Shown: piece after piece, positions 1 through 38,600 of the stretch
How the letters are laid out: each line of letters starts with the position of its first letter
How positions within the stretch are numbered: position 1 is the stretch's first letter
NCBI GenBank assembly: GCA_021296315.1
Contig: JAGWAO010000005.1
Location: forward strand, 44,514 to 83,113
Direction: 5' to 3'
DNA from: Acidimicrobiia bacterium
GTDB lineage: Bacteria > Actinomycetota > Acidimicrobiia > Acidimicrobiales > Aldehydirespiratoraceae
Length of the DNA stretch: 38,600 nucleotides
Made by a program: the position numbers and the translations under genes
The notes under the pieces: generated by a model
The model's input: only the letters and a program-made list of their open reading frames with translations
Told to the model about the DNA's origin: nothing
The model's database searches: none

Positions 1-2
1 TC

Positions 3-260
3 ATCGGCCCCGACAAGAAGATCAAGGCCTCCCTCACCTACCCGATGACCACCGGTCGCAACTTCGCCGAGATCCTGCGGCTGCTCGACTCGGTCCAGCT
101 CACCGCCAAGGAGCAGGTGGCCACCCCGGCCAACTGGAACCAGGGCGAGGACGTGATCATCGTCCCCGCAGTCTCCAACGAGGCCGCCGCCGAGAAGTAC
201 CCCGACGGCTGGGAGGCTCCCCTGCCCTACCTTCGGGTGGTCCCGCAGCCCGGCGCCTGA
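3..260 (+). CDS. 1-Cys peroxiredoxin (Prx6-like), C-terminal part; gene starts before the window
   Basis: Frame open from base 3: IGPDKKIKASLTYPMTTGRNFAEILRLLDSVQLTAKEQVATPANWNQGEDVIIVPAVSNEAAAEKYPDGW..., typical of the Prx6 C-terminal region. Confidence 0.88.
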   Translation: MGPDKKIKASLTYPMTTGRNFAEILRLLDSVQLTAKEQVATPANWNQGEDVIIVPAVSNEAAAEKYPDGWEAPLPYLRVVPQPGA

Positions 261-272
261 CCGCCACCCGAA

Positions 273-315
273 CTGTGTGCGGTTCTTGTCCATACTGACC
301 GGCAACCGCACACAG
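273..315. promoter_or_regulatory. Perfect 12-bp inverted repeat (CTGTGTGCGGTT ... AACCGCACACAG), 19-nt loop; terminator-like hairpin or operator
   Basis: Arms at 273-284 and 304-315 read directly from the sequence; intergenic; no T-tract follows. Confidence 0.6.
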
Positions 316-356
316 AACCAGCTACACGCCGCCCGCCGGGCTCCTACGCTGCGGCG

Positions 357-1529
357 ATGACGCCGACCATCGCCGACATCCGGGCCGCGCCACTGCGACG
401 CCCCGAAGTGCTCGGGCGGCCGCGGGCAAGCACTGCCTCCTGGGATCCGTGGGGGCTGATGCACCCCCTGTCGAACGACCGGGCCTTCGCCGGCCAGGCC
501 GCGCGCTTCGCACCCCCGTGGGGCGAGGTGGTGTGCGTGGCCACCGCCTCCGACGGCACCTTCGGCGTGGGCATGACCAGCCAGGCCGGCCCGATCACAC
601 CGGTCATCAACGACTTCTTCGCCCCCATGCTGGCCGGCGAGCCCGCGCTGGCCACCGAGAAGCTGTGGAACATGATGGCGCGCAGCGCCAACAGCGCCTT
701 CGGCGCATCCGGTCTCGCCTCGTTCGCAGTGGGCGCGGTGGACCTAGCCCTGTGGGACCTGAAGGGCAAGATCCTGGGCGTGCCCGTGTACGAACTGATC
801 GGCGGCCCGGCCCGGGATCGCACCCGCTGCTACGCCACCGGCAACGACCTCGACGACCTGCGAGACCGGGGCTTCGACTCGTTCAAGCTGGCCTGCGGTG
901 TGGGCTCGGGAGCGGCCACCGCCGGTATCGAGGAGACCGAACGCCTGGTGTCCGACGCCCGCTCGGAGCTTGGACCGGACGCCGACATCATGCTCGACTG
1001 CTGGCCGGTGCTCGACGCCTCCTACGCGGTGCGGCTGGGCGAGGCGATGCAGCCCTACCGGCTCACGTGGATCGAGGACTACGCCCAGCCCGACGACTGG
1101 CCCGGTTACGCGGATGTCCGCCGGCGCCTGCCGTCGGTGATGCTGGCCGCCGGTGAGCGCTGGTACACCGACCGCGCCTTCGCCCACGCAGCCGGGCAGC
1201 GCCTAGTCGATGTGGTCCAGCCCGACATCCAGTGGGTGGGAGGCGCCACCGCGGTTCTCAAGATCGCGGCCATCGCGGCCGCAGCCGGCATCGAGCTGGC
1301 CCTCCACGGCGGCTGCAACGACTCCTACGGCCAGCACCTCTGCCATGGGCTGCCCGGCAATCGCTGGGCGGAGATGTTCGTGGGCTGCGGACCCGGCGAG
1401 TCGCTGATGGGGGCGTGGCGTTCGACTCCAGGGATGGCCGTCCCGACCGACGGCCGGCTGGTACCCAGCGACGCGCCCGGCTTCGGCATCGATCTGAACC
1501 GCGACCAGCTGGACGCCGCCATCTCCTGA
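357..1529 (+). CDS. Enolase-superfamily dehydratase, L-rhamnonate dehydratase-like
   Basis: VDLALWDLKGKILGVPVYELIGG, MLDCWPVLD, WIEDYAQPDD, VQPDIQWVGGATAVLKIAAIA, LALHGGCNDSYGQH; overall layout resembles RhmD. Confidence 0.82.
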   Translation: MTPTIADIRAAPLRRPEVLGRPRASTASWDPWGLMHPLSNDRAFAGQAARFAPPWGEVVCVATASDGTFGVGMTSQAGPITPVINDFFAPMLAGEPALATEKLWNMMARSANSAFGASGLASFAVGAVDLALWDLKGKILGVPVYELIGGPARDRTRCYATGNDLDDLRDRGFDSFKLACGVGSGAATAGIEETERLVSDARSELGPDADIMLDCWPVLDASYAVRLGEAMQPYRLTWIEDYAQPDDWPGYADVRRRLPSVMLAAGERWYTDRAFAHAAGQRLVDVVQPDIQWVGGATAVLKIAAIAAAAGIELALHGGCNDSYGQHLCHGLPGNRWAEMFVGCGPGESLMGAWRSTPGMAVPTDGRLVPSDAPGFGIDLNRDQLDAAIS

Positions 1530-1570
1530 CCGCCACTGGCTTGGCGGCCAGTGAGCCGGAGCCGGGCGGA

Positions 1571-1999
1571 TCAGGCCTGGGGCGTGGGGACAACTCCCAG
1601 TTGCTGCATCATCGAGAGCCGATCAGCAACACCCCAGTGATCGGTTATCCGACCGTCGGCGAACCGGAGGATGTGGATGCCCGCCCACTCGGCACCCCTT
1701 CCAGTGGGCGCGAACCCGAGGTACTCGCCTCTCATCGTGCCCCGCCCTCGGGTTCGGTGGATGACCAGGTCATCGATGGCCCACTCGTCCTCGATGAGGT
1801 ACCGGATGTCGGGAAAGGCGACATGGAGATTCGCCACCAACTCCTTGACTCCGTCCCGGCCCCGGGACTGGAGTCCGGCTGGGGCGCCGTGATCGACCAC
1901 ATCGGCCGCGAACAACTCATCGGCGGCTGAGAGACTCCCGGCGTTGAACAACTCGTCCATCACCCGGCGGGCCCGGACGAGGTTGTCGGGCCCGCTCAT
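1571..1999 (-). CDS. SnoaL-like/ester cyclase family protein (NTF2 fold)
   Basis: MSGPDNLVRARRVMDELFNAGSLSAADELFAADVVDHGAP...WAGIHILRFADGRITDHWGVADRLSMMQQLG; start trimmed from the ORF start at 2113. Confidence 0.8.
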   Translation of the reverse strand: MSGPDNLVRARRVMDELFNAGSLSAADELFAADVVDHGAPAGLQSRGRDGVKELVANLHVAFPDIRYLIEDEWAIDDLVIHRTRGRGTMRGEYLGFAPTGRGAEWAGIHILRFADGRITDHWGVADRLSMMQQLGVVPTPQA

Positions 2000-2097
2000 C
2001 GGTAAGTCCCCATTCGGCGCCCTTTGCATGCCGTCGCACCACGAGCGTACCATCGTCATTCCCGTGCCCTGGAAGCGATAGCGCTCGTTCGGTCTGG

Positions 2098-2994
2098 ATG
2101 CTGGCTGTTGCACTCGCCCTCTCGGCCGCGATCCTCTTCGCGTTGAACGCCATTGCCCTGCGCCGGGCCACGGCTCACGGCCCTCCCCTAGCGGGCCTGC
2201 TCGTCTCGGCGATGACGAGCCTCCCGGTGATCGCCATCATCACCATGGCAACCGGCGAGTACCGCCACTACTCCGAGATCGGGGCTGCGGCGGGCCTGTT
2301 CGCGCTGGCCGCGCTGGCCGAGTTCGTGATCGGCGGCGCGCTCTTCTACACCGCCATCAGCCTGATCGGCAGCTCGCGGACGAGTGTCCTGGTCGGGACG
2401 TACCCGCTCTTCTCGCTGGTGCTGGCGGCGTCGATCCTCGACGAGCGGATCAGCCTTCTGGTGGCCGCCGGAGGCTTGCTGGTGATATCGGGCCCGATCG
2501 TGCTGGCTCGTGGGGAAGCCAGTAGCACGCTCGCCTCCGAACCACGATCTCAGACCTCGCGCGGCATCCTGCTCGCCCTGGGCGCGGCGGCCAGTTGGGG
2601 GCTGGCTCCGATCTTCATCAAGTCGGCCCTGGACCGGGCCCCGTTCCCGTTGCTCGGCAATCTCATCGCGTACATCACGTCGGGGGCGGTCATGGGCGCT
2701 CTGGTCGCCGAGCCCCGATTCCGGCGATCGGTGACGTCGCTGTCGAGGCAGGCCGTCGGATGGTACGTGATAGCGGCGACCATCGGGAGCGCCGCCCAGA
2801 TCATGCACTTCCTCGCCCTCGGGGAGGGTGATGTCTCTGTGGTGGTCCTGCTGATCCAGACCCAGGTGGTCTTCATCATCCTGCTGACCATGCTGTTCAA
2901 CCGCACACTCGAGACGGTCAGGCCCCACGTGATCGTCGGGGCAGCCCTCGTCGTCGCGGGAGCCGGATTGATCACCTACCACGGCGCCGGGTGA
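2098..2994 (+). CDS. EamA/DMT-family transporter
   Basis: About ten hydrophobic segments in two repeated halves; ALNAIALRRA..., ...AAASWGLAPIFIKSAL. Confidence 0.82.
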   Translation: MLAVALALSAAILFALNAIALRRATAHGPPLAGLLVSAMTSLPVIAIITMATGEYRHYSEIGAAAGLFALAALAEFVIGGALFYTAISLIGSSRTSVLVGTYPLFSLVLAASILDERISLLVAAGGLLVISGPIVLARGEASSTLASEPRSQTSRGILLALGAAASWGLAPIFIKSALDRAPFPLLGNLIAYITSGAVMGALVAEPRFRRSVTSLSRQAVGWYVIAATIGSAAQIMHFLALGEGDVSVVVLLIQTQVVFIILLTMLFNRTLETVRPHVIVGAALVVAGAGLITYHGAG

Positions 2995-3060
2995 CCCCGC
3001 CCAACGGCCCTTCAGAACGTGCGTCGGCAGGTGCGAGCCCTCATGGTGCGGCGATGTGTC

Positions 3061-3147
3061 TCCCGCTCTTGTTCGCTGCGCTCACGGGCCGCTCGGGCCA
3101 CGGCCTCACCCGTATGGGCCGCATCGCGGCCGACCCGCTCGGCCTCT
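3061..3147 (+). repeat. Interspersed repeat, copy A
   Basis: Head TCCCGCTCTTGTTCGCTGCGCTCACGGGCCGCTCGGGCCACGGCCTC, tail CTCGGCCTCT; shared with 4183-4272, 11780-11841 and 31052-31148. Confidence 0.85.
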
Positions 3148-4142
3148 CACACGTAGGCGACGCCCAGTTCTTCCTTGAGCATTCGGCGATAGGCGATGGC
3201 GCCGGCGTCGGCCACCTTGACGTGGAGTTCCTCGGTCAAGTCCACGGGAACCATGTGAGGCCGCTGGCTCTCGATGATGTCCTTGTCCTGGGGCAGCAGC
3301 AGGTCGAGGAAGTCGATGAACTCCTGATCAGGAGTGTCGAGAGAGTGGTTGCGCGACTCGTAGCGCCACAGCGCGCAGCGATGCTCGTCAATCGGATGAT
3401 GAAGGCCCCAGATCGTGGTGGTGCCGCGCTCGCCTCGAAAGATCAGTGTGAACGTGTAGGGCATTTCCACCCGGATCTCGTGACGGACGGTCTCAACCCC
3501 GTCGGCGAACGTCTCCGGACCGACCGACCGCTTGGTGTACCGCATGTAGACGACACCGTCGTCGATCTCGACGTCATAAGGCTCGATCACCGTGTCGCCC
3601 GGGGACCCCAGCAACCCCGGATGCACAAAGTCCAGGTGGGCCAGATCCAGCGCGTTCTCCGCGAACCGAGCCGCTCCCGCCTCCCGGATCCCGCAGAACT
3701 TGCTCCAGGTATGGAACTCGGGATCATCCAACCACGGGTACTCGGGCACGGGCTTCAAGGGATCCTCCAGAGCGACCCACACCAACCCGTACCGCTCCTC
3801 ACAACCGTACGCAACGGCCTTGGCCCGCCCCGGGATTCGCTGAGCATCGGCCGGCTGGGACGGGATCAGCACACAGGTCCCGTCTGCGTCGTACTTCCAT
3901 CCGTGGTACGGACACTGCAGACACCCGTCGTCAGTCACCCAGCCCAACGACAGGCGCGTCCCCCGATGCACACACAGGTCGGCGAAGCACCTCACCGCCC
4001 CACCGGAACGGAACAGCACCAGACCCTCACCCAGCAACGTCACCGCAACCGGCGAGTCCTCCACCCACGAAGACTCAGCCACCGGATGCCAGAAACGCCT
4101 CAACGGCGCCAGGTCCGCACCAGCCGACATCTGCGTCACCAT
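3147..4142 (-). CDS. Rieske [2Fe-2S] ring-hydroxylating oxygenase alpha subunit (RHO1)
   Basis: Rieske CVHRG...CLQCPYHGW; iron-site ENALDLAHLDFVH; start placed at MVTQMSAGADLAPLRRFWHPVAE (upstream in-frame extension overlaps repeat B). Confidence 0.92.
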   Translation of the reverse strand: MVTQMSAGADLAPLRRFWHPVAESSWVEDSPVAVTLLGEGLVLFRSGGAVRCFADLCVHRGTRLSLGWVTDDGCLQCPYHGWKYDADGTCVLIPSQPADAQRIPGRAKAVAYGCEERYGLVWVALEDPLKPVPEYPWLDDPEFHTWSKFCGIREAGAARFAENALDLAHLDFVHPGLLGSPGDTVIEPYDVEIDDGVVYMRYTKRSVGPETFADGVETVRHEIRVEMPYTFTLIFRGERGTTTIWGLHHPIDEHRCALWRYESRNHSLDTPDQEFIDFLDLLLPQDKDIIESQRPHMVPVDLTEELHVKVADAGAIAYRRMLKEELGVAYV

Positions 4143-4182
4143 GTTCCCCCTTCGATGTGACAGCCAACGGCGCTCGTACCCT

Positions 4183-4272
4183 AGAGGCCGAGCGAATAGC
4201 CGAGCCAATCCGGTCCATACGGGCGAGGCCGTGGCCCGAGCGGCCCTCAGGTCGCTGCGAACAAGAGCGGGA
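4183..4272 (-). repeat. Interspersed repeat, copy B (inverted relative to copy A)
   Basis: Reverse complement reads TCCCGCTCTTGTTCGCAGCGACCTGAGGGCCGCTCGGGCCACGGCCTCGCCCGTATGG...CTCGGCCTCT. Confidence 0.85.
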
Positions 4273-4351
4273 ACCACACCGCTGTGCCGCGTTCGCCTCC
4301 CAACTACAGGCGAACGCACTCAGCGAACGGCTCAAGGGCCGGGCGAGCCGC

Positions 4352-4392
4352 CTTCGACAACCACATCCTGCTCATGTAATGTCTGACACATT
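4352..4392 (+). promoter_or_regulatory. Candidate promoter of the binding-protein gene with palindrome TGTCTGACA (4380-4388)
   Basis: TTCGAC-N16-TGTAAT followed by TGTCTGACA within AATGTCTGACACATT. Confidence 0.4.
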
Positions 4393-4419
4393 CAACCCAC
4401 AGAGAAGGGGGACTCCAAA

Positions 4420-5859
4420 ATGGGAGCTATGCGCAGGTCGGGAGGCCGGTCGTGGATGGTGACGCTTGTTGCCGTCCTGGCCGCCTTCACCTTGATGGCC
4501 GCAGCCTGCGGCGAGGACGATGAGCCCGCACCCGCACCCGCCGCACCCGCGGTGGACACCGCGGCCCTTGAGGCGGCCCAAGCGGACGCCGCGGCTGCTC
4601 AAGCGGACGCCGCGGCTGCCCTAGCGGGGGCGAGCGCCGCGGCCGAAGCGGCCGCCGAGGCCCAAGCGGCCCTTGAAGCTGCGCTGGCAGAAGCCATGGC
4701 CGCGGCAGAGGGCCAGGTAGACCCGGAGACTGTGGCTGCGCTCGACGCACAGCTGCAGGAGGCCCAGGCTGCTGCCGAGGCAGCCGAAGCCGAGGCCGCA
4801 GCTGCAGCCGCGGAAGCCGAGGCGGCCACCGCGGCGGCCGAGGCGGCCCAGGCTGAGGCAGCCGAGGCCGCGGCTACGGCCGAGGAGGCTGCCGCCGGCC
4901 CGACCGACCCGTGCGGCGGCGAGAACGAGACCAGCACCGTCACCATCATGATGGATTGGCTCGCCTACTGGAGTTGGGCTGCGCTCGTAGCTGCCGACGA
5001 CCAGGGCTACTACGCCGAGGAGGGTCTCAAGGTGGACATCATCGCTCCGCCTTCGGCCGCTGAGCCGCTCAAGATGCTGGCGGCCGACCAGGTCGACTTC
5101 GCCATCAACTACGTGCCGGCCCTGTTCACCGCCCGTGCCGCAGGCATCGATGTCAAGGCAGTGGCCGCCCACCAGCGGAACCTGTCCTCGAGCCTGTTCT
5201 GGCTGCCCGACGCCGGCATCGAGGGCCCCCAGGACTTCCGGGGCAAGACCATCGGCGCCACGGCCAAGCTCGACGAGAACGCCTACCTCGACACCCTGCT
5301 CGAGAGCGAGGGCATGACCCGCGACGACATCACCATCGTCGATCCGGGCTTCTCGTGGGCGCCGCTGCTGCTGGAAGGCGCGATCGACGTCGCCTACGGC
5401 GTGGCTCCCAGCCCGGCGTCCATGAAGGGCATCGGCGGCCCGTTCGACCTGGTACGCCTTGAGTACAAGGACTACGGGGTGCCCAACTATCCGTGGCTGC
5501 TGTTCGTGTCCAGCGACGCCTTCCTCAACGAGAACCCGGCTGCAACCTGCAGGTTCCTGCGGGCCACCAACCGGGGCATCGCCTACGCCTACAGCGACGA
5601 CGCCACCACCGAGGCCATTGCCAACATGCTGCACGGCATCAACGACGGCTTCTCGGTGCAGACGAGCCTCGACCATGCCGGGCTGATGAGGGCCGACTTC
5701 TTCGACGAGAACGGTCAGTGGGGCCAGCTGGTCGAGTCCGACTGGGATGCCGGCCGGGCGTGGCTGGTCGAGCGTGGGCTGCTCGAGGCGGACAGCACCG
5801 TTCAGGTGTCCGACGTGATGACCAACGAGCACATCACCAAGGCTCTCGCGTCCGAGTAG
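4420..5859 (+). CDS. NitT/TauT (NMT1/THI5-like) ABC substrate-binding lipoprotein with long Ala/Glu-rich coiled-coil stalk (SBP1)
   Basis: Lipobox MAAAC; ~115-aa A/E/Q-rich segment; then TIMMDWLAYWSWAALVAADDQGYYAEEGLKVDII and SsuA/NMT1-like body. Confidence 0.88.
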   Translation: MGAMRRSGGRSWMVTLVAVLAAFTLMAAACGEDDEPAPAPAAPAVDTAALEAAQADAAAAQADAAAALAGASAAAEAAAEAQAALEAALAEAMAAAEGQVDPETVAALDAQLQEAQAAAEAAEAEAAAAAAEAEAATAAAEAAQAEAAEAAATAEEAAAGPTDPCGGENETSTVTIMMDWLAYWSWAALVAADDQGYYAEEGLKVDIIAPPSAAEPLKMLAADQVDFAINYVPALFTARAAGIDVKAVAAHQRNLSSSLFWLPDAGIEGPQDFRGKTIGATAKLDENAYLDTLLESEGMTRDDITIVDPGFSWAPLLLEGAIDVAYGVAPSPASMKGIGGPFDLVRLEYKDYGVPNYPWLLFVSSDAFLNENPAATCRFLRATNRGIAYAYSDDATTEAIANMLHGINDGFSVQTSLDHAGLMRADFFDENGQWGQLVESDWDAGRAWLVERGLLEADSTVQVSDVMTNEHITKALASE

Positions 5860-5898
5860 TCGAGGACCTCACAACCGCGGGCTCGCGAGAGTCCGGCA

Positions 5899-6738
5899 GT
5901 GGCTAACGAGAGTTCGGCCCGTTCAGGGCGCGGCCGCCGGTTTGGCGGCCGCGTCCTGGACGCGCTGCCCGCAGTGGGCGCGGGCGTGCTGGCCCTGGCT
6001 GCCTGGGAGTTGTTCGTCCCGATAACCGGCGTCAAGTCCTACCTGCTGCCACCGGCCCACAGCGTTGTGGCCGAGGCCATCACCGATGCCAGCGACCGGT
6101 TCCTCCCCGCCTCCTGGATCACCCTCCAGGAAGTGCTCATCGGCTTCGTCATAGGCTGCGGGCTGGGGATCCTCCTCGGCATCCTCCTGTCGATCAGCCC
6201 GCCGGTCGAGCGGGCGGTGATGCCCGTCATTGCGGGCGTGAGGGCCATGCCCGCTCTGGTGGTGGCCCCGCTGTTCGTGATCTGGTACGGGTTCACACTC
6301 ACGCCGAAGGTCCTGGTCGCCGCGTTCGTCTGCTTCTTCCCGGCCCTGGTCAACACCACCGCCGGCCTGACCATTACGCCGGAAGCGGAGCGCCAGCTGT
6401 TCAGGTCGCTGGGAGCAGGCCCGCTCCAGATGTACACGAAGCTCCGGCTGCCGGCCGCGCTGCCCTACATCTTCATCGGCGCCAAGAACGCGGTCGTCCT
6501 CTCGGTCATCGGGGCGATCGTGGGAGAATGGGTCGGCGGCGGCGGCGGGATCGGGCGGATGATGATCGACTCGGTGACGTCCAACCGGACCGAGAGGCTG
6601 ATGGCCGCTGTCGGCTACAGCGCGGCCATGGCCATCAGCTTGTTCCTGTTGGTGTCGGCTATCGAGCGGTTGTCGCTGCGGTGGTACTTCCTGTCGCGGG
6701 GAACGCGGTCGGGCGCCAACGCGGCAGTGAGGGGCTAG
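5899..6738 (+). CDS. NitT/TauT-type ABC permease
   Basis: LPASWITLQEVLIGFVIG, AMPALVVAPLFVIWYGFTLTPKVLVAAFVCFFP, EAA-loop-like FRSLGAGPLQMYTKLRLPAALPYIFIGAKNA. Confidence 0.9.
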   Translation: MANESSARSGRGRRFGGRVLDALPAVGAGVLALAAWELFVPITGVKSYLLPPAHSVVAEAITDASDRFLPASWITLQEVLIGFVIGCGLGILLGILLSISPPVERAVMPVIAGVRAMPALVVAPLFVIWYGFTLTPKVLVAAFVCFFPALVNTTAGLTITPEAERQLFRSLGAGPLQMYTKLRLPAALPYIFIGAKNAVVLSVIGAIVGEWVGGGGGIGRMMIDSVTSNRTERLMAAVGYSAAMAISLFLLVSAIERLSLRWYFLSRGTRSGANAAVRG

Positions 6739-6741
6739 ACG

Positions 6742-7536
6742 ATGTCGCGAGCACGGCTCGCCAACCTGTTGCGCACCGTCGGTGGACCGCTGCTGGCTCT
6801 GACCGTGCTGCTCGTGGCCTACGAGCTCTGGCGGCGCATCTCCGGCCAGCCCCACTTCCTCGTGCCGGACACACCCGACGTGATCGTCACCGCAGTCGTC
6901 GACGCCCAGGACACGCTGTGGCCCGCGGCATGGGTGACGCTCAAGGAGGCGATCTACGGGCTGCTGCTGGCAACCGCAGTCGGATGGACCCTCGGAGTGG
7001 TGGCGCAGGAGTCGAAGATCCTCGAGAAGGCGGTGATGCCCTATGCGGTCGTGTCGCAGGCGATTCCCACGCTGGCCATCGCTCCCCTGCTGATCCTGTG
7101 GTTCGGCTTCACCCTCCTTCCCAAGATCCTGGTCGCCGCTCTGCTCTGCTTCTTCCCGATACTCATCAACACCCACGCCGGGATGCGATCACTCGAATCC
7201 GAGTACCTCGACCTGATGTACTCGCTGGAGGCGGGCCGCTGGCAGACGCTCTTCAAGGTTCGCCTCCCCGCCGCGGTGCCGTTCATGTTCGCCGGCTTGA
7301 AGAACGGATGTGTCCTCGCCGTAGTGGGCGCCCTCGTGGCCGAGTGGGTCGGCGCCCATGAAGGCATGGGGCCGCTCATCATCCGATCCCTGGGGGTCTT
7401 CAAGACCACCATCGTCTTCGCGGCCATCCTGTACCTGTCCTTCATGTCCATCGCGCTGTTCTGGATTGTGAGCGCGATCGAGCGAATCGTCCTGCGCATC
7501 CTCTACGGGCGCCAGTCGTTGTCGACGGCTGCCTGA
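6742..7536 (+). CDS. NitT/TauT-type ABC permease (second, adjacent paralog)
   Basis: AIPTLAIAPLLILWFGFTLLPKILVAALLCFFPILINT, RWQTLFKVRLPAAVPFMFAGLKNG. Confidence 0.9.
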   Translation: MSRARLANLLRTVGGPLLALTVLLVAYELWRRISGQPHFLVPDTPDVIVTAVVDAQDTLWPAAWVTLKEAIYGLLLATAVGWTLGVVAQESKILEKAVMPYAVVSQAIPTLAIAPLLILWFGFTLLPKILVAALLCFFPILINTHAGMRSLESEYLDLMYSLEAGRWQTLFKVRLPAAVPFMFAGLKNGCVLAVVGALVAEWVGAHEGMGPLIIRSLGVFKTTIVFAAILYLSFMSIALFWIVSAIERIVLRILYGRQSLSTAA

Positions 7537-7545
7537 CCCGGCCCC

Positions 7546-8535
7546 GTGCGGTTCGGTTTCGGTTTCGTCCCGGTGCCGGGGCAAGTGCGGCGCGTCGCGC
7601 CGATGCTGGAGCAGCTCGGCTTCGACAGCCTCGCCGTCACCGACCACCCCACCGGCGCCACCGAGCACTTCAGCCAGATGATGCTGGCCGCCGAGCTGAC
7701 CGAGCGCATTGAGATCGGGGGCGGGGTCACGGTCGCGCCCCTCCGGCATCCCGCGGTCACCGCGTCGGGTCTCAACACGTTGCAGTTCGAGTCCGGGGGG
7801 CGGGCGTTCTGCGGGATCGGCCGCGGCGACGCCGGCGTGTTCTCGCTGGGACACGAGCCCCAGTCGATGGCGGACTTCGACGCGTACCTCTCGGAGCTGC
7901 GGCGCTTCCTTCACGGCGGCCTCGGATGGTCACAGGACCTCGATCTGCCGCGCGTGCCCCTCGACGTCGCGGTGAGCGGCCCCCGGATGTGCGATCTGGC
8001 CGGCCGCCACGCCGACCGGATCACCCTCGCCGTCGGCGCCGATCCCGTCGTGGTCGGTGACTGGCTGCAACGAGCCCGCGGCTCGGTGGAGAGGGCCGGA
8101 CGTGACCCCGACGGTGTCGAGTACGGTGCCTACACCCCGTGCGTGCTCGCCGACGACATCGAGACAGCCGTCTCCGGCGCCCGCCACATCACTGCGGTCT
8201 TCGCCCGCTTCTCCGCCATGCGGGGCCAGCGCAGCCCCCGATCGATACCTCCCATGCTAGAAGAGACCGCCGAAGCGGTCGACCGCGTGATCGGGCATGC
8301 ACCCGATCTCGCCATCGACGTCACCGACGTCGTGGCTGACGAGTTCGTGCACTGGTTCGCCGTCGCGGGAGGACCCGCGCATGCCGTTGACCGCTTCCAG
8401 GCCTTGGCGGATCTGGGCCTCGACCATGTGCAACTGGTGTCAGGCCTGCACGAACTCCCCGCCGAGGTCGCCGACCGCCACCTCGAACTCGTCGGCAACG
8501 CGGTGATTCCCGCCGTCACCGAGGCCGCCTTATGA
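7546..8535 (+). CDS. LLM-class (F420/flavin-dependent) oxidoreductase
   Basis: GTG start; MRFGFGFVPVPGQ...LGFDSLAVTDHP...RIEIGGGVTVAPLRHPAVTASGLNTLQFESGGRAFCGIGRGD. Confidence 0.85.
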   Translation: MRFGFGFVPVPGQVRRVAPMLEQLGFDSLAVTDHPTGATEHFSQMMLAAELTERIEIGGGVTVAPLRHPAVTASGLNTLQFESGGRAFCGIGRGDAGVFSLGHEPQSMADFDAYLSELRRFLHGGLGWSQDLDLPRVPLDVAVSGPRMCDLAGRHADRITLAVGADPVVVGDWLQRARGSVERAGRDPDGVEYGAYTPCVLADDIETAVSGARHITAVFARFSAMRGQRSPRSIPPMLEETAEAVDRVIGHAPDLAIDVTDVVADEFVHWFAVAGGPAHAVDRFQALADLGLDHVQLVSGLHELPAEVADRHLELVGNAVIPAVTEAAL

Positions 8536-9392
8536 CCATGGCCCCAGCCGCGGCGACGGATGCCCGGTCGCAACTGGCGCCGCTGCGCCGGTACTGGCAT
8601 CCCGTCGAGGACAGTGCAGCCGTGGGGAACAGACCCACCGCGGTGACCCTCCTTGAGGAGGACCTGGTGCTGTTCCGCTCGCAGGGTCGGGTCCACGCCC
8701 TCGCAGACTCCCGCCCCAAGGCCTGCGTCGACCCCTACCGCGCCGAGGACCGCTACGGCCTGGTGTGGGTGGCGCTGGAGGATCCGGTTGCCGATATCGC
8801 GCCCTTCCCGGAGTACACCGACAGCAGCTACCGGAGCTACCTCTCGGTCACATCCAGCTGGAACGCCAGCGCGGGCCGGTTCACCGAGAACGGTCTGGAC
8901 ATCACCCACTTCGCCTGGGTGCACCCCGGAGCCCTCGGCGACCGTGACGACGCCGAATGCCCCGCCATCGACATCCATGTGACCAGCTACGGATTCGAGT
9001 ACGCCTACAGCCGCGAGTCGCTGGAATCACCCTTCGCCACCGGCGGCCAGACCATCCACAGCCGGACCATGCACCACCTCCCCTTCACCCGGCGCCGGAT
9101 CCTCACCTCGGATGCCGGCCATTCGGTGCAATACGTGACCGCCTCGCCGACGCGGGCCCGCCAGTGCAAGATCTGGATGATCGAGTCACGCAACCATCAC
9201 GTCACCGATCCGATCGAGCCCTACATCGACTTCTCCCGCGAGCTGCTCGAGCAGGATCGGCAGATCGTGGAGAGCCAGCGACCGGAGATGCTGCCGATCG
9301 ACCTCACCACCGAACTGCACCTGCGGGGGCCGGACCAGGTAGCCCTCACGTACCGGCGGCTGCTGGCGGACGCGGGGGTCGCCGATGTCTGA
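8532..9392 (+). CDS. RHO alpha-like protein lacking the Rieske cluster segment (RHO2)
   Basis: Starts LAPLRRYWHPVEDS...LVLFRSQGRVHALADS then jumps to RPKACVDPYRAEDRYGLVWVALED; no CxH/CxxH motif; iron site ENGLDITHFAWVH and EQDRQIVESQRPEM kept. Confidence 0.85.
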   Translation: MTMAPAAATDARSQLAPLRRYWHPVEDSAAVGNRPTAVTLLEEDLVLFRSQGRVHALADSRPKACVDPYRAEDRYGLVWVALEDPVADIAPFPEYTDSSYRSYLSVTSSWNASAGRFTENGLDITHFAWVHPGALGDRDDAECPAIDIHVTSYGFEYAYSRESLESPFATGGQTIHSRTMHHLPFTRRRILTSDAGHSVQYVTASPTRARQCKIWMIESRNHHVTDPIEPYIDFSRELLEQDRQIVESQRPEMLPIDLTTELHLRGPDQVALTYRRLLADAGVADV

Positions 9393-10380
9393 AGTCGACC
9401 TCTCGCCGTTGCGGCCCTACTGGTACCCGGTCGGTCCCTCGAGCGAGATCGGGGCCGAGCCAGCGGCCGTCACCATCCTCGACGAGCAGGTGGTGGTCTA
9501 CCGCTCACCCGGCGGCGTCCACGCCCTGCAGGACCTGTGCCTGCATCGCGGGTCCCGGTTGTCGCTCGGAACCGTGCGAGACAACTGCATCGTCTGCCCT
9601 CACCGCGGCTGGACCTACGGGCCCGACGGCCGATGCGTCCACATACCGTCGCTGCGGGCCACCCAGGCCGTGCCTGCGGAAGCCTCCGTTCGCTCCTACC
9701 GCGCCTGCGAAGAGTTCGGCATGGTGTGGGTGGCGCTTGAGGAGCCCCGGCTGCCCGTTCCCGAGTTCCCTGAGCACGAAGACCCCGAGTACCACGTGTT
9801 TCTTGCGGCCCGCTGGGACTGGACTGCGAGCGCGGGCCGGCTGGTCGAGAACAGCCTCGACATCGGCCATCTGCCCTGGGTGCACGGCGGGATGCTCGGT
9901 GACCGCGACAACCCGGGAACCATCGAGCCCTACAACTTCTCCGATCAGCCCTACTCCAGCGACCATCCGAACGCCGGCTTCACGTTCGAGTGGGACTGGG
10001 AGGAGGTGGACCGCAGCCAGTACGGCCGCCCGGGCGAGCGGCTCCACTACAAGTCCCGGCTGTACATGCCCTACACCCGGCGCAACACGATGTACGCACC
10101 CAAGGGCAACCTCACTCTGTACCAGCCGACGCTGCCGGTGTCGGCCGACCAGGTCGTGTTCTGGTACTTCATGGCGCGGAACCACTCGCTCGAAGTTCCG
10201 GACTCTCATTTCGGCAGCTTCAGCGCCAAGCTGCTGGCAGACGACAAGATCATCGTGGAGAACCAGCGGCCCAGGTCGCTGCCGGTAGATCTCGCCGAGG
10301 AGGTGCACCTTCGGGCCGCGGACACCGTGAGCCTCCACTATCGACGGGCACTGGCCGCCATCGGTGCCAGACACGCCTGA
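9385..10380 (+). CDS. RHO alpha subunit with atypical second Rieske motif CPHRGW (RHO3)
   Basis: LCLHRGSRLSLGTVRDNCIVCPHRGWTYG; iron site ENSLDIGHLPWVH; overlaps the stop of RHO2. Confidence 0.88.
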   Translation: MSEVDLSPLRPYWYPVGPSSEIGAEPAAVTILDEQVVVYRSPGGVHALQDLCLHRGSRLSLGTVRDNCIVCPHRGWTYGPDGRCVHIPSLRATQAVPAEASVRSYRACEEFGMVWVALEEPRLPVPEFPEHEDPEYHVFLAARWDWTASAGRLVENSLDIGHLPWVHGGMLGDRDNPGTIEPYNFSDQPYSSDHPNAGFTFEWDWEEVDRSQYGRPGERLHYKSRLYMPYTRRNTMYAPKGNLTLYQPTLPVSADQVVFWYFMARNHSLEVPDSHFGSFSAKLLADDKIIVENQRPRSLPVDLAEEVHLRAADTVSLHYRRALAAIGARHA

Positions 10381-10429
10381 GGCCTTGGGCGCACGTCACG
10401 CCACCGGCGCGCCGGTGTAGGCGGCCGCG

Positions 10430-11770
10430 ATGGGATCGGGTTCGGGTTCGGCGCGGCTGCTGGCCTGGATCCTGCTGTCCATCACCACCTATGGATTCGA
10501 TCTCATCTGCATCACCGCGCTGATGCCGACGATCCGCGACGACTTGGGCCGTGAGGAGCTCTACGGCGCGGTGTTCAGCGTGTTCATGCTGGGCAGCATC
10601 GTGAGCCTCGTTGTCGCCGGTCATCTTTCCGATCGGCTCGGCCCGGTCTTTCCCGGAGCGATCGCGCCGGCGTTGCTGGCCGCCGGGCTCCTCGGCGTGG
10701 CTCTGGCGCCGAGCATGGAAATGGTGGTCCTGGCTCGGGCGCTGTCGGGCTTGGGGGGCGGGGGCATCCTGTCCACCGCCTACGTCGCCGCGGGGCGCGG
10801 GTTCCCGCCGGAGAAGCGGGCCCGGCTCTTCGCCATCATCGGCAGCGGCTGGACGATCCCGTCGCTGATCGGGCCGTGGGCCGCGGACGCGGTCGAGGCC
10901 GCCTGGGGCTGGCGGTGGATGTTCGTGCTGCTGGTCCCGTGCTCCCTGCTGGCGGCGGTTCTGGCCGTGCCCATCGTTTCCAGCCTCTCCAGGCCCGAGA
11001 CCCATCCCGGCCCCCTGCGCAACGTCGGGCCGGCCATCGTCCTGGCGGTCAGCGCCTCACTCGTGCTGCTCGGCTCCGGGCCCTTCGCCGACCCCGTCGG
11101 CGCATGGCGCTACCTGCTGGTGGCACCGTGCGCAGTCGTCGGCTTCGTGGCCCTGCGCCGGCTGCTGCCCGATGGCACCCTCTCCGCCCGTCCGGGGCTT
11201 CCCGCCGCGGTGGCATCCCGCGGCCTGCTGGCGATGGCGTTCATGACGACCAACGCGTTCCTGCCACTAGCGCTGGTGGAGTTCCTGGACGCCAGCGTGG
11301 CCGGAGCCGGGATCGTTCTCACCGTCGCCGCGATCTCCTGGACCGCGGGAGCCTTCCTTCAGGCCCACCTGAGCCGGGCCTGGACGCCGCGGGGCACCGC
11401 CCGCCTCGGACTGGTGCTGGTCTGCGCGGGCATCATGGCCAGCGCAGTCGCGATCCGTTCCGACCTCTCGATCCTCGTTGCCTACGGCACCTGGGCTCTG
11501 GCCAGCATCGGCATGGGCCTCACCTACAACACGCTCTCCGTCTACGCCCTGAATGTCGCGCCCGCCGGAGGCGAGGGCCGCACCGCGGCGTCGCTGCAGC
11601 TGGCCGACCCGATCGGTGCCGCGGTCGGCACCGGCGTCGGCGGCGCGATCGTGGCCACCAGCCTCGGCTTCGTCGGCTTCTGGGCGATAATGGCCTCACT
11701 TACCGCCGTCGGCTTCGCGGCGGCCTCTGGGTTGGCTCAGACCGCCACATCGACCGCCTCCCTGCGATAG
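10430..11770 (+). CDS. MFS transporter
   Basis: Twelve-segment hydrophobic profile; LGSIVSLVVAGHLSDRLGPVFPG, ALSGLGGGGILSTAYVAAGRGFPPEKRARLFAI. Confidence 0.88.
   Translation: MGSGSGSARLLAWILLSITTYGFDLICITALMPTIRDDLGREELYGAVFSVFMLGSIVSLVVAGHLSDRLGPVFPGAIAPALLAAGLLGVALAPSMEMVVLARALSGLGGGGILSTAYVAAGRGFPPEKRARLFAIIGSGWTIPSLIGPWAADAVEAAWGWRWMFVLLVPCSLLAAVLAVPIVSSLSRPETHPGPLRNVGPAIVLAVSASLVLLGSGPFADPVGAWRYLLVAPCAVVGFVALRRLLPDGTLSARPGLPAAVASRGLLAMAFMTTNAFLPLALVEFLDASVAGAGIVLTVAAISWTAGAFLQAHLSRAWTPRGTARLGLVLVCAGIMASAVAIRSDLSILVAYGTWALASIGMGLTYNTLSVYALNVAPAGGEGRTAASLQLADPIGAAVGTGVGGAIVATSLGFVGFWAIMASLTAVGFAAASGLAQTATSTASLR
11721..11753 (+). repeat. 33-bp exact direct repeat, copy 1 (3' end of MFS gene)
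   Basis: cggcctctgggttggctcagaccgccacatcga, identical to 11834-11866. Confidence 0.97.
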
Positions 11771-11779
11771 GTGGTATTG

Positions 11780-11841
11780 CCCGCTCTTGTTCGCTGCGCT
11801 CACGGGCCGCTCGGGCCACGGCCCCGCTGCGCTCGGCCTCT
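11780..11841 (+). repeat. Interspersed repeat, copy C (short version)
   Basis: CCCGCTCTTGTTCGCTGCGCTCACGGGCCGCTCGGGCCACGGCC...CTCGGCCTCT. Confidence 0.85.
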
Positions 11842-11866
11842 GGGTTGGCTCAGACCGCCACATCGA
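11834..11866 (+). repeat. 33-bp exact direct repeat, copy 2 (overlaps the 3' end of the amidohydrolase gene)
   Basis: Identical to 11721-11753. Confidence 0.97.
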
Positions 11867-13052
11867 GTTCGGCGACGGTGCCGGGAATGTGATCCAGCCG
11901 GTAGAGGTCTTTGGCGTTGGTGTGGAGCATCTTCTTCACCTCGTCGGCAGGGAGCCCCCGGAAGAAGCGCTCGATGTTGATGCGGGAGTTGGGCCAGTCC
12001 GTGACCGAATGGGGGTAGTCGGTCGACCACATGATGTTGTTGATGTTGAGGTGGTGGCGCAGATCCAGGCCCACCTTGTCCTTGAGGAAGGTCGAGTAGA
12101 AGTTGCGGTGGAACGTCTCGCTCGGCATCCGCTGCATCCTGTCGACCGCGCCGGTGAACCACCGGTAGCGCAGGAAGATGTCATCGCACTGCTCGAGCAC
12201 GCCGGGGATCCAACCGATGCCGGCCTCCACCAGCAGGACCTTCAGCCTCGGGAACTTCTCGAACAGACCGGAGAACAGGAACTCGGTGCAGACCGGGATC
12301 GTCTCGGTGCCGGCGACCTTCTCGGCTGCCAGCGCGAGGAAGGCGGGCTTGGTGACGTCGGTCCCACCCGTCCACTCGCGATTGGGGTTGGGCCTCACGA
12401 AGCTCCCGATGTGGATGCCGACGGGAAGGCCCGCCTCCTGCGCCGCCGCCCAGAAGCGGTCATCGTCGGGCTGGGCATCGAAGTCGCCGTTGGGCATTCG
12501 GGAAATGACTACGCCCCGGTGGCCGCTGTCGATGGCCCAGGTCAGTTCGGCCAATGCGTCATCGACGCCGGTGGTCGGTATCACGGCTTGGGGGATGACG
12601 CGCCCTCCGGTCTGCTTGCCGAAGTCGAGGACCCACTCGTTGTACGTGCGCACGCAGAATCTCTGTAGTTCAGGCTCGTCGCCGTAGGTCTTGGCGCCCC
12701 TGAGGGTGACACCCGGGTACACAACCGCGGCGTAAATGCCGTCAATGTCCATGTCCTGGACGCGGGCCTTGGGCTCCCACGATCCGCGGCGGAGTTCGTC
12801 GTAGGTCTTGCCCTCCTGGTCGTATTCCAGCCAGTTCCGGCCGGCGGCTGCATACAGCGAGACCGGTTCCACCGAAGCGCCCTCGTTGTATGACCACGAG
12901 TCCCCGTTGTCTCCCCTAACGACCTTGGGTACGCGACCCTTGAGTCGGGCCGGAGCGTTGGCCTCCCATAGGTCCGGAGGCTCATTCACATGAGCATCAG
13001 AATCAATGATCGGATAGTCGATTTCCTGAACGCCTGAGAAGATTCTGGTCAT
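11850..13052 (-). CDS. Amidohydrolase-2 family metal-dependent hydrolase (ACMSD-like)
   Basis: YPIIDSDAHVNEPPDLWEANAPARLKGRVPKVVRG...LLVEAGIGWIPGVLEQCDDIF...IMWSTDYPHSVTDWPNS. Confidence 0.88.
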   Translation of the reverse strand: MTRIFSGVQEIDYPIIDSDAHVNEPPDLWEANAPARLKGRVPKVVRGDNGDSWSYNEGASVEPVSLYAAAGRNWLEYDQEGKTYDELRRGSWEPKARVQDMDIDGIYAAVVYPGVTLRGAKTYGDEPELQRFCVRTYNEWVLDFGKQTGGRVIPQAVIPTTGVDDALAELTWAIDSGHRGVVISRMPNGDFDAQPDDDRFWAAAQEAGLPVGIHIGSFVRPNPNREWTGGTDVTKPAFLALAAEKVAGTETIPVCTEFLFSGLFEKFPRLKVLLVEAGIGWIPGVLEQCDDIFLRYRWFTGAVDRMQRMPSETFHRNFYSTFLKDKVGLDLRHHLNINNIMWSTDYPHSVTDWPNSRINIERFFRGLPADEVKKMLHTNAKDLYRLDHIPGTVAELDVAV

Positions 13053-13109
13053 GCAGACAGCATGCCGCCAATCACACCGTTAGTCAAGTCACACGCTTTA
13101 GACTGGATT

Positions 13110-13865
13110 TCATTCCATTTCGTCTGTGACTAAACCTTCTTCGTAGATTGCCTCCCGGACTTGACTCTTGAGTTCGTTGAACTCCGGTGAAGTATCAATC
13201 GTTCGCTTACGAGGGCGGGGAAGATCTATTTCCAATTCAAGCTTGATGGTGCCGGGTCGGGCACTCATCACCAGCACACGATCCGAGAGGAAGATCGCTT
13301 CCTCAATGTCATGAGTAATAAACACGACCGTTCGGTGGTCTCGTTCCCAGACCTGTAAGAGCCACTCCTGCATTCCGGCGCGAGTTAGCGCATCAAGAGC
13401 GCCGAAGGGCTCATCGAGCAAGAGAATGTCCTTAGGGCATAGAAGGGTGCGCATCAGCGCGGCCCGCTGACGCATACCACCTGACAACTGGCCCGGATAC
13501 TTGGAAGCGAATTGACCGAGGTCGAACCGTTCGAGGATCTCCTGGGCCATTTGGCGGCACTCCCGACGCGGCGTGCCCAGTATCTCGATGCCCAGCGCCA
13601 CGTTGTCGACGATCTTACGCCAGGGCAGCAGCAGGTCCCTTTGGAACATATAGACCGAGTACTTGCGCCGGTCCTCGACTTGCTCGCCGTCGACGAGAAT
13701 GCGGCCCGTTGTGGGTTCGAGAAGACCAGCGAGCATGTTGAGAACGGTCGTCTTGCCGCATCCACTCGGCCCCACGATCGTCATGAACTCGCGGTTGGTC
13801 ACGTTGAACGAGGTGTCGACCACTGCCTGGACCGACTCCTCGTTCGAGCCGAAGGTCATCGACAC
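13110..13865 (-). CDS. NitT/TauT-type ABC ATPase (SsuB/TauB-like)
   Basis: Walker A GPSGCGKTT, LSGGMRQRAALMRTL, Walker B ILLLDEPFGALD. GTG start; reading frame continues upstream (…KRQHRIELHDVSMTFGS), so true start may be further upstream. Confidence 0.92.
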   Translation of the reverse strand: MSMTFGSNEESVQAVVDTSFNVTNREFMTIVGPSGCGKTTVLNMLAGLLEPTTGRILVDGEQVEDRRKYSVYMFQRDLLLPWRKIVDNVALGIEILGTPRRECRQMAQEILERFDLGQFASKYPGQLSGGMRQRAALMRTLLCPKDILLLDEPFGALDALTRAGMQEWLLQVWERDHRTVVFITHDIEEAIFLSDRVLVMSARPGTIKLELEIDLPRPRKRTIDTSPEFNELKSQVREAIYEEGLVTDEME

Positions 13866-14011
13866 ATCGTGGAGCTCGATACGGTGCTGGCGCTTCTCTA
13901 GCTGCTGTGTGGAATCGCTGCCGATGATCCTCTCCTCCCCTAAGGCTGCCGACGACGCTCAAGCCGGCCGCGGGAGCCGTCTCCGACCGGGAGCCAGCCG
14001 CATCGGCGCAC

Positions 14012-14017
14012 TATAGT
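14012..14017 (+). promoter_or_regulatory. Candidate -10 element TATAGT placed for a leaderless transcript of the 14024 gene
   Basis: TATAGT ends 7 nt before the ATG at 14024. Confidence 0.4.
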
Positions 14018-14023
14018 AGGCCC

Positions 14024-15373
14024 ATGAAGACGCAGGCACAGCCAGACTCGCTGCGGGTCGTCCACACCGGGGGAGAGCACGATCCGAGGACCGAGATCCC
14101 CGCCCTGGGATTCAAGGACTACTGGTACCCGGTAATACCGGTCAACAAGATCAGGAAGCGCAAGCCCGCTCGGGTGAGGCTTCTGGGCGTGGACCTCTGC
14201 ATCTTCCGGGGCAAGTCGGGTCCGGCCGCCATTTCAAATGTGTGCCCTCATCGTGGGGTGAGTCTTTCCGATGGCGACTGCCACTTCGCCGGCACCGTCT
14301 CCTGCCCGTATCACGGCTGGACATTCGACGAGGACGGCGTCGTCGTCGGCATCCTGTCGGAAGGCCCGGACTCGCCTGCAGCCGGACGTGCCCAGGTGCG
14401 GACCTACCCGACGACGGTCATCAGAGGGCAGGTCTTCGCCTGGATGGGCGATGGTCCTCCGACAAACCCCGAAGACGACCTCCCTCCGGAGTTCTTCGAC
14501 GAGTCCTGCATCTCGCTGACGAACCGCAGGACCTGGAAGACCAACTGGCGTCAGGCGCTGGAGAACATGAACGACAATCATGTCTTCTACACCCACATCA
14601 ACAGTGTCCAGGTGCTGCTGAGGCCTGTGCCGAAGATCTCATTCAAGGGCGCGAAGCCCTACATCACCGGCAGCGGAATCACCCTGTCCCACTACAGCGA
14701 CGACACGCTCAACACCCGGCCCTATCAGGAGGAGTATCCGGGTCTGGGACTATGGCCCAAACACCGGTATCGCCTGACCTGGACGTGGCTGTTCAAGCAT
14801 CCGCCCCTGAGCTGGATTCCGAACCTCTCCAAGGGCAGGTACCAGACGTCCTCCGACGCTGCCAAGTTCAACGAGGGCACGGATGCCTTCGAGCGCGAGT
14901 GGAATCAAGGTCCGAACATGCCGGGAATGATGCGCATCAACATGGGCGACCTGCTGTTCACGAGGTGGTGCGTGCCGGTCGAGGACAGACTCACCCGCCT
15001 GTACTACTTCTACACGACCCGTCCACGGCACAAGCTCTCCGAACTGTGGATCAGAGCGGTCAAGCATCCTCTCATCTACAAGCTCCTGCACGACCGCAAT
15101 CTCGGCCAGCAGGACGGCGACATCCTCGAGAACGCCCGGTACGACATGCCCGAACGAATGACCGCGTTCGACATCGAGACGCTGGCATGGCGCCGCCTGG
15201 CCATCCTGTCGAGCCGCTACGGCGGCCGCCACGACCTCATTCCCCAGGAGCGGATCGACCGTATCAACGGCGTCTCGAGAGATCCCGAGACCTCCGCTGA
15301 CCCTGTGCCTGAGGCGCCTGCGGGAGTCTCGCCGGACGGAGCCTCCAAGGAAGTCCCGATCCCGGTCGGTTGA
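14024..15373 (+). CDS. Rieske oxygenase alpha subunit, longer and divergent type (RHO4)
   Basis: CPHRGVSLSDGDCHFAGTVSCPYHGWTFDEDG; iron site ENMNDNHVFYTH. Confidence 0.92.
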   Translation: MKTQAQPDSLRVVHTGGEHDPRTEIPALGFKDYWYPVIPVNKIRKRKPARVRLLGVDLCIFRGKSGPAAISNVCPHRGVSLSDGDCHFAGTVSCPYHGWTFDEDGVVVGILSEGPDSPAAGRAQVRTYPTTVIRGQVFAWMGDGPPTNPEDDLPPEFFDESCISLTNRRTWKTNWRQALENMNDNHVFYTHINSVQVLLRPVPKISFKGAKPYITGSGITLSHYSDDTLNTRPYQEEYPGLGLWPKHRYRLTWTWLFKHPPLSWIPNLSKGRYQTSSDAAKFNEGTDAFEREWNQGPNMPGMMRINMGDLLFTRWCVPVEDRLTRLYYFYTTRPRHKLSELWIRAVKHPLIYKLLHDRNLGQQDGDILENARYDMPERMTAFDIETLAWRRLAILSSRYGGRHDLIPQERIDRINGVSRDPETSADPVPEAPAGVSPDGASKEVPIPVG

Positions 15374-15386
15374 GGCCGCGAACGCC

Positions 15387-15761
15387 CTAGGCCTGCGTCC
15401 CGCCCCCTTCGAGCACGGGGCCGTAGTAGACGTTCAGCTGCTGGATGAGCCCGCCGCGCACGGTGAAGAAGTCCGACAGCCAGGACACCTTGCCGCTCTC
15501 CGAGCGAGCCTGGACCTCCACGGCCACTACGTCGCCGTGCACGATCAACGGCCCGGTCTTGGGGCGCAGCCTGGCTCCGGCACCGAAGAAGTTCTCCTCG
15601 TAGTAGTCCGCGATCGCCTCGGCACCCTTCATGAAACCGGCATTGATGCTCACCAGTTCGGCATCGTCGGCGAGCAGGGCGCGCAACTGCGCCCGCGAGG
15701 CCGCCTGGACCGCGTCGAAGTACCCGCGAGCCACGGCCTCCGGGGATGGATTCTCAGACAT
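15387..15761 (-). CDS. SnoaL/NTF2-fold small protein
   Basis: ARGYFDAVQAASRAQLRALLADDAELVSINAGFMKGAEAIADYYEENFF...; overlaps the end of RHO5. Confidence 0.8.
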   Translation of the reverse strand: MSENPSPEAVARGYFDAVQAASRAQLRALLADDAELVSINAGFMKGAEAIADYYEENFFGAGARLRPKTGPLIVHGDVVAVEVQARSESGKVSWLSDFFTVRGGLIQQLNVYYGPVLEGGGTQA

Positions 15762-16776
15762 AGGTAACTCCTAACTCCTCCTTGAGGAGACGTCGGTAAG
15801 CGATCGCGCCCGCGTCAGCCACCTTGATGTGCAGTTCCTCGGTGAGGTCGACGGGAATCATCTGCGGCCGCTGGCTCTCGATCACCGTCTGATCCTGGGG
15901 CAGCAGCAGGTCAAGGAAGTCGATGAAGTCCTGATCGGGAACATCGAACGAGTGGTTGCGCGACTCGAAGCGCCAGAGGGCGCACCGGTCGCTGGTGATC
16001 GGATGGTGCAGCCCCCAGATCACGGTGGTGCCCCGGTGCCCGTCGATCTTCAGCGTGAACGTGTAGGGCAGCTCCAGGCTGGTCTCGCGATAGATGGTCT
16101 CATGGCCCTCGGCGAACGTCTCGGAACCGACCGACTGCTTGCTCGACCGCATGGTGACGGATCCTTCATCGACCTCCACGTCGTACGGATCGATGATGGT
16201 GTCGCCGTGGGTGCCCAGCAGCCCGGGGTGCACGAAATCCAAGTGGGCCAGGTCGAGCGCGTTCTCCGCGAATCGAGCCGCACCTGCCTCCCGGGTCCCG
16301 CAGAACTTGCTCCAGGTATGGAACTCGGGGTCGTCGAACCAAGGAAACTCGGGCAGCGGCCGCATCGGATCGTCCAGGGCCACCCACACCAGCCCGTAGC
16401 GCTCCTCGCACCCGTACGCGATGGCCCGGGCTCTTGGCGGAATGCGCTGGGAATCTGCGGGCTGTGAGGGAATGTGCACGCACGTGCCCTCGGCGTCGTA
16501 CTTCCAGCCGTGATAGGGACACTGCAGACAGCCGTCGTCGGTGACCCACCCCAGCGACAGGCGGGTCCCCCGATGGACACACAGATCAGAGAAGGCCCTC
16601 GGTGCGCCACCTGAACGGAAGAGCACCAGGCTCTCGCCCAGCAGCGTCACCGCAACCGGAGAATCGGCCACCCACGACGCCTCAGCCACCGGATGCCAGA
16701 AGCGGCGCAGGGGCGCCAGATCTACGTCCACCGCATCAGCCAGCACCAAACTGCCCCCTCTCTGTCGGGTCTCCAC
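15754..16776 (-). CDS. Rieske oxygenase alpha subunit (RHO5), close paralog of RHO1
   Basis: CVHRGTRLSLGWVTDDGCLQCPYHGWKYD; ENALDLAHLDFVHPGLLG. Confidence 0.93.
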   Translation of the reverse strand: METRQRGGSLVLADAVDVDLAPLRRFWHPVAEASWVADSPVAVTLLGESLVLFRSGGAPRAFSDLCVHRGTRLSLGWVTDDGCLQCPYHGWKYDAEGTCVHIPSQPADSQRIPPRARAIAYGCEERYGLVWVALDDPMRPLPEFPWFDDPEFHTWSKFCGTREAGAARFAENALDLAHLDFVHPGLLGTHGDTIIDPYDVEVDEGSVTMRSSKQSVGSETFAEGHETIYRETSLELPYTFTLKIDGHRGTTVIWGLHHPITSDRCALWRFESRNHSFDVPDQDFIDFLDLLLPQDQTVIESQRPQMIPVDLTEELHIKVADAGAIAYRRLLKEELGVTYV

Positions 16777-16778
16777 TC

Positions 16779-18137
16779 TCAGGTGACGACACCGCGCTGC
16801 GCCTCCTCGTCGTAGACGAACTTCCCCTGCAGGAAGATCCGCGTCCGCTCGAAGGGGTGCACCCGGCGATCGGGCACAGGGGTCTGGTCCACGGCGCGCC
16901 CGTCCTTGAAGACCATCTCGAACTTGCTCGGCTGCTGCAGCACACCTATGTCGACCGACGGATCGCCGGCGACGACCAGCAGGTCAGCCCGCTTGCCCTC
17001 CTCGATCGACCCGATCCTGCCCCGCCAACTCGGCAGCGTCCGCGAGGCCGCAAGGGTGCCCGCCCGGATCGCCTCCAACGGCGACATGCCCAGGTGCGTG
17101 ACGAAGATCTCCATCTCCCGGGCATGCCACTGCCCGAACGGCACCAGCGACAGTCCGCTCTCAGAGCCCGCGATTATCTCGACTCCGAGACTGTGGGCCC
17201 GGGTGAGTATCTCGGCTGCCGCGTCGATCTCCTGCTTGAACACGTCCACCGCGCTGACCCCGACCGTGCCCTGGGCCGCTTCCACCATGTTGAACAGCAG
17301 GGTCAGGGTGGGAACCAGCGGGATCTGTCGTTCGCCGACGAGGTCCAACCCCTCGTCGTCCATGTACGAGGCATGGAATATCCAGTCGAACCCGGCCCGG
17401 GCCGACAACTTGACCGATTCGGCCGTCCGTGCATGAACGGCGCAATGCCGCTCGAGACGGTGGACCTCGTCGGCCAGAAGATCGAACTCCTCGGCCCTGA
17501 AGGCCGCCCCCGACAGAGGCTCGTTGCTGAGCGCGGCGTCAGCCGACCCGGAGACCTTGATGAGGTCGATGCCGTCCTTGACCTGAAGCCGGACAGCCTC
17601 GAGAATCTCGTCACGGTTGCGCACCAGCGTGCCCGGCACGCCCGGTTGGAACGGGACCCAGGACGGGAACGGGTCCTCCAAGCCCTGGTGAGTGGTGATC
17701 TGGCGTCCGGCCGCTGACAGGCGCGGTCCCTCGACGATGCCGGCTTCGATCGCGTCGCGGAGAGCGACCGAGATCGAGTACGTCGACGCGGCCTCGCTAG
17801 CGGAAGTGACTCCGGCCTTGAGCACCTTGGCCGCGTGATAGCCCGCCAACATCGAGCGGTACTCGACCGAGGTGTATATCCCCAGTTCCTCCTCGGACTG
17901 CGCCTCGCCGAACGACAGGTGAGTATGGGCATCGACGAGGCCAGGAAGAATGCAGCGGCCCGTACAGTCGATGACTTCGGTGCCCTCGGCTCTCCATCTT
18001 GGCGGGAGCGCGTCGGCCTTGCCGACCCAGTCGATCACCTCGCCCATGACCGCCACTGCCCCGTCATCGGTGGGATCGGCTCCGGTCCCGTCGATGATCT
18101 TGCCGAGAAGGACGAACGCGTCAGATGTGGAGATCAT
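16779..18137 (-). CDS. Amidohydrolase (imidazolonepropionase/prolidase-like)
   Basis: TGRCILPGLVDAHTHLSFGE...GRIGSIEEGKRADLLVVAGDPSVDIGVLQ. Confidence 0.9.
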   Translation of the reverse strand: MISTSDAFVLLGKIIDGTGADPTDDGAVAVMGEVIDWVGKADALPPRWRAEGTEVIDCTGRCILPGLVDAHTHLSFGEAQSEEELGIYTSVEYRSMLAGYHAAKVLKAGVTSASEAASTYSISVALRDAIEAGIVEGPRLSAAGRQITTHQGLEDPFPSWVPFQPGVPGTLVRNRDEILEAVRLQVKDGIDLIKVSGSADAALSNEPLSGAAFRAEEFDLLADEVHRLERHCAVHARTAESVKLSARAGFDWIFHASYMDDEGLDLVGERQIPLVPTLTLLFNMVEAAQGTVGVSAVDVFKQEIDAAAEILTRAHSLGVEIIAGSESGLSLVPFGQWHAREMEIFVTHLGMSPLEAIRAGTLAASRTLPSWRGRIGSIEEGKRADLLVVAGDPSVDIGVLQQPSKFEMVFKDGRAVDQTPVPDRRVHPFERTRIFLQGKFVYDEEAQRGVVT

Positions 18138-18146
18138 CTGAATCTC

Positions 18147-18539
18147 TTATGACGGGATTCCTGCGATGGCTTCTATTTCGACCTTCATGCCGGGTATCGC
18201 CATTCCGCTGATACCGATGAGCGTGCTGCATGGCCGATGATCACCGAAGAACTCCTCACGCACCGGATTGATAATGGTCCGGTCATCCACATCGAGCAGG
18301 TACACAATTACCTTGAGAACATCGGCGAAAGTCGCTCCCGCCGCGGTGAGGATCTCACCCATATTGAGTAGAACCTGCCGGGTCTGTGCCGCCGCATCGT
18401 CGCCACCGATCAGGTTCCCCTCGGCATCGACGGGTCCGCAACCGGAGATGAACAACAAGTCACCGAACCGCGTCGCGTCCGTGTAGTGACTGATCGGTTC
18501 GATCAGATGATCGACGCGGATTTCCTCTTTCTGGGGCAC
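18147..18539 (-). CDS. RidA/YjgF/UK114-family protein
   Basis: GDLLFISGCGPVDAEGNLIG...AQTRQVLLNMGEILTAAGATFADVLKVIVYLLDVDD; GTG start chosen over the longer ORF. Confidence 0.88.
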   Translation of the reverse strand: MPQKEEIRVDHLIEPISHYTDATRFGDLLFISGCGPVDAEGNLIGGDDAAAQTRQVLLNMGEILTAAGATFADVLKVIVYLLDVDDRTIINPVREEFFGDHRPCSTLIGISGMAIPGMKVEIEAIAGIPS

Positions 18540-18549
18540 TGACAACCTC

Positions 18550-20202
18550 CTATGGTTGGGTAACTCGAAGTGCTGCCCTTCGGATCTTGCCCACCTCGGT
18601 GCGAGGCAGACTTTCAACATAGTCGACGATCCTCGGATACGCATGGCGGCCGACGCGCTCCCGCACAGTCTGCTGCAACTCGGCCGTGAGCTCGGGGCCC
18701 GGCGAAGCGTCCGCGCGGGCGACGATCACGGCGCGGACGGCGGAGCCGCGGACCGGGTCGGGCGAAGCCACCACTGCCGCCTCAGCCACCGCCGGGTGCT
18801 CGAGCAGCACAGTCTCGACCTCGATCGGACCCACGTTGTATCCGGCGGTGACGATGATGTCGTCATCGCGGCCCACGAACCACCAGCGGCCGTCGGTGTC
18901 GCGCCGGGCCCGGTCCTCGGTGACGAAGAGGTCTCCCTGCCAGCGTGCCTTCCATCCCTCGTGGGCGTTGTCGTAGTCGGTGGCCAGCTGGAACTCGGGC
19001 CGGCGTATGGCGATCGCTCCCTCGGCCACACCGCCGAGGGGCTCGCCATCGGGGCCCACCAGCATCACCTCGAAGCCGGGAACGTTGGTTCCCATGGCGC
19101 CCGGCACCAGCTCCATCGGCGGATCGGCCAGGTTGGCCAGGGCCATGCCGACCTCGGTCAGCCCGTAGCCGTCCCTGATCGGGGTTCCGGTGAGGCTCTG
19201 CCACGACGAGACGGTGTCGGCGTCCAGCGGCTCGCCGGCGCCGGCCGCGGCCCGGAGACTCGACGGCGCGCCGCGGCGCCCGACCGCGCCTACCAGGCTC
19301 CGGAACGCGGTGGGAGCTGCGGTTATGTACGTGGCCGACTCTGCGGTCATCACGTCGAGCCAGGCCGAGGGGTCGAAGGGACCCGAGTAGCTGAGCAGGG
19401 GGATGCCCCTGCCCATGGGTACCAGCCCCGTCGTGTAGAGGCCGTAGGCCCAGCCCGGATCGCTGGTGGTGAACAGGAGATCGCCGACCCGCAGCCCGAG
19501 GGCGTGGTCGACGTAGGGAATCAGCGAGACGAAGCCGGAATGCGGTATCACGCACGCCTTGGGCTGGCCCGTGGTCCCGCTGGTGAACAGCAGCGTGGCG
19601 GCCTCGTGAGCCGCGGTGTTGACCGCCGGGCCGGCAGGCTCCGCGGCCTCGATCTCGGCCCAGAAGCTCCGGTCGCCGGCGTGGATGCCGCGGCCGCGGG
19701 GCCCGGACACCGTGATCACCTCGATGTCGGTGTCCAGTCTCTCCAGGGCCTGCTGAACCCCCGAGCGCCACTGATGGTCGACGACGAGGAGCTTCGCCTG
19801 AGATGCCCGCAGGCGGTAGGCCAGGGCATCCGCTCCGAACCCGCAGAAGAGAGGCACGTAAGTGAGGCCGGAACGCCATGCGGCCAGAGCGCAGATCCAG
19901 GTCTCGATCTGGCGGGAGAGCACGGCGGCCACCCGGTCGCCCCGCCTGAGCCCGGCCTTCGCGAACGTGTCCGCGGCCATGGACGCGTGGTGTGAGAGGT
20001 CGAAGTAGGTCCATCGCTGGGACTGGCCGTCCGCATGCCTGACCGTGATGGCCAGGCGGGAACGGTCGCCGGCATGCCGGTCACAGCATTCGCGGGCGGT
20101 GTTCAGCCCCTCGGCGGGATCCTGGTCGAGCCCGCGGACAACTTGGGCCCAGACCTGCTCGGCCGGAGGCAAACGCGGTTCGGGCATTAGAGCCTTGGCC
20201 AT
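18550..20202 (-). CDS. AMP-dependent acyl-CoA synthetase/ligase
   Basis: LLFTSGTTGQPKACVIPHSG, DGYGLTEVGMA, WWFVGRDDDIIVTAGYNVGPIEVE, TEVGKIRRAALR. Confidence 0.92.
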   Translation of the reverse strand: MAKALMPEPRLPPAEQVWAQVVRGLDQDPAEGLNTARECCDRHAGDRSRLAITVRHADGQSQRWTYFDLSHHASMAADTFAKAGLRRGDRVAAVLSRQIETWICALAAWRSGLTYVPLFCGFGADALAYRLRASQAKLLVVDHQWRSGVQQALERLDTDIEVITVSGPRGRGIHAGDRSFWAEIEAAEPAGPAVNTAAHEAATLLFTSGTTGQPKACVIPHSGFVSLIPYVDHALGLRVGDLLFTTSDPGWAYGLYTTGLVPMGRGIPLLSYSGPFDPSAWLDVMTAESATYITAAPTAFRSLVGAVGRRGAPSSLRAAAGAGEPLDADTVSSWQSLTGTPIRDGYGLTEVGMALANLADPPMELVPGAMGTNVPGFEVMLVGPDGEPLGGVAEGAIAIRRPEFQLATDYDNAHEGWKARWQGDLFVTEDRARRDTDGRWWFVGRDDDIIVTAGYNVGPIEVETVLLEHPAVAEAAVVASPDPVRGSAVRAVIVARADASPGPELTAELQQTVRERVGRHAYPRIVDYVESLPRTEVGKIRRAALRVTQP

Positions 20203-20313
20203 CGAGATCCTTTCGCACCCGGAATCGAGGCCCGAGCGCCCTGTGTGCGATGGTAGGTTCGCCCCGGCGTAGCACGCAAAGCGCCGAATGGCACCACACA
20301 TCGAAGGCAGCGG

Positions 20314-21063
20314 ATGGGGCTTCTAGCGGATCGGGTCGCAGTTGTGACCGGCGGCGGCGACATTGGGGCGGCCGTCGTGAGCGCGTTGTGTCAACACGGT
20401 GCCGATGTCACCGTCTGGGATCGTCACCCACAGGTCTTGGAGGGACTTCCCGAAGGCGTGGCCGGCCGGGTCGTTGATGTGACTTCAGATTCCGCAATCG
20501 CGTCGGCCACCGATGCGATGATCGACGCCAGAGGCAGGATCGATGTCCTGGTGAACACCGCGGGCATTCTCACCAGCGCGGCCGTGGCCGAAATGTCCAC
20601 CGACAGGTGGCACCAGACGATCGAGGTGAACCTCAGCGGCGTGTTCCGCTGCTGCCGGGCCGTGGTTCCGCCCATGATCAAGAGAGGCTCCGGATCTATC
20701 GTCAACATCTCCTCCACCGGCGGGCTCCGTGGCGCGGCCGATCATGGCCACTACTGCGCCAGCAAGTTCGGCGTCATCGGGTTGAGCGAGTCCCTGGCCC
20801 TAGAGGTAGGGCAGCACGGAATTCGGGTGAACTGCATCTGCCCGGGCGCGGTCTCCTCGGAGATGAACACGGCGATGCTGACCGCGATGGCCGGCAGCAA
20901 CGGGAGCTCCTACGAGGCCGTGGAGGAATCGATCATCGGCAAGACCGCTCTTCGCCGACTGGTTGAGCCCGCCGACGTCGCCAACGCGGCGGTGTTCCTG
21001 GCATCCGATCTGTCCTCGTGCATCACCGGCATCGCCCTGCCGGTGAGCGGCGGCCTGTTCTGA
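20314..21063 (+). CDS. SDR-family oxidoreductase
   Basis: VVTGGGDIGAAV, VNTAGIL, SIVNISSTGGLRG, YCASKFGVIGLSESLALEVGQHGIRVNCICPGAV. Confidence 0.93.
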   Translation: MGLLADRVAVVTGGGDIGAAVVSALCQHGADVTVWDRHPQVLEGLPEGVAGRVVDVTSDSAIASATDAMIDARGRIDVLVNTAGILTSAAVAEMSTDRWHQTIEVNLSGVFRCCRAVVPPMIKRGSGSIVNISSTGGLRGAADHGHYCASKFGVIGLSESLALEVGQHGIRVNCICPGAVSSEMNTAMLTAMAGSNGSSYEAVEESIIGKTALRRLVEPADVANAAVFLASDLSSCITGIALPVSGGLF

Positions 21064-21119
21064 CGGCACGCCGGTAGGACGGCTGTGGCTCGCTGGCCTA
21101 TGGCGCAGGAACTGGGGCT

Positions 21120-22151
21120 ATGAGCGAAGCCGCCCTTCTCGGAGTCGAGCCCGCCAGCGTCGTGGACTGGCTGCTGCACAACATCGCGGGGTTGCAGCCT
21201 CCGGTGGAGTTCACCAACATCCCGGGGGGTCACTCCAACCTCACCTATTTGGTGACCGACCGCAAGCGGCAGCGATTCGTGCTGCGCCGTCCTCCGCTGG
21301 GAGAGCTGCTCCCCGGTGCTCACGACATGAGCCGGGAATTCCGGGCGATCAGCGCCCTGGGCCCGACCGGGGTCCCGGTTCCCCAAGCGTTGGGATTCTG
21401 CGACGACCACGACGTGACGGGCGCGTCCTTCTACGTGATGAGCTTCGTCGAGGGGCACGTCCTGCACAACGAGCAGGTCGCCACCGCGGTGTACAGCCCC
21501 GAGTCCCGGCACCGGGTCGGCCTGTCGCTGACCGAGGCCCTCGATGCCCTTCACTCGGTGGACATCGACGTCGTCGGCGTCGGGAATCTCGGTCGGCGGG
21601 AGGATTATGTGGGACGCCAGCTGCGGCGCTGGTTCCGACAGTACGACGCGTCCCGGGCCATGTCGGTGCCGCTGGTGGACGAACTGTACGAGTCGCTCCT
21701 GCTCGCGAGGCCGGAGCAGCAGAAGGCGTCATTGGTGCACGGCGACTACCGCCTCGGCAACTGCATCACCGACGACAACGGTGAGATCGCGGCGATCCTC
21801 GACTGGGAGATCTGCACTCTCGGCGATCCACTCGCCGATGTCGGCTACATGCTGGTCACATGGGCGGAACCCGGCGACGAGCATCAGGGGATCTCAATGG
21901 CACCGTCGATGGCCCCGGGATTCGCCACCAAGGACGAACTGCTCGAGCGCTATGCGTCGGCCAGCGACCTGGACCTCTCACCGGTCCGCTTCTACATAGC
22001 CTTCAACCACTGGAAGAGCGCCTGCATCAACGAGGGCGTCTACGCCCGGTACGTCAAGGGTCAGAAGCCGGCCGACGGCGTCGATGTCGACGCGATCGGA
22101 GCAGCCGTCGAGGTCCAGGCGCGACTCGCGGCCCAGGTACTCCAATCGTGA
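21120..22151 (+). CDS. Phosphotransferase-family protein (APH/ACAD10-like kinase fold)
   Basis: GHSNLTYLV, LVHGDYRLGNCI, AAILDWEICTLGDPLADVGYMLVTW. Confidence 0.9.
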   Translation: MSEAALLGVEPASVVDWLLHNIAGLQPPVEFTNIPGGHSNLTYLVTDRKRQRFVLRRPPLGELLPGAHDMSREFRAISALGPTGVPVPQALGFCDDHDVTGASFYVMSFVEGHVLHNEQVATAVYSPESRHRVGLSLTEALDALHSVDIDVVGVGNLGRREDYVGRQLRRWFRQYDASRAMSVPLVDELYESLLLARPEQQKASLVHGDYRLGNCITDDNGEIAAILDWEICTLGDPLADVGYMLVTWAEPGDEHQGISMAPSMAPGFATKDELLERYASASDLDLSPVRFYIAFNHWKSACINEGVYARYVKGQKPADGVDVDAIGAAVEVQARLAAQVLQS

Positions 22152-22175
22152 TTCGGCTGGGAGCGGCCTCTGGCG

Positions 22176-23312
22176 CTAGGGCTTGACCGCGGGCGGGTCG
22201 CCCAATGCCGGCCCCGGATCCTTGCGGATCTCCATGGTCGAGCAGTGGACTCCCCCGCCGGCCTTGAGGAACTCCCCGTAGGGCAGGACCTCGACCTCCA
22301 CTCCGAGCTTGCGCACAGCCGCGATGGCCTTCTCGGCTCCCGCGTGCATGATCACATGGCCCGGCTCCAGCAGCGTCACGTTGGCCGGCGCATAGAGCAC
22401 CTGCTCGTCCCGCTCGATCTCGGCGATCTTGTAGCCGTGGCGCACCAACCACGACAGGGTCTCGAAATCAATGCCCCCCGGGTAGAGGAGCACCTTGTCG
22501 GTGTCCAGCGGCCCAATGATCATGTCCGGGTGGGCGCTCGCCCCGCTGCCGGGATCGAAGTAGTCGCGCGTCGCCGTCTTGATGACGAGGTTGTGAACCT
22601 CATCCAGACCGGTGCTGCGCTTGACCACCGGCAGCAACTGGTCGAGACCCTCCTGGTTGAAGGCCACCGACAGCGCGGCCACGAACACGTCCTCCGCCAG
22701 GAAGAAGCACGGACCGGCCTCGCAGACCCCCTTCCCGGTGATCGTCAGGATCGGCGGGATCCCCAAGTGGGTCATGGCCCACCAGGCCAGGTACTCGGGC
22801 CGTCCGAACGACAACGCGCTGAACCCGAGCTTGGGGATCACCGACCCCCCGTTGAGCACGAGGAGTTCCCGGGCCGCCCACATGTACATCATGGGACCGA
22901 AGGCGCCGACAGGCGGATCGGGGAACTCGATCCGGTGCACGATCACGCCGTTGGCCTCGAGCACGTCCTGGTACATGGCGCTCTGCTCTTGCATGAGCTT
23001 CACGTCGAGGGTGTCGTAAGGCTCCTCCCACTTGTGGAAGAAGGCCGGATCCTCCTCGAAGATCGGGTTGTACTCGTTGGACGTGATCTTGGTGAGCGCG
23101 ACCTCTCGGAGCTTCCCGATCCCGTTGCCTCGAATCTCGCGGCCCCAGACCCTGCTGTAGACATCGAGATAGTCGATGTTGTGCCATGTCTCCGGCTCGG
23201 GGAATACCCCCGGCACGTAGCCCGGGATGTCAGAGAGCTTGAATCCGCCCTCAGACAGCTTCTCTTGCTGAGCCTCGATGTGGCGCAGGTACTGGCTGTC
23301 GATCTCCACCAT
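22176..23312 (-). CDS. Guanidine-modifying (amidinotransferase/DDAH) superfamily enzyme
   Basis: C-terminal GGGVHCSTMEIRKD catalytic-Cys motif; VTLLEPGHVIMHAGAEKAIAAVRKLGVEVEVLPYGEFLKAGGG. Confidence 0.82.
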   Translation of the reverse strand: MVEIDSQYLRHIEAQQEKLSEGGFKLSDIPGYVPGVFPEPETWHNIDYLDVYSRVWGREIRGNGIGKLREVALTKITSNEYNPIFEEDPAFFHKWEEPYDTLDVKLMQEQSAMYQDVLEANGVIVHRIEFPDPPVGAFGPMMYMWAARELLVLNGGSVIPKLGFSALSFGRPEYLAWWAMTHLGIPPILTITGKGVCEAGPCFFLAEDVFVAALSVAFNQEGLDQLLPVVKRSTGLDEVHNLVIKTATRDYFDPGSGASAHPDMIIGPLDTDKVLLYPGGIDFETLSWLVRHGYKIAEIERDEQVLYAPANVTLLEPGHVIMHAGAEKAIAAVRKLGVEVEVLPYGEFLKAGGGVHCSTMEIRKDPGPALGDPPAVKP

Positions 23313-23327
23313 CGTCGAGCAACCCTT

Positions 23328-24734
23328 CTAACGCAGCTCGGGCGGCAGGTAGTCGTTGCTGAAGTACACGCTCGGATCGTTGTCCAGCGAAATCAGGCCC
23401 GTCTCGAGCGCCCAATCGTGCCCTGCCTGCCACACGGCCTCGTCCTGCCAGAGAGCCCGGCCCGTCTCCGGGTCCTTCCAGAACTCGCGGAGGTTCTCGC
23501 CCATGGCCGCGTGGACTTCGAGCGGCAGCCACTCGTTCTCCGCGAAGATGTACGCGTTCGCCGGATCCGGGTTGTCGAGGTAGGCGTCGATACCCCGGGC
23601 GGTGGCCCGCAGGAACCGGCACACCGTATTGGGGTTGTCCTCGGCGAAGCTCGTCTCGGTGAGGATGAGCATCCAGTAGTAGTCGGGCACGCCGTGGTCG
23701 GTGTAGACGAAGTGGGCGGGCGTGTCGTTGACCAGGGCCGGGAACCTCACCGTGTCGGTGAAGACCAGCTGGGCTGCGGACGCGTCGATCTCGCGGTCGG
23801 CCAGCATCTGGGTCGAGGCGAAGCCGGGATCGACGACGGTCACGTCGTCCCGTGTGAGCCCGGCCGAAGCCAGCAGCGCATCGAAGTAGGTCTGGGTCTG
23901 CAGGTCGCTGGTGACCCCGATCGTCCTTCCTGCGAGGTCCGCAGGCTCGCTGATTCCGGAGTCGGGCCAGTACGCGGTGGCGCTCTGGAGCACCCTGAGC
24001 GTCGTGCCCACCGAGATGACCGGGATGCCCGTCTCGCGGGCCAGCAGGGTCTCGGGGAAGTAGCTCAGAGCGAAGTGCACCGTGCCCCGCGCCGCGAACT
24101 TGACCGGCGCAGCCGCATCCGGGGCCGGCAGCAGTTCGAGATCGATGCCCTCTTCGGTGAAGTACCCCGCCTCGACCGCGGCCGCGAACGGTCCGGTCGC
24201 GGCCCATAGGAACCAGTCAGTCATCAACTTGATGTCTTCGACCTCTGCGGGCCCGTCGCAGGGCTGAGCAGCCGCAGCCGCAGCCGCAGCCTCAGCCGCC
24301 GCAGCCTCAGCTGCCTCAGCCGCTTCCGCGGCAGCCTCCGCCTCGGCGGCAGCAGCCGCAGCCTCAGCTGCCTCAGCCGCAGCCATCTCGGCCTCGGCCT
24401 CAGCCGCAGCCGCCGCGTCCTGAGCGGCCTGCAACTCCTGCTCGAGCGTCACCACGACCTCGGGGTCGACATTGCCCTCGGCAGCCGCGGCCGCCGCTTC
24501 AGCTGCCTCGGCGGCCGCCATCGCGTCCGCTAGTGCCGCCTCCGCGTCAGCGGCTCGGGCCGCGGCATCGCTTGCCTCGGCTTCGGCCGCGGCCGCGTCA
24601 GCCATGGCCTGATCAAGCGCAGCGGTGTCGACGACCGGAGCGTCGTCGGCCGAGTCGTCGTCGCCGCAGCTGGCCGCGATGAGCGCGAGCACCACTACGA
24701 GTACCGACAACCGTTGAATGATCGTCCTTCTCAT
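23328..24734 (-). CDS. NitT/TauT-type ABC substrate-binding lipoprotein with long Ala/Glu-rich stalk (SBP2)
   Basis: MRRTIIQRLSVLVVVLALIAASC lipobox; ~120-aa A/E-rich stalk; IKLMTDWFLWAATGPFAAAVEAGYFTEEGIDLELL. GGGGGAG upstream of the ATG at 24734. Confidence 0.88.
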   Translation of the reverse strand: MRRTIIQRLSVLVVVLALIAASCGDDDSADDAPVVDTAALDQAMADAAAAEAEASDAAARAADAEAALADAMAAAEAAEAAAAAAEGNVDPEVVVTLEQELQAAQDAAAAAEAEAEMAAAEAAEAAAAAAEAEAAAEAAEAAEAAAAEAAAAAAAAQPCDGPAEVEDIKLMTDWFLWAATGPFAAAVEAGYFTEEGIDLELLPAPDAAAPVKFAARGTVHFALSYFPETLLARETGIPVISVGTTLRVLQSATAYWPDSGISEPADLAGRTIGVTSDLQTQTYFDALLASAGLTRDDVTVVDPGFASTQMLADREIDASAAQLVFTDTVRFPALVNDTPAHFVYTDHGVPDYYWMLILTETSFAEDNPNTVCRFLRATARGIDAYLDNPDPANAYIFAENEWLPLEVHAAMGENLREFWKDPETGRALWQDEAVWQAGHDWALETGLISLDNDPSVYFSNDYLPPELR

Positions 24735-24773
24735 GTCTAACTCCCCCAAGAGTTGAGCGTTCGGGCACGGTAA

Positions 24774-24795
24774 CTCAGAAATGTCAGACAGTCAA
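24774..24795 (-). promoter_or_regulatory. Candidate promoter/operator: TTGACT with overlapping palindrome TGTCTGACA (24782-24790)
   Basis: On the minus strand TTGACTGTCTGACATTTCTGAGTTACCGT; same 9-bp palindrome as upstream of SBP1. Confidence 0.4.
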
Positions 24796-24855
24796 ACGGT
24801 GTGGGCCCACGGATGGCGGGCCGTGGTCGGACTTGCCGCCTGTCAGAGTGGTGCG

Positions 24856-25686
24856 CTATTCGCCTTGGCCGGCACTGCCACGAGCAATGAAATGCCAGCG
24901 AATCATTCGACGCTCAATGAGCGTGACAGCGAGATACATGAATATGCCCATGAAGGAGAGGTAGAAGATCGCGGCGAAGACGACATCGGTCTGGAAGGCT
25001 GAATTGGCCAGGATCATTACTGGTGCCAGTCCTTCGATGGCACCGACGTACTCTCCGACAAAGGCTCCGATCACACTGATGACAGCCGAGTTCTTCAGCC
25101 CGGCGAAGATGTATGGAAGCGCGGCCGGAAACTTCACCCGGTGGAGTACCTGCCACCGAGAGGCCGAGAGCGAGTCCAACAAGTACAGCATGTCTCGAGA
25201 CACGGACTGGAGACCGGTAACGGTAGTAATGACGATCGGGAAGAACGATATCAAGACCACGATGATGATCTTTGGAGTCATGACGAATCCAAACCAGATG
25301 ATGAGAACAGGTGCGATGGCCAGGATGGGAATCGCCTGAGAACTGATCACCAGCGGCAGAATCGCGCGCCTAAGGGTGACCGACTCGGATATGCCTACGC
25401 CTATGAGCAAGCCAGAGATGACGGCTACGAGATAGCCAATGATCACCTCTTGGAACGTCACCCACGCATTGGGGAGGAACTGGTCAGATGCGTGGAAATA
25501 GGCTGCATAGAGAATGTCATGCAGTGGCGGCAGGATATAGTCGGGTTGGTCAAAGATTATGTTGAACAGCTCCCAAAAGACTATTATCGCGATGATAAGT
25601 ATGATCGCTGGAAGGTAGTCGACTATGGATGAGAGAAGCTTGCGAGTGGCCGTACGGCCTTCAGTCTTCCGGTCGATTGCTGCCAT
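24856..25686 (-). CDS. NitT/TauT-type ABC permease
   Basis: FLPNAWVTFQEVIIGYLVAV, AIPILAIAPVLIIWFGFVMTPKIIIVVLISFFPIVITT, RWQVLHRVKFPAALPYIFAGLKNS. Confidence 0.92.
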   Translation of the reverse strand: MAAIDRKTEGRTATRKLLSSIVDYLPAIILIIAIIVFWELFNIIFDQPDYILPPLHDILYAAYFHASDQFLPNAWVTFQEVIIGYLVAVISGLLIGVGISESVTLRRAILPLVISSQAIPILAIAPVLIIWFGFVMTPKIIIVVLISFFPIVITTVTGLQSVSRDMLYLLDSLSASRWQVLHRVKFPAALPYIFAGLKNSAVISVIGAFVGEYVGAIEGLAPVMILANSAFQTDVVFAAIFYLSFMGIFMYLAVTLIERRMIRWHFIARGSAGQGE

Positions 25687-25703
25687 CGTTACTCCTGCTA
25701 CCG

Positions 25704-26537
25704 CTATTCGTCGTTGTTCCGTGATCGCGCAACTTCTCGGAAGAGTTCCTCAAGTATCTCTTCCTTGATGATGTTGAACTCAGGAGTTGTCAGCACACTA
25801 TGATCACGTGGCCTGCCAAGATTGACACTGACCTCTTTACGGATTCGGCCCGGACGAGCTGTCATCATGAGCACCCGATCAGCCAGGAAGATCGCCTCCT
25901 CGACATCGTGCGTTATGAGTATGATCGTCGGTCTAGTACGCTCCCAGACGCCCAGCAGCCATTCCTGCATGACCGAGCGCGTCAGGGCATCCAGAGCTCC
26001 GAACGGTTCGTCGAGGAGCAGGACCGAACGATTGCACAACAGAGTCCTCATGAAGGCGACCCGCTGGCGCATTCCTCCTGAGAGTTGAATCGGATACTTG
26101 TCGGCGAACTGGTCCAATTCGAACTCTCGGAGTATCTCCATCGCTCGATCGCGGGCCTCTCTCCGAGGTGTTCCGAGAATCTCCAGCCCGAGTGCCACGT
26201 TCTTGCGAATATCGGCCCAAGGCATGAGCAAGTCGCTCTGAAACATGTAGCCGAAGTACGGGCGCCGATCCTCTACAACTACCCCGTCGATGAGTATGTC
26301 TCCGCTCGTGGGTGGCATGAGTCCGGCAGTCACGTTCAGCAGCGTGCTCTTGCCGCACCCACTAGGACCGACAAGGGCGACGAACTCACCGGCCTTGACG
26401 GAGAAGCCGATATCTTCAATGGCCACCATTGACCCGCCATGAGCGCTGGAGGGGAACTCTCTCGTAACGCCCACGTACCGGAGTTCGGCAACTTCACCGC
26501 CTGGCGATGAATCCGAGTTCGATGTACCTGTCGTCAT
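25704..26537 (-). CDS. NitT/TauT-type ABC ATPase
   Basis: GPSGCGKSTLLNVTAGL, LSGGMRQRVAFMRTLL, VLLLDEPFGALDALTRSVMQEWLL; start at MTTGTSNSD. Confidence 0.93.
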   Translation of the reverse strand: MTTGTSNSDSSPGGEVAELRYVGVTREFPSSAHGGSMVAIEDIGFSVKAGEFVALVGPSGCGKSTLLNVTAGLMPPTSGDILIDGVVVEDRRPYFGYMFQSDLLMPWADIRKNVALGLEILGTPRREARDRAMEILREFELDQFADKYPIQLSGGMRQRVAFMRTLLCNRSVLLLDEPFGALDALTRSVMQEWLLGVWERTRPTIILITHDVEEAIFLADRVLMMTARPGRIRKEVSVNLGRPRDHSVLTTPEFNIIKEEILEELFREVARSRNNDE

Positions 26538-26541
26538 GGCA

Positions 26542-27459
26542 TCACCCGAACGCCGGAAGGACGTGCTCGCTGAAGAGCCTGGCTTGTTCTGGGATATCGA
26601 AGATGGGATCAAGCAGCACGAGGTCCAATCCCTGCTCCACCATCGGAGCCAACCCGGCCACACACGCATCCGGATCGCCGATCACCGCGCAGCGAGGCAC
26701 CAGCCCCGCGTCCCCGTAGACATCGGCAGACCAGCCCGCGAACCGTTCTTTCGCCCGGTCGATCCGACCGTCGACGACGACATGGGCAAATGCGCGCTTG
26801 GACAGCGGGAAGGCCTTGCCCCGCTCGCCGACCGTCTCGAGGTGCCGGCGCAACACCGCCAACGCCCGGGCGAAGGTCTCGGCCGTGGACGAGCCCCGGC
26901 CCATCCATCCGTCACCCATTCGGGCGGCTCGTTCCAACGAGGCTGCTCCCTCACCGCCGAACCAGATCGGCGGCCCCGGCTGCTGGAGTGGCTTCGGCCC
27001 GACGTCGACCTCGGCGAAGCGCCACGCCTCTCCTTCCCATACGACCGCTCCGTCCTCCCAGCACCGCTTGATCAAGCGGATCTGCTCCTCGAACAGCGCG
27101 GGCCGGTTACGTCCCACCCCGAAGGCTGCGTCCGCAGGTCGACGATCCCCGATCCCCACCCCGAGGATCACGCGGCCACCGGAAAGGTGGTCGATCGTGG
27201 CCGCGGCTTGAGCGAGCACGACGGGATTGCGCCACGGCATGACCAGCACGGAAGTGCCCAGTTGCACCGATGTGGTGACGGCCGCGGTGAAGCTCAACAG
27301 CGTCAACGCCTCCAGCGTCGATGGCGTGGCCAGCCCGTCCCCCACCCAGAGACTGTGATAAGCGAGATCCTCGGCCCGCCTGGCCACCTCGGTGACGGCC
27401 GCCACATCGAATGGCCCCGCGTCCAGCGTCTGCGGGACTGCTAGGCCGAACTGGATCAT
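26542..27459 (-). CDS. LLM-class (F420/flavin-dependent) oxidoreductase
   Basis: MIQFGLAVPQ, RAEDLAYHSLWVGDGL, VMPWRNPVVLAQAAATIDHLSGGRVILGVGIG, PPIWFGGEG. Confidence 0.92.
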   Translation of the reverse strand: MIQFGLAVPQTLDAGPFDVAAVTEVARRAEDLAYHSLWVGDGLATPSTLEALTLLSFTAAVTTSVQLGTSVLVMPWRNPVVLAQAAATIDHLSGGRVILGVGIGDRRPADAAFGVGRNRPALFEEQIRLIKRCWEDGAVVWEGEAWRFAEVDVGPKPLQQPGPPIWFGGEGAASLERAARMGDGWMGRGSSTAETFARALAVLRRHLETVGERGKAFPLSKRAFAHVVVDGRIDRAKERFAGWSADVYGDAGLVPRCAVIGDPDACVAGLAPMVEQGLDLVLLDPIFDIPEQARLFSEHVLPAFG

Positions 27460-27474
27460 GCGACTACCGAGAGA

Positions 27475-28485
27475 TCAGGCAAAGGAGATCCCGTGGCGCC
27501 TGAGCATCCGGCGATACTCGATCGAGCCCGCGTCCGCCACTTTCACATGCAACTCTTCGGAAAGATCGGTAGGCACCATCTCCGGCCTCTGGGTGACTAT
27601 TACCCTGCGATCCTGGCTCTCCAGCAGGTCATTGAACGCGATGTACTTGTCGTCGGGCTCGTTCTGATCATAATCTCGCGACTCGAAGAGCCAGAAGCCG
27701 CACTTGTCGCTCTGGATCGGATTGGTGGCAAAGAACAAAGCGACTCTGCCGCGCTCTGAGAAGATGCGCACAGTGAAGACGAATGGAAAGTCCACCCGGG
27801 TCTCGTGGCGGATCCTGTCGCCCTCCTCCGCGAAGGTCTCAGCGGCAGGCGGAAGTTCCTTGTAGAACATCGTCCACACTCCACCGTCATCCACCCGTGT
27901 CTCATACGGCTTGATCACCGATGAATTGGGATCGTCCGGATCGCCGAGCAAACCAGGATGAGCGAAGTCCAGGTGAGCAATGTCGAGCGAATTCTCACAG
28001 AGTCTTCCCGGACTGGCATCCCAGTCTCCGTAGTACTTCGACCAGGTATGGAATTCTGGATCCGCATACTCGGGATACTCGGGTATAGGTAGCTTGGGCT
28101 CCTCCATCGCGACCCACACCAGCCCGTACCTCTCCTCAGCACGATATGCGATAGCTCGTGCACGAGACGGAATGTGTTGGGCATCTCGCGGCTGCGACGG
28201 AATGTAGACGCACTTGCCGTTCGTGTTGTATACCCATCCATGGTATGGGCACTGAATGCAGCCGTCGTCTGTCACCCAGCCAAGCGATAGGCGTGTGCCT
28301 CGATGAACACAGATATCGGAGAAGGCATGAACTTGGCCCTCTGACCGGAACAACACCAGATCCTCACCCAGCAGCGTCACGCCAATAGGCTTGTCCCTCA
28401 CATCATCGGATGCCGCACACGCTTGCCAATAGCATCGGACAGGGGTTAGGTCAGGTGCGGCTACTGCAGGAGCAACGGCAGTCAT
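27475..28485 (-). CDS. Rieske oxygenase alpha subunit (RHO6)
   Basis: CVHRGTRLSLGWVTDDGCIQCPYHGWVYN; ENSLDIAHLDFAHPGLLG. Confidence 0.93.
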   Translation of the reverse strand: MTAVAPAVAAPDLTPVRCYWQACAASDDVRDKPIGVTLLGEDLVLFRSEGQVHAFSDICVHRGTRLSLGWVTDDGCIQCPYHGWVYNTNGKCVYIPSQPRDAQHIPSRARAIAYRAEERYGLVWVAMEEPKLPIPEYPEYADPEFHTWSKYYGDWDASPGRLCENSLDIAHLDFAHPGLLGDPDDPNSSVIKPYETRVDDGGVWTMFYKELPPAAETFAEEGDRIRHETRVDFPFVFTVRIFSERGRVALFFATNPIQSDKCGFWLFESRDYDQNEPDDKYIAFNDLLESQDRRVIVTQRPEMVPTDLSEELHVKVADAGSIEYRRMLRRHGISFA

Positions 28486-28907
28486 TGATGCGCCTCCTTA
28501 GGTTCTGACATAAACTCGTCGAATTCAGCTTGATTGGCTGGATGGAGCCATACTTCAGAGAACTTTCCATCACGAAAGTGATAGATGCCGATCTGGTTCC
28601 AGTCAAAGCGTCGACCGTTCCGGACGGCATGTTCGTGGTAGAGGATTATTCCGTGGTCATCGTTTCCGAGAATGTCGTGGATCTCCACCTGGAAGGTTCC
28701 ATCGGTCAAGTCGTCAATCTTGTTCATCATGGTCATGATCTCATCACGACCGCGATAGCTGCCAGCTACCGGGCTGGTTCCGTCATAGTGAATGACCAGA
28801 TCGTCTGTCCAGTACTGGTAGACCGTTTCCCAGTCTCGCTCACGGAAGGCGTTCACTACGGTCCGCAGTGTTGTTACATGCGGATGCTCCATGATCGTCT
28901 CCTCCAT
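28482..28907 (-). CDS. SnoaL/NTF2-fold small protein
   Basis: TLRTVVNAFRERDWETVYQYWTDDLVIHYDGTSPVAGSYRGRDEIMTMMNKID...; overlaps the start of RHO6. Confidence 0.83.
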   Translation of the reverse strand: MEETIMEHPHVTTLRTVVNAFRERDWETVYQYWTDDLVIHYDGTSPVAGSYRGRDEIMTMMNKIDDLTDGTFQVEIHDILGNDDHGIILYHEHAVRNGRRFDWNQIGIYHFRDGKFSEVWLHPANQAEFDEFMSEPKEAHQ

Positions 28908-29025
28908 CTTGCCGGTGGCCGGGCGAACGCCTGGCGCTACCGCCTGCTGAGAGTCCCCCTTCGGCGAGCCTCGTTCACGGGCGGCCGGGGCTCAACCTAG
29001 GCGAAACCGGCGACCGCCGCAAACC

Positions 29026-31011
29026 TCAGACGATTGTCACCCCCACCGAGGCCATCTCCTCTAGAGCCGCCGCGGTGGAATCCGGAGCGACCCCTGCACA
29101 GTGCGCGACCAGGACAGCCGTATCGAACCCGGCCTCGGCCGCGGCCAGTGCGGTGGCTCGAACGCAGTAGTCGGTGGCGATGCCCACTACGTCCACCGCC
29201 TCGACGCCGCGCTCCGCGAGCCAGTCCCGAAGCCCCACACCCTCACTCGATCCGGCAACGCCCTCGAAGCTGCTGTAGCCGCTGCTGTACTGACCCTTGA
29301 GGAACACCTCGTCCAGCGCTACCTGCAGGTTCGGCGAGAACGCGGCGCCCTGCGTGCCGGCCGCGCAGTGCACCGGCCACGACGTCACAAAGTCGGGGTT
29401 GGTGCCCGACGCGGCGTAGTGCTCCCCAGGGTCGATGTGCCAGTCCTTGGATGCGATGACATAGTCGTAGCGGCCTTCGGCTCTGTCCAGGCCGACCAGA
29501 TCGGTGATGGAGGCGGCCACCGCGTGCCCGCCCTCCACCGCCAGCGACCCGCCCTCACAGAAGTCGTTCTGCACGTCCACGATGATCAGCGCCTTCTGCA
29601 TCGCGTCTCCTCCTCCATCGGTCTGCTGGGCCTGCTCCGCCTGCCTGGACCGCCCTTCCGCTCCGTTCGATGATTCTGTCGCGGCGGGCGACTCCATTCC
29701 CACCCATTCGGTGGGTATGGCCGGGGAGCGCCGGGGATGCGGAACCCGATCCTCTCCACGTAGACCCTGGCGGCGCTCCGCACAGCGACGGCGAGCGGCG
29801 GCGGGGTCGTCCTGCCAAGCCCGCTCGCCGGCGGCCACCAGCACGACCTGTGGGTCGTGGGCGTCTGCGGGCCCGGTGTCGCCTACGGGCGACAGCACCT
29901 CCGCCTTCCAGTAGCCGTCGGCATCGACGGTGCGATGCACCTGCTTGCGACCACCCACGGTGGTCTTGCCCGGCGACAACTTGCCCACCGCCCGCAAGGG
30001 CGCGCCGGCGCCCGCGCCGTCTGCGATGGCCACCAGCTTGTACACCACCGAAGCGGTGGGATGACCCGACCCGGTGACCAGGCTGGTGCCCACGAGATAG
30101 GCGTCTATGGGGGCAGCCGCCTCCTCCAGCTCAGCCACGCGGAACTCGTCGAGATCCCCGCTGGCCACGATCCGGCAGCCCTCCGCGCCGAGCGAGTCGA
30201 GCAAGGTCCGGGCGCGGATGCTGGCCGCCAGCAGGTTGCCGCTGTCGATCCGCACTGCGCCGATGTCATACCCCACTACCTGCACCGCCCGGCGGATGCC
30301 CTCCAGCACGTCGAAGGTGTCGACCAGGTAGGTGGAGCCGGTGCCGAGAGCATCTCGTTGGGCCCTGAACGCGGTGCGCTCGTCGGCGTGGGCCAGCACG
30401 AAGGCGTGGGCGGTGGTGCCCCCGGTGGGGATGCCGTAGCGCCGGCCCGCCTCCAGGTTGGACGTGGTGTCGAAGCCGCCGATGTGGGCCGCACGGGCCG
30501 CGGCCACGGCCGCGTCGGGATCGGCGCGGCGGCCGCCGCCTTCGATGAGAAGGCGACCGTGAGCCACATCGCGCACCCGGGCCGCAGCGGAGGCGACCGC
30601 GCAGTCGTAGTTGAGGATCGACAGCACGACCGTCTCGAGAACCACGCACTCGGCGAACGTGCCCTCAACGGTCAGCACCGGCGAGTAGGGAAAGAACAGC
30701 TCGCCGTCGGGGTAGCCGGTGACGTCGCCACTGAAGCGGTAAGACCGCAGCCATTCGACTACGTCGGGATCGGACACGACGCCCGCGCCGACGAGATGGT
30801 CGACAGCCTCGTCGTCGAAGCGGAAACGTTCGATGGCGTCGATGATGCGGTCAGCTCCGGCTACGACGCCATAGGCACGTCCCGCCGGCAGCCGCCGGGC
30901 GAACGCCTCGAAGACGGCCCGGCGTTCGGCGATGCCGGACTGAAGGGCCGAGGCCACCATCGTGATCTCGTAGTGGTCGGTCTTCAGGGCCACAGAGGCA
31001 CCGCGATCCAC
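29026..31011 (-). CDS. Nicotinate phosphoribosyltransferase - nicotinamidase fusion ORF (PncB-PncA)
   Basis: N-terminal LKTDHYEITMVASAL...FDTTSNLEAGRRYGIPTGGTTAHAFV...KLSPGKTTVGGRKQVHR; C-terminal MQKALIIVDVQNDFCEGGSLAVEGG...ASKDWHIDPGEHY...GIATDYCVRATALAA in the same frame; internal ATG at 29601. Confidence 0.88.
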   Translation of the reverse strand: MDRGASVALKTDHYEITMVASALQSGIAERRAVFEAFARRLPAGRAYGVVAGADRIIDAIERFRFDDEAVDHLVGAGVVSDPDVVEWLRSYRFSGDVTGYPDGELFFPYSPVLTVEGTFAECVVLETVVLSILNYDCAVASAAARVRDVAHGRLLIEGGGRRADPDAAVAAARAAHIGGFDTTSNLEAGRRYGIPTGGTTAHAFVLAHADERTAFRAQRDALGTGSTYLVDTFDVLEGIRRAVQVVGYDIGAVRIDSGNLLAASIRARTLLDSLGAEGCRIVASGDLDEFRVAELEEAAAPIDAYLVGTSLVTGSGHPTASVVYKLVAIADGAGAGAPLRAVGKLSPGKTTVGGRKQVHRTVDADGYWKAEVLSPVGDTGPADAHDPQVVLVAAGERAWQDDPAAARRRCAERRQGLRGEDRVPHPRRSPAIPTEWVGMESPAATESSNGAEGRSRQAEQAQQTDGGGDAMQKALIIVDVQNDFCEGGSLAVEGGHAVAASITDLVGLDRAEGRYDYVIASKDWHIDPGEHYAASGTNPDFVTSWPVHCAAGTQGAAFSPNLQVALDEVFLKGQYSSGYSSFEGVAGSSEGVGLRDWLAERGVEAVDVVGIATDYCVRATALAAAEAGFDTAVLVAHCAGVAPDSTAAALEEMASVGVTIV

Positions 31012-31051
31012 GACTCAACGCTACCCGAGCAGTTCATGGGCGCTACGCGTG

Positions 31052-31148
31052 AGAGGCCGAGAGGTCAGGCCTCGCCTCGTGGAAGTACGCGAGGGACTCA
31101 GCGAGGCCGTGGCCCGAGCGGCCCGTGAGCGAAGCGAACAAGAGCGGG
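31052..31148 (-). repeat. Interspersed repeat, copy D
   Basis: Reverse complement CCCGCTCTTGTTCGCTTCGCTCACGGGCCGCTCGGGCCACGGCCTCG...CTCGGCCTCT. Confidence 0.85.
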
Positions 31149-31178
31149 GAAACAGAGTGCTCCGTAGGCTCGCTTCCG

Positions 31179-33077
31179 ATGATGAGCGCGTGGGGAGTCA
31201 TGCACTCCATGTCGGCCGACCGCTCGGGGCTGGAGGGCAAGAAGATCACGGCCGGCACCCGGCGCCGTGTCTGGGACTTCGCCCGTTCCTACCGCCTGTC
31301 GATCGTCGCGTTCATCGGCACCGTCATCGCCTCAACGTTCCTCGGCCTGCTGCCTCCGCTGGTGATCCGGGAGATCTTCGACTCGGCCATCGCCGAGAGT
31401 GACGGCGGCTATCTGAACCTGCTCTTCGGCGTGCTGATCGCGGCAGCCGTCGGGGAGGCGCTGCTGTCGCTGGTGGAACGCAGACTCAGCGCCAACATCG
31501 GCGAGGGCCTGATCTTCGACCTTCGGCTGAGGCTGTTCGACCACGTGCAGCGCATGCCGCTGGCGTTCTTCACCCGCACCCAGACCGGCACACTGGTGAG
31601 CCGGCTCAACAACGATGTCATCGGGGCCCAGAGGGCCTTCACCGGCACGCTCGGCACGGTGGTGGCCAACATCATCACCCTGGCCGGGACGCTGATCGCC
31701 ATGTTCGTGCTGGAATGGCGGCTCACCCTGCTGGCAGTGGTGATCCTGCCCGTGTTCGTGCTGCCGGCCCGGCGGGTGGGACGGGGCCTCCAGGCGATCA
31801 CCCGGGAGGGCATGAACCTCAACGCCTCGATGAACAACACCATGACCGAGCGGTTCAATGTGGCCGGAGCCCTGCTGGTGAAGCTGTTCGGCCGCCACGA
31901 CGATGAAGCGGCCGACTTCTCCGATCGGGCCGGTCGGGTGCGTGACATAGGAGTCCGCAGCGCCATGTACTCGCGGGTCTTCCTCATCGCGCTGACCCTG
32001 GTGGGCGCGGTGGGAACGGCCATCGTCTACTGGCTGGGCGGCCACCTCGCCATCGACGGCACGCTCACCGCGGGAACGCTGGTGGCGCTGGGCCTGTACA
32101 CGGTGCGCATCTACGTTCCCCTTACGAGCCTGTCCAACGCCCGGGTCGATGTGATGTCGGCCTTCGTGAGCTTCGAGCGGGTGTTCGAGGTGCTCGACAC
32201 CCCCAACCCGATCATCGACAGCCCCGGCGCCCGCGATCTGCACCAGCCGGTGGGCCGGGTCGAGTTCCGGGGCGTGAACTTCGCCTACCCGACAGCGGAC
32301 TCCACGCCCGAGTCCTTGGGCGTCGCCGCGACCTCCTCCGCGGACGGCGCGGCACCCGTCGAGGTGCTGTCCGGCATCGACCTGGACATCTCGCCGGGCC
32401 AGATGGTCGCGGTAGTGGGCCCGTCGGGTTCGGGCAAGACCACGCTGGTGTCGCTGGTGCCCCGGCTCTACGACATCACCGACGGTGAGGTGCTGGTCGA
32501 CGGCATCGACGTGCGCGACCTTACGCAGGCTTCGCTGCGGACCGCCATCGGCACCGTCACCCAGGATCCCCACCTGTTCCACGACACGGTGGCCGCCAAC
32601 CTGCGCTACGCCCGGCCCGATGCCACTGATGCCCAACTGGCTGAAGCCTGCCGGGCGGCCCGCATCCACGATGTGATCGCGGCCCTCCCCGACGACTACG
32701 CCACGGTGGTCGGCGAGCGGGGCTACCGGCTGTCGGGCGGCGAGAAGCAGCGACTGGCCATCGCCAGGATGCTGCTCAAGGATCCGGCCATCGTCATACT
32801 CGACGAGGCCACATCGCACCTCGACACCGAGAACGAGGCCCTCGTGCAGGAGGCTCTGACCGAGGCCCTGCGGGGCCGCACTTCGCTGGTTGTGGCCCAT
32901 CGCCTGTCCACCATCGTCGACGCGGATGTGATCGTGGTGCTCGACAACGGCCGGATCACCGAGTTGGGCACCCACGACGAACTGCGCCTCGCCGGAGGGC
33001 TGTACGCCGAACTGTACGAGGGCCTGCTGCGGGCCGAGATCGCCCAGCGGCCAGAGGCCGAGCGGATGGTGCCATGA
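31179..33077 (+). CDS. ABC transporter, fused permease/ATPase (MsbA-like exporter)
   Basis: GPSGSGKTTLVSLVPRLYD, LSGGEKQRLAIARMLLKDPAIVILDEATSHLD; start within the longer ORF from 31125. Confidence 0.92.
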   Translation: MMSAWGVMHSMSADRSGLEGKKITAGTRRRVWDFARSYRLSIVAFIGTVIASTFLGLLPPLVIREIFDSAIAESDGGYLNLLFGVLIAAAVGEALLSLVERRLSANIGEGLIFDLRLRLFDHVQRMPLAFFTRTQTGTLVSRLNNDVIGAQRAFTGTLGTVVANIITLAGTLIAMFVLEWRLTLLAVVILPVFVLPARRVGRGLQAITREGMNLNASMNNTMTERFNVAGALLVKLFGRHDDEAADFSDRAGRVRDIGVRSAMYSRVFLIALTLVGAVGTAIVYWLGGHLAIDGTLTAGTLVALGLYTVRIYVPLTSLSNARVDVMSAFVSFERVFEVLDTPNPIIDSPGARDLHQPVGRVEFRGVNFAYPTADSTPESLGVAATSSADGAAPVEVLSGIDLDISPGQMVAVVGPSGSGKTTLVSLVPRLYDITDGEVLVDGIDVRDLTQASLRTAIGTVTQDPHLFHDTVAANLRYARPDATDAQLAEACRAARIHDVIAALPDDYATVVGERGYRLSGGEKQRLAIARMLLKDPAIVILDEATSHLDTENEALVQEALTEALRGRTSLVVAHRLSTIVDADVIVVLDNGRITELGTHDELRLAGGLYAELYEGLLRAEIAQRPEAERMVP

Positions 33078-34498
33078 GCGGGCTGATCGGCGCCGACCAG
33101 ACCCTGACGGTGGGAGAGCTGGCCCAGGTGCTCCGCTGGACGCTGGACGAGGCCTTCCCGAGCGGGGTATGGGTGGCCGGCGAGATCGACAGCATCACGC
33201 GGGCCCGAAGCGGCCACGTCTACTTCGACCTGGTCGAGCGGCCTGAACACGCCGAACCGGGTGCGCCGCCGGAGGCCTCGGTGAACGTCGTGCTGTTCCG
33301 GGATGACAAGGACCGGGTCAACCAGACGATCAAGCGCCACGGAAACGCCATCCGCATGGCCGATGGCCTGCGGGTCCGCATCCAGGGGATGCTCGACTTC
33401 TACCCGCGTCGAGGGCAGCTCCAGTTGCGGATGATCGCCATCGACCCGGCCCACACGCTGGGAGCGATCGCGGCGGACCGCGAGGCGCTTCTGCGAGCCT
33501 TGGCTGCCGACGGGTCGCTGCGCCGCAACGCGGGAGCCCGGTTGGCACCAGTGCCGCTGCGGTTGGGGCTGGTGACGTCGTTGGGCAGCGCCGCCCACGC
33601 CGACATTCTGCGAGTGCTGGCCGGCAGCGGCTTCGCCTTCCAGGTGTTCGAGACCGACACGCCGGTGCAGGGCGCCGGCGCCCCCGAGTCCATAGCCGCC
33701 GCGATCGGCGCAGCCAGTGCCGGAGTCGATGTCGTGGTGCTGGCCCGCGGCGGCGGCAGCCGCACCGACCTCGTCGCCTTCGACCACGAACTCGTGGCCC
33801 GGGCCATCGCCTCGTGCGAGCGGCCGGTGCTCACCGGGATCGGTCACGAGACGGATCGCAGCGTCGCCGACGAGACCGCCCACACGGCCTGCTCGACGCC
33901 GACGGCCGCGGCGGAGGCCGTGGTGCAACTGGTCGAGGACTGGCTTGAGAGGCTCGACGACGCGGGCCAGTCCATCGCGGTGCGCAGCCGCAGGATCCTG
34001 GCCGCCGCTGAGCACCGCGCCGGCAAGGCAGCCGCCGACACCGTCCGGGGCGCGAGGACCGCATCCCGGCGGGCCGAACGCAACCTCGACACCTCGGCCC
34101 AGCGGGTCGCCCACACCGGGCGGACGGCCACTACGCGGGCCGGGCGTCGATTGGCCGCGGTCTCCTACCGGCTGGCTCAGGCCGGACCCGCGGTCGAGCG
34201 GCGGGCCACCAGCAGGCTCGATCGGGCCTCGGCCCGGGTGTCGGTGGCGGGCCGCCACGAGATCCGCCACGCCCAGCGGCACCTCGACGCCGTCACCGCC
34301 CGGGTGCGGACCCTCGACCCGGCTCTGATCCTGCGCCGGGGATGGTCGCTGACCCGCCGCGACGACGGAACGCTGGTGCGCTCGGTGCAGGACGTGTCAC
34401 CCGGCGATGGCCTCGTCACCCACCTATCCGACGGCACACTTGCCAGTACGATCCGTGCCCGACAAGGCGGTAGCGAGGACCGAACCGATGAGCACTGA
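33074..34498 (+). CDS. xseA: Exodeoxyribonuclease VII large subunit
   Basis: TVGELAQVLRWTLDEAFPSGVWVAGEI, GSAAHADILRVL, VLARGGGSRTDLVAFDHELVARAI, GIGHETDRSVADETAH. Confidence 0.95.
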   Translation: MSGLIGADQTLTVGELAQVLRWTLDEAFPSGVWVAGEIDSITRARSGHVYFDLVERPEHAEPGAPPEASVNVVLFRDDKDRVNQTIKRHGNAIRMADGLRVRIQGMLDFYPRRGQLQLRMIAIDPAHTLGAIAADREALLRALAADGSLRRNAGARLAPVPLRLGLVTSLGSAAHADILRVLAGSGFAFQVFETDTPVQGAGAPESIAAAIGAASAGVDVVVLARGGGSRTDLVAFDHELVARAIASCERPVLTGIGHETDRSVADETAHTACSTPTAAAEAVVQLVEDWLERLDDAGQSIAVRSRRILAAAEHRAGKAAADTVRGARTASRRAERNLDTSAQRVAHTGRTATTRAGRRLAAVSYRLAQAGPAVERRATSRLDRASARVSVAGRHEIRHAQRHLDAVTARVRTLDPALILRRGWSLTRRDDGTLVRSVQDVSPGDGLVTHLSDGTLASTIRARQGGSEDRTDEH

Positions 34499-34730
34499 AG
34501 AGCCCACCTCCGGCTCGGACACAGCCGACGAGCCCGGCTACGCCGCGGCGATGGCCGAACTCGAGCAGATCCTGGAGGAGCTGGAGGGCGAGGATCCTGA
34601 CGTGGACGTTCTGGCCAACCGGGTCGAGCGGGCCGCCACCCTCATCGAGATATGCCGGCGCAGGATCACCAACGCCGGCGTCCAGGTCGAGAGAGTGGTG
34701 GCCGCGCTGGAATCAGACACCGACACGTGA
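34488..34730 (+). CDS. xseB: Exodeoxyribonuclease VII small subunit
   Basis: AAMAELEQILEELEGEDPDVDVLANRVERAATLIEICRRRI; overlaps the xseA end. Confidence 0.93.
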   Translation: MSTEEPTSGSDTADEPGYAAAMAELEQILEELEGEDPDVDVLANRVERAATLIEICRRRITNAGVQVERVVAALESDTDT

Positions 34731-35794
34731 CCATCTCTGCCGGGCAAGCAGCCGGTCCCCCCGCCGAGCTGACCGAGATCGCAGCCAGGGTTGAGGTCCG
34801 CCTCGGCGAGATCCTGGCTGCGGAGCGGCACCAGTGGGCTGAGCTGGACTCGAGCCTCGACGAGCCGCTCGGCGATCTGGCCGACATGGTCCTGGGCGGC
34901 GGCAAGCGCATCCGGCCCGCCTACTGCCACTGGGGATGGCTCACGGGCGGCGGCGCCACCGACGGGGACGGAGCGCTGGATGCCGGCTGCGCCCTCGAGA
35001 TCCTCCACGCCTTCGCCCTCGCCCACGACGACGTGATGGACGGCTCCGATACCCGAAGGGGCGCGCCCACCGTGTGGCGCAAGTTCGTGCAGCGCCATCG
35101 CGACCGCGAGTGGCTCGGCGAGGACCGTCGCTTCGGTGAGGCGGCCGCGGTGCTGGTTGGGGACATGGCTATGGTGCTCGCCGACCGCACGCTGGGGCGG
35201 GTGTCCCCCGAGACCCGAGCGGTGTGGGACGAGTTGCGCACGGAGCTGAACATGGGCCAGTACCTCGATGTCGTCGGGGGTGCCCGCGGCAGCGCGACCG
35301 CGGACGAGGCCCGCAAGATCATCGAGCACAAGACGGCCCGCTACACGGTGGTGCGGCCCCTCCAGCTCGGCGCCGCGCTGGCCGGACGCCCCGAGCTGGC
35401 CGAGCCCCTGGCCCGCCACGGTCGGCCGGTCGGCCTGGCCTTCCAGCTGCGCGACGATGTGCTCGGCGCATTCGGAGATCCGGATGCCACCGGCAAGCCT
35501 GTCGGCGACGACCTCCGCGAGGGCAAGCCCACCCTGCTGATGGCTCTGGCGAGAGAAGCGGGCACACCGGCGCAGCTCCAGGTGCTGGACGCGGTCGGCA
35601 CGGAGATGGACGACGAGACCGTCGCCGCCGTCCAGCAGGTGATCGTTGACACGGGTGCCCTCGCCCGCCTGGAGGGCGAGATTGCCTCGTTGCTCGATGA
35701 GGCCCTGGTGGCGTTGGAGGCCCTGCCGGACGTGCCCGCCGCCAGGGAGGCTCTAGCAGCCACAGCCCGCTTCGTGGCCCTCCGTCAAGCGTGA
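34727..35794 (+). CDS. Polyprenyl (isoprenyl) diphosphate synthase
   Basis: GGGKRIRPAYCHWGW, HAFALAHDDVMDGSDTRRGAPT, FQLRDDVLGAFGDPDATGKPVGDDLREGKPT; GTG start overlapping the xseB stop. Confidence 0.92.
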   Translation: MTISAGQAAGPPAELTEIAARVEVRLGEILAAERHQWAELDSSLDEPLGDLADMVLGGGKRIRPAYCHWGWLTGGGATDGDGALDAGCALEILHAFALAHDDVMDGSDTRRGAPTVWRKFVQRHRDREWLGEDRRFGEAAAVLVGDMAMVLADRTLGRVSPETRAVWDELRTELNMGQYLDVVGGARGSATADEARKIIEHKTARYTVVRPLQLGAALAGRPELAEPLARHGRPVGLAFQLRDDVLGAFGDPDATGKPVGDDLREGKPTLLMALAREAGTPAQLQVLDAVGTEMDDETVAAVQQVIVDTGALARLEGEIASLLDEALVALEALPDVPAAREALAATARFVALRQA

Positions 35795-35891
35795 CCGGCG
35801 TCGGGCCTACGCCGCCGACAACCCAGCGATCCGGTCGAGAACGGCTGCCACGACCTCGGCCGCCACCCGGTCGGATGACCGCTGAACCCTG

Positions 35892-36545
35892 TTAGAGCAG
35901 ACCGTCGAGGGGAGAACGGGCCTCGGCGACTACCGCGCTGCGACGCGGGTCGATGTCTCGACGACCCCTCCCGTCGACCACCAACGTTGCGGCGACATCT
36001 GGCCGCATCGCCGACAAGTAGGCGTCCTCGGCCGGCATCCATTCGTTGATCCACCGCGAACGAGCTGTCTCGCCATCACGCTCAATCCCGCGGGCGAGCC
36101 GAACCTCCCGTGGCGTCTCCACCCAGATTGATACCGACGCGTAGTGACGCAACTGGTCGCGCAGCAGGTAGACGCCCTCGACGACCACAGTGTCCTGGCC
36201 GGGCACCGAGGCCCATTCACCTAGGCGGTCGCTGTCCCAGTCGAAGCGCTGATATCGAGCGCCCTTGCCTCGCGAGAGCGGAGCCAATACTTGGCGCTCG
36301 AGCCGTCGCCAGTCGTACGACGCTCCTATCGCATCGGATCCGATACCAGCACGCTGCCGTTCCACCGATGGCAAGTAGAAGTCATCGCCTTCAATGACCG
36401 GAACTCCCAACTCGCCCGCCAGCGCTTCTGCCAGGACACTCTTCCCGGCACCTCCAAGCCCATCGATCAGTACCAGCCGAGTCGCACTTGCATCAACCGC
36501 CTGAATCGCATTCGAGAGCCGGCGGATCTGGATCGTTCGTGCCAT
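35892..36545 (-). CDS. P-loop kinase (uridine-kinase-like)
   Basis: VLIDGLGGAGKSVLAEALAGELGVPVIEGDDFYLP...DTVVVEGVYLLRDQL. Confidence 0.85.
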   Translation of the reverse strand: MARTIQIRRLSNAIQAVDASATRLVLIDGLGGAGKSVLAEALAGELGVPVIEGDDFYLPSVERQRAGIGSDAIGASYDWRRLERQVLAPLSRGKGARYQRFDWDSDRLGEWASVPGQDTVVVEGVYLLRDQLRHYASVSIWVETPREVRLARGIERDGETARSRWINEWMPAEDAYLSAMRPDVAATLVVDGRGRRDIDPRRSAVVAEARSPLDGLL

Positions 36546-36639
36546 CGGTTCAATTCTGTCAAGCCGCTACTATAGTGATTTATTGTGATAATCTATGCTA
36601 ATTTGATGCTGACTGTACCGGCGGCTGGATCCGCCGAGC

Positions 36640-36668
36640 ACTTGGTGACATGGTAGTTGTTACCAAGT
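36640..36668. promoter_or_regulatory. Candidate toxin-antitoxin operator: inverted ACTTGGTGACA / TGTTACCAAGT
   Basis: 11-bp half sites at 36640-36650 and 36658-36668 (10/11 matching as inverted repeat), related site ACTTGGTGTCG at 36699-36709. Confidence 0.5.
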
Positions 36669-36919
36669 ATCATTCGGACATGGGAGAAGTCCGGCAGTAC
36701 TTGGTGTCGTCGTCAGGCCAGATGTCCTTGCCGGCAGCAGCGCGGCATCGGTGGGATCTTGATGACGGGGGGCCGGTCGATGTCATTGACCTCGGCTTCG
36801 CGGTGCTGACGCTCCCCCGAGGGGAGGGTCGTCGCCTCTTGAACGACCTCGTGAGCCGCGACGACCACGCTGCATTCGTGCGCTCGCTGGACGACGACCC
36901 CGAACTCGCGACCACATGA
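36650..36919 (+). CDS. AbrB/SpoVT-type antitoxin (start may be 36680)
   Basis: VRQYLVSSSGQMSLPAAARHRWDLDDGGPVDVIDLGFAVLTLP. Confidence 0.82.
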   Translation: MVVVTKYHSDMGEVRQYLVSSSGQMSLPAAARHRWDLDDGGPVDVIDLGFAVLTLPRGEGRRLLNDLVSRDDHAAFVRSLDDDPELATT

Positions 36920-37347
36920 GCAGGGCTGTCCTCGACGATCACCTGCTGCGCGATCTGCTCGCTGACAACGCGAGCACGGGCCTCACCCAGATCCTCGCGG
37001 ACCACGAAGCAGCGACCACGAACCTCTACCTCGTGCGGCTGTGCCGCAGTGCGGTGACCGCCGCTGGCCGAGCGCTGACAGGCTCTTGGCCAGCCAGCGC
37101 TCGGCGAGAACTCGGCCGCCGGCTGGTTGCGCTTCCCGACGACATCGCAGTCGTTCCGATGCGCACGATCGCCTTCCGGATCGCTGAACTCGCCGATGCT
37201 CATCGACTGTCCACTCTGAGTGCCGAAGCGGTGGCTGCGGCCGAGCACCTCGATGCTCCGCTCTGCGTGTGGGCCGGAGACGACGGCCCCCGTCTCCGAG
37301 CTGCCGTGTCCTCCATCGGCGGCGAGTACCGCACCATCAGCAACTGA
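36916..37347 (+). CDS. PIN-domain-like toxin
   Basis: Overlaps the antitoxin by ATGA; AVLDDHLLRDLLAD...LSTLSAEAVAAAEHLDAPLCVWAGDDGPRLRAAVSSIGGEYRTI. Confidence 0.75.
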   Translation: MSRAVLDDHLLRDLLADNASTGLTQILADHEAATTNLYLVRLCRSAVTAAGRALTGSWPASARRELGRRLVALPDDIAVVPMRTIAFRIAELADAHRLSTLSAEAVAAAEHLDAPLCVWAGDDGPRLRAAVSSIGGEYRTISN

Positions 37348-37417
37348 ACGACAGCGCTCTAGCTGGATCCCGCAAGACGCTGATCCGTCTCGTCCTGCGA
37401 CGGCTCAGCGGGCGCTG

Positions 37418-38555
37418 CTACTCCGGTTCGTCGTCGGTCGTTGTTGCGGGCCGGTGGTAGACGTCGGAGCGACGGCGGCTGCGGGTGAACACAATCTGCC
37501 AGAGCTGCAGGGCCCGGGCCCGGAACGATCCGGCCGAGCTGAGCAGGTAGAAGTCCCAGGTGCGGCGGAAGCGCCCGTCGTAGGCGGGCAGGTCGTCCCA
37601 GGCCGCAGTCACGTTGCGGTGCCAGGCCATCAGCGTGCGGTCGTAGTACGGGCCGAAGTTGTGCACGTCCTCGATCACCCAGTCCTTCTCGGTGGCCGAT
37701 GAGATCTGGGCCAGCGACGGGACCACGCCTCCGGGGAATATGTACTTGTCGAACCACGGGTCGGTGTGGTTCTTCGACTCCAGAGAACCGATGGTGTGGT
37801 GCAGCATCATCCCGTCGTCGGCCAGAAGGTCGTCGCAGCACCGGAAGAACGTCTTCAGGTTGCGGGGGCCGACGTGCTCCATCATCCCGATCGACACGAT
37901 GCGGTCGAAGCGGCCCTCCACGTCGCGGTAGTCGCACTCGAGGATGTCGACGGGCAGGCCGGCGCACACCTGTCGGGCCAGCCGGGCCTGTTCCCCCGCC
38001 GGCGTGACTCCGGTGACCACCGCGCCGTGCTCAGCGGCCGCGAACCGGGCGAAGCCGCCCCAGCCGCAACCGATGTCGAGCAGCCTCATGCCGGGCTCCA
38101 GATGCAGTTTGCGGCAGATCAGCTCCAACTTGTGCTCCTGGGCCTCGTCCAGGTCGACAGCGCCGCGCCAGTAGCCGCACGAGTAGATCATGCGCTTGTC
38201 GAGCATTCGCTCGTAAAGGTCGTTGCCGATGTTGTAGTGAGCGCCTGCGTTCCGGCGGGCCCGCCGTACCGTCTGGCGGTTGCGGGCTTGGGCCTTGAGG
38301 ATGCGCAGTGTCAGCGCGAATCTGGGCCGGACCAGCGAGCGCAGATCGAGGGCCTGCACCTCGGCGATGAACTCGTCGAGTTGGTTGGCGTCCCACCAGC
38401 CCTCCTGGTACGACTCGCCCGCGGTCGGCCAGCACCCGGGCCCAGAAGCGGTCGTCGTGCACGGCGATGTCCTGGGGCCGGTCGCCACCGACCTCGATCC
38501 CGGCGGTGTGCAGTATCTCGCGGCCCAGGTCTCTGGCTCTGTCGAGGTCAACCAC
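37418..38555 (-). pseudogene. Cyclopropane-fatty-acyl-phospholipid synthase-like methyltransferase, N-terminal frameshift near 38412-38423
   Basis: N-terminus MVDLDRARDLGREILHTAGIEVGGDRPQDIAVHDDRFWARVLADR in one frame, GESYQEGWWDANQLDEF...LLDIGCGWGGFARFAAAEHGAVVTGVTPAGEQ in another. Confidence 0.82.
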
Positions 38556-38600
38556 GATGCGTCACGTCTCCCGGACCAGCCCGTCGAAAGGCAGTCGGGC

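Follow-up and report, generated by a model that had tools for sequence, protein, structure and literature searches.

We observed that RHO2, a VanA-type oxygenase subunit encoded in the 38.6-kb window (the whole stretch of DNA that was analysed), carries a deletion in its Rieske domain and keeps its catalytic residues intact, is under purifying selection, has an origin separate from that of NdmC, and occurs in a genome that also contains an NdmD-like reductase gene. RHO2 probably borrows its cluster from another protein. The more specific reading, for which we consider the chances about evenly balanced, is that RHO2 acts as a functional catalytic subunit using an external Rieske domain, most likely that of the NdmD-like reductase of this genome.

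Domain content and predicted structure of RHO2

The iron-sulfur cluster of Rieske oxygenases normally supplies electrons to the enzyme, and VanA_C is the catalytic domain of the VanA-type members. A Pfam scan of RHO2 returned VanA_C (PF19112) as the sole match (E 1.8e-15, 58.1 bits versus a cut-off of 23.5) and gave no match to the Rieske domain (PF00355); a comparison with NCBIfam also produced no match. The same kind of Pfam scan recovered both domains in RHO3, RHO5 and RHO6, and the Rieske domain of RHO1 was detected in a genome-wide scan. According to the preliminary description of this DNA, about 45 residues with both Cys-His motifs are missing from RHO2 and the reading frame is intact. 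This is borne out by the spacing between two conserved tryptophans (57 residues in RHO2 versus 104 in RHO1, RHO5 and RHO6, and 102 in RHO3), which corresponds to an in-frame loss of 45-47 residues, both motifs included. The segment that is gone is the cluster-binding subdomain of the Rieske domain.

The catalytic iron site, which had been described as kept, is indeed present: N120, D123, H126, H131 and D242 all occur in RHO2 and are invariant across the alignment of 29 homologous sequences. RHO2 thus retains the 2-His-1-Asp iron site together with the bridging Asp, which according to a review couples the iron to the cluster on the adjacent Rieske subunit (PMC12445004). The AlphaFold2 model of RHO2 is compact and confident (pLDDT 87.2, pTM 0.87), with values below 50 only at residues 1-8 and 62-65. 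The nearest solved structures identified with Foldseek were GxtA/SxtT and NdmA/NdmB (TMq 0.78-0.84), including GxtA with E 9e-21 and TMq 0.84, and NdmA with TMq 0.83. The protein is therefore predicted by the model to retain the fold of the VanA-type catalytic domain and the basal sheet (Table 1). The catalytic domain, iron ligands, bridging Asp and fold are common to RHO2, RHO1, RHO5, RHO6, GxtA/SxtT and NdmA/NdmB, but all of the latter carry the CxH...CxxH cluster, whereas RHO2 is devoid of the approximately 45 residues bearing it.

Table 1. Position of RHO2, its predicted structural elements and neighbouring genes within the window
Feature	Position	Strand	Basis or remarks
RHO1, intact Rieske oxygenase paralogue	3147..4319	-	Rieske domain from genome-wide scan
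NMT1/SsuA-like substrate-binding protein and two permease-like ORFs, upstream	4420..7536	+	NMT1 E 3.1e-49, SsuA_fam; permeases from translation only
LLM-class (luciferase-like, F420/flavin) oxidoreductase, first of the LLM-RHO2-RHO3 set	7546..8535	+	Bac_luciferase E 1.6e-37
RHO2, Rieske-less VanA-type oxygenase subunit	8532..9392	+	286 aa, ATG start
N-terminal strands of the Rieske basal fold predicted as retained, residues 23-58	8598..8705	+	Model strands E23-27, E36-40, E43-50, E53-58; pLDDT of the block mostly 91-97
Excision scar/linker, residues 58-68; both Cys-His motifs missing here	8703..8735	+	Trp spacing; low pLDDT at 62-65; 10 aa shorter in L028
Last strands of the Rieske basal fold predicted as retained, residues 69-81	8736..8774	+	Model strands E69-74, E77-81
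ENGLDITHFAWVH, bridging Asp D123 and iron ligands H126 and H131	8886..8924	+	Invariant in 29 aligned homologues
LLEQDRQIVESQRP, third iron ligand D242	9243..9284	+	Invariant in 29 aligned homologues
RHO3, Rieske oxygenase alpha of full length, cluster motif altered	9385..10380	+	Rieske and VanA_C; overlaps RHO2 by 8 nt
CPHRGW of RHO3 replacing CPYHGW (ligand His to Arg)	9595..9612	+	L028 copy identical at the motif
MFS transporter, downstream of RHO3	10430..11770	+	MFS_1 E 6.3e-33
RHO5, intact Rieske oxygenase paralogue	15754..16776	-	Rieske and VanA_C
RHO6, intact Rieske oxygenase paralogue	27475..28485	-	Rieske and VanA_C

Orthologues, selection and descent

The search for orthologues with the same deletion, proposed in the preliminary description, yielded two further copies, both under purifying selection. 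These were found in other assemblies, L028 (RHO2_bin_76) and L029 (jk18x40bins.8, i.e. G002, of the same genus as the window genome G000), and share 86-89% amino acid identity. The segment is missing in both of them (Trp spacing of 47 in L028, the linker of which is 10 aa shorter than that of RHO2, and 57 in L029). Since these copies come from other assemblies and have the same gap, the gap in RHO2 is not an assembly error. The pairwise dN/dS values, within the range 0.16-0.26, were 0.254 versus L028 (p 4e-8) and 0.159 versus L029 (p 2e-18; binomial test against neutral site proportions). The RHO2 branch leading to G002 had the lowest dN/dS of the three branches (0.13-0.14), a value that averages the time before and after the loss of RHO3 in that genome (see below) and is therefore no proof that RHO2 works without RHO3. 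All three genes are under purifying selection, which means that RHO2 is not a dead allele; an assembly error or a pseudogene was thus ruled out by the orthologues and dN/dS values.

The three genomes with RHO2 are all MAGs, 76-86% complete (G000, 86%). The dS to the window copy is lower for L028 (0.24) than for G002 of the same genus (0.52), and the contig that carries L028, only 2.3 kb long, belongs to a MAG assigned to a different family (G310; G067 is identical at this contig). The L028 copy results either from a transfer or from a binning error.

NdmC is the N7-demethylase subunit of NdmCDE in the caffeine pathway of Pseudomonas putida CBB5. It is devoid of a Rieske cluster, and its partners are NdmD, which carries an extra one, and the GST-like NdmE (PMC4408171). 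RHO2 resembles it in having a non-heme iron site and no Rieske cluster, and in the presence of a spare-Rieske reductase in the genome (PMC4408171). In a tree of 53 sequences, from which the cluster columns were left out, RHO2 and its orthologues were nested in a group with RHO1, RHO3, RHO5 and RHO6 (support 100/98), RHO3 being the sister of RHO2 (92/80, not starred, with long branches). A separate clade (100/100) was formed by 23 Rieske-less proteins, which came from the genus, a second genus of this family and rhizobial plasmids. Forcing RHO2 together with this NdmC-like clade, in which NdmC is represented by its rhizobial homologues, was rejected (AU test, p=0.00032), and RHO2 as an NdmC orthologue was thereby ruled out. 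Also in contrast to NdmC, RHO2 has no adjacent NdmD or NdmE genes, such genes being located elsewhere in the genome, and its residual linker differs (57 residues in RHO2 and 47 in L028 versus 68 in the rhizobial NdmC homologues). The NdmC precedent invoked in the preliminary description is therefore apt for a possible mode of working but does not hold by descent: RHO2 may share its mechanism with NdmC, but it is not an NdmC.

The loss of the cluster in RHO2 is independent of that in the NdmC-like clade. A third Rieske-less lineage is represented by L070:7080-8138 (genome G030), from another family of the same order, which likewise keeps the iron site; this gene is not an RHO2 orthologue, differing in its separate branch, its position ~0.7 kb from an intact oxygenase and its other neighbourhood. 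The tree thus indicates that the Rieske cluster has been lost at least three times. In the literature searched, we found no Rieske-less oxygenases beyond NdmC. G030 also contains a 691-aa ORF (L070:12421-14493) that fuses Rieske, VanA_C and 2OG-Fe(II) dioxygenase domains and thus unites two types of oxygenase in an unusual way.

True NdmC-like genes are numerous in the genus of RHO2. Some members of the clade have a GST gene and the gene of an NdmD-like Rieske-Fer2 reductase as neighbours, and the window genome itself has such a set (L054, 5090-5995, 6206-8215 and 8307-8951); others adjoin an intact oxygenase. In Mesorhizobium, the NdmC-like gene is followed by genes for a Rieske-domain protein, a GST and guaD. 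Several NdmC-like Rieske-less genes are located near an adenosine deaminase gene (L059, L061) or near genes for a nucleoside hydrolase and a PfkB kinase (L062), which suggests purine or nucleoside substrates for this clade.

Candidate sources of the cluster

The preliminary description pointed to a neighbour, RHO3, as the source of electrons or of the cluster. RHO3 is an unlikely donor, because its own cluster ligand is changed and because it has been lost in G002 while RHO2 was kept. In the second Rieske motif of RHO3, Arg takes the place of the His that would be the fourth ligand, and the residue before it is a His. The resulting CPHRGW occurs in both known copies of RHO3, which are the sole exceptions among the 47 distinct Rieske motifs collected. 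A scan of 397 genomes for the corresponding DNA pattern gave mostly chance matches; among the 30 inspected, a Rieske-domain context was found only for RHO3 and its L028 copy. In G002, RHO3 is represented by a 65-bp scar between RHO2, which is intact and constrained, and the MFS gene; in this scar the initial codons of RHO3 run out of frame into its final ones. The LLM gene, present in L028, has also been deleted in G002, where a similar scar marks its start, and the two scars (L029, about 394-459 and 1301-1366) flank the intact RHO2. Neither an RHO3 orthologue nor the LLM gene was found elsewhere in G002.

The NdmD-like protein, composed of Rieske, NAD-binding and Fer2 modules, is encoded in all three genomes with RHO2 (on C44 in G000, 82% in G002, and only in part, at the end of a contig, in the L028 genome). 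However, NdmD-like genes occur in 13 of the 16 genomes of the genus, so their co-occurrence with RHO2 is expected and constitutes weak evidence. In G000 the protein combines the Rieske, flavin/NAD and plant-type 2Fe-2S modules in a single chain, and its gene adjoins a GST/NdmE-like gene. This gene is the sole VanB-class reductase match found in G000 (2.66 Mb), versus 27 Rieske-domain matches, and no other match covering the reductase part of the protein was found there; as this MAG is 86% complete, a further reductase may be missing from the assembly. Neither an NdmD-like nor a GST gene was found within the window. In genome G007 the NdmC-like clade is represented by a Rieske-less gene, but no NdmD-like reductase was found there, which counts against a strict rule. 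Other candidates in G000 were rejected on reading their sequences: the one stand-alone Rieske ferredoxin inspected in full, on C9, sits between SufD- and SufC-like genes, and the Fer2 proteins followed up, those of C19, C44 (41895) and C4, looked unlike VanB-class reductases.

In our preferred reading, in which the NdmD-like reductase of G000 is the most likely donor, RHO2 has lost the cluster-binding subdomain by a deletion independent of NdmC, whereas the basal sheet, the bridging Asp between subunits and the mononuclear iron site are still there. Most likely RHO2 would assemble into the trimer usual for such enzymes, the cluster pocket being empty, and the external Rieske domain would dock to deliver electrons. 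The oxygenase activity of RHO2 and its substrate are both putative.

Alternatively, RHO2 might form a hetero-oligomer with an alpha subunit that does have a cluster (RHO3, or RHO1, RHO5 or RHO6), and this cluster would reduce the RHO2 iron across the subunit interface. We regard this as rather unlikely, although Rieske-to-iron transfer is normally intersubunit and NdmA/NdmB are listed as alpha3alpha'3 (PMC12445004). RHO2 and RHO3 overlap and are kept together in L028; moreover, one class of Rieske-less genes in the genus lies directly upstream of an intact oxygenase. The version with RHO3 is opposed by the loss of the fourth cluster ligand in both copies and by the scar in G002, where RHO2 persists and its branch has the lowest dN/dS of the three, whereas the intact RHO5 orthologue of G002 is compatible with an RHO2-RHO5 variant. 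It is quite improbable that RHO2 works without any Rieske cluster, for example receiving all its electrons from the substrate or a small reductant, or serving as a non-redox subunit. Such a role would agree with the intact iron site, with no donor having been found beside RHO2, and with the retention of RHO2 in G002 without LLM or RHO3, but the bridging Asp for Rieske-to-iron transfer is still invariant, and the characterised NdmA, NdmB and NdmC require a Rieske cluster (PMC4408171). A decaying gene or an assembly or binning error, already disfavoured, is highly improbable: the LLM-RHO2-RHO3 set is prone to deletions (L029 is without two of the three genes), but the frame is open, the gap is common to three assemblies, and both the dN/dS values and the conserved catalytic residues argue against decay.

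The independent and selected loss of just the cluster-binding subdomain in another lineage suggests that the cluster is a module which can be separated from the oxygenase and shared. RHO2 makes it testable whether a single reductase Rieske domain serves oxygenases of different descent. We tentatively propose that a spare-Rieske reductase might be a common donor for several oxygenases, the subunits of which repeatedly shed their clusters in these bacteria; RHO2 would be a second independent user, outside the NdmC lineage, and RHO3, its ligand being changed already, may follow.

Gene neighbourhood of RHO2

The start of RHO2 overlaps the preceding LLM gene (ATGA) and its end overlaps the start of RHO3 by 8 nt (ATGTCTGA), both indicative of translational coupling, in agreement with the coupled arrangement described previously. 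The characterised relatives of RHO2 are N-demethylases, O-demethylases and hydroxylases, and the NMT1/SsuA-like transporter encoded beside it suggests a small imported compound. The window also contains a 661-aa ORF (29026-31011, minus strand) that begins with a NAPRTase domain and ends with an isochorismatase (nicotinamidase-like) domain; its product may be a fusion enzyme of NAD salvage.
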